Positions 1-56,709 of a DNA stretch of 56,709 nucleotides are shown here, piece after piece. Each line of letters begins with the position of its first letter. The first letter of the stretch is position 1. Origin of the DNA: Thermoplasmatota archaeon (GTDB lineage Archaea > Thermoplasmatota > Thermoplasmata > Thermoplasmatales > GCA-001856825); contig JAMCQR010000006.1 in the NCBI GenBank assembly GCA_023379555.1, forward strand, positions 1 through 56,709, in the 5' to 3' direction. The notes under the pieces are model-generated. The model saw nothing but the letters and a program-made list of their open reading frames with translations. It ran no database searches and was not told the DNA's origin. The position numbers and the translations under genes were made by a program.

Positions 1-391
1 TCACACCGGACAATCAAGGAGACTGATGTAAATCGCCCGTCAATTGGAGCATAATGAACAATTAAGACCTAGGTCGCTTTGTGTTTCAGTAAATGACGTT
101 ATACATAGAGGTTTCAATAGACATGGGTGGATTCCACATTCACATATTATTTCATGAATATTAATAGTTAATGATTATACCGGCCACTGGACAGACGTAT
201 TAAAAGATATCTGACTGAAATTTTTTCAACATTCACATCAAGTTAGATTTAGAGTGACTTTGCTGTAGGAGAACTAGCTTTATTAAAACGATTCAAAAAC
301 AGGCTTCCACGCGAATGAAACGAAATAATTGAAAAGATGATTTTCCCCCAAGACCCCATTACTTTAAATCAAGAAACAACATTTGGAGATT
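1..391. other. Non-coding stretch left of tRNA-Arg
   Basis: No open frame with a convincing start, motif or codon pattern is visible here on either strand. The stretch is AT-rich. The only structure I can point to is at 114-127, where 14 bases repeat exactly the bases at 601-614 that span the 3' end and flank of the tRNA-Val gene. The repeat is treated as a finding. Confidence 0.5.
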
Positions 392-466
392 GGGCCCGTG
401 GGGTAGTTTGGATCATCCTTTTGGCCTTCGGAGCCAGCGACCCGGGTTCAAATCCCGGCGGGCCCG
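392..466 (+). tRNA. tRNA-Arg (anticodon UCG)
   Basis: A complete 75-base cloverleaf can be drawn by eye. The acceptor stem GGGCCCG pairs with CGGGCCC, followed by discriminator G466. The T arm is CCGGG-TTCAAAT-CCCGG. The anticodon stem TTGGC/GCCAG closes a seven-base loop CTTCGGA, which puts TCG at positions 34-36, so it reads CGA arginine codons. No CCA is encoded. A T-rich stretch (CCGTTTTTGC) just downstream may end transcription. The body is very close to the tRNA-Pro gene near 11.7 kb. Confidence 0.93.
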
Positions 467-610
467 TGGCCCGTTTTTGCTAATAAATGAATGCCAATTC
501 TACAATTTATAGAATAAATGAAGAAAAGACGCTCTAAATCATATAATAATATACGAATATCAAAAAAAAAAATAAAAATCAGTCGGAGGTTTTTAACCTC
601 TCAATAGACA

Positions 611-683
611 TGGGCCCGACCGGATTCGAACCGGCGATCTCCGCCTTGTAAGGGCGACGTCATAACCGCTAGACCACGAGCCC
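611..683 (-). tRNA. tRNA-Val (anticodon UAC)
   Basis: Read on the minus strand, the gene begins GGGCTCG (683-677) and ends CGGGCCC plus discriminator A (611). The acceptor stem pairs fully with one G-U. The T arm contains GGTTCGAATCC. The anticodon stem TCGCC/GGCGG carries the loop CTTACAA, so the anticodon is TAC and it reads valine GUA codons. There is no intron and no encoded CCA. An AT-rich TATA-like stretch lies upstream, around 690-715 on the plus strand. Confidence 0.93.
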
Positions 684-748
684 TGCAACCTTAAAATTTT
701 GTCATTAATTAAGCTTGCCGTGGAACAAATTCACAGGGAAGAAAAAAA

Positions 749-2074
749 TTAAAGGATAGGAAGTAGGTTCTTCACTTCCCAGTCAGTTACATAAGATCTG
801 AATTCGTCCCATTCCTTTTGTTTTATGTATATGAAATTGTTGTAGACATGTTCTCCCAGTGTATCCTTTACAAATTGACTCTTCCGGAGATGATGGAGCG
901 CCTCTCCGAGAGACTCAGGGAGGGAATCTATTCCTTCATTGAGTCTTTCTTCCGGAGTCATATGAAATATGTCCTGTTCGACAGGGTCTGGTGGGTCTAT
1001 CTTTCTATTTATCCCGTCCAGTCCAGCTGCAAGCAGGACCGAGAACTGAAGATAAGGGTTCCCTGCGGAATCAGGCGCCCTGAATTCAAATCTCTTCTTC
1101 AGCCCTTCCCCAGCAGGTACCCTGACTAGAGCCGATCTATTCTTGTTTGCCCAGGAAATGTATACCGGTGCTTCGTATCCAGGTACAAGACGCTTGTAGG
1201 AGTTGACCCATGAGGCAATAATCCCACCGATCTCAACAGCGTGAGAGAGCAGACCACCAAGATAATGATACGCATATTCCGATAGTCCATATTTGGAATT
1301 CTTGTCCCAGAATTTGTTTGAATCGCCTTCTTCATCCATGATGCTCTGGTGGACGTGCATTCCGGTGCCATTTATTCCGAAGAATGGTTTCGGCATGAAG
1401 GTGGCATAAAGCCCATACTTCGCTGCCACAGTCTTTATTGCAGTTTTCATTGTTATTATTCTGTCTGCCATTCTCAAAGCCTGAGCATACCTGAGGTCTA
1501 TCTCATGCTGGCCAGGCGAGACTTCGTGATGGGCTGCCTCCGGATCGTAACCAAGGATATTCAGGTAATTCACTATGTCCTTTTTCACAAGTTCTCCTTT
1601 GTCCAGTGGCCCAAAGTCGAAATAACCCGCAGAATCGTGAGGAACATACTTTCCGTCCTTCATCTCAAGCAGGAAAAATTCAAATTCAGGACCCACGAAA
1701 AAATTCAGTCCGTCCTTCTGTAATCTTTCCAGTTGTTTCTTGAGGACATATCTTGGGTCTCCGAGGAAAGGTTCCCCTTCGGGAGTATAGATTGAACAGA
1801 CAAACCTGCCAGATTTCCCTCCATCACTGGTCCAGGGGAGAATCTCGAACGAATCGTAGTCTGGGAAAGCCCTCATGTCGCTTTCCTCTATTTCAGCATA
1901 GCCAAGTACAGAAGAACCGTCAAACAGAACTCCCTCTTCAAGAACCCTTTCCAACCTGTTTCTGGGTATCATGACTGACTTTACGGTCCCCCTGATATCA
2001 GTAAACTGAAAATAAAAATGCTTAAGATCATTCTTGTCCGCAAGTTTCAAAATCTCAGCTGGGTCATATGCCAT
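749..2074 (-). CDS. glnA: Glutamine synthetase, type I
   Basis: The cytoplasmic enzyme makes glutamine from glutamate, ammonia and ATP. The 441-residue length fits archaeal GSI. Visible family motifs are FDGSSVLGYAEI near the N-terminus, the catalytic/metal block around PGQHEIDLRYAQ, NGTGMHVHQS for ATP and glutamate binding, and NRSALVRVP. The usual adenylylation-loop tyrosine context of GSI-beta enzymes is not obvious near the C-terminus (GIDSLPESLG), so it is probably the unadenylylated alpha type. A T-rich TATA-like element lies about 25 nt before the ATG, consistent with a leaderless message. It follows the acyl-CoA synthetase genes on the same strand, 40 nt away, but probably has its own promoter. 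Confidence 0.96.
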   Translation of the reverse strand: MAYDPAEILKLADKNDLKHFYFQFTDIRGTVKSVMIPRNRLERVLEEGVLFDGSSVLGYAEIEESDMRAFPDYDSFEILPWTSDGGKSGRFVCSIYTPEGEPFLGDPRYVLKKQLERLQKDGLNFFVGPEFEFFLLEMKDGKYVPHDSAGYFDFGPLDKGELVKKDIVNYLNILGYDPEAAHHEVSPGQHEIDLRYAQALRMADRIITMKTAIKTVAAKYGLYATFMPKPFFGINGTGMHVHQSIMDEEGDSNKFWDKNSKYGLSEYAYHYLGGLLSHAVEIGGIIASWVNSYKRLVPGYEAPVYISWANKNRSALVRVPAGEGLKKRFEFRAPDSAGNPYLQFSVLLAAGLDGINRKIDPPDPVEQDIFHMTPEERLNEGIDSLPESLGEALHHLRKSQFVKDTLGEHVYNNFIYIKQKEWDEFRSYVTDWEVKNLLPIL

Positions 2075-2114
2075 GATTTACCCAACGATTACCCAATAAA
2101 AATTTTGCGTGACT

Positions 2115-2720
2115 TTAAACAATCATTTTGGCATCTACAATGAGATAGGAGTCTGCATAAAGGAAGATGGGATTGAAATCTATCTGCTGAAATTCCTTAT
2201 TATTAAAGTCATCTGACAACCTGACCAACAGATCTGCAATCATTTTTTTGTTAGTGGTCAGATTCCTGTATCCATTGAATATTCTGGAATATCTCAATTC
2301 ACCAATCATCGCTTCAGCATCGTTCCTTGTGATCGGCAACTTCTTGAAGGTTACATCCCTTAGCAGCTCCGAATAGAAACCCCCAAGACCCAGGAGAATG
2401 AGTTTCCCAAATTTCTCGTCTTTCAGGAGCCCAATAATAACCTCTATTCCACGTCTTGCCATCTCCTCTACGTATATCTCTTCTCCAGGGAATTTCTGAT
2501 TTAGCAGGCTTATTGAACTTATAAGTTCTTCTTGTCCCTTTATGTCCACTATGATTGCACCAGCTTCAGTTTTATGAGTGATTTTGTCAGAATTCACCTT
2601 TGCGACGACAGGATATCTCCCCGAGTAATCACGGCCATTTTTAATAATCATGCCATTCGGAAGGGTATAACCCATCTTTGCCAGTTGACTCTTGAATTCG
2701 AATTCAGGGACTATGTTCAT
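2115..2720 (-). CDS. Acyl-CoA synthetase (ADP-forming), beta subunit (ATP-grasp)
   Basis: This is the small ATP-grasp subunit of the NDP-forming acyl/acetyl-CoA synthetase, which conserves energy by converting acyl-CoA, ADP and phosphate to acid, CoA and ATP. The motif pattern YPVVAKV..ITHKTEAGAI..D, a MARRGIEVIIG block and a late QIDFNPI strand match the ATP-grasp_5 family. I chose the ATG at 2720 because a perfect GGAGGT (2728-2733) sits 7 nt upstream; a TTG at 2735 in the same frame would place the site inside the gene. It overlaps the end of the alpha gene by 17 nt, so the two are probably translated together. It gives 201 aa, short but normal for the separate beta subunit. Confidence 0.9.
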   Translation of the reverse strand: MNIVPEFEFKSQLAKMGYTLPNGMIIKNGRDYSGRYPVVAKVNSDKITHKTEAGAIIVDIKGQEELISSISLLNQKFPGEEIYVEEMARRGIEVIIGLLKDEKFGKLILLGLGGFYSELLRDVTFKKLPITRNDAEAMIGELRYSRIFNGYRNLTTNKKMIADLLVRLSDDFNNKEFQQIDFNPIFLYADSYLIVDAKMIV

Positions 2721-4095
2721 TGCTGATACCTCCAAGATATTTCCCTCTTTCCCCTAGAACCCATAAACCATTTGTGGCTCTGTCTATGGAAGGGTAGGCA
2801 GGCACTTCATTCTTTATGACTTTTCGCAGAATTTCCTTAGATTTTTCCCCCCCTATTATCCCAACGACAATAGGTAGGCTGCTTTCGCGGTTGAATTTAC
2901 TGAGAATATCTATCATTTTTCTCGATACCCCAGCGGTCTGGAATAGTGCAAATACAAGTACTGCATCGTATTCTCCTGATTTTTCCAGCACTTTAATCAA
3001 CCCTTCATACTGGTCATCAGTTGCCTCTGCCGTCATGTCAAATGGGTTAAAAGGAGAACCAAGAGGAGAAATGATCTTTCGGATCTCTTTCTCTATAGCA
3101 CCGGACGGCTTGGGAAGAGTAAATCCTTTCATCTCAAGCAAATCTGATGATACTACTCCTACCCCTCCGGCGGATGTTACTACTGCGATTCTTTTTCCGA
3201 AGATGGGCCTGCCGTACGAGAGTGCCATTCCATAATCAAGAAGTTGGGTTTCGTCTAAAGCTTGAATAATTCCATGCTGGGCGAAAATTCCTCTCAACGA
3301 AAAATTAGTTCTGAATAATGAGCCAGTGTGAAGACTGGTCGCCCTGTTACCCGACTCTCCTAGCCCGCCTTTTAATAGAACGATGCCCTTTTCCTTGCTT
3401 ATTCTCTTGCAGATGGAAAGAAAATTCTCAACATTGTTAATCTTTTCAAGGTACAGTGCAATGGATTTGGTCTCCTTATCTCTTCCAACAAGTTCGAGCA
3501 CATCATTCTCACTGACATCAGCCTCATTCCCCAGACTGACAAAAGAAGAAAAACCCAACCCCCAGTCAGAGGCAGCATCCATCGAAAGGAGGCCTAGCGC
3601 GCCACTTTGCGATATGAAGCTCAGTGCGCCTTCGGATGGAAAAGTTGATTTCTCCGCTTCTGTCAGAGCGGTATTCAGCCCAGATCTCGGAATGATCACA
3701 CCCACAGTATTAGGTCCAATAACCCTCATCCCATATTTTTCTGCAATCTTCTTGATACTTATCTCCAGTTCTTTTCCTCTGCTTCCCGATTCACCGAAAC
3801 CTCCAGATACAGGAATGGAAACTTTGCACCCTTTCTTTCCCAGGGATTCCAGATAATCCACGCTTTTCTCTGGAGGAAGGGAGATTACCGCTATGTCAGG
3901 AGGTTCCGGTAGTTCATCAACGCTCTTATAGCATCTGAGTCCTTCAATCTCCTGGGCAATGGGATGTATCAAGAATATTCTGCCGCTGAAGTTTGAAGCA
4001 ATATTTTGAAGTATAACGTTGCCAACCTTTCCTCTTTCCCTAGACGCCCCAATAACACATACTGAATTTGGTTCAAAAATCGCTTCGAGACCCAT
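2704..4095 (-). CDS. Acyl-CoA synthetase (ADP-forming), alpha subunit
   Basis: The 463-residue partner of the ATP-grasp subunit. The N-terminal CoA-binding Rossmann domain (FEPNSVCVIGASRERGKVGN) is followed by the succinyl-CoA-ligase-like domain with GPNTVGVI and SQSGALG, and by a flavodoxin-like domain. The active-site histidine that carries phosphate is expected within LHTGSLF. Known archaeal enzymes of this type use acetyl-CoA or branched and aromatic acyl-CoAs; which one applies here cannot be read off. The gene starts directly after the stop of the small upstream gene (4096), so these three minus-strand genes look like one operon. The nearby ferredoxin-linked 2-oxoacid oxidoreductase would supply acyl-CoA. 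Confidence 0.92.
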   Translation of the reverse strand: MGLEAIFEPNSVCVIGASRERGKVGNVILQNIASNFSGRIFLIHPIAQEIEGLRCYKSVDELPEPPDIAVISLPPEKSVDYLESLGKKGCKVSIPVSGGFGESGSRGKELEISIKKIAEKYGMRVIGPNTVGVIIPRSGLNTALTEAEKSTFPSEGALSFISQSGALGLLSMDAASDWGLGFSSFVSLGNEADVSENDVLELVGRDKETKSIALYLEKINNVENFLSICKRISKEKGIVLLKGGLGESGNRATSLHTGSLFRTNFSLRGIFAQHGIIQALDETQLLDYGMALSYGRPIFGKRIAVVTSAGGVGVVSSDLLEMKGFTLPKPSGAIEKEIRKIISPLGSPFNPFDMTAEATDDQYEGLIKVLEKSGEYDAVLVFALFQTAGVSRKMIDILSKFNRESSLPIVVGIIGGEKSKEILRKVIKNEVPAYPSIDRATNGLWVLGERGKYLGGISNEHSP

Positions 4096-4377
4096 TTATT
4101 TCATCGCCATCTTCTTTCTTTCCTTGGCGGTATACCCGGTAACCTCAAACAGGAACTTATTATACGCTTTAATGGCTTCAGCTGAATTGTCCTCTCCACG
4201 GCTTTCTGTTTCCACAGATATTTCTTTCTTGCCGGTTAGAACTACAGAAATCCTTACAAGAGGTGGAAAAGATGCTTCAAATTTGCCATTTTTTTCCTTC
4301 GAATTCCCAAAGATATCTTGCATTGCCTTATTTACCAGGGTCCCATCAACTTCCTTTTTGCACCTATATGCTCTCAT
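4096..4377 (-). CDS. Small conserved archaeal protein (DUF5611-like)
   Basis: A 93-aa protein with a basic start (MRAYRCKK), a beta-rich middle (ISVVLTGKKEISVETES) and a C-terminal TGYTAKERKKM. The ending resembles a small euryarchaeal family of unknown function that I remember as DUF5611; this is from memory and moderate in confidence. The start is set by the ATG at 4377 with GGAGGT (4381-4386) only a few nt before it; an in-frame start at 4437 would leave that site inside the gene. It is first in the operon with the acyl-CoA synthetase genes and is divergent from the thermosome gene. No function is claimed. Confidence 0.75.
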   Translation of the reverse strand: MRAYRCKKEVDGTLVNKAMQDIFGNSKEKNGKFEASFPPLVRISVVLTGKKEISVETESRGEDNSAEAIKAYNKFLFEVTGYTAKERKKMAMK

Positions 4378-4471
4378 TTTACCTCCATAAATTAAAGAAT
4401 TAAAACTTTGAGTATTCAGCCATATTTTCAGCCACATTGCAAAGTAATAGGCATTGTCAATTTCTATAAGA

Positions 4472-4479
4472 TTTATATA
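4472..4479 (+). promoter_or_regulatory. TATA box of the thermosome gene
   Basis: The string TTTATATA lies 33-40 nt before the chosen ATG at 4512. Archaeal TATA boxes sit about 25 nt before the transcription start, so transcription should begin near 4500, just ahead of the GGTGA ribosome-binding site at 4502-4506. That gives a short leader of roughly ten bases. Confidence 0.6.
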
Positions 4480-4511
4480 GAAGAACGAATTAACGTTTTA
4501 GGGTGAATCGA

Positions 4512-6173
4512 ATGTTGTCAGGTCAAATTCCTATTTTAGTACTTAAGGAGGGAACAGCAAGAGAATCCGGAAAAGACGCACAGAGAAATAATATAGAAGC
4601 CGCGAAGGCAATTGCAGATACAATCAAAACGACCCTCGGACCAAAAGGAATGGATAAAATGTTAGTTGATTCCTTAGGTGATATTACAATATCAAATGAT
4701 GGCGCTACAATAATGAAACAGATGGATGTGGACCATCCAACAGCAAAAATGATTGTTGAAATAGCAAAAGGTCAGGATCAGGAAGTAGGGGATGGGACTA
4801 CAAGTGCTGTGGTTATTGCAGGAGAACTGCTTAAACAGGCAGAAGTTCTTCTGGAGCAGAGTGTGCATCCAACTGTCATAGCAAACGGGTATAAACTTGC
4901 CTCAACAAAGGCTACTGAGGTCCTCGATAAAATAGCACTGAAGAATATAGATGATGTCTCACTGAAGAACGTTGCAAAGACGGCAATGACAGGTAAAAAT
5001 GTAGGAGGTGTTACCGACTTCCTTGCGGACATTGCAGTTAAAGCTGTCAAATCTATTGTCGAAGAGAGGGACGGGAAGAAAGTAGTTGATGTTGATAATA
5101 TACTTGTCCAGAAGAAGTTTGGTGGCGGCATCACGGATACTGAGCTTATTGAAGGGGTTGTAATTGACAAGGAGAAAGTACACCCAAGGATGCCATCAGA
5201 AGTTACTGGCGCAAAGATTGCTTTAATTGACTCAGGACTGGAAATTAAGAAGACGGAAATAGACGCAAAAATACAGATAACAGATCCATCAAAGATCCAG
5301 GCATTCCTTGACCAGGAAGAAGAAACGCTTAAGACCATGGCAGACAAAATCAAGAAAGCTGGGGCAAATGTCGTTCTGAGCCAGAAGGGAGTTGATGACC
5401 TTGCACAGCATTTTCTTGCGAAAGAGGGAATTTATGCCGTAAGAAGGGTCAAGAAGAGTGACATGGAAAAGATAGCAAAGGCAACGGGTGCAAGAATCAT
5501 CACCAATTTGGACGATCTCTCTCAGAAGGATCTAGGGTTCGCAAACAAGGTTGAGGAAAGGAAGATTGGAGATGACAGGCTCACTTTCATAATGGGTTGC
5601 AAATTCCCGAAGTCAGTATCAATTATGATAAGGGGTGGAACGCAGCACACGATAGATGAGGTCGAAAGGGCTCTTCACGATGCTCTGAAGGTGGTGGGAG
5701 TAGCAATAGAAGACGGAGCTATTGTTGTTGGAGGAGGAGCAATAGAGGCTGAAATAGCCCTGGAGTTAAGGAAGCTTGCCCCCACAGTTGGTGGACGGGA
5801 ACAACTTGCGATTGAGTCATTTGCAAATGCTCTTGAAGTGATCCCCAGAACTCTAGCAGAGAACGCTGGAATGGATTCAATAGACACCTTGCTAGCTCTT
5901 AGAGTTGCACACCAGAGTGGAAAAAAGAATTTTGGTGTCGACGCCCTGGACGGGGCAACAGGCGACATGTTGGCAAAAAATGTACTTGAACCGACAAGGG
6001 TCAAGAGCCACGCAATTGAGAGTGCGACTGAGGTGGCTACGATGATACTGAGGATTGATGACGTCATTTCTTCGAAGAAATCAAAGTCAGAAGGAGGACC
6101 ACAAGGAGGAGGCCCCGAAGGAATGGGCGGAATGGGTGGCATGGGTGGAATGGGCGGAATGCCTCCAATGTGA
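4512..6173 (+). CDS. Thermosome subunit (group II chaperonin)
   Basis: A cytosolic ATP-driven protein-folding chaperonin of the TCP-1/thermosome family, 553 aa. Hallmarks are [14 protein letters not shown] near the N-terminus, the nucleotide-binding GDGTTS, the apical domain with [16 protein letters not shown], and the C-terminal equatorial [10 protein letters not shown]. It ends in a Gly-Met rich tail (five GGM-like units) that would point into the cavity. I prefer ATG 4512 over GTG 4503, because GGTGA at 4502-4506 is correctly spaced for the ATG. Thermoplasmatales usually carry two different subunits; only one is here. The downstream thioredoxin reductase gene follows after 9 nt. Confidence 0.97.
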
Positions 6174-6182
6174 GGCAGTACC

Positions 6183-7133
6183 ATGGACCTGATACTTGGC
6201 CAAGAAGAGGAAAAAATAGAAAAAAGAGACTTTGACATTCTTATTATAGGCGCCGGGGCCGCCGGGCTCTCGGCCGCAATTTATTCTGTGAGGTCTGGTC
6301 TTTCGACAATAGTAATTGATGGGAGCACTCCGGGTGGATTAACGGCGGAAGCTCCACTTGTGGAGAATTATCTCGGATTCACCGAGATTGTAGGTACACA
6401 ATTGGCGAACCTGATGGTTGAGCACGCAAGAAACTATGTCAAAATCATCGACAACTGCAAGGTTCTCTCAATCAAAAAGGAAGGGAATTTCAAGGTTGCA
6501 ACAGAGAAGGGATTATTCTCCGCCAGAGGAATTATTTTCGCGACCGGGACAAAGCACAAACACTTAGGGGTTGAAGGGGAAGCAGAGTATTACGGCAAAG
6601 GAGTGTCCTACTGTTCAACGTGCGATGGTTATCTATTCAAGAATAAGAAGGTGCTTGTAATAGGAGGGGGGAACTCTGGAGCCATCGCAGGAATATCTCT
6701 CAAGAACATAGCGAAAGAAGTGAAGATTTTCGAATTCATGCCAAAATATATGTGCGAAGATGCTTATGTAAAGCAAATTCAATCAATGGGCATCGAATAT
6801 AAGAGAAACGTTCAGGTAACCAAGATAAAAGGAGATGGAAAATCAGTCAGGTCTGTGGTCTTTAAGGACAGATCCACTGGAGAGGAAAAGGAAGAACTGT
6901 TCGATGGTATCTTCATTTATGTTGGGCTCACACCGCAATCGGACGTAGCAAGAGATATGGGAGTCAAACTGAACGAGAAGGGTTTTATTCAAATAGACAG
7001 GAATTGCAGGACTAATCTGGATCTTGTTTATGCCACTGGGGATGTGGCAGGATCGTTCGCGCAAATAATCGTGGCAGCATCTGATGGTGCAATAGCGGCA
7101 AATTCAGCGTGGCTTGACCTGAGCAAAAGGTAA
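6183..7133 (+). CDS. trxB: Thioredoxin reductase
   Basis: An FAD enzyme that passes electrons from a nicotinamide to thioredoxin. The 316-aa protein has the N-terminal FAD fold (IIGAGAAGLSAA), the redox pair C144-STC-147 followed by DGY, a second dinucleotide fold VIGGGNSGAIAG, and the C-terminal ATGDVAG FAD motif. The order and length are typical of low-molecular-weight TrxR. The second fold lacks the HRR-type NADPH motif in an obvious form (IFEFMPKY instead), so the electron donor may not be NADPH, as reported for the Thermoplasma enzyme. It is sandwiched between the thermosome gene (9 nt) and hutI (3 nt), so the three are probably co-transcribed. Confidence 0.94.
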   Translation: MDLILGQEEEKIEKRDFDILIIGAGAAGLSAAIYSVRSGLSTIVIDGSTPGGLTAEAPLVENYLGFTEIVGTQLANLMVEHARNYVKIIDNCKVLSIKKEGNFKVATEKGLFSARGIIFATGTKHKHLGVEGEAEYYGKGVSYCSTCDGYLFKNKKVLVIGGGNSGAIAGISLKNIAKEVKIFEFMPKYMCEDAYVKQIQSMGIEYKRNVQVTKIKGDGKSVRSVVFKDRSTGEEKEELFDGIFIYVGLTPQSDVARDMGVKLNEKGFIQIDRNCRTNLDLVYATGDVAGSFAQIIVAASDGAIAANSAWLDLSKR

Positions 7134-7136
7134 AGG

Positions 7137-8318
7137 ATGCTATTAAGAAACGTAAACATCTTGACTCCTCCAAATATGGAGTATCTGGCAGGATATGAAC
7201 TTGGTAGAGTTGAAATTTCGAGGGGGATGGATATTGAAATCGAAGGTTCCATCATAAAATCAATAAAGAGAAGCAGCGAAGAGAGCAATCCGGACAAATG
7301 GGTAATACCTGCATTCACAGATCCTCATACTCATTCAATCTTCTGTGGAAAAAGGGAGAATGAGATAGACAGAAGGAAAGAGGTCGGCTATCAAAAGATT
7401 CTGGAAGAAGGCGGGGGAATATACAAGAGCATCGCTGACACATCATCGTGTTCAGAAGAACAGATGCTTGTTCAGAGCAAGAAGAGAATAGTATCGATGA
7501 TGAAGAATGGAACTGCCATTTTCGAGATTAAGACAGGTTATGGAAAAGACCTTAGTGTAGATAAAAGAATGCTAGCGGTGATGGAAAAGGTGGAAAAGGA
7601 TCTTGGAATATCCGTGAAGAAAACACTTCTAGCTCACGTGATACCAGGAGGATACTCAGAAGCTGACTATGTGAATGAGTTTACAGGCCTCATGGAAGAA
7701 GAGAGGGCAAGAATAGATTTCGTTGACGTATTTGTGGATACAGGTGCATTCTCTGTTGCTTCTGCGAAGAAAATATTCACGAAAGCAAATGAAATGGGAG
7801 TGGGGACCAGAGTGCACATGAATGAAATTGCCAATTTGAATGGAATCAGTGAGCTATCAAAACTTGGTATCAGGTCCTGGGACCACATGATTGAAACCCG
7901 GGAGGAAGAGATCGCACTGATTAACGCAGTAATCACTTTCCTTCCACTGACCTCACTATTTCTTGGAAAGAATCCAAGAATTTTCAAACGATTTCTGGAA
8001 TCAAACAAGATAATAGCTATTGGGTCTGACTTATCGCCGAATTCTTATGTCCTTTCGCTTTTATTTGTGTTATCTCTAGCAAGACAGACTTCTCCTTTCA
8101 CGCTGTCACAACTGATAAACATGGCAACAATAAACTCGACTTATTCTCTAGGACTGAGTCAGAGTGCAGGTACCATCCATCCTGGGAAGAAGGCGAATCT
8201 TATAGTGCTCAGCGACTCCTACGAAAATATTGGATATATTTTTGGAGAGGACCCAATTGAGGAAGTCATTGTAAATGGAAAGGGCGTGAGAGATAAATCA
8301 TATGGAACCGATCATTAA
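7137..8318 (+). CDS. hutI: Imidazolonepropionase
   Basis: The third enzyme of histidine breakdown, hydrolysing 4-imidazolone-5-propanoate to N-formimidoyl-glutamate in the cytoplasm. The 393-aa amidohydrolase has the metal pair H64-T-H66 in TDPHTHSIF, the substrate block FEIKTGYGKD, further histidines in LLAHVIPGG and RVHMNEIANL, and the late aspartate in AIGSDLSPNS. A C-terminal strand with GKKANLIVL closes the composite domain. No other hut gene is within the window. The start codon lies 3 nt after the trxB stop. Confidence 0.93.
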   Translation: MLLRNVNILTPPNMEYLAGYELGRVEISRGMDIEIEGSIIKSIKRSSEESNPDKWVIPAFTDPHTHSIFCGKRENEIDRRKEVGYQKILEEGGGIYKSIADTSSCSEEQMLVQSKKRIVSMMKNGTAIFEIKTGYGKDLSVDKRMLAVMEKVEKDLGISVKKTLLAHVIPGGYSEADYVNEFTGLMEEERARIDFVDVFVDTGAFSVASAKKIFTKANEMGVGTRVHMNEIANLNGISELSKLGIRSWDHMIETREEEIALINAVITFLPLTSLFLGKNPRIFKRFLESNKIIAIGSDLSPNSYVLSLLFVLSLARQTSPFTLSQLINMATINSTYSLGLSQSAGTIHPGKKANLIVLSDSYENIGYIFGEDPIEEVIVNGKGVRDKSYGTDH

Positions 8319-8387
8319 AATGGAAATTGCATCTTGCACTGGGCCCAAAACAGAAATGAATTTAATGATGTACAAAATCAGGAGGTG

Positions 8388-9632
8388 ATGAAAGTACTCC
8401 CTTTCTTCACGCTTGATGATTTTGACCTGAAGAACAAAACAGTTTTTCTAAGGGTGGACATCAATTCGCCTGTAGATCCAAAGATGAACACTATACTCGA
8501 TGACTCGAGGTTCAAAGCTCACTTGGAGACTATAAACGAATTGAGGAACAGTAAATTGGTCATACTCGCACATCAGAGCAGACCAGGCAAGAAAGACTTT
8601 ACAAGTCTGAAGATACATTCAGAGCATCTTTCAGAACTGATTAAGAGAAAGGTGAAATTTGTTCCAGGCCTGTACGAAGATCACGTACTGGAAGAAATCG
8701 ATAATGCCAAGACAGGGGACGTGCTAATGCTGGAAAATACCCGGGTGTATTCTGAGGAGGTAGTACTTGCAGATGAAAAAATGGATGTCTTGAAACAGAC
8801 GCACATTATAAGAAATCTCTCAAGACACATGGATTTTTTTGTAAATGATGCATTTGCTGCTGCTCATCGACCGAATGTGACCCTGATCGGATTCTCAGAG
8901 ATTCTTCCAAACATAGCGGGAAGACTTATGGAGCGAGAAATTACTGGGGTAGAGAGATTCTACTCTCTAAACAAGGAACCAAAGATTGGCGTTTTTGGAG
9001 GGTCAAAGGCGGACGATTCACTTAGGATCATAAAAAGAATGCTAAGTGAAGGGAAACTCAGCAAGATACTCATCGGAGGTCTGGTGGGCCATTTGTTCCT
9101 GATGGCAAAGGGGGTAAGTATAGGGAAGCCGAATGAAGATGTGCTCAACAGGGAACTGAAGAATCTTGATCAGCTTGTTTCACAGGCTGCAGACATTATT
9201 TCAAAATACGATGATTCAGTTGAGGTACCGGTTGATTTTACAGGGTCAGATAATGGGAGACCAGTTTATTTCAAGTTGGAGAATTTCCGTCAGGATATCC
9301 CTGCAGTGGACATAGGGATAGACACAATAGTATCATTCGCCTCAACCATCCGAAAGGCAAGTGCGATCATCCTAAATGGCCCAATGGGGGTATTTGAACT
9401 GAAAGATTTCTCAACGGGCACCAGGGAAGTATTTGGGGCAATTGCGGATTCGAGCGCTTACAAGATTGCAGGAGGAGGTCATACCAATGCAGCGTTGGAT
9501 ATGATGGGATTCAGCCACAGGATCGATCATCTCTCCACTGGAGGGGGGGCCCTCATAAGCTATCTTGCTGGAGAAGAAATGCCGGCAATAGAATCACTTA
9601 TAAATTCTAAGAAGAAATTCAGTGAGAGTTGA
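8388..9632 (+). CDS. pgk: Phosphoglycerate kinase
   Basis: The glycolytic/gluconeogenic kinase that interconverts 1,3-bisphosphoglycerate and 3-phosphoglycerate, about 414 aa. Recognisable parts are TVFLRVDINSP near the start, the substrate-loop AHQSRPGKKD, FVNDAFAAAHR, the hinge/nucleotide motif FGGSKADDSLR and the C-terminal ILNGPMGVFE with AGGGHTNAALD. I start at ATG 8388, which stands right behind AGGAGGTG; the frame is also open to 8334, but those extra 18 residues do not look like a PGK N-terminus. The spacing is short for a canonical site. The downstream prefoldin gene starts within or just after the stop. Confidence 0.95.
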   Translation: MKVLPFFTLDDFDLKNKTVFLRVDINSPVDPKMNTILDDSRFKAHLETINELRNSKLVILAHQSRPGKKDFTSLKIHSEHLSELIKRKVKFVPGLYEDHVLEEIDNAKTGDVLMLENTRVYSEEVVLADEKMDVLKQTHIIRNLSRHMDFFVNDAFAAAHRPNVTLIGFSEILPNIAGRLMEREITGVERFYSLNKEPKIGVFGGSKADDSLRIIKRMLSEGKLSKILIGGLVGHLFLMAKGVSIGKPNEDVLNRELKNLDQLVSQAADIISKYDDSVEVPVDFTGSDNGRPVYFKLENFRQDIPAVDIGIDTIVSFASTIRKASAIILNGPMGVFELKDFSTGTREVFGAIADSSAYKIAGGGHTNAALDMMGFSHRIDHLSTGGGALISYLAGEEMPAIESLINSKKKFSES

Positions 9633-9633
9633 T

Positions 9634-10038
9634 ATGACAGATGATAGCAAACTTGACCAGATTGCATACTCAATGGAGATACTGAAACAGCAGATGGGAG
9701 AAGTTAGGGACCAGGAGCAATCACTGGCACTAGTTCTCCAGGACATCCTGAATAGCCTAAATTTCCTAAGGAACATATCAGGAGTCGAGGGGGATTCGCT
9801 TATCCCGATTGGTAGAGGTCTCTATGTGGTAGGGGATATAAAGGACAAGGATAGGGTGATGGTCGACATTGGCACAGGCGCATACAAGAAAACAAAAGTT
9901 GACGACGCACTTTCAATTCTTGAGGATAGAAGAGTAGAGATATCCAGAGCATTAGAAAATGCAAGGAAATCTGAGGAGGAAATCCAGCGAAGATACCTTC
10001 AGCTCGAAGATTATCTGAACAGAGTCTACCAAAAGTGA
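9634..10038 (+). CDS. pfdA: Prefoldin alpha subunit
   Basis: A holdase chaperone subunit that hands unfolded chains to the thermosome. The 134 aa show two long coiled-coil helices (residues about 5-45 and 95-134) around a beta hairpin with LIPIGRGLYVVGDI and KVMVDIGTGAYK-like strands, the alpha-type arrangement. An upstream GTG at 9622 is in frame and would overlap pgk; the ATG at 9634 just after the pgk stop fits the family better. The pairing with ftsY directly downstream is a common archaeal gene order. Confidence 0.93.
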   Translation: MTDDSKLDQIAYSMEILKQQMGEVRDQEQSLALVLQDILNSLNFLRNISGVEGDSLIPIGRGLYVVGDIKDKDRVMVDIGTGAYKKTKVDDALSILEDRRVEISRALENARKSEEEIQRRYLQLEDYLNRVYQK

Positions 10039-10042
10039 AAAA

Positions 10043-10960
10043 ATGTTTGACAAGCTTAAAGAAAAGCTAGGAATAGGGAAGAGGCAGGATGGAGCAATTC
10101 CATCAGACAGTCTGACATCTGGAATTGGGAAATCACTCGGCGATTTCAAAGATTATACGGAGGACCTGAAGATATCGTTGCTGGAAGCCGACGTCTCCCT
10201 GCCAGTTTCGGAAAAAATCGGTAAAGAAATGTACGAAAGATTATCGGGAAAGAGAATCAGATTTGGAGAAGACAGGGACAGGGTGCTGAAAGAAGCGGTA
10301 AGGATGACGATCAAGGACTTGACCTCGATTGAAATACCTGATATCACAAGAGAGGCAGAGAGAAAGTCGCCATTCATAATAATGCTTGTAGGGATGAATG
10401 GGACGGGAAAGACAACTTCAGCAGCCAAATTAGCCGAATCGTTCAAGGATAAGGGGTTCTATGTCGTACTTGCTGCATCTGATACTTTCCGGGCGGGGGC
10501 AATTGAACAGCTCTCTCTACATAGTGAAAAGTTGGGTGTAAAGATCATTAAGCATCAAACGGGAGGAGACCCTGCCGCTGTCGCATTTGATGCAATTAAG
10601 CATGCATCCAAATTCATGAGGGCAGTAGTGATAATTGATACCGCAGGCAGGATGCAAACCAACAAGAACCTCCTGGAAGAAATGAAAAAGATACAAAGGA
10701 TTGCAAAACCAGACATGGTAATCCTTACGCTAGATGCTCTCTCTGGTAACGATGCCATCAATCAGGCTAGAATGTTTGATGAGGCAGTAAAAGTTGACGG
10801 CTATATTTTGACCAAGATAGATGCAGATGCAAAGGGTGGAAGTATTTTGACTCTTCTGGCGGAAACAAAGAAACCAATCTATTACGTTGGAACAGGCCAA
10901 AATTACGGAGATATGATAAATTTCAGTCTGGACTGGTATCTCGACAAGCTACTGACCTAG
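10043..10960 (+). CDS. ftsY: Signal recognition particle receptor FtsY
   Basis: The membrane-associated GTPase that docks SRP-ribosome complexes. The 305 aa comprise a short charged N-terminus, the helical N domain and the NG GTPase domain with P loop GMNGTGKTT at 117-125, a DTFRAGA switch, DTAGRMQ, TKID (the NKxD-type guanine motif, typical for SRP GTPases) and a closing GTGQNYGDM. It lacks a long acidic A domain, as is usual in archaea. It starts 4 nt after pfdA and its last four bases overlap the end of the opposing regulator gene. Confidence 0.97.
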   Translation: MFDKLKEKLGIGKRQDGAIPSDSLTSGIGKSLGDFKDYTEDLKISLLEADVSLPVSEKIGKEMYERLSGKRIRFGEDRDRVLKEAVRMTIKDLTSIEIPDITREAERKSPFIIMLVGMNGTGKTTSAAKLAESFKDKGFYVVLAASDTFRAGAIEQLSLHSEKLGVKIIKHQTGGDPAAVAFDAIKHASKFMRAVVIIDTAGRMQTNKNLLEEMKKIQRIAKPDMVILTLDALSGNDAINQARMFDEAVKVDGYILTKIDADAKGGSILTLLAETKKPIYYVGTGQNYGDMINFSLDWYLDKLLT

Positions 10961-11652
10961 GCTGTTTTTAATTTTTCCTTAATTTCCGCAGGAGATAAGT
11001 CTGTAGTCACAAGAGGAACTCGTTCCAGTTCCGAGATTCTGATAGCAAGCTCATCGACTCGTTTCGGTCTTATATAGACCACCATCGCAGGTTTTAAAGG
11101 GTGAACACGCACTGCAATCATAGGCGACCTGCCAAATTCCACGTTTGTGAAAAACAATGCCCTTTCTGAAGTCCACCCGTATACTTTGAAATAATCAAAT
11201 GATGTCAGTTCTAGAATTGCGGTTAGCGAATCAAGAATAGTATAACCCCTTATATTTCTCTTGATGTCCAATTTAGAGGCCAGTTTTCCATCTATCATTC
11301 TGATGAACTTATCAAATGGAACGTCGTAGAAGAATTCCTTAATGTCAATTATGACCTTATTTCCGGTGCCTAAAGAATGCCTAAGAATAACCGGGCTACC
11401 CCTTTCTCCATCGATTTCAATCATTGCTTCCACGATGTTTCGTATGAAATTTGCACCGGGGGAGCGTCTTCTCCCAGTTTCATAATCACTTATTACTGAA
11501 GTATTCATGTGCATCCTTTCAGCAATATCCTTCTGTGTGACATCGAATTCCTCCCTCCATTTCTTAATGGTCTTCCCGGGATTATCAGACATGACTATTT
11601 CTCCGGCTATGTTAAATGTCAGCTCCCGCATGGTTAGATCGGAATTTTCCAT
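10957..11652 (-). CDS. XRE-type HTH transcriptional regulator (archaeal, COG1709-like)
   Basis: A 231-aa DNA-binding protein. The helix-turn-helix lies around residues 28-60 (IKKWREEFDVTQKDIAERMHMNTSVISDYE-like arrangement) and is followed by a conserved archaeal domain with beta-rich segments (FYVKVYGWTSERALFF-like region, MIAVRVHPLKPAMVVYI). I associate this layout with the COG1709 group from memory; its target is unknown. A TTTAAAAA element about 29 nt before the start suggests a leaderless message. The AT core is shared with the divergent tRNA-Pro gene. It converges with ftsY with a 4-nt overlap. Confidence 0.8.
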   Translation of the reverse strand: MENSDLTMRELTFNIAGEIVMSDNPGKTIKKWREEFDVTQKDIAERMHMNTSVISDYETGRRRSPGANFIRNIVEAMIEIDGERGSPVILRHSLGTGNKVIIDIKEFFYDVPFDKFIRMIDGKLASKLDIKRNIRGYTILDSLTAILELTSFDYFKVYGWTSERALFFTNVEFGRSPMIAVRVHPLKPAMVVYIRPKRVDELAIRISELERVPLVTTDLSPAEIKEKLKTA

Positions 11653-11673
11653 TGAAAGAGAATATGCTAAAGG

Positions 11674-11683
11674 TTTTTAAATT
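11674..11683. promoter_or_regulatory. Shared TATA element between regulator and tRNA-Pro
   Basis: The near-symmetric TTTTTAAATT lies 21-30 nt before tRNA-Pro (11704) on the plus strand and 22-31 nt before the regulator ATG (11652) on the minus strand. Its position is right for a TATA box in both directions, and no other good candidate is visible between the two genes. Confidence 0.5.
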
Positions 11684-11703
11684 CATGGACGATTCCGACA
11701 TTG

Positions 11704-11778
11704 GGGCTTGTGGGGTAGATTGGTTCATCCTTTCGGCTTCGGGAGTCGAAGACTCCGGTTCAAATCCGGACAAGCCCA
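11704..11778 (+). tRNA. tRNA-Pro (anticodon CGG)
   Basis: A complete 75-base cloverleaf. The acceptor stem GGGCTTG pairs with CAAGCCC and is followed by discriminator A. The T arm is TCCGG-TTCAAAT-CCGGA. The anticodon stem TCGGC/GTCGA, with one G-T, closes the loop TTCGGGA, so the anticodon is CGG and it reads CCG proline codons. No intron and no encoded CCA. Its body closely resembles the tRNA-Arg gene at 392. Confidence 0.93.
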
Positions 11779-11865
11779 TACGTTCACAACGAACCTGAGG
11801 GGTTCCCCTAAAAAATTAATTAACTCCAAGGGATAATTGAGGTGGACAGATAGAAGGATAGGGAA

Positions 11866-14235
11866 ATGGAAATTGACAAGAATCAAATCAAGGGACTAAC
11901 GAGTGAGGAAGCTAGCAGAAGGATTTCTGATTATGGTTATAATGAAATAGAAGAAAAGAAAAGAAATCCTGCGAGAGAATTCCTCAAGAGATTCTGGGGG
12001 CTGACTCCCTGGATGCTTGAAATAACGATTATATTTTCTTTTCTTATCCATAAATTAATTGATGTTTACGTCATAGCCGGTCTTTTGGTTGTAAATGCAA
12101 TTATCGGATATACCCAAGAAGAGAAAGCTTCTAAGGCAGTCGAATTGCTGAAAAATAGTCTTCAAGTAAATTCTAAAGTGTTGAGGGATGGGAAGTGGAC
12201 AAAACTGAAAGCAAGATATATAGTCCCAGGGGACGTCATCAGAATAAGGGCAGGGGACTTCGTACCTGCAGATCTGGATTTAGTAGAGGGTGAGGAACTC
12301 GACGTAGATCAGTCTGCTCTAACGGGAGAATCTCTTCCAGTCGCTAAGAAAATTGGAGAGAGAGTGTATTCCGGCTCAATTCTGCGGAAAGGGGAGGGTA
12401 CCGGGATAGTTGTTGCTACAGGCAAAAAGACATATTTCGGAAAGACAACCGAACTGGTCAGCATAGCAAAACCAAAGCTGCATATGGAGGAAGTGACAGA
12501 AAAGATTGTCAATTATCTTCTACTGATAGTCATAATTCTTCTAGGAGTAATATTCATTTTCTCCTATGTCAGGGGAATATATCTGTTGGACGTAGTTCCA
12601 CTGGCACTGATGCTTGTAGTTTTTGCGGTACCGGTCGCCCTCCCGGCGATGTTCACGGTTAGCATGGCCATCGGGTCGTTGGAAACCGCTAAAAGGGGGG
12701 CTCTTGTAACAAGACTGAATGCAATTGAAGATGCTGCCACCATGGACACCCTCTGTGCAGACAAAACAGGAACACTAACCCAGAACAAATTATCAATTTC
12801 AGAAATAGTTCCTCTTGGTGATTTTAGCAGGAAAGACGCCGTCCTATACGGTTACCTTGCGTCTGAAGAAGCGGATAATGATCCTATAGATATTGCCTTC
12901 ATTACTGAAGCGAAGAGCTCATTGATCTCTAAAGAGGGCATCAATATAGAAAATTTCAGGGGATTCGATCCATCCACCAGAAGGACAGAAGCCTCAGTTA
13001 CTATTGCTGGAAAGAATCTCAGAGTGGTAAAGGGGGCCGTTGACACAATATTGAAATTATGCAACGATACTGGCAACAAGGAAATTTTGAAAATAGAAAA
13101 CGAAATTGCATCCCATGGACACAGGATAATTGCCATCGCCATATCAGAGAAAGACGGGTTCAGGATGGTTGCGTTGGCTGGTTTGTCAGATCTTCCTCGG
13201 CCAGATACAGCTCAAGCAATAGGAGAACTCAAGGAATTGGGTATCAGCATTAAAATGCTAACTGGGGATGCGGAACCAATCGCAAGGGAGATATCCAAGA
13301 ATATAGGTCTGGGTGAGCGAGTAATCACCGGAAACAAAATTAAAGAACTCAAAGTGAGGGACCCTGTTAGAGCAGCTAACCTTGCAGAAAATAGCGATGT
13401 ATTTGCAGAGATCTTTCCAGAGGACAAATACACAATAGTGAAAGGTCTCCAGGCAAAGGAACACATCGTAGGAATGACTGGAGACGGAATAAATGATGCA
13501 CCAGCACTGAGAAGGGCAGAAGTGGGAATAGCAGTAAGCAATGCCACTGACGTAGCAAAGGGAGCTGCCAGTGTGGTCCTTACGTCTGAAGGTCTGGCAA
13601 ATATAGTCGACCTTGTGAAAACCGGGCGGATAACTTACCAAAGGATTGTGACATGGGTTATAAACAAGATAGTTAAAACATTCCAGGTTGCCGTATTCCT
13701 CGCAATAGGATTCATAGTCACCGGTTATTTCCTCCTTTCTCCGCTGGACATCATTCTTTTCCTCTTCCTGATTGATTTTGTGACGATTTCGCTATCGACT
13801 GACAGCATGAAAGGCTCGAAAAATCCAGAAAAGTGGGATATTAAAAATCTGGTGAAGGTTGGGATATCAATGGGAGCGATACAGGTAGCCGAGATGTTTC
13901 TTCTATTATTCATAGGCCTGAGCTATTTGCATCTCAACAACATAAATGTCCTGAATACATTTTTCTTCACAGAAATAATGTTCTTTGGACTTTTGACCCC
14001 AGTGATTATCAGGGAGAACGACTTCTTCTGGAAATCTAAACCGGGGAAAACGCTGACACTTTCAATAACAATAGATATGGTCGTGGTTTCAGTTCTCTCC
14101 CTCATTGGATTCAACATAATAACGCCAGTATCCATATTAGAGTACGTTATACTGTTGGCTTTTGGCCTTTCCATGAACCTCGGACTGAACGATTTGCTTA
14201 AGGTCATTCTGGCAAGTATTGGTGTATCAAGGTGA
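11866..14235 (+). CDS. P-type H+-ATPase (type IIIA, plasma-membrane type)
   Basis: An ATP-driven cation pump of the plasma-membrane proton ATPase group, 789 aa. It has the actuator TGES (153-156), the phosphorylated aspartate D299 in DKTGTLT, the membrane motif VPVALP (about 255-260), MTGDGINDAPAL in the P domain, and about ten membrane spans. The span-6 aspartate D637 (FLIDFVTIS) matches the proton-carrying aspartate of fungal and plant pumps. It has no long C-terminal autoinhibitory domain. Ion choice is inferred from family motifs. In an acidophile such a pump could export protons or maintain membrane potential. It stands alone after tRNA-Pro, with the stop facing the next gene. Confidence 0.93.
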   Translation: MEIDKNQIKGLTSEEASRRISDYGYNEIEEKKRNPAREFLKRFWGLTPWMLEITIIFSFLIHKLIDVYVIAGLLVVNAIIGYTQEEKASKAVELLKNSLQVNSKVLRDGKWTKLKARYIVPGDVIRIRAGDFVPADLDLVEGEELDVDQSALTGESLPVAKKIGERVYSGSILRKGEGTGIVVATGKKTYFGKTTELVSIAKPKLHMEEVTEKIVNYLLLIVIILLGVIFIFSYVRGIYLLDVVPLALMLVVFAVPVALPAMFTVSMAIGSLETAKRGALVTRLNAIEDAATMDTLCADKTGTLTQNKLSISEIVPLGDFSRKDAVLYGYLASEEADNDPIDIAFITEAKSSLISKEGINIENFRGFDPSTRRTEASVTIAGKNLRVVKGAVDTILKLCNDTGNKEILKIENEIASHGHRIIAIAISEKDGFRMVALAGLSDLPRPDTAQAIGELKELGISIKMLTGDAEPIAREISKNIGLGERVITGNKIKELKVRDPVRAANLAENSDVFAEIFPEDKYTIVKGLQAKEHIVGMTGDGINDAPALRRAEVGIAVSNATDVAKGAASVVLTSEGLANIVDLVKTGRITYQRIVTWVINKIVKTFQVAVFLAIGFIVTGYFLLSPLDIILFLFLIDFVTISLSTDSMKGSKNPEKWDIKNLVKVGISMGAIQVAEMFLLLFIGLSYLHLNNINVLNTFFFTEIMFFGLLTPVIIRENDFFWKSKPGKTLTLSITIDMVVVSVLSLIGFNIITPVSILEYVILLAFGLSMNLGLNDLLKVILASIGVSR

Positions 14236-14244
14236 GCAAATTTC

Positions 14245-15156
14245 CTAGCGTATCCCCATCTTTTTCATCACAACATAAGCCACAGCCAAGTCTTCAAGAC
14301 CTATACCCATGGACTTGAAAACACTCTTTCTTATTTCCTTAGTACTATCTGTGGTAACGAAATCTCTGAGTTCCAGCACATTCCCTTTACCATTTGAGGA
14401 CAGATAATCCATGATTTCTGCGGATTCTTTCGCAGACTGCTCAAGGTGTTCCACTATTACCATTTCGCTCCCTTCGAGGACGCTATTATCAACTTCCCTC
14501 CTGAATGGTAGATTTGCCCCTGCTAAATTGATGTGGAATTCGTCTCCCAGGTCCTCGAAAGAGAATATAGGGGAATTCGAAGTTGTGATTGTGTTGATCA
14601 CCCTTGATTTAGAGATGGCGTCCCTTGCCGTGTTGGCGACTGTGATATCAATCCCGAACTTACCGGACATTCTTGTCGCAAATGAATTTGCATTTTTATT
14701 ATTTCTGGAATAAACAAATACATATTCAGGTTCGAATACGTTCAATAATCCTTCTAGCTGCGTTTCTGCCTGATAACCAGAACCTATGATCGTAACTGGG
14801 GGATTCTTATCTTTCACAATTTTGCGAGAAACCATTGCAGTAAGCGCCCCAGTTCTAATCCTGCCCAATTCGTCAGCTTCCAAAATTGCCTCTAATTCGT
14901 TTGTCTCGGTGTTGAATACAACTACCACAAATTTGGCTCCGGTCTTGGTGGCAAAATATGCTTTCAGTCCGGCTATTTTGTATTTTGATATTATGGCCGG
15001 CATGGAATTCAGCACTTTACCATCCAGCATTGTCCGAATCCTTGCCTCTGCGGCAGCGTTTCCATTATGGTACTCAACAAATGCATCCTCAAGAATATCT
15101 ATTGTATCCTTCATCTGTAGATATTTTGACACTTCTTTCTCGGTTATGTAACGCAT
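14245..15156 (-). CDS. Ornithine cyclodeaminase / mu-crystallin family enzyme
   Basis: A 303-aa NAD(P)-binding protein of the OCD/mu-crystallin family, which includes ornithine cyclodeaminase, archaeal alanine dehydrogenase and imine reductases. Visible features are the N-terminal substrate domain with KAYFATKTGAKFVVVV, the family motif ADELGRIRTGALTAM, and the Rossmann loop TIIGSGYQAETQLEG. The family motif cannot tell ornithine cyclodeaminase from alanine dehydrogenase or pyrroline/piperideine carboxylate reductase, so I leave the substrate open. It converges on the proton-pump gene. Confidence 0.88.
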   Translation of the reverse strand: MRYITEKEVSKYLQMKDTIDILEDAFVEYHNGNAAAEARIRTMLDGKVLNSMPAIISKYKIAGLKAYFATKTGAKFVVVVFNTETNELEAILEADELGRIRTGALTAMVSRKIVKDKNPPVTIIGSGYQAETQLEGLLNVFEPEYVFVYSRNNKNANSFATRMSGKFGIDITVANTARDAISKSRVINTITTSNSPIFSFEDLGDEFHINLAGANLPFRREVDNSVLEGSEMVIVEHLEQSAKESAEIMDYLSSNGKGNVLELRDFVTTDSTKEIRKSVFKSMGIGLEDLAVAYVVMKKMGIR

Positions 15157-15377
15157 ACGTTAGGACTGAAACACTGCTCAAAAATATTGCTAAAGCAAAT
15201 GAACGGTCAACATATCTTTTATGAAAATTTATTTTACCCCTTGATATTGATTGAAATATGCAGCACGTCTTTTCTGAGGTGGGAGAGTAAATATTTGAAC
15301 CTCGATTTTTCTTATCTCCTGCCCCTGACAATATCTAATGTAAAACATCTATTTATCGGATCACGAGTTAATCCATT

Positions 15378-15920
15378 ATGAAAATACTAGAGTTTGGTTT
15401 TTCTCTGAGAAGCGGATCGTTCTCAAGAATCGTAGCGGAACAGTGTAAGGAATCTGCGCCTAAAGGAGTGGTTATAGAGGACTATAATATAGCTGACATA
15501 CCCCCTTTCAATCAGGATTTGGAACAAGATTTGCCTGCCAGTGTGGTTCGCTTCAAGAATGCAATTAGAACCAGCGACGCTCTCCTTGTAATATTGCCAG
15601 AATACAATTATTCAGTGCCCGGATACCTAAAGAATGCAATTGACTTTGCTTCCAGGCCGTACCAGGACAACGTATTCGCGGGAAAACCAGTAGGGGTAAT
15701 ATCTGAATCGACTGGACTGCTCGGAGGAGCAAGAGCTCAATATCACTTACGTCAATCTTTCCTGTACTTGGGAACCAAAGACATGAAAAAACCCGAAGTT
15801 TTCATAACTTTTGCAGGGGAAAAGATAAAGAACGGAAAAATAGTTGATGAAGCTACAAAGGAATACATATCCATGTACATATCGGCCCTGGTAGAATTCA
15901 CCATGAATGCAAATAAGTAG
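15378..15920 (+). CDS. NAD(P)H-dependent FMN reductase (quinone/chromate reductase type)
   Basis: A 180-aa flavodoxin-like FMN reductase. The phosphate-binding start FSLRSGSFSRIV corresponds to the GSxRxxSxxR-like loop, and the block ILPEYNYSVPGYLKNAIDF is the signature of the ArsH/ChrR-type NADPH FMN reductases. GLLGGARAQYHLRQ follows as expected. Such enzymes reduce quinones, metals or free flavin in the cytoplasm. TATA-like CTATTTAT about 25 nt before the ATG suggests a leaderless message. Confidence 0.9.
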   Translation: MKILEFGFSLRSGSFSRIVAEQCKESAPKGVVIEDYNIADIPPFNQDLEQDLPASVVRFKNAIRTSDALLVILPEYNYSVPGYLKNAIDFASRPYQDNVFAGKPVGVISESTGLLGGARAQYHLRQSFLYLGTKDMKKPEVFITFAGEKIKNGKIVDEATKEYISMYISALVEFTMNANK

Positions 15921-16064
15921 AAAGGAACATCTCTATAAATCTAACTTCTAGATTTTTCTTTAATAATTATCAGAAAGTGTCTTTTAATTGTCTCATAGTC
16001 TTTTCCACCTGTTATTGACTTAATTATACATAATTACGACAATATAAAAATACTCACCTCTGTT

Positions 16065-16232
16065 ATGGATTCAATGATAGAAAGTCATTCAAAGAAAGAT
16101 CCAAGGAGCAACACGTCGCAGCATTCAATAAAGTACCACTCCAAGAAGGTGAAAAATGGCCTTTTTATTAGAATTACCAACACCCTGGTTGATACAATGA
16201 AATTTGAAGAGAATGAACTGTGGGGTCACTAA
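16065..16232 (+). CDS. Small ORF, possibly AbrB/MazE-like
   Basis: A 55-aa frame with a basic, His/Ser-rich N-terminus. Its second half, VKNGLFIRITNTLVDTMKF, has the rhythm of the swapped-hairpin AbrB/MazE fold (GNSLxIRIPKxLVDxL). An AT-rich TATA-like element (AATATAAAAATA, 16041-16052) stands about 20 nt before the ATG, as expected for a leaderless gene. There is no ribosome-binding site. It could be a small DNA-binding protein, a decayed antitoxin, or chance. The rest of the 15921-16305 intergenic stretch shows nothing else. Confidence 0.35.
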   Translation: MDSMIESHSKKDPRSNTSQHSIKYHSKKVKNGLFIRITNTLVDTMKFEENELWGH

Positions 16233-16305
16233 CCAGGCTCGTCTCTTTTATCTTCGGTTCCTGAACTGCTGTTAATAAATAATTTTGGGTTCGGTCCAGA
16301 GAATC

Positions 16306-17469
16306 CTACTCCAGAGCATTCTTAAGATCTTCAATCAGGTCATCTGCATCTTCGATTCCGATAGACATTCTAACCAGTCCCTCCGCAATTCCAGCTTCCT
16401 GTCTTTCTTTCTTGGTAAGTGAGAGATGGCTGGTTTCAGCTGGAAGAGTCAGCAGGCTTTCCACTCCTCCCAAACTTGGTGCGTAAGCGAACAATTTCAA
16501 TTTCTTCGCCATTCTTCTCGCCTCTTCCACTCCGCCATTTATTTCAAATGACACCATGCCTCCGAATCCTTTCAGGTTACGTTTTCCTATCTCATAGTAC
16601 TTTGACGTTTCCAATCCGGCATAGTGCACTTTGTCAATTTTTTTGTGCTCGCTGAGAAATTTGGCAATTTGATGACCATTCTCATTGTGTGCCCTCATTC
16701 TCACTCCAAGTGTTTTCAGCCCCCTTATTGCAAGAAAAGCTTGAATTGGGTCTGGGACAGATCCAAACATTTTTCTTTTTGACCAAATTTGGTCCATCAA
16801 ATCTTTTTTGAACCCGGCCAGCCCTAGGAGGATATCGCTATGACCCCCAATGTACTTTGTTCCGCTGTGGATGGTTATTGAAGCATTAAGACTGGAAGGA
16901 TTTTGATTGTACGGAGACGCGAAGGTGGCATCAGTTATCATGGGAATGTTTTCCTCCTTGGCAACCCTTCCTATTGTTATGAGGTCACTTATTCCCAAAG
17001 TTGGATTAACAATAGATTCAGTGTATATACCTGAATACCCTTTCACCGGAATGGTCCCGGAATTAAGTTCATCCAGGGAAACAAAATCTACCTTGATCCC
17101 GTACATTGGAAGAAATTTCGTAAAGAAGGTAAATGTCTCGCCGTACAGTTCCTTCAAAGATAACAGTCTGTCACCGCTCTTAACGAGAGATAATACTGTT
17201 GATGTTATTGCTGCCATTCCAGAGGAGAAAGAAAGAGCTTCTTGAACGTCATCCAGTTCTCTATATTTTATTTCAAGGACCTCAAGAGTTGGATTCCCCC
17301 ATCTTGTGTACATAAACGGTTTATTTCGAGTATGATCTAAGGCCGCATCCGGATAAGGATTTGGATTTAGAAAAGTTGAGGTCTCATAAATAGGTGTAGT
17401 GACATTTCCTATCGCCCTGTCAGTGTATTCCCCGCCATGAACTGCTCTCGTGTTAAATTTGCGTTCCAT
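16306..17469 (-). CDS. Cystathionine gamma-synthase/lyase family PLP enzyme
   Basis: A 387-aa PLP enzyme of the Cys/Met metabolism family. The PLP lysine is in SGTKYIGGHSD; upstream are SFSSGMAAIT, the tyrosine/arginine loop TRWGNPT, and DATFASPYNQ; the C-terminal ETSHLSLT and VRMSIGIED segments complete the fold. The family includes cystathionine gamma-synthase, gamma-lyase, methionine gamma-lyase and O-acetylhomoserine sulfhydrylase, and the motif set does not decide among them. It has no companion sulfur genes here and is divergent from the glycosyltransferase gene. Confidence 0.9.
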   Translation of the reverse strand: MERKFNTRAVHGGEYTDRAIGNVTTPIYETSTFLNPNPYPDAALDHTRNKPFMYTRWGNPTLEVLEIKYRELDDVQEALSFSSGMAAITSTVLSLVKSGDRLLSLKELYGETFTFFTKFLPMYGIKVDFVSLDELNSGTIPVKGYSGIYTESIVNPTLGISDLITIGRVAKEENIPMITDATFASPYNQNPSSLNASITIHSGTKYIGGHSDILLGLAGFKKDLMDQIWSKRKMFGSVPDPIQAFLAIRGLKTLGVRMRAHNENGHQIAKFLSEHKKIDKVHYAGLETSKYYEIGKRNLKGFGGMVSFEINGGVEEARRMAKKLKLFAYAPSLGGVESLLTLPAETSHLSLTKKERQEAGIAEGLVRMSIGIEDADDLIEDLKNALE

Positions 17470-17711
17470 AATAATTCAATTGTGTGAGAATATATAACAG
17501 TTGGTACAACCAAAAATTATCATCAGCAATCAGATCTTCAGCATATAGTTCATTCAGGCATAGTACGACAAAGCAGCATTGTTCCCTGACTGATAAATCA
17601 GGTCCGATTGATTGCAATGTCCATCTGCTTCTATCCTCGTCAGGTGAAATTTCGTATTTTCAATATTTTAAACCTGATTAAAGAGGGCACAATAAAACTT
17701 TAAAACATCCC

Positions 17712-17729
17712 GCCATTTATGTAAATGGC
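17712..17729. promoter_or_regulatory. Palindromic operator candidate before the glycosyltransferase
   Basis: A perfect inverted repeat GCCATTTA-TG-TAAATGGC lies 12 nt before the ATG at 17741. The TATA-like AACTTTAAAAC is at about 17695-17705, so the palindrome covers the expected transcription start, a usual place for an archaeal repressor. AGGAG (17730-17734) follows at once. It could also fold as an RNA hairpin next to the ribosome-binding site. Confidence 0.5.
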
Positions 17730-17740
17730 AGGAGTCGGAA

Positions 17741-19105
17741 ATGAAAATATGTGTCAATAGTCAAACACCTTTTGTGAGATTCAAGTTAGGTTACAGCGAT
17801 CTTCTAGAAAAATATGGATCCTTATCAGACCCACTTGACCTCAGTGAACTCGAGGAAAAGGTGGACTATGAATTTTCCCCCGGGGGAGTCACTTCAATGG
17901 TGTACCCATCAATGAAAAGGATGCTGGATGATGGATTTCTGACGGGAGTCAGGTGGATCGCGCTCGGGGTAAACTATCCGCCGAGAGTAACTGCGGAGCG
18001 AATCCAAATATCACACATAGAAATAGAAGAAAAATTAATGAAGAATTATACGTCCTTCAAGGAAGAACTCTGGGCAGAAATTCACGGCATTAGACCTGGA
18101 AAATTTACGCAGGAGGGGTACAGTGCATATGCATCATACAACTGGCAGAATGCTGAGTTAATGTATAAATATATGGATGAAACTGACATTTTCTATGTTC
18201 AAGATTTTCAATTGTTGATGACCGGCCCCATAATTGGCCCCCCTGCACCAGCACTTCTGAGATGGCACATTCCATTCATACCGGAAAAGATGGGAAATTT
18301 TGCGAGAAGAATTGTACTCAGAAACATGGAGACTTTCGATGGCATAATCGTCAGCACAAGACGGGATCTTGAGGGTTTGATTAAATCACAATTCCGCGGG
18401 AAAGCCTACCAGCTATACCCTTATGTTGATCCGAGACATTGGACAAACCACTCTGATTCCAAGGAAATGCAGGAGTTAAGTGATAGGATAAACCTAAAAA
18501 AGGATGAGAAACTGGTTCTTTTAGTCGCAAGGATGGACAAGATTAAATCTCAGGATGTTGCTATTAAGGCATTCTCTCTGGCAAGCAGAAATAGGAAGTT
18601 GAAATTGTTATTAATAGGGAATGGTAGCTTCTCTTCTTCCGGGAAAGGAGGCCTCGGACATGGCAAAGGTGCGCTTTGGCGTTCAGAACTGGAAAGACTC
18701 GCGAAGGATCTAAAGATTCATGAAAGAGTTATATTTCTGGGTCATGCGTCGCCTGGTGAGCTTCGTGCAGCTTACAAACTAGCCTCAGTCGTTATGTTAA
18801 CATCCGAACTGGAGGGATTCGGGATCACGGTACTAGAAGGTTGGGTCAACAGAAAACCAGTAGTAGTAAGCACGGGAGCAGGAAGCAGCGAATTGGTCAT
18901 AAATGATTCTAATGGGTACACCTTCCCTTCAGGTGACTACACTGCAGCAGCAGAAGCACTCCTGAAAGCTCTCGGTCCAAACTCTGAGAAGCTAGGCGAT
19001 AACGGATATGAGACATCTCGGCAGTGCCACATCAAGCTATCCTTACAGCGTGAGAAATCAATCCTCACGGAAGTATCCAGCACATTCAAATTGAGGAAGG
19101 CATAG
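17741..19105 (+). CDS. GT4-type glycosyltransferase, TreT-like
   Basis: A 454-aa GT-B retaining glycosyltransferase. The N-terminal half has PGGVTSMVYPSMKRML and a second-strand block TDIFYVQDFQL followed by LLRWHIPFIP; this resembles the arrangement in trehalose glycosyltransferring synthase TreT. The C-terminal GT4 half has LLVARMDKIKSQDVAI, VIFLGHASPGELRAAY and the EGFGITVLEGW nucleotide-sugar motif. Its product could be trehalose or another glucoside; TreT is a suggestion. It is preceded by AGGAG and a palindrome, and has no partner genes nearby. Confidence 0.85.
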   Translation: MKICVNSQTPFVRFKLGYSDLLEKYGSLSDPLDLSELEEKVDYEFSPGGVTSMVYPSMKRMLDDGFLTGVRWIALGVNYPPRVTAERIQISHIEIEEKLMKNYTSFKEELWAEIHGIRPGKFTQEGYSAYASYNWQNAELMYKYMDETDIFYVQDFQLLMTGPIIGPPAPALLRWHIPFIPEKMGNFARRIVLRNMETFDGIIVSTRRDLEGLIKSQFRGKAYQLYPYVDPRHWTNHSDSKEMQELSDRINLKKDEKLVLLVARMDKIKSQDVAIKAFSLASRNRKLKLLLIGNGSFSSSGKGGLGHGKGALWRSELERLAKDLKIHERVIFLGHASPGELRAAYKLASVVMLTSELEGFGITVLEGWVNRKPVVVSTGAGSSELVINDSNGYTFPSGDYTAAAEALLKALGPNSEKLGDNGYETSRQCHIKLSLQREKSILTEVSSTFKLRKA

Positions 19106-19903
19106 AATTTGTATATTGGGCTAAAGGCATAATGTCAGCGAAATATACTAATATTTTTTATAACTATTTTTAAAATTACTGGGCATGTTTAAGCGGCTAT
19201 AAAGACGTTATATGAAAGAAAAATCAGGCGAGTTAAGGAAAATTTATATCAATACGTCATGGTCAATGAATATTATTATTGAAATAGCGGATTAATAAAA
19301 ATGCTACATGGGGCATGAATTATCTCAAGACCCAAAATGTTATCGCGCCGGAGTATTCTAAATCGGTTGAAGGGATCATTGACCAAATATTCTGGCATAC
19401 AGTTGCTAGCGCAATCACATGCACCTCAGAAACGGGAACATTTCCCCTCTATAAACAGGATGACTAAACTGGCGGAAACGCTTAAGAAAAGAAATTTGTA
19501 TTTCAACTACTGTCCCGTATTGGTGTCTTCCCCTCTTTCCTCATCCACAGATTGCTTCCAATCCTTTAAAATCCTTTATCAACATATCCGCGAATTCGTC
19601 TTATTTAAAATAAATCTGGATTCATTGGTGCTAATTGTGGGGGAAGTATCGCTAAGCACAATAGCACAATCGATTTAAATATCATTCTAATTTTTCTCGC
19701 TGCACGAATCGAGCAACAATGTAGGTTATGCACTTGTTTGATTTGGGCCAACTTCATTCATTCACACATTATGTCTGTGCGTTGCTAAAAAGGGTAGAAA
19801 ATTCTAAAATAGACTCCAAATCACGCACTCAATGGGGTCAAGGGTAAGAAAAAGTGAGACGTTCTATCCCATCCTTTAAATCAATGCTGGAACGTCATGA
19901 TTT
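19106..19903. other. About 800 bp without a clear gene
   Basis: The stretch is AT-rich with many stops. Two overlapping plus-strand frames exist: 19315-19467 (50 codons, start MNYLKTQNVIAPEYSKSV) and 19337-19678 (113 codons). Neither has a recognisable motif, ribosome-binding site or TATA at a proper distance, and the longer one is rich in Ser/Leu in the way of random frames. They may be remains of a decayed gene or mobile element, but no inverted repeats that would show an insertion sequence are visible. Confidence 0.45.
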
Positions 19904-20628
19904 TCAGGCGAGTTTGAGATAGCACACTTCTCTGAATGGGCACCTACCACATTTAGCAGGATTATTGTGGTTTCTAAAAGGATTATTATTTTTCCTTACG
20001 CTGTTTGCAGTTTCCAGTACCTTGAGTCTTAATGTTTCTGTGTTTTTGATTTTAAATGATATGTTCCTATACTCGAGCAGACCATAAGGTGCTCTCCCAA
20101 AATTTTCTTCAATTATAATGAAATACGCTCCCAACTGTAGCACGTGCCCTTCAAGAGGTTTATTGTGAATGGAATCCTTGTATTCTATGGGAATATAACC
20201 ATTCTTCACTTTCATTATCCTATCTGGCTTTCCAGTAATCATAAATTCTCTTGACATGAGAGGTTTCTCCGATCCACCTAGATCATCATAAATCAACTCT
20301 CCCTTCAATGCCCCACTCTTTCTTAGCCTTCTTCTGATTATAATTTTGGCTGTTAGTGCAAGCAGAAAAATGGCTATTAAAATTGGAAGTAATATACTAA
20401 TAGTAACGCCACCAATATTATAATTATTAAATAAGTAAAGAATCGATTTAACGATCTTCTTCTCGTAATTACCTTGGCATGAATCCTATGATCTTCTTTC
20501 CCTTCTGCAAGTCTTGATTTTCCCTCTCCACTTATCCTAGCCCCTTCTTTGGAAAGATAATGAGACATGCTGCAGAACTCGTACTGACCCAGCTCGGATG
20601 CACTTACTGCACGAATTCTTTCTTTCAT
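19904..20628 (-). pseudogene. Cas4-like RecB-family nuclease with membrane segment, frameshifted
   Basis: Two pieces of one protein lie in different frames. The N-terminal piece (20628-20377, 83 codons) begins with a Cas4-like block SASELGQYEFCSMSHYL and ends in a hydrophobic run. The C-terminal frame is open from just below 20488 down to 19904, first with a second hydrophobic run and an RRR stretch, then GKPDRI, IPIEYK, a LQLGAYFIIIEE helix and the C-terminal cysteine cluster CGRCPFREVC. These are PD-(D/E)XK nuclease and Fe-S features. The shift must lie between 20380 and about 20487. It may be a real mutation, a sequencing error or programmed. It overlaps the PAC2 gene by 4 nt at the end of the L44e operon. 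No CRISPR array is near. Confidence 0.72.
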
Positions 20629-21374
20629 CCAAAGTATCCCAGATCTTCCCGCTTCTCATCAGGGGGGTTCTCAACAATTCTGCTCGTTATGTCTTCAATT
20701 TCCTTAATCTTTTCATCAAGATCGCCCGTATCCAGATCAAGTTTAAGGTATTCCAGAAGCACTTTTGTGACCTGCTTAGCGGATTTTGGGTCCGAGAAAT
20801 AACCTGAGGTCTCGCCCATCAGGCATATCCCCGGGATGTCGAATAGCTCAGAGCCTATTCCAAGGAAAAGTCCAGCTCCTCCTACAATCCCGCCCCCTGG
20901 CTCATTCTTTGAGAATAAAACTCCAAGTTTCTCTGCTTCATTCCTCAATGTATCATCAGTAAATGCTCCGAGGACTCTCGGTATTTCAACAAGCTTTCCT
21001 ATCTGGTATCCACCAAGAGTGATGATTTTTTTGACATCAAGTTCCTTAGCAATTTCCAGTACCCTGTATGAAATTTCATACTGCCCCTGAGATGTCAAAC
21101 CCTGGAAATCTCCAGTGAAGATGAGGATGTCACCCTGTTTCCTTTTCTTGTAATAAAGCTGATTCTTTACTAGTCTCGCTTGTGCCTCATTATTCATCAG
21201 AACCTGTGGCGGTAAATGATATGAGTAAATATCTGCGTACTTTTTTGCACTCATCTTGTCCACCAGATAATCTGCTGTAATCTTCCCAACATTCCCTATA
21301 CCTGGCAGTCCAACTATCATTACAGTATTCTTTAATTTAATCGTGGCATCTATTTTAACAATTACACTTTCCAT
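20625..21374 (-). CDS. PAC2-family proteasome assembly chaperone-like protein
   Basis: A 249-aa protein of the archaeal PAC2/PbaB-like family. The N-terminal GLPGIGNVGKITADYLVDK, the central FTGDFQGLTSQGQYEIS, and the GGGIVGGAGLFLG followed by CLMGETSGYFSDPKSA are typical. Family members act in proteasome assembly or related ATP-independent chaperoning. It sits between nop10 (6 nt) and the Cas4-like gene (4-nt overlap), the common archaeal order. Confidence 0.93.
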   Translation of the reverse strand: MESVIVKIDATIKLKNTVMIVGLPGIGNVGKITADYLVDKMSAKKYADIYSYHLPPQVLMNNEAQARLVKNQLYYKKRKQGDILIFTGDFQGLTSQGQYEISYRVLEIAKELDVKKIITLGGYQIGKLVEIPRVLGAFTDDTLRNEAEKLGVLFSKNEPGGGIVGGAGLFLGIGSELFDIPGICLMGETSGYFSDPKSAKQVTKVLLEYLKLDLDTGDLDEKIKEIEDITSRIVENPPDEKREDLGYFG

Positions 21375-21380
21375 TCATTT

Positions 21381-21545
21381 TCACCTATCCTTTCCATACA
21401 ATACCTTGATCCTGTACTTTGCGAATCTATCTTCCGGCGAGAACCTTGGCGGCAGGGTCGATACCGTCTGTGTCCCACATTTCTTGCACGTTGATTCGAG
21501 TGTATAAGACCTGCACTCTGGACATTTCTTGATGATGCTCTTCAT
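21381..21545 (-). CDS. nop10: H/ACA RNP protein Nop10
   Basis: A 54-aa zinc-ribbon protein: two CxxC pairs, CPEC at 8-11 and CKKC at 20-23, then TVSTLPPRFSPEDRFAKYR, which is the Nop10 signature. It is a core part of the box H/ACA pseudouridylation complex with Cbf5, Gar1 and L7Ae. The ATG at 21545 is directly adjacent to the aIF2-alpha stop, so the two are translationally linked. It is small enough to be missed by length cut-offs. Confidence 0.95.
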   Translation of the reverse strand: MKSIIKKCPECRSYTLESTCKKCGTQTVSTLPPRFSPEDRFAKYRIKVLYGKDR

Positions 21546-22304
21546 TTACTCCTTCACTGGCCCTTCTCCATAACCACCAGCTTTCTTGATTGCAGCTATA
21601 ATTGCTTCTGAGGTCTTTCTCATGTTTTCTTCTGCAGTCTTCATGTCCTCAGCATAAGATATAATCCTATATTTTGGAGCACCTGCATAAGTTATTTCTA
21701 GCCCCCCTTTCAACCCCGCTTCCAGTGCTTTACGGACTACATCTATTCCGTTTCCTGCAGTGCTTTGAAGCTGAATTATACCTGAAACCTTTGCAACAGG
21801 AGGTTTGAGATTTTCCTTAGCATAATCAACAATAACTCTTGCCCAGTGATGTTCTTTCAAACCGCTCATGAACTGTTCTGGGAAAGAAGTTGCATAGTCC
21901 AGGGCATATGAAAGTGAACCATATTTCTCTTCAAGAATGTCAGTAACTCTCTCGAGAGGAAATGAAGACTTATGTTGAGCTGAAAGGTTTTCAAGTATTT
22001 TTGTAGCTCTCTGTTCATTTTTCCATTCCTTTAGTTTCTCTCTTCTCTGGTGATCATTGACTTTCCTTAGTGAAAGATCGAACTTTCCCCTTGCCGGGTT
22101 TGCATCAATTATTTTGCAGACAATCCGTTGCCCTTCTCTTACGTAGTCTCTTATGTATTTAATCCATCCAGAAGATATCTCAGAAATGTGAATGAATCCT
22201 TCCTTGCTATGAAACTCATCCAGAATACAGACGACCCCAAAATCCTTAACGTCCTTGACCGTGCAGACGACCAGATCACCTGCTTCCGGATCTTTCTTTT
22301 TCAT
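21546..22304 (-). CDS. Translation initiation factor aIF2, alpha subunit
   Basis: A 252-aa subunit of the trimeric factor that brings initiator tRNA to the ribosome. It has an N-terminal S1 RNA-binding domain (GDLVVCTVKDVKDFGVVCIL...EGFIHISEIS), a helical middle domain, and the C-terminal alpha-beta domain with GIDVVRKALEAG and EITYAGAPKYRI, which contacts aIF2-gamma. It lies in the conserved L44e-S27e-aIF2alpha-Nop10 operon, with 4 nt overlap with the S27e gene. Confidence 0.97.
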   Translation of the reverse strand: MKKKDPEAGDLVVCTVKDVKDFGVVCILDEFHSKEGFIHISEISSGWIKYIRDYVREGQRIVCKIIDANPARGKFDLSLRKVNDHQRREKLKEWKNEQRATKILENLSAQHKSSFPLERVTDILEEKYGSLSYALDYATSFPEQFMSGLKEHHWARVIVDYAKENLKPPVAKVSGIIQLQSTAGNGIDVVRKALEAGLKGGLEITYAGAPKYRIISYAEDMKTAEENMRKTSEAIIAAIKKAGGYGEGPVKE

Positions 22305-22489
22305 TTATACTCTCCAGTAATTTCCCCGCTTACTACAACTTTCCCACCAGTTGGTTTTGCAATTGTGGTATTGCAGACTTGACATTTTACTTCGCTGCTA
22401 GCTCTTGCAAAAGTCACTGTCTCTGATCCGCAGTCAGGACACTTGATTTTAATGAAAGACTTCTCGAGCCCTTTGATCTCTTTGAACAT
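22301..22489 (-). CDS. Ribosomal protein S27e
   Basis: A 62-aa small-subunit ribosomal protein with a C4 zinc ribbon: CPDC at 19-22 and CQVC at 36-39, followed by IAKPTGGKVVVSGEI, the usual S27e ending. It starts immediately after the L44e stop and overlaps the aIF2-alpha gene by 4 nt. Confidence 0.97.
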   Translation of the reverse strand: MFKEIKGLEKSFIKIKCPDCGSETVTFARASSEVKCQVCNTTIAKPTGGKVVVSGEITGEYK

Positions 22490-22777
22490 TTACTCCTCTG
22501 CCTCCGCAAATTCAAATTTCTTTGCTCTCCAGGTGGGTGTATGATAAGCTTTCTTGCATTCAAGGCACCTGTACCTGATATTAATCCTCTTGGTCGGCTT
22601 TTCTCTCCCTTCATAAACTGGTCTTGGGAAACCTCCATATCCTGATGTTACCCTTCTGAATCTTCTTTGTCCCTTTCTCAGTTCGCTCGCCTTCTTCTTT
22701 TTGACTCTCTCTATCTCTTGTACCGTATGCCTCTTGCAATGAGGGCAATATCTCATAACCTTTCTTGGAAGTTTCAA
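22490..22777 (-). CDS. Ribosomal protein L44e
   Basis: A 95-aa large-subunit ribosomal protein with zinc pairs YCPHCKRHT and YRCLECKKAY. The start codon is TTG at 22777, supported by GGTGA five nt upstream and by the usual family start MKxPRK; the ATG seven codons later would remove conserved residues. It is the first gene of the information-processing operon. Confidence 0.95.
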   Translation of the reverse strand: MKLPRKVMRYCPHCKRHTVQEIERVKKKKASELRKGQRRFRRVTSGYGGFPRPVYEGREKPTKRINIRYRCLECKKAYHTPTWRAKKFEFAEAEE

Positions 22778-22969
22778 TTACATCACCGAAGATTTACAGG
22801 GCATTTTAAATGCGTATTTAAGCATTTATGAGGCAACTTTAGCGAAGAAATAGTCGAAGAAATTTTAATATTTTTGTAATATCTATTAGAAAGTCCCATT
22901 CCTTCCATTCCATCCGCTCATAAATAGCCGCCGGCAAAAATTATCAACAAGTCCGAAATACAGTAAGCT

Positions 22970-25900
22970 GTGTTGTCTGAAGTACCTCAAAAATTTGATT
23001 TGGTCCAGATAGAGGCTGAAGTATCGAGTATATGGGTTAAGAAAAAGATTATGGAAAGATCCTTTGAAATTAATAAGGGAAAGGAAAATTTCTCATTTCT
23101 GGAAGGTCCTCCTACAGCCAATGGTCCGCCACACATAGGTCACGCTGAAACAAGAGCAATGAAAGACCTCTTCTTAAGATATAAGACAATGAAAGGGTAT
23201 AATATATACCCAAGAATTGCAGGTTGGGACTGCCACGGTTTGCCAGTCGAGATAGAAGTCGAAAAAACCCTGAAAATAAAGAACAAGAAAGAAATTGACG
23301 AAATGGGGATTGGAAATTTCAATAGATTGTGCAAAGAGAGTGTCTTCAAGTACGTTAAGGACTGGGAGAGAGTTTCAAAAAAGTTGGGTTATTGGGTAGA
23401 TTACGATAACGCTTATGTAACAATGAAAGATGAATACATCGAGAGCGTTTGGTGGGCTCTAAAGGAACTTTACAAAAAAGGGCTCCTCTTTAAGGATTTC
23501 AGAATCTCACCTTTCTGTCCCAGGTGCGGAACTACTTTGAGTGCGCACGAAGTGGCACAAGGATACAGGGACATTGAGGACTTTTCCATTTACGTAAAAT
23601 TCAAGATAAAGGGAAGGGATGAGTATTTCCTGGTCTGGACTACCACTCCGTGGACACTTCCGGCCAATACATTCCTGGCAGTGAATCCAGATTTCAACTA
23701 CGTCCTTGTAAATGTTGGTGGAGAAAAATATTGGTTGGTCGAAGATAGGGTCAAGGAGGTCTTGAGGGATTTTGAGATAATCGAGAAAAAACAAGGAAAG
23801 GAGTTTAAGGGGATGGAATACGAACAGCTATTACCTTTCCTGCAACTCAAAAAGGGGTTATATGTGGTGGAAGCTGACTTTGTGACCAAAGAAGATGGTA
23901 CAGGAATCGTACATATAGCCCCTGCATTCGGCGCAGATGATTATAAAATATTGAAAAGAGAAAATGGAGAATTGTACGTTACAGTAGCCGAAGATGGAAA
24001 AATCAATCTTGAATCACCGTGGAAAGGTATGCAGATTTCAGATGCCAACGATGAGATACTGAAATATTTAAAGGTTAATGGAAGGATGCTGAAGAAAGAA
24101 AAGGCAGTACATTCATATCCATTCTGCTGGAGATGTGGCACTCGGTTGATATATTATCCCGTAGAATCGTGGTTTATTGGTGTTTCCAGAAGGACAGAGG
24201 ATATTGTATCCTTCAACAAGAGAATAAATTGGAAACCTGAATACATAAGAGATGGAAGGTTTGGGAACTTCCTAGAAGAGGGGAAGGATTGGGCCATATC
24301 GAGGAATAGGTACTGGGGAACCCCACTACCCGTTTGGACCTGCAGCAATGGTCATACATTTGTTGCTGGAAGCAAGAGGGAACTACTAGAAAATGCAGCT
24401 GAAGTGCCTAAAAACTTTGAACTCCATAAACCTTATGTTGACGACATCAGGGTGAAATGCAATGAATGCGGCTCATTTATGAAAAGAGAACCATATCCAA
24501 TCGACACTTGGTTTGATTCCGGTTCGGCCTTCTATGCTCAGTACCATTATCCATTTGAAAATAAGGAACTATTTGAGAAAAATTTCCCTGTTGATTTCAT
24601 TACGGAAGCGATGGATCAGACGAGAGGATGGTTCTATGTACTCCACGTTATCTCGTCAATGTTATTTGGAAGCAACTCTTACAGCAACGTAATTGTAATG
24701 GAATTTGTGCTCAACTCCAAAGGAGAAAAAATGAGCAAGTCCAAGGGGGACGTTGTTGATCCAATGAAGATAATTGAAAAGATAGGTACAGATGCCCTCA
24801 GACTATTCTTTTATCAAGGCCCCCCCTGGAAAACTAAGAGATTCTCTGAGGAGATTGCAGATGAATATGCGAGGAAAGTGCTGGGAACACTCTACAATTC
24901 CTATATGCTATTCTCAACAAACGCAAGACTGGACAAGTGGAATCCCAGGAAGGAAAACATGATTGATAATCTAGATAAATGGCTCTATTACAGGACTAAT
25001 CTGACCATCACCAACGTCAACAAGTACATGGATTCTTATGAACCTCATAGGGCACTGGAGGAAATAGAGGCACTGGTCATGGATCTAAGTCAGTGGTATT
25101 TGAGACTCTCTAGAGACAAGTTCTGGAATGAGAATATAACTGATGAGAAGAGATCATCATATTTTGTCACTCATTATGCCATACTGGAGACTGTCAAAAT
25201 GCTCGCACCATTTACTCCTTATTTCTCCGATTTTCTTTATACAAAAATGACAGGTGAAGATTCGGTTCATCTATCCTCTTTCCCTGTGGCTGGAGAAACT
25301 GAAGATTTGCTTTTGAGGGAAATGGACAAGGTAAAATTAATAGTTGAAACAGGAAGAAGGATAAGACAAATTAATAGCCTAACTTTAAGGAGACCAGTAA
25401 AGCAAGTCGTGATAGGAGATATGACACTTGAGGGAGTAGCCGAAAAATATCGCTCTCTAATCTCAAAGGAGTTGAATACGAAGGATGTGGTCATAGCAGA
25501 TATAGAAAATTACATGACCAGAAATTACAGGCTCAACAGAAAAATAGCAGGAAAGGAGTTCGGGAAGGATTTAGCAAAGGCAGAAGAAGAATTTTCAAAA
25601 GAGGAGAATCAGAAATTATTTGAAACAAACAAGGGAGTCACTATAATGGGGAGGGGAATATCAGAATCGATGGTATTAGTTGAGAAACACCTGAAGGAGG
25701 GGTATGTAACTGATCCAGAAGGAAGAGTTCCCATCTTAATAAATAAGGAGTCTGACAGAGGACTCTTACTAGAAGGACTTGCTAGGGAAATTGTCAGGAG
25801 AATACAGAGTATGAGAAAAGATGCCGGTTTCGACTATACGGACAAGATAAGATTGAAGATAGATGGGGATCAGGATCTCATTGCAGCTTTCGACTCAAAC

Positions 25901-26014
25901 AAAAAGTACATTCTGGACAGCACACAGGCGGTTCAGAGCACAGAGGACAGTGGATTCAACAAGGAATGGGAGATATCTGAAATGAAGCTGATAATTACGA
26001 TATCAAAGATCTAG
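22970..26014 (+). CDS. ileS: Isoleucyl-tRNA synthetase
   Basis: A class Ia synthetase of 1014 aa that charges tRNA-Ile. It has PHIGHAETRAMKD (the HIGH motif), a zinc-like SPFCPRCGTTLSAHEVAQGY block, the editing domain WTTTPWTLPANT, HPYAFGADD-like HIAPAFGADD, CWRCGTRLIYYP, KMSKSKGD, and a long C-terminal anticodon-binding region. This is the eukaryote/archaeal-type long form. The start is GTG. The last four bases overlap the converging nmd3 gene. Confidence 0.97.
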   Translation: MLSEVPQKFDLVQIEAEVSSIWVKKKIMERSFEINKGKENFSFLEGPPTANGPPHIGHAETRAMKDLFLRYKTMKGYNIYPRIAGWDCHGLPVEIEVEKTLKIKNKKEIDEMGIGNFNRLCKESVFKYVKDWERVSKKLGYWVDYDNAYVTMKDEYIESVWWALKELYKKGLLFKDFRISPFCPRCGTTLSAHEVAQGYRDIEDFSIYVKFKIKGRDEYFLVWTTTPWTLPANTFLAVNPDFNYVLVNVGGEKYWLVEDRVKEVLRDFEIIEKKQGKEFKGMEYEQLLPFLQLKKGLYVVEADFVTKEDGTGIVHIAPAFGADDYKILKRENGELYVTVAEDGKINLESPWKGMQISDANDEILKYLKVNGRMLKKEKAVHSYPFCWRCGTRLIYYPVESWFIGVSRRTEDIVSFNKRINWKPEYIRDGRFGNFLEEGKDWAISRNRYWGTPLPVWTCSNGHTFVAGSKRELLENAAEVPKNFELHKPYVDDIRVKCNECGSFMKREPYPIDTWFDSGSAFYAQYHYPFENKELFEKNFPVDFITEAMDQTRGWFYVLHVISSMLFGSNSYSNVIVMEFVLNSKGEKMSKSKGDVVDPMKIIEKIGTDALRLFFYQGPPWKTKRFSEEIADEYARKVLGTLYNSYMLFSTNARLDKWNPRKENMIDNLDKWLYYRTNLTITNVNKYMDSYEPHRALEEIEALVMDLSQWYLRLSRDKFWNENITDEKRSSYFVTHYAILETVKMLAPFTPYFSDFLYTKMTGEDSVHLSSFPVAGETEDLLLREMDKVKLIVETGRRIRQINSLTLRRPVKQVVIGDMTLEGVAEKYRSLISKELNTKDVVIADIENYMTRNYRLNRKIAGKEFGKDLAKAEEEFSKEENQKLFETNKGVTIMGRGISESMVLVEKHLKEGYVTDPEGRVPILINKESDRGLLLEGLAREIVRRIQSMRKDAGFDYTDKIRLKIDGDQDLIAAFDSNKKYILDSTQAVQSTEDSGFNKEWEISEMKLIITISKI

Positions 26015-26991
26015 TCTTTCGGAATTAAGACCAAATCATCGTCTATCTTTGCCACATAGACGCTATCTCTCCTCTTTGTATCGTGTATGGCCCTTTCCCT
26101 AAAGTCATATGGATCTAGGATGTACGCTGTATTCCCTTCCCTGTAGAGGACCTGTGCCTCAAGTATATCTTCCCCTTTCAGGATCACGGAATGTTCCTTA
26201 ATGTCATTTAATTTCATTTTCGCGGTAATTTCTTTCTTCACGTCTATTAGAGTGACCTCGTTTTCTCTTATTCGTTGGATTAGATAATCATCTCCTCTTA
26301 CTCTGATAACATCACCAATGTGGAAATCTGGAATTCTAGTAGAAACGGTAATTCGGTATAGATCTTTTCCTTCCTTCTTTCCTACAAGATGCGAGGTCTC
26401 TATAAGAGTCCCTCCAAATTTGTAAATTATCTTCTTCCCAACGTTTCTAGTAAATTGCTTTTCCGAAATGAAAAGGTCAAATCCTTCCTTTCTCTTCACG
26501 GTTTTTGTGAGGAAAATCCCCGGTTTTGTAGTGGTCTTGAATTGAGAAATCGCATATTCCAGTACGTCATCCAAGTTATGGTCCCTTCCTCCTCTGAGCT
26601 GGAGTATCGCCTCAAAATAATTCCCCCTCCTCAACGTGCATTGAGGACAGGAAGCCAGTGAGGTACTCAAGAAGAGCACACCAGACATGTGATTCGCACC
26701 CTGCTCAGTAATAAAATATCCATCATACGAAACCTTCCTGTTATATTCATCTCCAGAGAACGAAAGTTCAAGGTCCCGAATGTCCATATCCTTTCCAATG
26801 AAATACCTTACAATATCTTCCTCTGACAATGGATCATAAACCCACTGGTCAGTGAAAAGTGCTCCACAGTGGGGGCATCTCTTGATCTTTATGCTCTTGA
26901 TCGGCTCTAAAGCGACTTTGTTCCTTGCAGCCGCGCATTCAGCGCAAATTATTCCTTTATTGATTTCTTTTCCACAAATTATGCATTTCGT
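26011..26991 (-). CDS. Nmd3 homologue, start codon apparently ACG
   Basis: The archaeal homologue of Nmd3, the 60S-subunit maturation/export adaptor; in archaea a 50S-biogenesis factor. It is 326 aa if begun at ACG 26991. The N-terminus has two CxxC zinc pairs and CPHCG, reading KCIICGKEI..ICAEC..KRCPHCGALFTDQWV, as the family demands, then the Nmd3 domains to VYVAKIDDDLVLIP. A TAG is only two codons before the ACG and there is no ATG, GTG or TTG until TTG at 26829, which would delete the whole zinc module. A T-rich TATA-like element about 25 nt upstream supports a message starting near here. Confidence 0.88.
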   Translation of the reverse strand, partial: TKCIICGKEINKGIICAECAAARNKVALEPIKSIKIKRCPHCGALFTDQWVYDPLSEEDIVRYFIGKDMDIRDLELSFSGDEYNRKVSYDGYFITEQGANHMSGVLFLSTSLASCPQCTLRRGNYFEAILQLRGGRDHNLDDVLEYAISQFKTTTKPGIFLTKTVKRKEGFDLFISEKQFTRNVGKKIIYKFGGTLIETSHLVGKKEGKDLYRITVSTRIPDFHIGDVIRVRGDDYLIQRIRENEVTLIDVKKEITAKMKLNDIKEHSVILKGEDILEAQVLYREGNTAYILDPYDFRERAIHDTKRRDSVYVAKIDDDLVLIPKD

Positions 26992-27117
26992 ATTCTACCT
27001 AATGTATAATAAAATAAATCTTTATAGGGAAGAAATAGCACATTCCAGCCACAAATGTATCCAACTTGTTTTCGTCATCAATCAATTGTATTTCAGATAA
27101 TATTGCATGAACCAAAG

Positions 27118-27387
27118 TTATTTTATTTCCTGAGCTGGTGCCTGGGCAATTCTTCTGCTCTTTAGAAATTCCTCAGGGCTTTCAAAATATTCCCTAAAGT
27201 ACACACAATTATCTTTTCCCTTGCAAGTTAACAGGTTCAGCTTAATGCATCCCTGGGAATCAAGATACACGCACTCTTTTTCCATTACAACGAAATTGTT
27301 CCATATTTCACACTCTTCCTCTATGCATTTGTACCCCGGATACTTGAAGTGGCATACCCCCGTAAGGTCAGAGAATGCGCATCTCAT
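27118..27387 (-). CDS. Small Cys-rich protein, unrecognised
   Basis: An 89-aa acidic protein with nine cysteines in the pattern MRCAFSDLTGVCHFK, KCIEEECEIW, ECVYLDSQGC, LTCKGKDNCVYF. The spacing suggests metal binding or disulfides; I do not recognise the family. I start at ATG 27387 because a TTTATTT element lies about 24 nt before it (leaderless); the frame extends to 27456, but those residues look unstructured. It faces away from the GT-C gene and lies behind nmd3 on the same strand. Confidence 0.6.
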   Translation of the reverse strand: MRCAFSDLTGVCHFKYPGYKCIEEECEIWNNFVVMEKECVYLDSQGCIKLNLLTCKGKDNCVYFREYFESPEEFLKSRRIAQAPAQEIK

Positions 27388-27567
27388 AAGTATGGAATGT
27401 CTACTGAAATAAATACTGTTCTTTTCTCCAGGACTAAAATGCGAATCCTGGCCCAATATTAATGACTTACCTCCGAATGAAGACTGCGATTAGAAACCTC
27501 AAAGATCAGGAGTAAGCGAAATTATACCAAAAACAAAAAATAGCTGCCGACATTTATACATGGCACG

Positions 27568-29643
27568 ATGAAAGAAAGAAACGTTGAGATAGCGCTAGCT
27601 TTATCTATTATAGCAGTAGGTGTAGTTATAAGGCTAATTCCGAATATAATCTATTTTGCATGGGGGAACGACTATGGCATTTATTATTATCTGAGTCAGG
27701 CTTTCTTGACGGGTAAGTCTATAGTTTATCCTCCAAATTCTCCATGGGGGAATGATGGTTATCAATTTTTTCCAGTCACATACTTCATCGTCCTGGGAGT
27801 CCATTACCTGTTCAGAGTTCCTTTGAATGTGGCTCTTAATTATTCAATACCTTTTCTCGGTGGCCTCACCCCTTTCCTGCTGTACCTGATCTCCAAACAA
27901 CTGGGGTTCAACAGGTATGTGTCAGTTCTTGCTGGATTCCTGCTGGCTGTGAATCCTGTCCAGGTCTACCAAACTTCCCAACCGAATTATCTTACAACAG
28001 GACACTTCTTCCTGCTCCTCACCATATTGTTTTTCTTTAAATTCCACAAGGACAGAAAGTATCTCGTACCTCTTGTAATCTCTCTAGCCCTTCTAATAAT
28101 GAGCCATCAATTATCAACATACATTTTCTTGATTTCTATCGAGGGAATCGTAATCTTTGTAAACCTTCTTAGTGATAAGTGGAAGAGTTATCTTCTCTGG
28201 GACACGTTATTTATTGAATCAACGGGTACGTTCATGATGCTCTACCTACTCCTAAGGATCCCATCAATGGTGCATTTCTTTTCTGGCGCGATGCTGGGGA
28301 TCGGTTATGGTGGAGTGATGGTTCTTTTCTACGTTTCAACCATGTTGATCTACATTGTTCTCAGCAGATGGAAAACAGAGAGGTTCTCCAAGCACCTCAA
28401 TTCATTCCTAATTAGATTCAAATTGAATATTGATCCTGGCAGGGATTTCTATCTGACAATAATATCCACACTGGCGATCATGCTGGTGTTTGTGGTCGGA
28501 ATGATAACAGGTTTGCTGCCCAGTTACATATCATTCAATTCAATATTCATATCAATACCTTTCTTCCTGTTCTTATCAATTTCCATCGTTGGCCTGAAGT
28601 ATTTTCTGACCGAAATGAATATTGCCGAAGTCTTTGGGTGGTCTTTTACCATAGCAGTTTCACTTCTTTACAGTGTTATTTCAAGGAATACGGTACTCCT
28701 ACCTGCAAGATACTTTGAGTATCTTGCGGCTCCATTCTCAATCATAGCTGCTTACGTTATTTATAAATGGGACATTCACTACAAGGAAACTCACAAACTT
28801 AAGAACCTGCAGGGGGCAACCCAGCAATTAATGATAAGGATACCCATGAAAGATTCCAATAAATCTCATTCTCACAAAAGTGTAACGAAGCCGAGTTTTG
28901 AAGGAGTAAAGAGATATGTTGTCGCAAAGCGTCTTGCGGCAGAGAATATTGTCATAATTGTCGCACTATCATTGATATTATTAATGGGCGTGGTGAGCTA
29001 TCCCATGACTTCCGACTACATTCCTTCTCACACAGAGGCAATCACGTATCAGGATGAAGCGGCAATACAATATCTCAATCAGACTGGAAACAGGAATCTC
29101 TCGGTAGCTACGGACCACCAGATAGGAATCTACATAGAATCGTTTGGTTTTTCTTCCCCCTTCAACAATTTATCCATATTCTGGAATTCTACAAACTGGA
29201 CTCAGGCTATCTGGCAGATTATAGGGGAAAATGGGACCTATCTTCCAGTTGGGTATGTACTGATATCGTCATATATGATCGAATACGGGGTATGGGGGTA
29301 CAACGGAAGCAATAATCCCAATCAGCCACCAGTATACATGAATGCATCTTCCTTCAGCAAATTCTTCACTGAACCTATGGAACTAATGTATGAGAATACG
29401 TCAGCAACCCAGAATGTTTCAAGTTACCTGTTTGGGATCAACTGGACTTACGTCAATGCCTATCTCAATCAAAGGGGCTTGGGGAATCTGAGTTACTATA
29501 TCTCCCTGTATCACGAAAGGAATAGAAACGATACCTCTTCTCCCCCTGAGGCATTCCAAGCCAGTAACGCTGGCTCACTTCAATATCACCATGCCGGGCA
29601 GTTCGAATACCTTAATTCTCCGCCTAGTAAATTTAAATCTTGA
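27568..29643 (+). CDS. Polytopic membrane protein, GT-C glycosyltransferase-like
   Basis: A 691-aa protein with roughly 11-12 membrane spans in the first two thirds and a final hydrophilic domain of about 180 residues carrying many N-x-S/T sequons. The first loop has WGNDYGIYYYLSQAF, the acidic loop placement of GT-C enzymes that use a polyprenol-linked sugar; the sequons suggest that the C-terminal domain is outside the cell and glycosylated. It lacks WWDxG, so it is not the standard STT3 oligosaccharyltransferase. A charged cytoplasmic loop lies at about 400-450. It stands alone. Confidence 0.65.
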   Translation: MKERNVEIALALSIIAVGVVIRLIPNIIYFAWGNDYGIYYYLSQAFLTGKSIVYPPNSPWGNDGYQFFPVTYFIVLGVHYLFRVPLNVALNYSIPFLGGLTPFLLYLISKQLGFNRYVSVLAGFLLAVNPVQVYQTSQPNYLTTGHFFLLLTILFFFKFHKDRKYLVPLVISLALLIMSHQLSTYIFLISIEGIVIFVNLLSDKWKSYLLWDTLFIESTGTFMMLYLLLRIPSMVHFFSGAMLGIGYGGVMVLFYVSTMLIYIVLSRWKTERFSKHLNSFLIRFKLNIDPGRDFYLTIISTLAIMLVFVVGMITGLLPSYISFNSIFISIPFFLFLSISIVGLKYFLTEMNIAEVFGWSFTIAVSLLYSVISRNTVLLPARYFEYLAAPFSIIAAYVIYKWDIHYKETHKLKNLQGATQQLMIRIPMKDSNKSHSHKSVTKPSFEGVKRYVVAKRLAAENIVIIVALSLILLMGVVSYPMTSDYIPSHTEAITYQDEAAIQYLNQTGNRNLSVATDHQIGIYIESFGFSSPFNNLSIFWNSTNWTQAIWQIIGENGTYLPVGYVLISSYMIEYGVWGYNGSNNPNQPPVYMNASSFSKFFTEPMELMYENTSATQNVSSYLFGINWTYVNAYLNQRGLGNLSYYISLYHERNRNDTSSPPEAFQASNAGSLQYHHAGQFEYLNSPPSKFKS

Positions 29644-29701
29644 GATTGACTACTGAAGCAATCAAGTAACCAAGCGATCTAATAGATGATAAAGGGTGGA
29701 A

Positions 29702-30988
29702 TCATGGTCTCAGCCTCCTTATAGTTCTTGGGAAAGGAACTGCATTCTTGATGTGTTCCAGCCCTGCAATCCATGTGAGGACCCTGTCCATACCCAATCC
29801 AAAACCAGAGTGTGGAACGCTCCCAAATCTTCTGAGATCAATATACCATCCGTAGTCATCCGTATTCAGGCCATTTTCAGAAATTCTCCTTAACAGTTCA
29901 TCTTTATTCCAGATTCTTTCTCCTCCTCCTATGATCTCTCCATACCCTTCAGGCGCCAGCATGTCGTGGCATAAGACATGGGCAGGATCATCCGGGTCAG
30001 GCCGATGGTAGAAAGGCTTAAGAGATGTTGGAAAGTTGTACACGAATAAGGGCTTATCAAAACCTTCTGTAATTTCTCGTTCCTCCTTTTCTCCAAGATC
30101 CACTATATCTGGTAGGTCCATTCCCTTGGAACGTCCAAGATCTATGATCTTTTCGTATGTGTATCTGTAGAATGGTGTCTCGATGTTCTTGAGTTTTTCA
30201 GGGTCTCTCTTCAAGATTGAAAGCTCATCCTTTCTTTTGTCCAAGAGATCAGAGGCAATCCTAACTATCATCTCCTCCTCAAAGGTCATCATTTCCTGAT
30301 TGCTCATCCATGCTGACTCTGCCTCAAGGTGGGAGAATTCTGTGAGATGCCTTCTAGTCCTAGACTTTTCCGCCCTGAATGATGGTGAAATCGTGTAAAC
30401 TTTTTCCAACGAATAAATGAAAGCTTCCAGATAGAATTGTGATGATTGAGTAAGATATGCTTTTTCCCCGAAATATGGAACTTCGAAAAGGGTCGATCCT
30501 CCCTCAACTGCCGCACCGACAAACATGGGAGTATGAACTTCGTGGTACCCTTTCTCCTTGAAATATTCCCTAGAAGTCTCAAAAATAGTCTCCCTTATCT
30601 TCAGCGTAGCGGTCATCTCCCTGCTTCTTAACCAAAGGTGTCTTATGTCCAGAAGGAATTCATCACTCTTATCCTTCGTAATTGGAAATTTCTCAGCTAT
30701 GTTAAAAGCTGTTAGCTTGCTCACGTGAATTTCATATCCAGTAGGTGCTTTTTTCTCCTTTACAAGATTTCCCTCCAGCTCGATTGAACTCTCTATGGTC
30801 AGCTTCTTGGCTGTCTCAAAGTCATCATCTGAAAGTTTTCCTCTTTCTACTATAGCCTGTATTATGTTGGTTGAATCCCGGACAATGATGAAAACAAGAG
30901 GGCCGGATTCTCTCCATCTGTAGACCCACCCTCTAGTTTTGACTAAAGATCCAACATGTTCGTCACTCAGTAAGCTGGAAATGTGCAT
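29702..30988 (-). CDS. asnS: Asparaginyl-tRNA synthetase
   Basis: A class IIb synthetase of 428 aa. The N-terminal OB fold (VKTRGWVYRWRESGPLVF) binds the anticodon. Motif 2 is FRAEKSRTRRHLTEFSHLEAE, whose SRTRRHLTEF form is AsnRS-like; motif 3 is GSVPHSGFGLGMDRVL. The catalytic domain continues to the very end with PFPRTIRRLRP. AspRS is the nearest alternative, but the TRRHL context favours Asn. It converges on the GT-C gene. Confidence 0.9.
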   Translation of the reverse strand: MHISSLLSDEHVGSLVKTRGWVYRWRESGPLVFIIVRDSTNIIQAIVERGKLSDDDFETAKKLTIESSIELEGNLVKEKKAPTGYEIHVSKLTAFNIAEKFPITKDKSDEFLLDIRHLWLRSREMTATLKIRETIFETSREYFKEKGYHEVHTPMFVGAAVEGGSTLFEVPYFGEKAYLTQSSQFYLEAFIYSLEKVYTISPSFRAEKSRTRRHLTEFSHLEAESAWMSNQEMMTFEEEMIVRIASDLLDKRKDELSILKRDPEKLKNIETPFYRYTYEKIIDLGRSKGMDLPDIVDLGEKEEREITEGFDKPLFVYNFPTSLKPFYHRPDPDDPAHVLCHDMLAPEGYGEIIGGGERIWNKDELLRRISENGLNTDDYGWYIDLRRFGSVPHSGFGLGMDRVLTWIAGLEHIKNAVPFPRTIRRLRP

Positions 30989-31151
30989 GACTTCGTAATT
31001 TGACTATGTACATATCTCTTTCTGATAAAATTCAGTCATGAATGGGGAGGAAACCCATTTTGCACTGTAAAATCGGGCAAATGTAAATTAAAATGGGATT
31101 CAGAATAATCAGTCGCTTTGAAGACAAAACCTAAATTTTGGTCATAATTAC

Positions 31152-33230
31152 ATGAATGTGGAAAAATACCTAGTTTACTTTCCAGCAAATTATAAACTGA
31201 CCAACTATGATCAGAATTTTATCAGTGCACTAAGGTCGCTTTCGATTGAAACTGACCAGTTAAGTGAGTATGACAGGAAGCAGAGGACGATAATACGCAA
31301 CGATGAAACATTACGTCTCCAGCAGATTCTGAAAGATTTTTTTGAAACGCGAGAAAGGACGGACGAGATGCCTGAAGCTACAAAATATTACTGTGACCGC
31401 TGCGACATTGTTATCGAGGGGAAAAATAGAGTGCGGAAGAAAATAGAAGACAATAGGATAATAGGGTTCATAAACCAAGATAACAAGTACCTCCTCCTGC
31501 CGTTAATGGCCAGAGTTAATCAGCCAACGAAGTGGGCAAGAGTGGAGGGAAGGGAATTTATTTACTACATTGACAGAGAGTCATACAGGTTGATCAAGGA
31601 TTTCACGAAAAAAGGCAAGGAAGTTCATCAAGACATAATCGACATTACTTTCCCCGCACTGAAGAATCCATATAGTGAATCGCCCTATTATTTCAAATCC
31701 ATTAGAGTGAAGTATTTTTCATACAGGAATTACTGCCCAATTTGTGGCTCAGAATTAAAGAAAAGGATGCTCAGACCCATCAAATCTGGAAAGACTGTAC
31801 TCGGCTTCCATGACCAGAATGGAAACTATTATTTCAACGACAAAGGTATTATACACGCACTTTCCAAGGGAAATGGAGTCACAAAGATTTTGGTACCAAA
31901 TTCAACTTCTCACCTGAGAAATGGGGACGGAAACGATGTAAAAATCAATCAATTTTTTTACAAGGGAATATCGAGGTACGGTAGCATACTTGAGAAGTTA
32001 TCCCAAAAAATTCGAAACATGACTGAACTCACAGGTAAGGAAAATGAGGACCTTGACATAATTGCCTTAAAATACGCAGAATCATTGAAACTAGAGATCA
32101 GTGATTTGATTAAGAAAGGAGAGTATATCGAAGCACTGAAAAGATTCTCTTCTGGTGTATCAGTTTTCGACCAGTTTTTCATTCAGGGGGGTAGAAGAAG
32201 GATCGGCATTCCCAGAAAGGCAGTGAAGGAACTTGAATACACATTTGAGGCACTTTTCAATGGTTCTGGAGAACGCTTGTTCTTCTCAGGGATACATCTA
32301 GAAGAAGAGTGGTATAATCTTATAGATTTGTTCCTCAACGTAGAGAAACTAAAATCAAAGAGTGGAGGTCGGAGACATGCGTATGAACAGATTGTTGTAA
32401 GCACGGTTGCCCCCCTCCCTCCAGAGTCTTATATACGGAATTTACTTAATACAGATGAAGTTCAGATAATCACAGGAATATGGCATGGTGTGAAATTCGT
32501 AGTGACTCCAAACAGGGAAAAAATAGGGCAATATTATAAGAACTATGCCTCTAAACTTTCGTACATTCTCAGTAAGAAAGAGGCCAAGGATATCATAAAG
32601 AAGATAGAATCAGGGGAATATTATGTGGGTGTTGAAGGGCAGAATCTCAGGATAACTAGGGAAATGGTGAACATTATCCCGCAGGTTTCTGAAGGATATC
32701 TAAAAGGAAAGTTCAAACTTGGCGAATTTTATTTAAAAGTCTCCCAGGAAAAGTGTAAATCTAGGGTGGACGACCTGATGGGGGAAATAAATTTTGAAAG
32801 AAAGAAGATGAAAATGCGCAGGGACGATCCAGTTGATGTAATTGTACCCGATGATGATTGCAGAGAATACATTGACTCAAAATACAATATAATAGCAACC
32901 AGAACCAACTTAAGGAAACTTTCATTTGGAGATAAGTTCTCGGTCACTCCTTTCTACAGGAATAGCCTTATGAACGCACTTCAGAGGTACCTAGATCTCA
33001 CTCCTGTCCAAGTACAGAAGGTACTGGATGATGGAATAGAGAATATGTATGTCCTGCAAATTGGTGACATTGTATCACTTCCTATAAAGGATAGCGAGAT
33101 AAGGGGAAAGATACTTGAAGCAAGAAAAAAGGTAGTTGAGCCTAGAGACGAAATAGATGTAGTTAGGTGCACCCTCTGTAATGGCAGGGTTATGAACAAT
33201 GCTTGTGAAGAATGCGGGTTTCACTACTAG
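31152..33230 (+). CDS. Large zinc-ribbon protein of unknown function
   Basis: I do not recognise this 692-aa protein. It has no signal or membrane segments and is Lys/Tyr-rich. Cysteine pairs lie at C81-DR-C84 and C195-PI-C198, and a C-terminal zinc ribbon at C673-TL-C676 and C685-EE-C688, in the usual CxxC-x8-CxxC form. The region 280-400 is helical, with acidic/basic repeats that could be coiled coil. The two distant CxxC pairs may form one zinc site. No nuclease or ATPase motif is seen. It converges on the AcnX-Nudix gene with a 4-nt overlap, and AsnRS is divergent upstream. Confidence 0.7.
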   Translation: MNVEKYLVYFPANYKLTNYDQNFISALRSLSIETDQLSEYDRKQRTIIRNDETLRLQQILKDFFETRERTDEMPEATKYYCDRCDIVIEGKNRVRKKIEDNRIIGFINQDNKYLLLPLMARVNQPTKWARVEGREFIYYIDRESYRLIKDFTKKGKEVHQDIIDITFPALKNPYSESPYYFKSIRVKYFSYRNYCPICGSELKKRMLRPIKSGKTVLGFHDQNGNYYFNDKGIIHALSKGNGVTKILVPNSTSHLRNGDGNDVKINQFFYKGISRYGSILEKLSQKIRNMTELTGKENEDLDIIALKYAESLKLEISDLIKKGEYIEALKRFSSGVSVFDQFFIQGGRRRIGIPRKAVKELEYTFEALFNGSGERLFFSGIHLEEEWYNLIDLFLNVEKLKSKSGGRRHAYEQIVVSTVAPLPPESYIRNLLNTDEVQIITGIWHGVKFVVTPNREKIGQYYKNYASKLSYILSKKEAKDIIKKIESGEYYVGVEGQNLRITREMVNIIPQVSEGYLKGKFKLGEFYLKVSQEKCKSRVDDLMGEINFERKKMKMRRDDPVDVIVPDDDCREYIDSKYNIIATRTNLRKLSFGDKFSVTPFYRNSLMNALQRYLDLTPVQVQKVLDDGIENMYVLQIGDIVSLPIKDSEIRGKILEARKKVVEPRDEIDVVRCTLCNGRVMNNACEECGFHY

Positions 33231-34012
33231 GGCCTAGTCAGTTCTTTGAACGCTTCCTTGAATTTTGGCACAGTCTCAAATCTGGAAAGTTCGTCAAAAC
33301 TTACCCAAAAATATTGGGAATTTTCCCAGTTAAGTTTTATCGAATCATCCTTGGGTTCCATTAACAAAGGGGTAATTCTAAAAAGTGTATTCTCGTGCCT
33401 CACGTATACTAATTCGCCTTTCCGTAACAATCTTGCATCAGAGACATCACACTCTTCCCTTAACTCCCTGGCCCCAGTCTCCTCTGGTCTCTCACCCTCC
33501 TCAACGTAACCTGAAACACCGCCGTACATATCTGGATATGAAGAAACCTTTGATGATCGTTTTAATACAAGGAGTTTTCCTTTAAATATTAGGAACACTG
33601 TTGCAATATCTTTTAAAACAGCATTCTTTATTTCCACAGTCCCTTTTTTCCCATCCATTTCGATGGTATCACCATCAACAAAAATATCAATCGGGATCTG
33701 GTCTATCATTGGTATTTCTGAAATTATTGCACCAGTCAAAACTACTTGTTCCGCAGTTTCATTGATGATCCCGGAAGGAGCCAGATTTTTATTCTTCAGT
33801 TCCAATATCACATATGATCCAACTGTAGAGCCCCTACCTCCCTTGAAAATCAGTATCTTGTCAGAGAATGACCTTCCTTCACATAATCCTGATGAAATGA
33901 CGCCGCTCTTGCTCATTTCACCAAGTGGTGATATATACTGATTGCAGACCATCGCAGTCGAGGTTGTTTTTCCAGGGGCCATTCCTCTTCCTTTGATCAA
34001 GCTATCACCCAT
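33227..34012 (-). CDS. AcnX small subunit fused to a Nudix hydrolase domain
   Basis: A 261-aa fusion. Residues about 1-132 form the small AcnX (DUF126) swivelling domain with GRGMAPGK, the family motif GGRGSTVGSY holding the catalytic serine near 62, and IINETAEQVVLTGAIIS. Residues about 137-261 are a Nudix domain with the box beginning G168: GYVEEGE-x7-RELREEC. The start is ATG 34012, overlapping the large subunit gene by 16 nt; the frame runs on to 34147 but only inside that gene. AcnX small subunits are normally single-domain. The Nudix substrate is unknown. It converges on the zinc protein gene. Confidence 0.88.
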   Translation of the reverse strand: MGDSLIKGRGMAPGKTTSTAMVCNQYISPLGEMSKSGVISSGLCEGRSFSDKILIFKGGRGSTVGSYVILELKNKNLAPSGIINETAEQVVLTGAIISEIPMIDQIPIDIFVDGDTIEMDGKKGTVEIKNAVLKDIATVFLIFKGKLLVLKRSSKVSSYPDMYGGVSGYVEEGERPEETGARELREECDVSDARLLRKGELVYVRHENTLFRITPLLMEPKDDSIKLNWENSQYFWVSFDELSRFETVPKFKEAFKELTRP

Positions 34013-35169
34013 TTCAACATTTCCAATATACCTTTGAACGCAATTTTTTGGTTTCCATACTCCTTCAGAGGAAGATAGAATGAGGCCTTCCCACTGTTCG
34101 TGGCACTCTTTTGATATCTGTTGCTTAGGGGAGAAACAACCATGCACGTATCTACGAATACCTTCCCGCCAAAGTCCTCTATCACCTTTACGGCGCCAGC
34201 AGCTCTCTCCTTAACCTTTCTGTTCGTAAAAAGGAATAGATCCGGGCCGATCTTCTTCTTTCCGTGTACAAGAGATGCTATATAGTTGAGCTCTTCCACG
34301 GATAAGTGGGGACAACCGATTGAAATGAGCTCAGGAGTTTCGTCCCCAGCATATTTATTCATTGTCTCCTTGATTTGATCCTCTTCAACGTCAAGTACTG
34401 AGGCATCATCAGCAACCAGATGAGCCTCGGGGGTAACGCCTTCCACGTGAAACATTGGAGATGACGATGCTGCACCCATAGCGGCGGCCAAAGCTTTAAT
34501 TTCAAAATCTTTCGCACCTTTCTGTCCTTTAATGAGTGGTATCTGACCTTTTCCGTTGTAACCTATGTAAAGACCCAACGCTCCGAGCTCTGAATATTCG
34601 AGTTTTCTATTAGTTTTGATTATGAGTTTTGCCTTTCTATTATTTTCCATGTGCATCCCATGATCAGGAGTTTTCCCGATGATTGCTGCAGCAAGTGCAG
34701 ATGGTCCACTCTCTCTGTTTGTCCGAGCGCCAATGATAGAATTCACGTAAGTAATTGCAGAACTCTCTGCCCACGAAAGATGATCTCCAAAAGATGGTTC
34801 GTTATAGAAATAGTAGGGTGTGCAGGTAAAACTCTCCATTACTCCCATGTCCATATAAGCCCTGATAATCTCAAGCTGTTTTTCCCTGAAATGTTCATCA
34901 ATATTTACAGGGCCGTCCCCTGTCAGATCAAACCCGAGTGGATTTAGAGTGGTTGGAACCGAAACAGGAGTTGATATTTTCTTAAGGAATTTAAGTCCTC
35001 CATCTCCTATGTTTTTGTATGAAACTCCTGATACGTGTGCTGACTTAATTGGGATAAGTTTCTCAGCATTTCCAAGCTCTCCGAGTGAGTACAATAAACG
35101 TATTGCTATTTTTTTTGCTTCTCCAGATTCCCCATCGAAAATCTTCTCTTCATCTGGTGTGAGAAACAT
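33997..35169 (-). CDS. AcnX large subunit (phosphomevalonate dehydratase type)
   Basis: The 390-aa large subunit of an AcnX-family dehydratase. The three Fe-S cluster cysteines are C116 (FTCTPYY), C286 (GCPHLS) and C342 (DTCMVVSPL); GARTNRESGPSALAAAI and KTPDHGMH are also typical. In the archaeal mevalonate pathway the homologous two-subunit enzyme dehydrates 5-phosphomevalonate; other family members act on hydroxyproline. Thermoplasma was shown to use a different route via mevalonate-3-phosphate. The role here is therefore uncertain. It overlaps pyrF by one base and the fused small-subunit gene by 16 nt. Confidence 0.9.
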   Translation of the reverse strand: MFLTPDEEKIFDGESGEAKKIAIRLLYSLGELGNAEKLIPIKSAHVSGVSYKNIGDGGLKFLKKISTPVSVPTTLNPLGFDLTGDGPVNIDEHFREKQLEIIRAYMDMGVMESFTCTPYYFYNEPSFGDHLSWAESSAITYVNSIIGARTNRESGPSALAAAIIGKTPDHGMHMENNRKAKLIIKTNRKLEYSELGALGLYIGYNGKGQIPLIKGQKGAKDFEIKALAAAMGAASSSPMFHVEGVTPEAHLVADDASVLDVEEDQIKETMNKYAGDETPELISIGCPHLSVEELNYIASLVHGKKKIGPDLFLFTNRKVKERAAGAVKVIEDFGGKVFVDTCMVVSPLSNRYQKSATNSGKASFYLPLKEYGNQKIAFKGILEMLKWVIA

Positions 35170-35816
35170 TATTTGGATCTTCCTGAGTAAAACTCATTAA
35201 TTTTTTGTAAAGGATCCTGTGACAACATTATGCTTCGCCCGATTATGACGTAATCAGCTCCATTCTTTATTGCCTCGTCGTAACTTCCTCCCTGTGTTCC
35301 CACCCCTGGGGACAATATACTCAAGCCTGAAATGTTCTTTAGAACTTTAATCCTCTCAGGTCTGGTTGCAGGTGCGACTAATCCATCAGCCCTCAGCTCA
35401 CTTGCCATAATTGCTATCTTTTCGGATTGTGGGGAAATGTAGTCCAGACTTCCAGGATGGCTCATCTCTGCTACTACGAACAATTCCTTTACAACACCTC
35501 GGACTGCCTTGATGCTGTCTCTTCCGATGAATCCCTGAACTATTACCCCTGTTGCACCGTGGGAGGTAATCATTTTCGCTATTTCTCTGGAAACATCAGG
35601 TATATCTGCAATTTTTATGTCTACGATGATTTTTCCCATCTCAGAAAATGAATCAAGAACAGAAAGGCCATGATTCAGCAACATCGGATATCCGATCTTA
35701 AATGCATATACCTGTTCCCCGACTAATCGGGCAATACTCATACATTTGTCTTTATCATCAGTATCAAGCGCCAGAATTATATTTCTGTCCACGGTGAGGT
35801 AATTCCGTACAAACAT
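35169..35816 (-). CDS. pyrF: Orotidine 5'-phosphate decarboxylase
   Basis: The last enzyme of UMP synthesis, 215 aa. The catalytic charged set is seen in IIVDIKIADIP (D-x-K-x-x-D) with NIILALDTDD at the start, VAPATRPERI and ILSPGVGTQGG, then ADYVIIGRSI at the phosphate gripper. I start at ATG 35816; a TTG at 35840 is possible but the extra residues are not family-like. It overlaps the AcnX large-subunit start by one base. Confidence 0.96.
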   Translation of the reverse strand: MFVRNYLTVDRNIILALDTDDKDKCMSIARLVGEQVYAFKIGYPMLLNHGLSVLDSFSEMGKIIVDIKIADIPDVSREIAKMITSHGATGVIVQGFIGRDSIKAVRGVVKELFVVAEMSHPGSLDYISPQSEKIAIMASELRADGLVAPATRPERIKVLKNISGLSILSPGVGTQGGSYDEAIKNGADYVIIGRSIMLSQDPLQKINEFYSGRSK

Positions 35817-35871
35817 AAAATCTTGTTCACGGCCCAGCAAGGATCATAGCAGCTTATACCATTGGTATCCT

Positions 35872-36672
35872 TCATTCTTTCCGATAGAATCTTCTTGCAA
35901 CGAGGGCACCAGCGAAATACAGGATGATTATTATGGTTGCAATTGTGGTTTCCATAATACCACCAGTAGCTCCTGGGGAAATCAGAAGTGCTGCAAAAAA
36001 AGCACCAATGATCGCATATCTCCATTGCCTGAACCAGAAATCAGGTTTCACTATCCTGAGATAGGATAAGGTGACAATAATGACCGGTGTTTCAAATATT
36101 ACACCCATGCCCACAGAGATCAGGAGGATGATAGATACGAAGTCCTTTATCCCCATAGTCGGTTCCACCTTGAGATTAAGGGCGAATTCATATATTACGT
36201 GCAAGAGAAGGGGAATAATCAAAATGTACGCAAATAAAACACCTGCTATGAATAGGACTGCTATAGGTAACAAAGAGAACCTTACGGCTCGTCTCTCCTT
36301 GAGATACATTCCCGGAGTTGCGAATTTGAATACCTGATAAACCATTACTGGCATGGTCAAAGAAATAGACAGTGATAGGGCGACATAGACATCACTTACC
36401 ACAATGTCAAACGGTGCTACGTTAATCAGTATCATTCCCTTTGGCACCAGGGTACTTTCAATAAATCTCAACAAGAGCACTGAAAAACTGTTGAAAAAAT
36501 TTGGAAGAGGTAGGTACCCATCATAACCTAGCCAGTTTACTCTGGTGGGTCCAATCAGGAACGTCCCGAAGAAGATTATTAAGAAAAATATTATTGTAAT
36601 CTTTAACCTTCCAAGTAACTCGTCAAGGTTTTTGAAGAAGTTTCCGATCGGTTCCGATTCCAGTACTGACAA
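35872..36672 (-). CDS. tatC: Twin-arginine translocase TatC
   Basis: The core receptor of the Tat system for folded proteins, 266 aa with six membrane spans. The N-terminal helper helix FFKNLDELLGRLKITI (LxELRxRL type), the loop around VSDVYVALSLSISLTMPVMVYQ and the FAYILIIPLLLHVI helix are recognisable. The start is TTG at 36672 with GGTGA six nt before it. TatA is upstream and probably shares its regulation. The Rieske protein encoded nearby carries a twin-arginine signal. Confidence 0.93.
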   Translation of the reverse strand: MSVLESEPIGNFFKNLDELLGRLKITIIFFLIIFFGTFLIGPTRVNWLGYDGYLPLPNFFNSFSVLLLRFIESTLVPKGMILINVAPFDIVVSDVYVALSLSISLTMPVMVYQVFKFATPGMYLKERRAVRFSLLPIAVLFIAGVLFAYILIIPLLLHVIYEFALNLKVEPTMGIKDFVSIILLISVGMGVIFETPVIIVTLSYLRIVKPDFWFRQWRYAIIGAFFAALLISPGATGGIMETTIATIIIILYFAGALVARRFYRKE

Positions 36673-36724
36673 TTTAGTTCACCCTTTGACATTATTCTCT
36701 GTATCTCGTCCTGACAGTCTCTCT

Positions 36725-36740
36725 GGGAATTACAATTCCC
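36725..36740. promoter_or_regulatory. Palindrome upstream of tatC
   Basis: A perfect inverted repeat GGGAATT-AC-AATTCCC lies 53-68 nt before the tatC start. A TATTTTAT-type element lies on its far side (about 36755-36765), so the palindrome should cover the transcription start. It is a reasonable operator candidate; a hairpin in the leader is the alternative. Confidence 0.4.
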
Positions 36741-36814
36741 TAAAATGGAACCATAAAATAACTTCTTCCCTTGCTGTTAAAATTTCCTTCTCTGTAAATT
36801 TGAAAACGATAGGG

Positions 36815-37012
36815 TTAGTTCGTTTTCTTTTCTTCTTTAGTTTCCTTTTCTCCTATTCCCTTAAGTTCTTTCTCAATCTCAAGTTGACCGCGCTTGAATT
36901 CTCCCATTGCCCTTCCCATTGATCTTGCTATTTCCGGTATCTTCTTTGACCCTCCAAGTACCAGAAGCACGACTAAAATCAGGATCAACCAATCAGTTGG
37001 ACTCCCTAGCAT
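36815..37012 (-). CDS. tatA: Twin-arginine translocase TatA
   Basis: The pore-type Tat component, 65 aa: one short membrane helix (PTDWLILILVVLLVLGGSKKIPEIA), the Gly hinge, and an amphipathic helix ARSMGRAMGEFKRG followed by a charged tail. The ATG at 37012 is chosen because the N-terminus must be short; the frame is open to 37087, but that would add 25 residues before the membrane helix. Confidence 0.93.
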   Translation of the reverse strand: MLGSPTDWLILILVVLLVLGGSKKIPEIARSMGRAMGEFKRGQLEIEKELKGIGEKETKEEKKTN

Positions 37013-37209
37013 AGCCTTGCTATTCAAACTCAATATATTAATTTGCTGGTAACTTAATATATATGCGCCGAATAAAATAAGATTCACAATAATTAAATAA
37101 TTTTAAATGATTTTCCAGCCCGTTTCAAGGATATAGATACATTTTAACAGTTAGACTGAACATGCAATAAAATTAATCAGTATCGATAACGCTCATAAGA
37201 GTTAAGCTA

Positions 37210-37246
37210 GTACTGTAGGCCAGCTGAAAATTAGCTGAGAAAGTAC
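37210..37246. other. Nested hairpin candidate in an intergenic region
   Basis: GTACT (37210-37214) pairs with AGTAC (37242-37246), enclosing CAGCT (37221-37225) with AGCTG (37233-37237) around a GAAAATT loop. It is in the 314-nt gap between tatA and the plus-strand membrane-protein gene. The stems are only five pairs each, so this may be chance; it could be a leader structure or small RNA. No other feature is clear in the gap. Confidence 0.25.
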
Positions 37247-37325
37247 AAATTACATCTGTGCCAAAGAGCGGTACAACGGAACCCTCGTGTGGAATTACTT
37301 TATAGTTGATAATCATAAAAGACGA

Positions 37326-38165
37326 ATGATTCAGTACATTATTGCTTTAGCCGTTGCAACAACAATGACTCTTACGCTTTCAGTAATATTCTACGTGTAC
37401 CATAAAAAATATGAAAAAATCACATTCAGGTTATTTGCGATTGTTGTCTTAATATTGACAATGATGGGCTCCATGCTCAATGCCTTCACCTATTACATCG
37501 ATTCGATCAAGACTTTCCTCAGCACAGTGGTTGCCTTCAACATTTCAATGGAAATAATGATTATTGCGGTAGTCGCCCTTGGCTATCTGGGTGCTCAAGG
37601 AAAGTTCAAACATAGTAAGACTTCGGATCTGGCCATAGACTTTTTGATGGTTTGGAATGAAGGCTCCATGGGGATATTCCTTTTTTCGCTCCTCTTACCA
37701 GGGAGGCAACATCATATTTCTTACATCATTTCAATGGTTTCTGGAGGACTTAGTCTCTATTTTTTCATTTTTCCAATGCTGGTCGAGATGTTATATTTAA
37801 TTCTATTAACTACTGAAAGTGTAGTCAGGACAAAAATGGTGGTGTTGTTAATAGCATCCCTTTCGCCACCCACACTACTTGGGGATTCAACTTTCTTACC
37901 ATTTTTGTTGCTAGCCTTTCTGATTCTAATGTCTGTTTCAACCGCATTTTTACTATGGCAGGGTTTCATCAAGATGACAGGGGGGAAGGTATTTTTCAAG
38001 ACATTTTTCTGGGTAATTCTCATTTTGGTACTAATGATTGCAGGAGCCATCTTTGGGCTGGTGTCTCCACTCACTTTTTATGCTTCCTGGCTTCCATTTG
38101 CATTCATTACTTTAGGCTCTATGACCTATTATTTTTATCTTGCTCTCAACGGTCCTCAGTCTTGA
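37326..38165 (+). CDS. Polytopic membrane protein, unrecognised
   Basis: A 279-aa protein with about eight hydrophobic spans, starting in the membrane (MIQYIIALAV). No His, Cys or acidic motif stands out, except charged residues in short loops (RQHH near the middle). I start at ATG 37326; TTTATA about 25 nt before it makes a leaderless message likely, although an in-frame GTG lies at 37287. It converges, with one base between them, on the last gene of the Rieske operon, so it may be a companion of the respiratory proteins. Confidence 0.65.
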   Translation: MIQYIIALAVATTMTLTLSVIFYVYHKKYEKITFRLFAIVVLILTMMGSMLNAFTYYIDSIKTFLSTVVAFNISMEIMIIAVVALGYLGAQGKFKHSKTSDLAIDFLMVWNEGSMGIFLFSLLLPGRQHHISYIISMVSGGLSLYFFIFPMLVEMLYLILLTTESVVRTKMVVLLIASLSPPTLLGDSTFLPFLLLAFLILMSVSTAFLLWQGFIKMTGGKVFFKTFFWVILILVLMIAGAIFGLVSPLTFYASWLPFAFITLGSMTYYFYLALNGPQS

Positions 38166-38166
38166 T

Positions 38167-40092
38167 TTATTTTCCCAGAATTCTCTCTTTTATCACATTC
38201 CTCACATCATAGAAGAAAATATTATCATAAGGACAAGCCTCCACACAATCGCCAACTCCGACGCATTTGAATGATTTGAATTCCCCTTTATCAATAAAGG
38301 ATCCCCTCATGTCTGTAATTCCAACAGGGCAGGCAAGCGCACAGTCCACTGTTTTGCAATTCACACAGGCATTTGCATCCCTGACCTTAAGCTTGAAAAA
38401 TCCGAATCTGCCAACCAATTGATTGAACGTCCCCCAATAGCACCATCCCTGATTGACACAAGCATAGGTACCCATCAGCGGCGACATTACAAACCCGACA
38501 TACCATACCAGATTGAACATCAGGGTATAAGCTAGATATGACGGGTCATTCCCATAAACGTACCAAGCAAAAATGCTTCTAGAGTCAAAATAAGAAATGA
38601 TTGCAGCTAACAATATGACGAGGTTAACAGTCAGTATTATTCCCTTTACCCAGTTGCTTATCCTCGAAGTCAGAGTCTTCCTCCCCGTCTTAGTACTCCT
38701 ATTATATACTTTGAGCGAGTCATAGAATGTCCCTTGATACATCATTGGAGCAGTACAAGTCACGGAGCACAGTTGCCTTGCGCCAAAAAGAAATGACAAT
38801 GCAGCTGAAACAACATAGGTACCAGCTATCGCTACTATGACGCCATTCGTAACCGCTCCGTTTGTCCCTATACCCATAGACCACAAGTAGGGTATATATC
38901 TGACACTACCAGAAAGAGAGGAAAAGGAGGGAATATAAATAGAATACACTGCGTAGGCTGAAATCATCAATCCTAATCTCACTTTATTTTCTCTGATCCT
39001 CGAAACCATAATTTTCCTGAAGGCCAAGAAACCCATTTCAAGTCCCATCATTATCAGGAACCATACGCTAGCAGTCACTGTCACGATGATAGAAATCACG
39101 TCGAATATAAATGGCAAAATACCTGAAGGAGTCACCCAACCCAGCGATAGGTTTGTTATCAATCCACCGAAGGAATGAGGGAACTGACCTTGGTTGAATT
39201 CAAGAACTGCTCCCATGAACCATTCCATAACAAAAGTCAATAATACAAGGAGGAATGCAATGTTCCTGCTTGAGAGGTAACTGATCCTTTTGGGGGGATC
39301 AACGAATACTCGGAAGAGAAACCAGATCATTGCCAAGACCATTACCACATCAAAAAATAGCCAGGAACCAGAAACGAAGAAATAAAATTGACTGGCCATC
39401 ATAATGGCAAATAGACATATCATTTCCATTGAAATATAGACTTCCGGACCCTTTCTCATCCTGAACCTGTAAAGGGTATCAAAAATTAGTACAGTACCGA
39501 CGATCATAACTATTGAAGAAAGCCAAATTATTGGGTAGTCTGATACATAAAGAGATGGAAAAAGGGGCATTAACAAAAGGAAAACAAGTAGGTACAGCCG
39601 CTTGTAAGAAGCCATTTTTTTGTAGGAGATGACGATGGAAAAGATCATCTCTGCTTCCATAACAAAGACAAACCAGGGGGAATCTATTGCATTATTGAAT
39701 GAACTTGGTAAACCATGCAAGAGAGAATAAATCAGTGCCCCCATTGCCCCTTCAGCTATCACCAGCGACAGGGAAAATGCTCCAGCTGAAATTACAGAAG
39801 TACCAATCTTCTTGACGAAAAGTGAAAAACCCCCGATCATGAATAACGCAGAAACGATTAGTAGAAGCACCTTGTTTCCAGTTACAATATATGAATATAT
39901 TGACAGGTTCATTCCAATCATTTCCACCGCCAAGAATAGTGAAAAGTTCTTCCCATAAGGAAGAGAGTCCCTCTTGAAGAGCATAATAGAAAATACCATC
40001 ACAATGAGCATTATCGAAGCTATAAGTACGGAAATAATTATTGGGGGGAAGAATGATTGCAAAATCATTTCAGGAGGGCAATTGAACATCAA
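38167..40092 (-). CDS. Membrane iron-sulfur protein with NapH-like and ferredoxin motifs
   Basis: A 641-aa protein with about 12-14 membrane spans. Near residue 440 is CSVTCTAPMMYQG, similar to the NapH/RdxA C-x3-C-P type quinol-dehydrogenase motif. The C-terminus is a dicluster ferredoxin: C-VN-C-KTVDC-ALACP near 570 and C-x5-C-VEACP near 608. The Fe-S domain should be inside the cell. It is the last gene of the cupredoxin-Rieske-cytochrome b operon, so it may couple quinol or ferredoxin to the complex. Assignment to a named family is not made. Confidence 0.7.
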   Translation of the reverse strand: MMFNCPPEMILQSFFPPIIISVLIASIMLIVMVFSIMLFKRDSLPYGKNFSLFLAVEMIGMNLSIYSYIVTGNKVLLLIVSALFMIGGFSLFVKKIGTSVISAGAFSLSLVIAEGAMGALIYSLLHGLPSSFNNAIDSPWFVFVMEAEMIFSIVISYKKMASYKRLYLLVFLLLMPLFPSLYVSDYPIIWLSSIVMIVGTVLIFDTLYRFRMRKGPEVYISMEMICLFAIMMASQFYFFVSGSWLFFDVVMVLAMIWFLFRVFVDPPKRISYLSSRNIAFLLVLLTFVMEWFMGAVLEFNQGQFPHSFGGLITNLSLGWVTPSGILPFIFDVISIIVTVTASVWFLIMMGLEMGFLAFRKIMVSRIRENKVRLGLMISAYAVYSIYIPSFSSLSGSVRYIPYLWSMGIGTNGAVTNGVIVAIAGTYVVSAALSFLFGARQLCSVTCTAPMMYQGTFYDSLKVYNRSTKTGRKTLTSRISNWVKGIILTVNLVILLAAIISYFDSRSIFAWYVYGNDPSYLAYTLMFNLVWYVGFVMSPLMGTYACVNQGWCYWGTFNQLVGRFGFFKLKVRDANACVNCKTVDCALACPVGITDMRGSFIDKGEFKSFKCVGVGDCVEACPYDNIFFYDVRNVIKERILGK

Positions 40093-40120
40093 TAGTTATT
40101 CTTTGTGTTTAAATTTGAAA

Positions 40121-41599
40121 CTACATCTGTAAGGTAATTGAACTAGGAATCGACGGATAGGGGGAGAGACTTTTTTGGGTGGAGAGCCACATTACCGGAA
40201 GCATGATTATCCACAGAAAAACCGCTAATTCTGTTTGCTGTCCTAGGGACCAGAATGGCCATATCTTAGACTGAAGTGAAAATGTATAGTAATATATGAA
40301 AATCGGGACAATTCCAAGTAAAACAGCGTAAACTTCGATGATCCCTAATCCCACTCTTTTACCAGACATAAAAAATGAAGCCCCTATTAAGAATCCAGAC
40401 AATGTCATCGTGTATGACATTATTGAAAATACAACTGCGTTCTCAATCGCTAACCGAGTTATAGGTGGGTCGAACCAAATGATGGCAAGAAAAGAAGAAA
40501 TAAAGAGCAAAAATATGCCAAAATACGGTTTCATAAAGCGTCTCTTTAAGGTTGAAGAAATAAGGTAAAATAAGATGAATCCGTCTAGAATCATAAACAT
40601 CCCTGTTCCAAAGAGAAAGAAAGGTGAAGTTTCCAAATCATACAGAATGCCTAGTAAAACCAGCAACTGGGAAAATGTTATGGTGAGGGCCATTACTAAA
40701 GTCATACCAATTTTTGCTGGGCCTAAAGTCGCTAAAAACCTGGGGGTTCTTTTCCTCTCGTAATATCTTGACACAAAAAAGTAAGTCATGATAAGCAAAA
40801 AAACGCTCAAGAAAATAAAGGGGATGAGCAGGATATTAAGTAAGAGAATTGTAACAGCAGGAAGAAGAGCAATTGAACTTTCGCATTGGCAGCTCAGAGC
40901 AGCCACAATTCCGTACCCAGCTGCCATAACACCGCTTTCTTTTCCATTCACTGCAGAATCTTCATTTCTTCTCTTTGCAATCAGACTGAATATCCTGTGG
41001 TAGTTTTCAACTAACAATGATGAAAGGCTCATAGTTAGAAAGAATTGAAGAGGACTAATTATGACGTCAGCATATGGGGTACTCACAAAAATGCCATATA
41101 TCTCAGTAATTGGCAATGAAAAGCCTATAGTTGAAATCCTGTCCGAAAGGTTTTGAATGATTATCGAGGAAGCAGTCTGTTGATTTACAAATACGAAAAC
41201 CTTAGAAATGATAAGAACGAGGAAAATTACAGTATACAAAGAGACTCCCTTTGAAAGCTTGTCGTTATTCCCAAGCTGGGAAGCATAGATGACCATCCCC
41301 GCAAGGGCAGGAATCAGAAGAAGGAAAGAAAGTAAACTCCTGGATATGACAATTAACCCAGCAAGATAAAATGAAATCGTAACTAGAATGTAAAATGAGA
41401 GATTTTCCCACTTAGAAAGAAGTGATGACAACACCAACAAGTTAAGGACTATTGAATATGAAATTAGCTGCAAAACTGAATCTGAAGTTACCAAAAGGTA
41501 TTTCGAATAGTAGCCAGTGATGATAAAAGTATTGATAAAGAATAAAGAAATAAGCAATAAAATTGAATAAGGCGTCCCTTTCTCATTCTTTGAATGCAT
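40121..41599 (-). CDS. Polytopic membrane protein of the Rieske operon
   Basis: I do not recognise this 492-aa protein with about 12-14 spans. A polar patch ALSCQCESSIALLPAV near residue 235 contains two cysteines that might bind metal or form a disulfide. The gene overlaps the cytochrome b gene by 17 nt and precedes the membrane Fe-S gene by 28 nt, so it is very probably part of the respiratory complex or its assembly. It has no heme-binding His pair of the cytochrome b kind. Confidence 0.65.
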   Translation of the reverse strand: MHSKNEKGTPYSILLLISLFFINTFIITGYYSKYLLVTSDSVLQLISYSIVLNLLVLSSLLSKWENLSFYILVTISFYLAGLIVISRSLLSFLLLIPALAGMVIYASQLGNNDKLSKGVSLYTVIFLVLIISKVFVFVNQQTASSIIIQNLSDRISTIGFSLPITEIYGIFVSTPYADVIISPLQFFLTMSLSSLLVENYHRIFSLIAKRRNEDSAVNGKESGVMAAGYGIVAALSCQCESSIALLPAVTILLLNILLIPFIFLSVFLLIMTYFFVSRYYERKRTPRFLATLGPAKIGMTLVMALTITFSQLLVLLGILYDLETSPFFLFGTGMFMILDGFILFYLISSTLKRRFMKPYFGIFLLFISSFLAIIWFDPPITRLAIENAVVFSIMSYTMTLSGFLIGASFFMSGKRVGLGIIEVYAVLLGIVPIFIYYYTFSLQSKIWPFWSLGQQTELAVFLWIIMLPVMWLSTQKSLSPYPSIPSSITLQM

Positions 41600-43193
41600 G
41601 TGATCTGTACAACTTTACAAAGGCACCGGCCAGGGTGAACAGGAGTGCCATCCCGACCCCATAAAGTCCCTGGGAGGTAATCTGAGTTGGAGACATGACT
41701 GATATAATTGCAATTATCGCAATAGCTAGAAAAGCATATATGCTGCCAAATACAAGGTGCCCCTTGTCTGTCAGTTTCTTTGTGGGAGTTTTGAAGTTGA
41801 CTCCATAAACTAATGCAAAGGTTGCAAGGCTAGTCAGACCCAATATCACAAGTAGAATTATCATGGCGGTGTAATTATAGAATGTAGGGTAAACGATTAC
41901 AGAGTATACTGATATGCCGGTCAAGATAGAAATGAATCCAAGAATCGGAAGGATTGCGTAAACTTTCCATGCATTTTCTCCCAAACTGGATTTACCGAGT
42001 TCGATCCTATTCGCAAGATAATAAATCAAAGGTATGACGACCGCCAATGGTATTATGAAAAACAACAGCCCAGTTATGTTGCTCACAGGTATCCCCGGAT
42101 CAAGAGCCCCCCACGCAGACAGGCCAAACAGATATATGAGACCTACAACTCCAGTCGATACCACAATATTTCTTTTGGTAATTTTCAAGGTATCCTTTTT
42201 TTCGAAGTAGGGTACTGCAAATAGGTATGCAAGCGGAAGTCCAGTAAAGAGTACAACAGCCCAGAATGGACCCAAACTAGTCGAGACCTGGAAATCAAGT
42301 TCTTTGTACACGAACAGTAAAAACCACGGTGGATACGGTGGCACAGATGATGCAAGGGGACTTGATGCAGCCACCTGGGGGAGTGGAGAGAATAGCGCCG
42401 GAACGTTTGGAAGTATAGTGAGAAGAGAGGGAATTATGAAAATTAGAGCAATAGTGAAGAAGGCAATCTGGACCATGTACAAAAGATTGTAGGGATACCA
42501 CGCCTTATAGGATGGTTCTTCTTTGTCTATTGCCGGAACTTTGAATCCAGTTTCCTTAGCGGAGGGCATTATTGTATTGTACTCAGCGAGGAAGAAATGA
42601 ACAGCGAAAAGTATGAGAATTGATCCTGCAAGTATTATGTGCCAGCCTTCAAGTCTGCTGAAAAGGGAGATATCACTCCCATTTCCAAGGAATATCGTTG
42701 AAAGATATGAACCTATAACAGGGAAACCGTTTGCAATCCCCCTTCCCACATCAGTTGCATCTGCAGAAAGCACATCCCCTGTCATGGAATATCCAAAATA
42801 GGAGATAGCCACTGTCAGTATCATGAGTACGATTCCTGTAAGCCATTGCACCTGTCTTGGTTTTTTGTAGGATCCAACGAACAAGTTGCGGAGTAGATGG
42901 ATGTAAACAAGAGCTATCATGATGTAAGCGCCATACAGGTGAGTTGTCATGATTACTGTTCCGTAAGGAATATGGAGCGTATTCTCAGTACTTATGTACG
43001 CATTAGAAGGCTGATAATAGAAAAACAATATGACCCCAGTCATTACCTCGTAAAAGAAAGCAATCATTATCATTGCCCCTGTCCAGTACCAGATGCCTCC
43101 CTTCTGTCTCATGTAGTCTGGTACTTTTCTAGGAAGAGGCTGAGGCTCATTCATCAATTTTTCAATTAGATTCTCTTTAGTCATTTTAAACAC
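41583..43193 (-). CDS. Cytochrome b of a quinol-oxidising complex
   Basis: The membrane subunit of a bc1/b6f-like complex, 536 aa, with more than ten spans. Four heme ligands are in the classic places: H85 and H99 in THLYGAYIMIALVYIH, H185 and H199 in GWHIILAG..LFAVHFF, each pair 14 apart. The quinol-site loop is PPWF instead of PEWY (PYPPWFLLFVYKEL). The C-terminal spans are longer than in cytochrome b6. It is directly behind the Rieske gene, with no cytochrome c1 gene in the operon. Confidence 0.93.
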   Translation of the reverse strand: MFKMTKENLIEKLMNEPQPLPRKVPDYMRQKGGIWYWTGAMIMIAFFYEVMTGVILFFYYQPSNAYISTENTLHIPYGTVIMTTHLYGAYIMIALVYIHLLRNLFVGSYKKPRQVQWLTGIVLMILTVAISYFGYSMTGDVLSADATDVGRGIANGFPVIGSYLSTIFLGNGSDISLFSRLEGWHIILAGSILILFAVHFFLAEYNTIMPSAKETGFKVPAIDKEEPSYKAWYPYNLLYMVQIAFFTIALIFIIPSLLTILPNVPALFSPLPQVAASSPLASSVPPYPPWFLLFVYKELDFQVSTSLGPFWAVVLFTGLPLAYLFAVPYFEKKDTLKITKRNIVVSTGVVGLIYLFGLSAWGALDPGIPVSNITGLLFFIIPLAVVIPLIYYLANRIELGKSSLGENAWKVYAILPILGFISILTGISVYSVIVYPTFYNYTAMIILLVILGLTSLATFALVYGVNFKTPTKKLTDKGHLVFGSIYAFLAIAIIAIISVMSPTQITSQGLYGVGMALLFTLAGAFVKLYRSHAFKE

Positions 43194-43904
43194 CTACTGG
43201 GTCGTAGTGACCGTGGTTTTCCCCGATGGGGTAATGTTGCTTCCACCTGTCAGATCTGAAGAGTGCCCATATATGGTGGGTCCAACTAGCAATGTTGCAC
43301 TGTAGGAATCAGATTTCTCGTCATAACTGAGGACAACACTGGGCAAGGGTGCTTGTGTAGGCCCTGTTACGACGCCGAATCCGGAATAGGGATCATAAGT
43401 GCTCCCGTGGCAGTCACAGTGTATCTTTCCAGGGAAAGAAGAAGATGATGGAGGGTTAAAATGTATTTCCGGAGGAATACAACCCAAGTGCTGACATATT
43501 GCGGAAGCTGCAACGACTGATTTATATGGTCCGACCCCCCCAGGAACTTTGTATTTCGTGTTATTTGCAGGGATTCTCACTTCGGTTGGATTGATTTCGA
43601 CGTCCTTGTTATTTGAATCACCAAGTCTGAGGAGAAAATTAGGTTCGTTTTCTAGTGGGAAATTGAACGTCACCGTTTGCGGGTTGTTGACAATAAGATC
43701 ATCTGTGCTTACCGGGTTCCCGTTTGGCAAGTAAAGGGTAAGGATAGGAAATGAAGAAGCTCCACCTTCTATTGGAGGGATGATGTTCTGGACAACGCTC
43801 CTGAGCGTCCCAGCAACTCCTGCGCCTATTATCATCACTCCTAAGAGCTTCATGAAATTTCGTCTATCTTTATCCTTAATCTCATCTCTTGTTGGCACAG
43901 ACAT
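43194..43904 (-). CDS. Rieske iron-sulfur protein
   Basis: A 236-aa [2Fe-2S] protein anchored by an N-terminal helix. The cluster ligands are C137-Q-H139 and C163-D-C165-H166, with C142 and C165 as the disulfide pair, in the order CQHLGC ... HCDCHGS. The N-terminus has R14-R15 in DRRNFMKLLG, a twin-arginine signal, so export in the folded state by Tat is expected. Between the cupredoxin gene (4 nt) and cytochrome b (adjacent). Confidence 0.95.
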   Translation of the reverse strand: MSVPTRDEIKDKDRRNFMKLLGVMIIGAGVAGTLRSVVQNIIPPIEGGASSFPILTLYLPNGNPVSTDDLIVNNPQTVTFNFPLENEPNFLLRLGDSNNKDVEINPTEVRIPANNTKYKVPGGVGPYKSVVAASAICQHLGCIPPEIHFNPPSSSSFPGKIHCDCHGSTYDPYSGFGVVTGPTQAPLPSVVLSYDEKSDSYSATLLVGPTIYGHSSDLTGGSNITPSGKTTVTTTQ

Positions 43905-43908
43905 CCCC

Positions 43909-44655
43909 TTAAGCCGTTACCTGGACTACTCCTTCCATCCACCCTGCAGTTGCCATCGCTCCTCCCCAACCGTCAAGCTCGTGACCGCAGGGCACATAGC
44001 ACTGCCAGGGATAGCTACCGGTATTGTTAAGATAAAACTCTGTAAATGTCACTGCGCCTCCCGATGGATTCGTTCCAGCAAATGTTGGAACATTTAGCAC
44101 AATTTGTCCGTTTGAAAGCAAAGTGAAAGTGTGAGTGACTTCCCACCCTCCAAATGTAGAATTCCACGGAAGCGACGAAACTGCCCATCCGCTTCCATGT
44201 ACTATTGAAATATCGTTAGAAGCATTGCCACTTAATGTAGAATTTATATACTGAGCTGTTCCATTATAAACATATTCGACTCCACCCACTGTTCCTATTA
44301 CTTTGGCATATGAAGAATTATTTGAAGTTCCGTTAGGGCCGATTATGCTTGTCACTCCACTATCATAATCGATTATAGTTAGCTTTATCAATCTGTGTGA
44401 AGGAAGTGTAATCACAGCAGAAGATTCAAGTTGACCATTTGGTCCAACTACGAAGAAGGCAGGCTGAGTATGATGTATTGTAGCATTGTCAAACCAGTTA
44501 TTAGGCGAAATCAACAGGGTCAAAGATACAGGTCCTTGAGGTAACTGCTGCTGCGGGGTTGAAGACAGAGTTTTGTCATAAGCTACGCCCACTCCTATTC
44601 CACCAACAAGAATAATGGCTGCTATGATGGCATAAAACGTCTTTTCGCTTATCAT
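43909..44655 (-). CDS. Membrane-anchored cupredoxin-like protein
   Basis: A 248-aa protein with one N-terminal membrane anchor (residues 7-26), a Thr/Ser/Asn-rich region with sequons, and a C-terminal cupredoxin fold. The copper ligands are probably the histidine in VTHTFTLL and the Cys/His/Met set in WQCYVPCGHELDGW..AM. The spacing C-x3-C-G-H matches neither canonical CuA nor sulfocyanin exactly. It could accept electrons from the Rieske protein on the outer face. It is first in the operon; the divergent kor operon begins 450 nt away. Confidence 0.75.
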   Translation of the reverse strand: MISEKTFYAIIAAIILVGGIGVGVAYDKTLSSTPQQQLPQGPVSLTLLISPNNWFDNATIHHTQPAFFVVGPNGQLESSAVITLPSHRLIKLTIIDYDSGVTSIIGPNGTSNNSSYAKVIGTVGGVEYVYNGTAQYINSTLSGNASNDISIVHGSGWAVSSLPWNSTFGGWEVTHTFTLLSNGQIVLNVPTFAGTNPSGGAVTFTEFYLNNTGSYPWQCYVPCGHELDGWGGAMATAGWMEGVVQVTA

Positions 44656-45107
44656 CCGACATTTAAGTAACTGATGTTAATAAATGTAACGTGGGATTAA
44701 AGAGTTTTAATAAAATTTAGCGACATTAAATAGATTTAGTTTTTTATATATGTTATGGTGAACAATTTTTATTTACCTACAAATCCCGGCATCACATCTC
44801 TGCGAAATAAGGCTAATGGGAAAGCCAAAAGAGATACATTTAAGGGCGAATTTTCAGTATCTTAAGAATCATATTAAAGTTACTTATTTCATTCGGAAAT
44901 TATATTTCATCGATTTTCAATTGCGCTTTCAGTGTTTGTTTTGGATACAACTCCTGTCATCATAACAGAAATTCAGCTTTAATTAAGTAACACAAATAAG
45001 ATTTAATTAACCTAAATATTTTAGTATACATTAGATAATTGGCATATTTTCTACGAAAAGAATTTATAGCGTTTTAAGAATAGACTGTTAATTCGTCAGG
45101 AGTTTTT
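44656..45107. other. Divergent regulatory region between Rieske and kor operons
   Basis: An AT-rich region between two divergent respiratory and metabolic operons. On the plus side, AATTTATAG (45061-45069) is a TATA box about 40 nt before the korD ATG, with AGGAG at 45098-45102. On the other side several TATA-like runs precede 44655. A 36-codon frame at 44755-44865 has no supporting signal. I see no clear palindrome. Confidence 0.5.
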
Positions 45108-45404
45108 ATGATTAAGGAAAATAAACCTAATCTATCCCAGGACGAGATTTGGAGAGAACCAGTCAACCTTGCACTTTTCAGAAAACCCCAGGGCAAGGTT
45201 CATGTTATTGCCGAAAGGTGCAAGGAATGCAACTACTGTACAAATTACTGCCCAAATGAGGTGCTTGAAAGATCCACTAACACAAACAGCCACGGATACC
45301 ACTACGTGCAGGTCAAGGCAGGAAAAGAAAGTTCCTGCGTAAATTGCGGAATGTGTCAAACCATATGCCCAGACTTTGCAATATTTGTCACGGAGGTGCA
45401 GTGA
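45108..45404 (+). CDS. korD: 2-oxoacid:ferredoxin oxidoreductase, delta subunit
   Basis: A 98-aa dicluster ferredoxin subunit. The first [4Fe-4S] set is C38, C41, C44, C48 (CKECNYCTNYCP) and the second C77, C80, C83, C87 (CVNCGMCQTICP). In Kor/Vor enzymes this subunit moves electrons from the thiamine site to ferredoxin. It starts the operon after an AGGAG site. The last four bases overlap korA. Confidence 0.92.
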   Translation: MIKENKPNLSQDEIWREPVNLALFRKPQGKVHVIAERCKECNYCTNYCPNEVLERSTNTNSHGYHYVQVKAGKESSCVNCGMCQTICPDFAIFVTEVQ

Positions 45405-46543
45405 ACTTGAATATGTTACCTCCTGGGAAATATTTTACAGACGGAAATTTTGCTGCCACAGAAGGAGCATTATATGGTGGATGTAGATTCTTCGCAGGGT
45501 ATCCTATCACACCCTCAAGCGAAATATTAGAAAGAATGAGCAGACGTTTACCAGAGGTCGGAGGGCACTTCATCGAGATGGAGGACGAAATAGCCAGCAT
45601 AGCCGCAATTATTGGTGCTTCCAACGGCGGGCTAAAAAGCATGACTGCCACTTCAGGACCTGGTTTTTCCTTGATGCAAGAGAATATAGGTCTGGGAATG
45701 ATAACCGAGACTCCGACGGTCATCATTGATGAAATGAGGGCTGGACCTTCCACTGGAATCCCAACCAGAGTGGGCCAGGGAGACGTAATGCAAACTCGGT
45801 GGGGTTCTCACGGAGATTTGGCACCTATTACTTACTCTCCTAACAGTGTACAGGAATCATTTGATTTAACGATATTAGCTTTCAATTCGGCTGAGATCTA
45901 TAGGCAGCCGGTAATAATCGCTTCTGACCAGGTAATTGGCCACCTAAGCGAGATTCTTACGGTTGGTAATCCTGAAGAGTACGAAGTGATCCAGAGACTT
46001 ACCAGGAAGAAAGCGAACGGGAACCACAATACATTCAGTTATTCTGATGACTTTATTCCAATGTTTGTTCCCGGAACAGGATTCAGAGGTAACGTCGATA
46101 GTCTCACGCACGATGAAATGGGTTATCCTTCTAATGATGCATCAGTGGAAAGGGAGATGCTTGAACATCTACTGGGAAAAATCAAGAGGAACGAAACGAA
46201 AATAATACGTTTTGAGGAGTATATGACCGACGATGCGAAAGTAATAGTTGTTGCGTATGGGATCACCTCAAGGTCTGCCAAAAAGGCAGTTAAGAATGCG
46301 AGGGATGAAGGTTTGAAGGTCGGCCTATTCAGGCCCATTACGCTCTGGCCCTTCCCCGAAGGAAGAATAGTTGAACTCGCAGAGAAAACAAGGAAATTCA
46401 TAGTGCCAGAAATAAACTATGGCCAGTATTCCCATCCAGTCAGGGAATTCAGCAGAAGGGAGACAGAAGAGATTCACTTTCCACCTGGTGCAATACCTGA
46501 TTTTAAGATCATTTTAAGGGAAATTGAGAGGTCATTTACATGA
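45401..46543 (+). CDS. korA: 2-oxoacid:ferredoxin oxidoreductase, alpha subunit
   Basis: The 380-aa alpha subunit that carries the substrate/CoA-binding domains. Visible are GCRFFAGYPITPSSEI, the loop HFIEMEDEIASIAAI, ATSGPGFSLM and RVGQGDVMQTRWGSHGD. It is probably of the 2-oxoglutarate or branched-chain 2-oxoacid class; the class is not certain. I take GTG 45401, with GGAGGTG just before it and a GTGA overlap with korD. ATG 45413 is the alternative. Confidence 0.92.
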   Translation: MNLNMLPPGKYFTDGNFAATEGALYGGCRFFAGYPITPSSEILERMSRRLPEVGGHFIEMEDEIASIAAIIGASNGGLKSMTATSGPGFSLMQENIGLGMITETPTVIIDEMRAGPSTGIPTRVGQGDVMQTRWGSHGDLAPITYSPNSVQESFDLTILAFNSAEIYRQPVIIASDQVIGHLSEILTVGNPEEYEVIQRLTRKKANGNHNTFSYSDDFIPMFVPGTGFRGNVDSLTHDEMGYPSNDASVEREMLEHLLGKIKRNETKIIRFEEYMTDDAKVIVVAYGITSRSAKKAVKNARDEGLKVGLFRPITLWPFPEGRIVELAEKTRKFIVPEINYGQYSHPVREFSRRETEEIHFPPGAIPDFKIILREIERSFT

Positions 46544-47382
46544 GCATTGAGGAAGTGCATCCAAAGAGTCAATTTCTGAGGGACGAGAGACTCCCGCATA
46601 TCTGGTGCCCAGGTTGTGGATTGGGGATCGTACTTCAAAGTTACATCAATGCAGCTGAAAAATCTGGAATCAGGCTGGAAAATCACGTATTGATTTCAGG
46701 AATAGGGTGTACGGCCAGGCTTCCAGGGTATGCAAATCTTGATACTTATCACACAACCCACGGAAGGGGGATTCCTTTCGCAACTGGAATGAAAATCGCT
46801 AATCCGGATCTAAAAGTGACTGTGATCAGCGGAGATGGCGATCTGTTCAACATTGGTGGGAATCATTTCATACATGCCGCAAGAAGGAACATGGACCTTT
46901 TGGTGGTTTGTGTCAATAATTTCAACTATGGCATGACAGGAGGACAGCACGGATCAACTACCCCGCCCTCCTCCCTGTCTTCCTCTACACCCTACGGGAA
47001 TATAGAGCAATCATTCAATCTGCCATATCTTGCAGCAGCAATAGGTGCATCGTATGTTGCCAGATGGACAGTCATGCATCCAAGACAGTTTACAAAGTCA
47101 CTGTCTAAAGCGATGGATATAAGGGGATTTGCATTTGTGGAAGTGTTATCTCCATGTCCTCCAAACTTTGGCAAGTTCAATGGCTTTTCAGACGGGTTTG
47201 CAGAAATGGAGTTCTACAGAAAGAATTCTGTAGTCGATAATGAGGCAAAACTAGAGGATGTCTCAATTGACCCACATCACGGCAAACAAATAATTCTGGG
47301 AGAATTTGTCAACAAAAGAAGACCTTCTTTCATAGAGCTGGAAAGAGAGGTCAATCGAAGGGCGATGGTGGTGGAAAAATGA
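46540..47382 (+). CDS. korB: 2-oxoacid:ferredoxin oxidoreductase, beta subunit
   Basis: The 280-aa thiamine-diphosphate subunit. Cluster cysteines C23 and C26 lie in WCPGCGLGIV, another is in SGIGCTARL, and the TPP-magnesium motif is GDGDLFNIGGNHFIHAARR followed by NNFNYGMTGGQ. The HTTHGRGIPFATGMK block is typical. The gene overlaps korA by 4 nt and korC by 4 nt. Confidence 0.95.
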   Translation: MSIEEVHPKSQFLRDERLPHIWCPGCGLGIVLQSYINAAEKSGIRLENHVLISGIGCTARLPGYANLDTYHTTHGRGIPFATGMKIANPDLKVTVISGDGDLFNIGGNHFIHAARRNMDLLVVCVNNFNYGMTGGQHGSTTPPSSLSSSTPYGNIEQSFNLPYLAAAIGASYVARWTVMHPRQFTKSLSKAMDIRGFAFVEVLSPCPPNFGKFNGFSDGFAEMEFYRKNSVVDNEAKLEDVSIDPHHGKQIILGEFVNKRRPSFIELEREVNRRAMVVEK

Positions 47383-47909
47383 CTGTAAACATAAGGATTT
47401 ATGGAATGGGAGGGCAAGGGATTATCACACTGGCCAAGCTGATAGGAGAAGCTGCAGTTGAAGACGGGAAATCGGCGATCATGACCGAGGAGTATAGCCC
47501 TTATGTTACTGGTGGCTGGTCAACAGCCGATCTTATTATCAGCGATCATGAGATAGACTATCCGCTCATTGAGAATCTCGATTATCTCGTCACTCTCTCT
47601 CAAGAAGGGCTGGAGAAAAATCTCGAATCAATAAAAATGAGCTCCAAACTAATTACTGAAAAGTCTCTTGTTAAGGTGCCCGACTTATATAAGAAACAGG
47701 CCTTTGAAATACCGGGAATAGAGCTGGCCAAATCCCTGAATAATCCAAAGGGGACTAACATGGTTATAATGGGGGCGATAGGTGGGGTTACGAAATCCTT
47801 TTCGAAGGAATCAGGCAGGGCTGCCATCTCGAAAAGATTTCCCAGTTTCTCGGAAATTAACATAAATTGCTTTGACAGAGGTTTTGAGGAGGTGACTCGA
47901 CCTGGCTGA
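47379..47909 (+). CDS. korC: 2-oxoacid:ferredoxin oxidoreductase, gamma subunit
   Basis: The 176-aa gamma subunit with the CoA/GGQG motif YGMGGQGIITLAKLIGEA near the start and EEYSPYVTGGWSTADLIIS. It completes a four-subunit Kor/Vor enzyme (delta, alpha, beta, gamma order). It contains GGAGGTGA (47888-47895) near its end, which serves the next gene. Confidence 0.93.
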   Translation: MTVNIRIYGMGGQGIITLAKLIGEAAVEDGKSAIMTEEYSPYVTGGWSTADLIISDHEIDYPLIENLDYLVTLSQEGLEKNLESIKMSSKLITEKSLVKVPDLYKKQAFEIPGIELAKSLNNPKGTNMVIMGAIGGVTKSFSKESGRAAISKRFPSFSEININCFDRGFEEVTRPG

Positions 47910-50900
47910 CAAAGTCCTTGTCATCGGAGGAGGAATTGCTGGAATCCAGGCTTCTTTGGACCTCGCGGAATCTGGAGTAGAAGTGGTACTTGTGGAAAAA
48001 AGTCCCTCAATAGGGGGCAAGATGGCAGCGCTGGACAAGAATTTTCCAACGATGGATTGCTCAATCTGCATCGAAGCACCAAAAATGAGCGACGTCATTC
48101 ACAATCCGAATATCAAAGTTCATTCACTATCGGAGGTCACAAAAATTGAGGGGAAGGAGGGGGATTTCGAGGTCACTATTTACCAAAAGCCAAGGTTTGT
48201 CGATGACTCCTGCACAAGATGCGATTTATGCGTGCAAGCTTGTCCCCAAATACTGAAGAATGAATTCGACGCTGGAATTGGAGCCAGAAAGGCAATATAT
48301 ACCCCATTTCCACAGGCGGAACCAGGTCCATACGTCATCGATATTGATAGCTGTTTGAACGAACCACCCAACTATCTACCTTGCGGAAGATGCACAGACG
48401 CATGCGGTCCTGGAGCGATAGATTTCAACATGAAGCCAAAACTGATAAAAGAAAAGGTGGTTTCAGTCATTGTTGCAACCGGGTTCGATCTATTCAACGC
48501 ATCGCTGCTGAACGAGTTCGGTTATAGCAAGGATCCTGACATTCTGACATCCTACGAATTGGAAAGGATGATCAATGCGGCGGGCCCTACGGATGGAGAA
48601 ATAATCAAACCTTCAAACGGACAGCACCCTGAAAAAGTATTGTTTGTTCTGTGCGCAGGTTCCAGAGATGCGAGATTTGTTCCATATTGCTCAAGAACTT
48701 GCTGTATGTATTCCATCAAAGAAGCTTCCCAGCTGGTAGACCACGGAATAAAGAATGTTTCAGTCCTGTACATGGATATCCGAGCTTATGGGAAAGGTTT
48801 CGACGAATTCTACTCAAGGTCACAAAGGGACGTCAGATATATAAGGTCAAGGCCAGCATCCGTTAGAAGGAAGGGGGATTCCATAGAGGTAAGATACGCG
48901 AAGGAGGACGGCTCCGTCACGAAGGAGGACTATGACCTCGTTGTTCTTGCTACTGCCTCGATCCCATCAAAGGGAACGGATAAGTTAGCTGGAATTCTCG
49001 GACTGGAGTTATCTGAAGACGGATTCTTCAAGAACAAACAAGATGACCCAGTTTCTACATCAAGAGAAGGGATATTTGTGGCTGGATGCGCTTCGGGGCC
49101 AAAGGATATCCCAGATAGCGTTACAGAAGCTTCTGCAGCTTCTGCCAGAGCGCAGAAATATGTCAAGAACAGAGAATGGATAGCGGAACCAAAAGCACCT
49201 CCTCTTGATATGTCAGGAGACCCAAAAGTTGGAGTTTTCCTCTGCGACTGTGGTTCGAACATAGCAGGAGTGGTTGATGTAAAAAGGGTTGCAGAGGAAA
49301 TGAAAAAAGTGCCGAACGTAGTCTACGTCGAGGAGAATAAATTCACCTGTTCTGGCAGCTCTCAGGATGCAATAGCTGCAAAAATCAAGGAAAAAGGGTT
49401 GAACAGGGTAGTGGTAGGGGCATGCTCTCCCAAGACTCACGGAGTAACCTTCCAGAGGGTGTGTTCAAGGGCAGGCCTGAATCCCTATCTTTTTGAAATG
49501 GCAAATGTGCGAAACATGGACTCATGGGTCCACAAGAAGGAAAAGGATAAAGCGACGGAGAAGGCAACAGATTTGGTGAAGATGGCAGTCGCAAAAGTGA
49601 AATTACTGTCTCCGATGGATGATATCGAGTTTCCAGTTATTAAAACTGGCGTCATCATTGGGGGAGGACCTGCGGGAATGGCTTCAGCTGCGGCCTTATC
49701 CAACATTGGACTCGAGGTTCACCTGATAGAGGAGAAAGGAGAACTTGGAGGGCTTCTCAACTCGCTAGACAGGGTAGCTCCTTCTAATATTGAGGCTGCT
49801 GAGATTTTTAAAAAATTGAAGAAGGGAGTGGAAGAATCTAATGTACGTATTCATACATCAACAAAAGTGAAAGAGATCACCGGTTTTGTAGGAAATTTCT
49901 CCCTTAAGCTTTCAAATAATGAGAATATTGAAGCGGGAGCTATAGTTATAGCCACCGGTGCTGACCCTTACTCCCCTACCGAGTTCAATTATGGAAAAGA
50001 TGAAAAGATCCTCACTTCGAATGACATAGAAAAGAAATACTCACGACTGGAGGGAGAACGCTTTGCCCTAATATCGTGCGTTGGATCAAGAACTAGGGAG
50101 AAAGGATGTTCAAGATTCTGCTGCTCAACGATGCTCCAGCAGGCAATAGATTTGAGAGAGAAGGGAAAAATCGTAAGGGTTTTCTACAAGGATGTCAGAG
50201 CATATGAGAGAAACGCAGAAGAATTGTACAAGAAGGCAGGGGAAAAAGGGGTCCAATTCTACAGGTATGATTCAGAAAAACTCCCACAAGAGGCAATTTT
50301 CTTCGACGGAAATTCAGTGACATTCGTGGATGAACTTACGTCCGCAAAATTGAAAGCGCCAGTCGATAGAGTCGTATTGAACGTCGGTCTTATGCCGAAG
50401 GATCAGGAAATATTCACCCAATTGAAGCTTTCGAGGGACAACGAAGGCTTCCTGCTTGAATCTCACCCAAAACTCGGTCCCGTGGAAGCCGCAGTTCAGG
50501 GTATCTTCTTGGCAGGAACAGTTCAGGGACCGAAGGATGTGAAAGAGTCAATTTCTCAGGGTTATGCCACAGCTTCCAAGGCAGCAAAGCTGCTGATGGG
50601 AGGGAAGATATCAAAGGAACCCATAATTCCGCAGATCAATACAAACAAGTGCGTCAAGTGCCTGAAGTGCGCAGAGGTTTGTCCGTACGGGGCGATAAAA
50701 GGTGAAAGGGGAAAATGGATAAACCTAGTCCCAGCAGCGTGCATGGGATGCGGGAACTGTGTCGCTGAATGTAATATTGAAGGGGCAATAACCATGCCCA
50801 ATTTCACCGACGAACAAATAATGACGCAGATCGATCAGGCCACGGCCGAAAAAGCAGAAGAGAAGTTACTGGTGTTCGCCTGTAACTGGTGTTCATATGC

Positions 50901-51294
50901 GGGCGCTGATCAGGCCGGAATATCAAAGATACAGTACCCTCCCAGTGCGAGAGTTATAAGGACCATGTGCTCCAGCAGAATATCCCAAAAACTAGTCATG
51001 TATGCATTTAGCAAGAATCCGGGGGCAGTCCTGGTCACTGGATGTCATATAAATGATTGCCACTACATAGACGCTAACGTTCATACTGAGAAAAGAATGG
51101 AGAGATGGAAGAGGTTCATATCAGCGAAGAACGTGAATCCGGATAGATTACAATTGTGGTGGGTCAGCGCCGCAGAAGGTAACAGGTTTGCATCAAAGAT
51201 TAAGGAAATGGATGCGCTGATCAAATCTCTCTCTAAGGAAGAGATTCTGAGCACTTCAGAAAAGATTGGAGGGGTGGTAAAACGATCGAAATAG
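47902..51294 (+). CDS. Tandem HdrA - HdrA - MvhD fusion, start codon apparently CTG
   Basis: A 1130-aa flavin/iron-sulfur protein. Unit one (about 1-430) has FAD motif GGGIAG at 9-14, cluster cysteines C104, C107, C110, C114 and C151, C161, C164, C168, and SRDARFVPYCSRTCC. Unit two has VFLCDCG (C448, C450), FAD motif GGGPAG near 588, a CVGSR..CSRFCC set and a dicluster ferredoxin (CVKCLKCAEVCP and CMGCGNCVAEC) near 917-950. An MvhD-type domain follows at about 990 (FACNWCSYAGAD). TTG 47956 would remove the first FAD motif; the CTG at 47902 stands 6 nt after GGAGGTGA. HdrA proteins bifurcate electrons; thus a role in ferredoxin-linked electron confurcation is inferred. Confidence 0.88.
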   Translation: MADKVLVIGGGIAGIQASLDLAESGVEVVLVEKSPSIGGKMAALDKNFPTMDCSICIEAPKMSDVIHNPNIKVHSLSEVTKIEGKEGDFEVTIYQKPRFVDDSCTRCDLCVQACPQILKNEFDAGIGARKAIYTPFPQAEPGPYVIDIDSCLNEPPNYLPCGRCTDACGPGAIDFNMKPKLIKEKVVSVIVATGFDLFNASLLNEFGYSKDPDILTSYELERMINAAGPTDGEIIKPSNGQHPEKVLFVLCAGSRDARFVPYCSRTCCMYSIKEASQLVDHGIKNVSVLYMDIRAYGKGFDEFYSRSQRDVRYIRSRPASVRRKGDSIEVRYAKEDGSVTKEDYDLVVLATASIPSKGTDKLAGILGLELSEDGFFKNKQDDPVSTSREGIFVAGCASGPKDIPDSVTEASAASARAQKYVKNREWIAEPKAPPLDMSGDPKVGVFLCDCGSNIAGVVDVKRVAEEMKKVPNVVYVEENKFTCSGSSQDAIAAKIKEKGLNRVVVGACSPKTHGVTFQRVCSRAGLNPYLFEMANVRNMDSWVHKKEKDKATEKATDLVKMAVAKVKLLSPMDDIEFPVIKTGVIIGGGPAGMASAAALSNIGLEVHLIEEKGELGGLLNSLDRVAPSNIEAAEIFKKLKKGVEESNVRIHTSTKVKEITGFVGNFSLKLSNNENIEAGAIVIATGADPYSPTEFNYGKDEKILTSNDIEKKYSRLEGERFALISCVGSRTREKGCSRFCCSTMLQQAIDLREKGKIVRVFYKDVRAYERNAEELYKKAGEKGVQFYRYDSEKLPQEAIFFDGNSVTFVDELTSAKLKAPVDRVVLNVGLMPKDQEIFTQLKLSRDNEGFLLESHPKLGPVEAAVQGIFLAGTVQGPKDVKESISQGYATASKAAKLLMGGKISKEPIIPQINTNKCVKCLKCAEVCPYGAIKGERGKWINLVPAACMGCGNCVAECNIEGAITMPNFTDEQIMTQIDQATAEKAEEKLLVFACNWCSYAGADQAGISKIQYPPSARVIRTMCSSRISQKLVMYAFSKNPGAVLVTGCHINDCHYIDANVHTEKRMERWKRFISAKNVNPDRLQLWWVSAAEGNRFASKIKEMDALIKSLSKEEILSTSEKIGGVVKRSK

Positions 51295-52412
51295 ACGACT
51301 CAAGATGGGAAAGGATCACCAATCTGGTCGGGTTCAGCGGAAGCGAATGTTTTCAATGCGGAGTGTGTACGGCGACCTGTCCTCTGGGATTCATGGGAGA
51401 AGAGACCATAGATACCCGTAACATTCTGAGAAGGGCGCAGATTGGCGCGGAACTCCCGGATAGCGTTTGGAAATGCTCTACCTGCAGACTATGTGAGGAA
51501 TCTTGTCCCAGGGATGTTGATATTGTAAATGTAGTACTGGGGCTGAGAGAGCTGGAATTTCAAGATAGGAAGGCACCTGAAAGAATAGAGAAACTTGTGT
51601 GGGATATATATGAGGATGGGAATCCATGGGGAGGGAAGAAGGGAGACAGAAATAAGTGGGCAGAAGGTTTGGAAATAAAGGATGCTAGTAAAGGGGTGGA
51701 AACGCTACTATTCGTGGGATGCGACGGTGCATACAATAAGGAACTCCACAAGTCGCTTCGCTCTCTTGCAGAAATCCTGAAGAAATCAGGAACAGATTTT
51801 GGTTTCCTAGGAAATGAAGAATCCTGCTGCGGCGAACCTGTCAGGGACGCAGGGGAAACGGGGTACCTAGACGAGCTGGTAGAGAAAAACATATCACAGT
51901 TTGAGAGTACTAAGGCCAGGACTCTTGTGACATTCTCGCCACACTGCAGCAACATGTTCTCGACGATCTACAAGAAAAAAGGGTTGAAGATGAAGGTAAT
52001 GCATTATTCAGAATACTTAAATGAACTTGTCAGGGATGGGAAAATTACCATCAATTCTGAAATCAAGAAAAAAATAACAATTCACGACCCATGCTACCTC
52101 AGTAGATATGGAGGAGACTCGAAAGAGTTGAGGGAACTGGTCGTTAAGGTACCAGGAACTGAAATAGTGGAAATGGAAAATTCCGGTAAAAACAGCTTAT
52201 GCTGCGGAGGTGGCGGGGACAGGATTTTCATGGATTTCGAAGGAAAGAGGCTTTCAGATTTCAGGATGGAACAAGCAAAGAACACCGGTGCCGAGGTAGT
52301 CATAACCGCGTGCCCGATCTGCAACATGAATCTCTCAGACAGCAGGAAGGTAAATGGAATAAAAATGGAAATTATGGAACTTTCCGAATTCCTGAAGGGG
52401 GGAACGGAATGA
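51282..52412 (+). CDS. HdrD-like protein (HdrC + HdrB domains), start uncertain
   Basis: About 376 aa. The N-terminal dicluster ferredoxin has CFQCGVCTATCP then CSTCRLCEESCP. Two CCG (cysteine-rich) domains follow: GCDGAYNK..SCCGEP..HCSNM, and HDPCYL..LCCGGGG..CPIC, as in HdrB/HdrD. These bind the non-cubane clusters that reduce disulfides. An in-frame GTG at 51363 lies inside the first cluster motif and cannot be the start. Upstream in frame there are only ACG 51282 (behind GGAGGGG) and CTG 51324 as near-cognate options. It overlaps the end of the HdrA gene and the etfA start by 4 nt. Confidence 0.82.
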   Translation, partial: TIEIDDSRWERITNLVGFSGSECFQCGVCTATCPLGFMGEETIDTRNILRRAQIGAELPDSVWKCSTCRLCEESCPRDVDIVNVVLGLRELEFQDRKAPERIEKLVWDIYEDGNPWGGKKGDRNKWAEGLEIKDASKGVETLLFVGCDGAYNKELHKSLRSLAEILKKSGTDFGFLGNEESCCGEPVRDAGETGYLDELVEKNISQFESTKARTLVTFSPHCSNMFSTIYKKKGLKMKVMHYSEYLNELVRDGKITINSEIKKKITIHDPCYLSRYGGDSKELRELVVKVPGTEIVEMENSGKNSLCCGGGGDRIFMDFEGKRLSDFRMEQAKNTGAEVVITACPICNMNLSDSRKVNGIKMEIMELSEFLKGGTE

Positions 52413-53383
52413 CAAGGAAGGAGATATGGGTCTATATTGAGAGGAACAACTCAGGTGTTGAAGACGTGTCATTGGAAATATTAGGCAAAGGAACTGAATT
52501 GTCAAATATTTCTGGGTACATACTGGTCGGACTGATTGCCGGTACTCCAGAAAAGAAGTTGATAGACCTCGTGATAGAACACGGGGCAGACAGAGTTGCA
52601 CTACTTAAGAATGAAATGTTGAATGAATATTCTACTGACTATTTTGTAAATGCAATTTCTGAATATATAAAGAACGATCCTCCGGAAGTTATGCTGATAG
52701 GAGCAACGCAAAATGGAAGGGACCTAGCAGGGAGACTGGCAGGTAGATTGAAGACTGGCCTAACTGCAAATGCCATTACTCTATCAATTGACCGTGAAGG
52801 GATGCTCCTGGCAGGAGTTCCTGCATATGGTGGAAAAATTCTCGCTGAAATTGGCTGTGAATACGGGAGACCGCAAATGTCAACCGTACGTCCAGGAACA
52901 TTTAAGATGAAAGAAGTGAAGAATAAAAAAGGGGAGGTTGATGAATTCATTCCAAATTTATCTGCTATCAGACAGAGAGTGAGAATTGTAGAAAGAAATG
53001 TGAGCGAAGTGAACGATCTAACAAGATCTGAAAGGACAATCATCGGAGGTAACGGAACCAGAGGTGACCTGACACTGCTAAAGGAATTGGCTCAATTGAT
53101 GAATGCTGAGATAGGGGTCACAAGACCTCTAGCAGACAGAGGGGTAGCCCCGAGGGAGTTGCAGGTGGGTTCGACGGGCTACTCTCTGAAAAGCAAAATC
53201 GCGTTGGTGCTTGGAGTCAGCGGGTCGGAACATTTCACTTCTGGGATAAGAGACTGTGAGGAGGTCATTGCAATTGACGTGGACGAGAAATCAGAAATTT
53301 TCAACCACTGTGACTATTGTATGGTAGGGGATATTTTCGAGGTGCTTCCGCTGACAATAAAGAAAATGGAGGAAACTAGATGA
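52409..53383 (+). CDS. etfA: Electron transfer flavoprotein, alpha subunit
   Basis: The 324-aa FAD-binding subunit. The C-terminal half has the signature GVSGSEHFTSGIRDCEEVIAIDVDEKSEIFNHCDYCMVGD-like stretch, preceded by VGSTGYSLKSKIALVLG; the N-terminal half has GRDLAGRLAGRLKTGLTANA. The start ATG overlaps the hdrD stop (ATGA). Etf next to Hdr genes is unusual and suggests that the electron acceptor or donor of the Hdr part is Etf. Confidence 0.93.
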   Translation: MTRKEIWVYIERNNSGVEDVSLEILGKGTELSNISGYILVGLIAGTPEKKLIDLVIEHGADRVALLKNEMLNEYSTDYFVNAISEYIKNDPPEVMLIGATQNGRDLAGRLAGRLKTGLTANAITLSIDREGMLLAGVPAYGGKILAEIGCEYGRPQMSTVRPGTFKMKEVKNKKGEVDEFIPNLSAIRQRVRIVERNVSEVNDLTRSERTIIGGNGTRGDLTLLKELAQLMNAEIGVTRPLADRGVAPRELQVGSTGYSLKSKIALVLGVSGSEHFTSGIRDCEEVIAIDVDEKSEIFNHCDYCMVGDIFEVLPLTIKKMEETR

Positions 53384-54165
53384 AAAACATCATTGTTTGC
53401 GTCAAGGTGGTACCTAAATCCGACAATATAATTTTTGACCCGGTAAACAAGAGACTTGACCGTACTAAGGCAGAAAACCAGATCAACGCAGCAGACAAGA
53501 GTGCAATTGAAACTGCTCTAAGAATAAGAGAGAGAGTCGGTGGAAAAATAACATTACTTTCAATGGGACCCCCTTTCTTTGAACCGTTCCTGAAATTAGG
53601 AATAGCTATGGGGGTTGACGAGGCAATCCTTCTTTCGGATAGAAATTTTGGTGGTGCAGATACTTTCCCCACAGCGTTAGTACTCGCAACAGCTATCAAG
53701 AAAATTGGGAACGTAGATCTAGTGCTGACAGGTGAAGAATCATCAGATGCCGGACTTGGGCAAGTACCGTCACAGATAGCAGAATTTCTGGATTTCCCCC
53801 AGGTCCTTTTTGCTTCCACCACTGACATATCTGGAGGTACGTTGATCGCCAGAAGGTCAATAAAAGGAGGTTATGAGATCTTAGAATCAGATTTGCCGGC
53901 TGTTGTAAGTGTAGTTCTGGGAGCATATCAACCCAGATTTCCAGACTTTAAGAAGAAGAAATGGGCTGACAATAATTACAAGGTCAAAGTTTGGAACGGG
54001 GAAGATCTGCAACTGAGCGAATCAGTCACAGGCATCAAAGGATCTTTCACCACGGTGAAGAGACTGGTAGAGATTCCCCAGTCATCAAGGAAGAAAATTA
54101 TCATAGATGGAACGCCAGAAGAGAAATCATCAAAACTGGTTGAGATTTTAAGAAAGGCAAAATAG
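53380..54165 (+). CDS. etfB: Electron transfer flavoprotein, beta subunit
   Basis: The 261-aa partner. It begins with IIVCVKVVPKSDNI, has AADKSAIETALRIRE, GVDEAILLSD, the nucleotide-binding ILTGEESSDAGLGQVPSQIAEFLDFPQV-type block, and ends with the short C-terminal tail. The ATG overlaps etfA by 4 nt. It is the last gene of the operon; the ferredoxin gene opposes it 19 nt away. Confidence 0.94.
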   Translation: MKNIIVCVKVVPKSDNIIFDPVNKRLDRTKAENQINAADKSAIETALRIRERVGGKITLLSMGPPFFEPFLKLGIAMGVDEAILLSDRNFGGADTFPTALVLATAIKKIGNVDLVLTGEESSDAGLGQVPSQIAEFLDFPQVLFASTTDISGGTLIARRSIKGGYEILESDLPAVVSVVLGAYQPRFPDFKKKKWADNNYKVKVWNGEDLQLSESVTGIKGSFTTVKRLVEIPQSSRKKIIIDGTPEEKSSKLVEILRKAK

Positions 54166-54184
54166 AAGAAAATATGAATTAATT

Positions 54185-54613
54185 TCACTTTCTCTTTGCT
54201 ACTGAAATGGCTCCAGCGGGACATGCGGCCACGCAGGCATTACACAAAATACAATCTTTCTCTCCCACAGGGTCTGCCTTATCGGTTCTGTAAGTATCCC
54301 AGAGTAGAGTTCCGCGTTCAATCGGTCTGTCATTTCCCTTTCCCCGTTTACCCGGATTCAGAGCCCATTCGAATCCGTTCATCGGGCAGGCTTCCATGCA
54401 GGATCCATCGGCAATGCAGCTATCCCAATCAACGGCAACATTCACACCATGAATCCCTAATCGTGTAGGATACGGTTTGTTTTCTTCATCAAACCTCACT
54501 TTACCTTCCGCCCTTACCTCGTGCCCATTGTGCATTCCCGTTATTGGATATTGGTCCGGAAGATCGAAAAAATTTTCATCAATTGCCCTTGGTGGGTAAT
54601 CAACTTTTTCCAT
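54185..54613 (-). CDS. Zinc-containing dicluster ferredoxin
   Basis: A 142-aa soluble ferredoxin of the Thermoplasma/Sulfolobus type. The N-terminal extension has H28, H31 and H55, the likely zinc ligands. The first cluster C66, C72, C76 has D69 in place of the usual cysteine (CIADGSCMEACP), expected to give a [3Fe-4S] site; the second is C121, C124, C127, C131. It is the natural electron acceptor of 2-oxoacid oxidoreductases and stands next to the kor-hdr-etf operon. Confidence 0.95.
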   Translation of the reverse strand: MEKVDYPPRAIDENFFDLPDQYPITGMHNGHEVRAEGKVRFDEENKPYPTRLGIHGVNVAVDWDSCIADGSCMEACPMNGFEWALNPGKRGKGNDRPIERGTLLWDTYRTDKADPVGEKDCILCNACVAACPAGAISVAKRK

Positions 54614-54810
54614 GAATTATACTATGTCTTTGGTCGTACTAATAAATTTCTCACATTTAATCTTACTAAGATTTCAAAATTGGGTCGATTCCATCATTTC
54701 TCTGAAAATTTCAGTGCAAGGAAGTTTACGCCTTCAGGGGCGAGTCTATCTATAATCAACTCCCACGTCTTAAATATTCATTTTGCTGGAATAACCCCCG
54801 TTCATTTCTA

Positions 54811-55521
54811 TTACTTGTTTTCCTGACCACATCCCTGGCACCAAAGATAGAAATCCAGAAAATCTATTTCTTCCTGGAGAATCATATTCTCAAATCCTGT
54901 AAGATCGAATCTTCTTTTCCTATGATAAGGGACGACCGTTAGCTCCTTTGCGTTAGCCAGAACCAATTTCATCATATCGTCTGCATCTACCTTAATTCCT
55001 TTTAGCACAATTCCCTCTCCATTTGAACTGATTTTAAGAGGAAGGGTAATTGAGGATAATAGTAGATGCGGCTCCTTGTCATCAATCACAATTTTTGAAT
55101 TTTCAGAATGGAAAACTTCGTCGCACAGGAGCGCAAGGAAGAGGCCATTATTAATTGCGGTTCCATTAATCGCTGCAAAAATGGGCTTCTCCAGAGAGAT
55201 GAAGAAAAGGATCAAATTTTTAAGGCTTTCATAATAGTCTCTCAAGTCAGCATATGTCCTGGATTGAGGAAGTGAAAGACCTTTTGAAAATATAAAGTTC
55301 GAACCAGTCAGCACCAAGGATTTGACGCTGTCGTCAACAGCCGCTATTGACAGAACGCTTATCAGTTCGTGAACTAAACTCTTATCAATTGTACCTGGGG
55401 AGAGTATTGTTACTATGCCCACAGGGCCCTCTCTCCAAAAAGAAATTTTGGAGTACCCATCTACTTTTGGTGCCTTCGCAGTATTACCAACTATATCGCC
55501 GCTCACAAAAATTGAATTCAT
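54811..55521 (-). CDS. Crotonase-fold protein (enoyl-CoA hydratase/isomerase family)
   Basis: A 236-aa member of the crotonase superfamily: VGIVTILSPGTIDKSLVHELI, KSLVLTGSNFIFSKGLS and PIFAAINGTAINNGLFLALLCDEVF match the fold's CoA loop and oxyanion holes. The usual catalytic glutamates of hydratases are not clear. It is shorter than most members and ends with CQGCGQENK, two cysteines of unknown meaning. It is between the ferredoxin gene and the 16S leader. Confidence 0.75.
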   Translation of the reverse strand: MNSIFVSGDIVGNTAKAPKVDGYSKISFWREGPVGIVTILSPGTIDKSLVHELISVLSIAAVDDSVKSLVLTGSNFIFSKGLSLPQSRTYADLRDYYESLKNLILFFISLEKPIFAAINGTAINNGLFLALLCDEVFHSENSKIVIDDKEPHLLLSSITLPLKISSNGEGIVLKGIKVDADDMMKLVLANAKELTVVPYHRKRRFDLTGFENMILQEEIDFLDFYLWCQGCGQENK

Positions 55522-55582
55522 CTGAACTATAATACCTTTGTATACCGCACAAGAAGGATCAATAATATCAAAATAATTATGT

Positions 55583-55622
55583 ATTTATCGGGATTTATCG
55601 GCAAACCAGAAACCTAATATAG
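55583..55622 (+). promoter_or_regulatory. Direct repeats and TATA box upstream of 16S rRNA
   Basis: Two copies of ATTTATCGG (55583-55591, 55593-55601), exactly one helical turn apart, are followed by a purine-rich BRE-like CAGAAA and CTAATATAGG (55613-55622) as TATA candidate. Transcription should begin near 55645, giving a leader of about 165 nt. A second TATA-like run AAAAATATATTT at 55781-55792 is too close to the mature 5' end to serve. Confidence 0.45.
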
Positions 55623-55639
55623 GGGCTTGCCTTTACTTT

Positions 55640-55807
55640 TCTTTGCCGTTAAATGCGACAGATCAGATAGTCCTTAGGGATGACATGATGACCTGATTCC
55701 TGAACGGCGAAATGAATGAGGGTTCGAGGAATAATAAAGCTCGAATCTGAGATGGGAAGAGATAGTCCATTCCGCAATCCAAAAATATATTTACGGTAGA
55801 ATCAACA
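55640..55807 (+). other. 16S rRNA leader with hairpins
   Basis: TTTGCCGTT (about 55642-55650) pairs with AACGGCGAA (55703-55711), enclosing an ATCAG/CTGAT stem. A second hairpin pairs GGTTCGAG (55721-55728) with CTCGAATC (55740-55747) with one G-T. These may guide processing of the 16S precursor. The 3' side of the processing stem is outside the window. Confidence 0.4.

Positions 55808-56709
<902 letters not shown>

Follow-up and report, generated by a model that had tools for sequence, protein, structure and literature searches.

A conserved Kor-HdrA-HdrD-Etf operon of Thermoplasmatales encoding a candidate flavin-based electron-splitting system

Results

Gene layout and start codons

The stretch of DNA analysed here, called the window, is the 56,709 nucleotides of contig JAMCQR010000006.1 from a Thermoplasmatota archaeon (assembly GCA_023379555.1). 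Eight genes lie on its forward strand between 45108 and 54165 in the order korD-korA-korB-korC-hdrA-hdrD-etfA-etfB, with intergenic gaps of at most 8 bases (Table 1). A previous sequence-only reading had reported eight genes in one direction that overlap or nearly touch, including an HdrD-like CCG protein and both Etf subunits. The layout was borne out, and a Pfam search confirmed the family of each of the eight proteins. korD and korA are separated by 8 nt; 4-nt overlaps were found at korA/korB, korB/korC, hdrD/etfA and etfA/etfB, an 8-nt overlap at korC/hdrA, and a 13-nt overlap at hdrA/hdrD, provided that hdrD starts at ACG 51282. None of the eight proteins has a hydrophobic segment.

Table 1. 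Features of the operon, with positions in the window
Feature	Position	Strand	Description
korD	45108..45404	+	2x[4Fe-4S] ferredoxin-type delta subunit, 98 aa, 8 Cys
korA	45413..46543	+	2-oxoacid:acceptor oxidoreductase alpha subunit; ATG 45413; NF006412 482.9 bits (cut-off 411)
korB	46540..47382	+	beta subunit, TPP-binding
korC	47379..47909	+	gamma subunit
hdrA	47902..51294	+	tandem HdrA-HdrA-MvhD, 1130 aa, CTG start
HdrA unit 1 (aa 1-430)	47902..49191	+	FAD/TrxR domain with inserted 2x[4Fe-4S] domain; C56, E221, K273
HdrA unit 2 (aa 440-983)	49219..50850	+	N-terminal FeS domain, FAD domain, C-terminal 2x[4Fe-4S] domain
MvhD (FlpD) domain (aa 986-1113)	50857..51240	+	5 conserved Cys
hdrD	51282..52412	+	soluble; HdrC-like 2x[4Fe-4S] and two CCG domains; start probably ACG 51282
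etfA	52409..53383	+	Etf alpha; Val137 at 52817-52819
etfB	53380..54165	+	Etf beta; RNFGG at 53641-53655; DAGLGQVPS instead of DGDTAQVGP at 53746-53772

The length of 1130 aa previously given for the HdrA protein holds if translation starts at CTG 47902, and not if it starts at the earliest ATG, GTG or TTG, which is TTG 47956. In hdrD, no ATG, GTG or TTG precedes the first ferredoxin motif, and the GTG at 51363 falls within that motif. Because hdrD has no usual start codon, a programmed frameshift fusing hdrA and hdrD was considered. It was rejected, since ACG 51282 aligns with the starts of relatives, which are ATG or GTG in L039, L168 and L169, and since L031 has a TAA in the hdrD frame just 5' of the ACG. 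Judging from this alignment, translation of hdrD probably starts at ACG 51282. An in-frame TTG upstream of the ATG of korA is a possible alternative start.

Kor and the tandem HdrA protein

The alpha, TPP-binding beta, gamma and ferredoxin-type delta subunits together make up a four-subunit 2-oxoacid:ferredoxin oxidoreductase (Kor/Oor). The tandem HdrA protein has the FAD domains and FeS cysteines of the HdrA fold. Two HdrA flavin units and an MvhD domain had been recognized before and all are present, but the two units are, by their residues, complementary halves and not equivalent copies. Unit 1 has neither the N-terminal domain nor the C-terminal ferredoxin; its C56 is the equivalent of Cys197, a position occupied by Cys in 149 of 154 rows (a TGA stop codon in four, a gap in one). 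Each of the eight cysteines of its inserted ferredoxin is kept in 154/154 sequences, and so are both residues of the published bifurcation pair (the E356 and K409 equivalents), in agreement with the proposed link between the HdrA flavin and bifurcation. Unit 2 is the reverse: it carries an N-terminal FeS domain (C448, C450, C483 and C508; N-terminal Cys in 154/154), and its FAD domain is missing both the inserted ferredoxin and the Cys197 equivalent, the stretch 581-725 being free of Cys in 140/154 rows, among them the row of the window. The E356 equivalent is kept in 143/154 second units, the K409 equivalent in only 13/154 (Q746 in the window). This division, with the N-terminal FeS domain in the half that has no Cys197, is the complementarity of fused HdrA proteins. 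In two genomes (G016 and G010) an HdrA-type flavoprotein and an HdrA-MvhD protein are encoded by separate frames, 416-418 and 748-762 aa long. Among the matches listed for HdrA by structure, thioredoxin reductases occupy the ranks below HdrA.

HdrD and EtfAB

The solved structure nearest to HdrD is that of EtfD (Etf:menaquinone oxidoreductase), and the likeness is to the soluble half of that protein. The membrane domain, haem b and quinone site that define EtfD are not found in HdrD, which has no hydrophobic segment, and the match to the QmoC model is weak (33.5 bits, cut-off 300), so that HdrD is not assigned to QmoC. HdrD does not have the two complete five-cysteine CCG sites of heterodisulfide reductase (HdrB/HdrD): CCG2 is complete, and in CCG1 the first Cys of the last CxxC is missing (SPHC). 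This first CxxC cysteine of CCG1 is missing from 24/24 Etf-linked HdrD rows and present in 7/7 Etf-less rows. A heterodisulfide-type HdrD acting on CoM-S-S-CoB was rejected on this ground, in line with the earlier view that CoM-S-S-CoB is an unlikely acceptor.

In EtfA, Val replaces the Arg that contacts the bifurcating FAD (N5) in 24/24 cluster rows, and Val or Thr, never Arg, stands at this site among the 120 homologues listed. The EtfB motif DGDTAQVGP is present in 0/23 cluster rows (L171 repeats L069), although these motif rules derive from clostridial and Acetobacterium enzymes and the FixC-linked Etf of this genome has the Arg without DGDTAQVGP. The RxFxG of the NAD site is kept in 23/23, and the top solved-structure matches of both EtfA and EtfB are bifurcating Etfs. 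According to PMC9232219, changing the Arg in Ldh-EtfAB abolished coupling and changing the motif lowered it to 7% or below detection.

Conservation of the operon

The sequence-only reading had proposed a search for the same gene order around tandem HdrA proteins. Uncut tandem HdrA proteins of at least 62% identity are encoded in 11 of 41 genomes compared, counting the genome of the window, and 11/11 have the eight-gene order, with etfB running off the contig end in L036 and unreadable stretches in hdrD of L031 and L039. In a twelfth genome (G026) the operon is interrupted by contig ends and the remaining genes are consistent with the order. Overall, the same eight genes in the same order were found in 12 other genomes of the order, in three further Thermoplasmata, and in Dehalococcoidia and Anaerolineae (Chloroflexi), that is, in two domains. 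This conservation exceeds chance and supports the proposal that the eight genes are one functional unit. The flanking genes vary between genomes and say little about a pathway; only a zinc-ferredoxin gene recurs, in some of them. The operon is missing from several members of the same family, such as G004 (93% complete). Two loci carry insertions: L065 has two additional ORFs that separate korC from hdrA, and in L085 hdrD is followed by a saccharopine-dehydrogenase-family gene before etfA.

In the HdrA tree all uncut Kor-Etf clusters form one clade, whose closest relatives have Kor and HdrD without Etf. Two of these Etf-less sisters (L087 and L099) have CCG (HdrB-like) genes in addition to HdrD, accompanied in L087 by an HdrC-like ferredoxin gene and in L099 by a further HdrA-MvhD gene. 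Pairwise distances of seven operon proteins correlate over 20 clusters (r 0.91-0.975), which fits inheritance of the operon as a block. An AsrA/AsrB-like pair of ferredoxin and NAD-binding genes lies near HdrAA in 16/66 Kor-less loci and in 0/14 Kor loci (named genomes; Fisher p 0.06, the rows being related). The pair is present in G001 but absent from the 16 further Kor or Etf cluster loci checked. From this distribution it looks as if Kor substitutes for the AsrA/AsrB-like donor at HdrAA.

Possible partners in the genome

Besides the Kor of the operon, the genome encodes four frames with a POR domain (585-642 aa), which are probably gamma-alpha fusions. A membrane EtfD homologue with four hydrophobic segments is encoded elsewhere in it, a cytochrome b gene lies within the window, and the assembly has eight acyl-CoA dehydrogenase domain matches. 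Searches of the genome for FrhB, NuoF and [NiFe] hydrogenase gave no match. The idea that the genome has no MvhD partner was nevertheless rejected, because a molybdopterin-enzyme search gave two trios of a formate dehydrogenase alpha subunit with AsrA- and AsrB-like subunits (one alpha subunit at 806 bits, cut-off 666). In G001 such a trio lies just past the zinc-ferredoxin gene behind the operon.

Discussion

We propose, with a probability of about one in three, that the products of the eight genes make up a single soluble enzyme that splits electrons at a flavin, is fed by Kor and has HdrD-Etf as its high-potential branch. Coupling of this kind, in either direction, is predicted from residues, namely the published pair in unit 1; a physical complex, the direction of the electrons and a third partner are what we infer beyond the gene set. 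Kor would oxidise a 2-oxoacid and pass the electrons through KorD to the MvhD/C-terminal ferredoxin side of HdrAA. In other Hdr complexes this port is used by hydrogenase, formate dehydrogenase or MetFV. The two HdrA units would pair within one chain like the halves of a heterodimer: the N-terminal cluster of unit 2 would be completed by C56 of unit 1, and the electrons would part at the unit 1 FAD. The high-potential electron may then pass via the cluster in the FAD domain of unit 1 to HdrD and on to EtfAB. EtfAB would carry electrons one at a time, either to membrane EtfD and menaquinone or to acyl-CoA dehydrogenases. Of the two links earlier suggested for Etf, the one to quinone is plausible, given the membrane EtfD homologue, whereas an NADH-linked bifurcating site finds no support.

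The position of Kor is the least certain part of this scheme. Were Kor attached at MvhD, the electrons to be split would already be near the ferredoxin potential, and splitting them would waste energy (about -82 kJ per 4 electrons, calculated with standard potentials), which makes the benefit doubtful. MvhD could have other partners in the genome, such as the formate dehydrogenase/NAD(P) modules. The finding of two formate dehydrogenase trios weakens bifurcation with Kor on MvhD and strengthens confurcation. If Kor sits on the ferredoxin side, 2-oxoacid electrons (low leg, about -500 mV) and Etf electrons from acyl-CoA dehydrogenases (high leg) would be merged at the unit 1 FAD and handed on at MvhD to a mid-potential carrier, or the reverse reaction would run. 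The carrier would perhaps be NAD(P) or formate, reached through an FdhA-AsrA-AsrB-like module. We regard confurcation of this kind as unlikely, at odds of the order of one to a few. Amino-acid breakdown turns a 2-oxoacid into acyl-CoA (Kor) and then acyl-CoA into enoyl-CoA (Etf), with equal electron numbers in both steps. The ferredoxin-like KorD could stand in for ferredoxin at the inserted ferredoxin domain, the acyl-CoA dehydrogenase matches and the two trios, one lying near the operon in G001, would provide the partners, and the saccharopine-dehydrogenase-family gene of L085 would suit 2-oxoadipate and glutaryl-CoA. However, no mid-potential partner is among the eight conserved genes, the NAD-type pair is missing from 14/14 named Kor loci, and confurcation with NAD as the acceptor would cost about 25 kJ per 4 electrons (again with standard potentials).

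A simpler path, in which electrons run from Kor through HdrA, HdrD, Etf and EtfD to quinone with no splitting, so that 2-oxoacid oxidation bypasses ferredoxin, is more doubtful. The membrane EtfD and the cytochrome b gene would suit it, but it needs neither the bifurcation pair nor the eight cysteines of the inserted ferredoxin, all of which are invariant in unit 1. It is slightly less probable still that the genes are merely co-transcribed, with Kor and HdrA-HdrD-Etf working as two separate enzymes that exchange ordinary ferredoxin. korDABC does adjoin other HdrAA lineages (L174 and L176), and HdrAA with no Kor nearby is common (62/112 rows labelled none, many with short context). On the other hand, the order is identical across domains within a single HdrA clade with correlated distances, and the only HdrA match in the genome is the operon's own, although four other POR-domain frames are available. 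An EtfAB that is itself the bifurcating site with NADH, like Bcd-Etf, Car and Ldh-Etf, is very improbable: the nearest solved structures and the kept RxFxG speak for it, but both the DGDTAQVGP motif and the Arg are missing, and it was rejected. Least credible is an Hdr that acts in sulfur or disulfide chemistry, either sHdr-like or a heterodisulfide reductase. Such systems do have HdrA and CCG proteins in common with the operon, but CCG1 is incomplete and no TusA, DsrE or lipoate-binding (LbpA) family is among the Pfam matches of the eight proteins.

If the electron-splitting enzyme fed by Kor exists as proposed, electrons from 2-oxoacids, and hence amino acids, would partly bypass free ferredoxin, and a dedicated machine would either divide them or combine them with the electrons of the Etf (fatty-acid) stream. 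A function would be assigned to one branch of tandem HdrA proteins, and the role of Hdr-like proteins in Thermoplasmatales, which are not known as methanogens, would be explained. The soluble system would also allow the assignment of the legs to be tested directly.

The Qmo complex contains an HdrA-type flavoprotein and an HdrA-MvhD protein, and the separate frames of G016 and G010 have a similar shape; the operon differs from Qmo in being soluble and in having neither QmoC nor aprAB. From HdrABC-MvhAGD and HdrABC-Fdh of methanogens (5odc, 7bkb, 8rvu) it differs by the tandem HdrA in one chain, by Kor in place of hydrogenase or formate dehydrogenase, by the added Etf, and by a merged HdrB and HdrC with an incomplete CCG1. 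A double-HdrA fusion to MvhD has already been reported (PMC11237513). Type II HdrA (PMC12054007), the ANME HdrA3/HdrA4 fusions and Moorella MetFV-HdrABC-MvhD (PMC9012536) likewise have two flavin units with a complementary N-terminal domain and Cys197, as described there; in the operon the halves stand in reversed order compared with ANME HdrA3/4 as described in PMC9012536, the second unit is mostly without the Lys, and the partners are Kor and Etf. Type II HdrA has had no biochemical investigation according to PMC12054007, while in PMC9012536 the HdrA in the MetFV complex purified from Moorella is interpreted as a type II-like fusion. EtfD (9ojn, PMC13083937) is described as similarly combining an HdrC-like ferredoxin with two CCG domains and working with Etf, whereas HdrD of the operon has no membrane part or haem, has SPHC for CPHC in CCG1, and adjoins HdrA. 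In HdrF3-EtfBA of Desulfobacterium autotrophicum an HdrD-like protein also adjoins Etf, but HdrF is a membrane protein there, and what PMC2702500 gives on the locus mentions neither Kor nor HdrA. The 12 bifurcating complexes named in PMC6085437 include, as presented there, none with a 2-oxoacid oxidoreductase and none joining HdrA with Etf. Our search of open-access PMC papers gave no description of the eight-gene operon; the HdrA-HdrA-MvhD fusion is known already, and the Kor-HdrA-HdrD-Etf combination was not found described. Set beside these systems, the operon may represent a new bifurcating or confurcating class of archaea and bacteria, in which Kor is built into a tandem-HdrA complex whose high-potential branch is a non-bifurcating Etf that docks via a soluble EtfD-like protein, a claim that we put somewhat below even odds.

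Results

All eight genes korD-korA-korB-korC-hdrA-hdrD-etfA-etfB match Pfam and NCBIfam families under the names that the sequence-only reading had given them, which confirms the claimed composition. Since the genes touch or overlap, they are expected to share one transcript. TTTATA, seen by eye 40 bases 5' of korD (45063-45068) within a 452-base AT-rich gap, is a possible archaeal TATA box. The hdrA start codon is CTG (47902); aligned relatives of the order use ATG or TTG. The apparent hdrD start is ACG in nine of nine genomes of the window's family (51282-51284 in the window; loci L031-L038), and the aligned codon is ATG in L039 and L168 and GTG in L169. From sequence, hdrD seems to start at ACG, and conservation of this codon may come from its overlap with the last hdrA codons.

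Coordinates of the operon genes and of related features
Feature	Locus	Position	Strand	Remark
korD	window	45108-45404	+	Pfam, NCBIfam
korA	window	45413-46543	+	Pfam, NCBIfam
korB	window	46540-47382	+	Pfam, NCBIfam
korC	window	47379-47909	+	Pfam, NCBIfam
hdrA	window	47902-51294	+	Pfam, NCBIfam
hdrD	window	51282-52412	+	Pfam, NCBIfam
etfA	window	52409-53383	+	Pfam, NCBIfam
etfB	window	53380-54165	+	Pfam, NCBIfam
Zinc-ferredoxin gene	window	54185-54613	-	faces etfB end; best model NF041165, 209.7 bits, below cut-off 280
Second KorA-KorB-like pair	L040	15612-17514
Second KorA-KorB-like pair	L042	3285-5187
Second KorA-KorB-like pair	L039	1-1997
Formate dehydrogenase alpha-AsrA-AsrB-like trio	L032/L193			behind operon
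Formate dehydrogenase alpha-AsrA-AsrB-like trio	L191	5350-9039
Formate dehydrogenase alpha-AsrA-AsrB-like trio	L192	3334-7023
QmoA/QmoB-shaped HdrA-type genes	L043	6063-9484
QmoA/QmoB-shaped HdrA-type genes	L044	7394-10838

The operon flanks vary between genomes. A zinc-containing ferredoxin gene adjoins etfB also in L031, L032 and L035 and not in L033, L037 and L038, and a second KorA-KorB-like pair is the immediate neighbour of the operon in three genomes, all from a different family. On the minus strand of the window, a cytochrome b gene is followed by Rieske-like and blue-copper-like proteins (41583-44655), the latter two called by eye and having no Pfam match. The 5' part of a 16S rRNA gene lies at 55810-56709 (by eye).

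As the sequence-only reading had proposed, genomes were searched for the same order around tandem HdrA, and the order recurs in archaea and bacteria. Of 41 genomes, 11 (the window's own included) encode a tandem HdrA that is uncut and at least 62% identical, and the eight genes stand in identical order in every one of them, counting etfB of L036, which runs off its contig, and hdrD of L031 and L039, which contain X stretches. In a twelfth genome (G026), contig ends cut the operon and the remainder fits the order. HdrA was matched at E ≤ 1e-250 in 54 of 400 genomes of the class, and the 18 with at least 52% HdrA identity are those in which the cluster was seen. The cluster is complete in 16 (the window's own, 12 others from the order and 3 from other families within the class) and cut by contig ends in G026 and G145, whose contig stops in hdrA with Kor not seen. 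Among the other 36, wider context of four genomes revealed Kor without Etf in two and neither in two.

The closest named HdrA relatives are Thermoplasmatales and Thermoplasmata MAGs, in keeping with the placement made in the sequence-only reading. In the named collection (80 loci retained from 591), five loci have the eight genes in order: L064 (Dehalococcoidia), L065 (Anaerolineae), L066 (Anaerolineaceae), L069 (Thermoplasmata UBA61) and L085 (Chloroflexi), with extra ORFs interrupting L065 and L085. A saccharopine-dehydrogenase-family gene between hdrD and etfA of L085 (11967-13199) hints at lysine or 2-oxoadipate metabolism. The contig of L068 (Elusimicrobia) stops in etfA, and those of L067 and L117 after or inside hdrA. 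Kor, HdrA and HdrD occur without Etf in L086, L087 (korD beyond the contig, korC set apart), L090, L098, L099 and L102. In four of these bacterial clusters (L087, L090, L099, L102), TGA stands at the Cys197 equivalent of HdrA, where it would probably be read as selenocysteine; HdrA of L087, L099 and L102 has two TGA sites apiece. A full Kor set directly beside HdrA was not seen in the remaining 66 named loci, some on very short contigs; that of L103 lies about 6.5 kb away. In G010 and G016, two separate neighbouring HdrA-type genes, of about 416 and 750 aa, resemble QmoA and QmoB in shape. A different multi-HdrA locus, with HdrA, an 850-to-920-aa double-HdrA-like ORF and a separate MvhD, occurs in a further family of the order, f4 (G017, G021, G024, G027, G030, G032, G034, G036, G038, G040).

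In a FastTree of 99 HdrA proteins (local supports, no bootstrap), all 21 Kor-Etf rows and two contig-cut rows group into a single clade (23 members, full local support). Its closest neighbours in the tree are the Kor clusters without Etf and L140, whose contig carries little besides hdrA; thus, Kor was probably recruited first and Etf later. L174 and L176 have Kor beside other HdrAA lineages. Pairwise distances of KorA, KorB, KorC, HdrA, HdrD, EtfA and EtfB correlate at 0.91-0.975 over 20 clusters, values that related rows inflate, so that they show only that nothing contradicts inheritance as a block.

PMC9232219 and PMC5691135 give as hallmarks of bifurcating Etf two EtfB motifs, DGDTAQVGP and RxFxG, together with an Arg of EtfA that lies on FAD N5. 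Counting L171, which repeats L069, RxFxG is kept in 23/23 cluster EtfB rows and DGDTAQVGP is found in 0/23, and Val replaces the Arg in 24/24 EtfA rows. Among the 120 EtfA homologues listed, the window's own included, this position is Val in 113 and Thr in 7. The FixC-linked Etf of the window's genome retains Arg without DGDTAQVGP, a pattern that urges care in using these hallmarks.

The best solved-structure match of HdrD is 9ojn. Its molecule name, length and residue numbers lead us to equate it with the mycobacterial EtfD described in PMC13083937, which passes Etf electrons to menaquinone via CCG clusters. No hydrophobic segment was found in the HdrD sequence. The first CxxC cysteine of CCG1, the first CCG domain, is gone in 24/24 Etf-linked rows and present in 7/7 rows without Etf, although two of these seven (L086 and L098) have lost other cysteines.

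Discussion

The window's assembly (89% complete) encodes a membrane EtfD homologue of 661 aa (C2:137909-139891 = L186 5910-7892), which has a CPHC-type CCG1 and is expected to link Etf to menaquinone. It also has three EtfAB pairs, one adjoining a FixX-like ferredoxin and a FixC-like gene that carries an ETF-QO domain. Eight matches to acyl-CoA dehydrogenase domains, four further POR-domain frames (585-642 aa) and a complex I 49-kDa subunit were found as well. Given these partners, Etf can reach menaquinone. FrhB, NuoF and [NiFe] hydrogenase had no match in the assembly. Two trios of formate dehydrogenase alpha, AsrA-like and AsrB-like subunits are present, with a like trio near the operon in G001, so a formate or NAD(P) module is available for MvhD outside the conserved eight genes. 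AsrA/AsrB-like pairs lie near HdrAA in 16/66 named loci without Kor vs 0/14 Kor-bearing ones (p 0.06 by Fisher test on rows that are related).

We propose that Kor would sit at the MvhD port of HdrA, with HdrD-Etf as its high branch and ferredoxin as its low branch (probability about one in three). This is the simplest closure of the three HdrA ports, taking these eight proteins and one universal carrier. It is structurally natural and, by the potentials we assume, energetically lavish. Confurcation would waste less energy, but the mid-potential partner that it requires would have to be encoded beyond the operon, and the reaction would presumably run uphill at standard potentials; we consider it somewhat less likely than the first reading. 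A plain wire is improbable, and co-transcription alone slightly more so.

HdrA-MvhD modules with exchangeable donors are of a known kind. None of the 12 complexes named in the available part of PMC6085437 has a 2-oxoacid oxidoreductase donor or couples HdrA to Etf, and the operon was not found described in the open-access literature searched. Therefore, there is a real chance that its biochemistry represents a new class.
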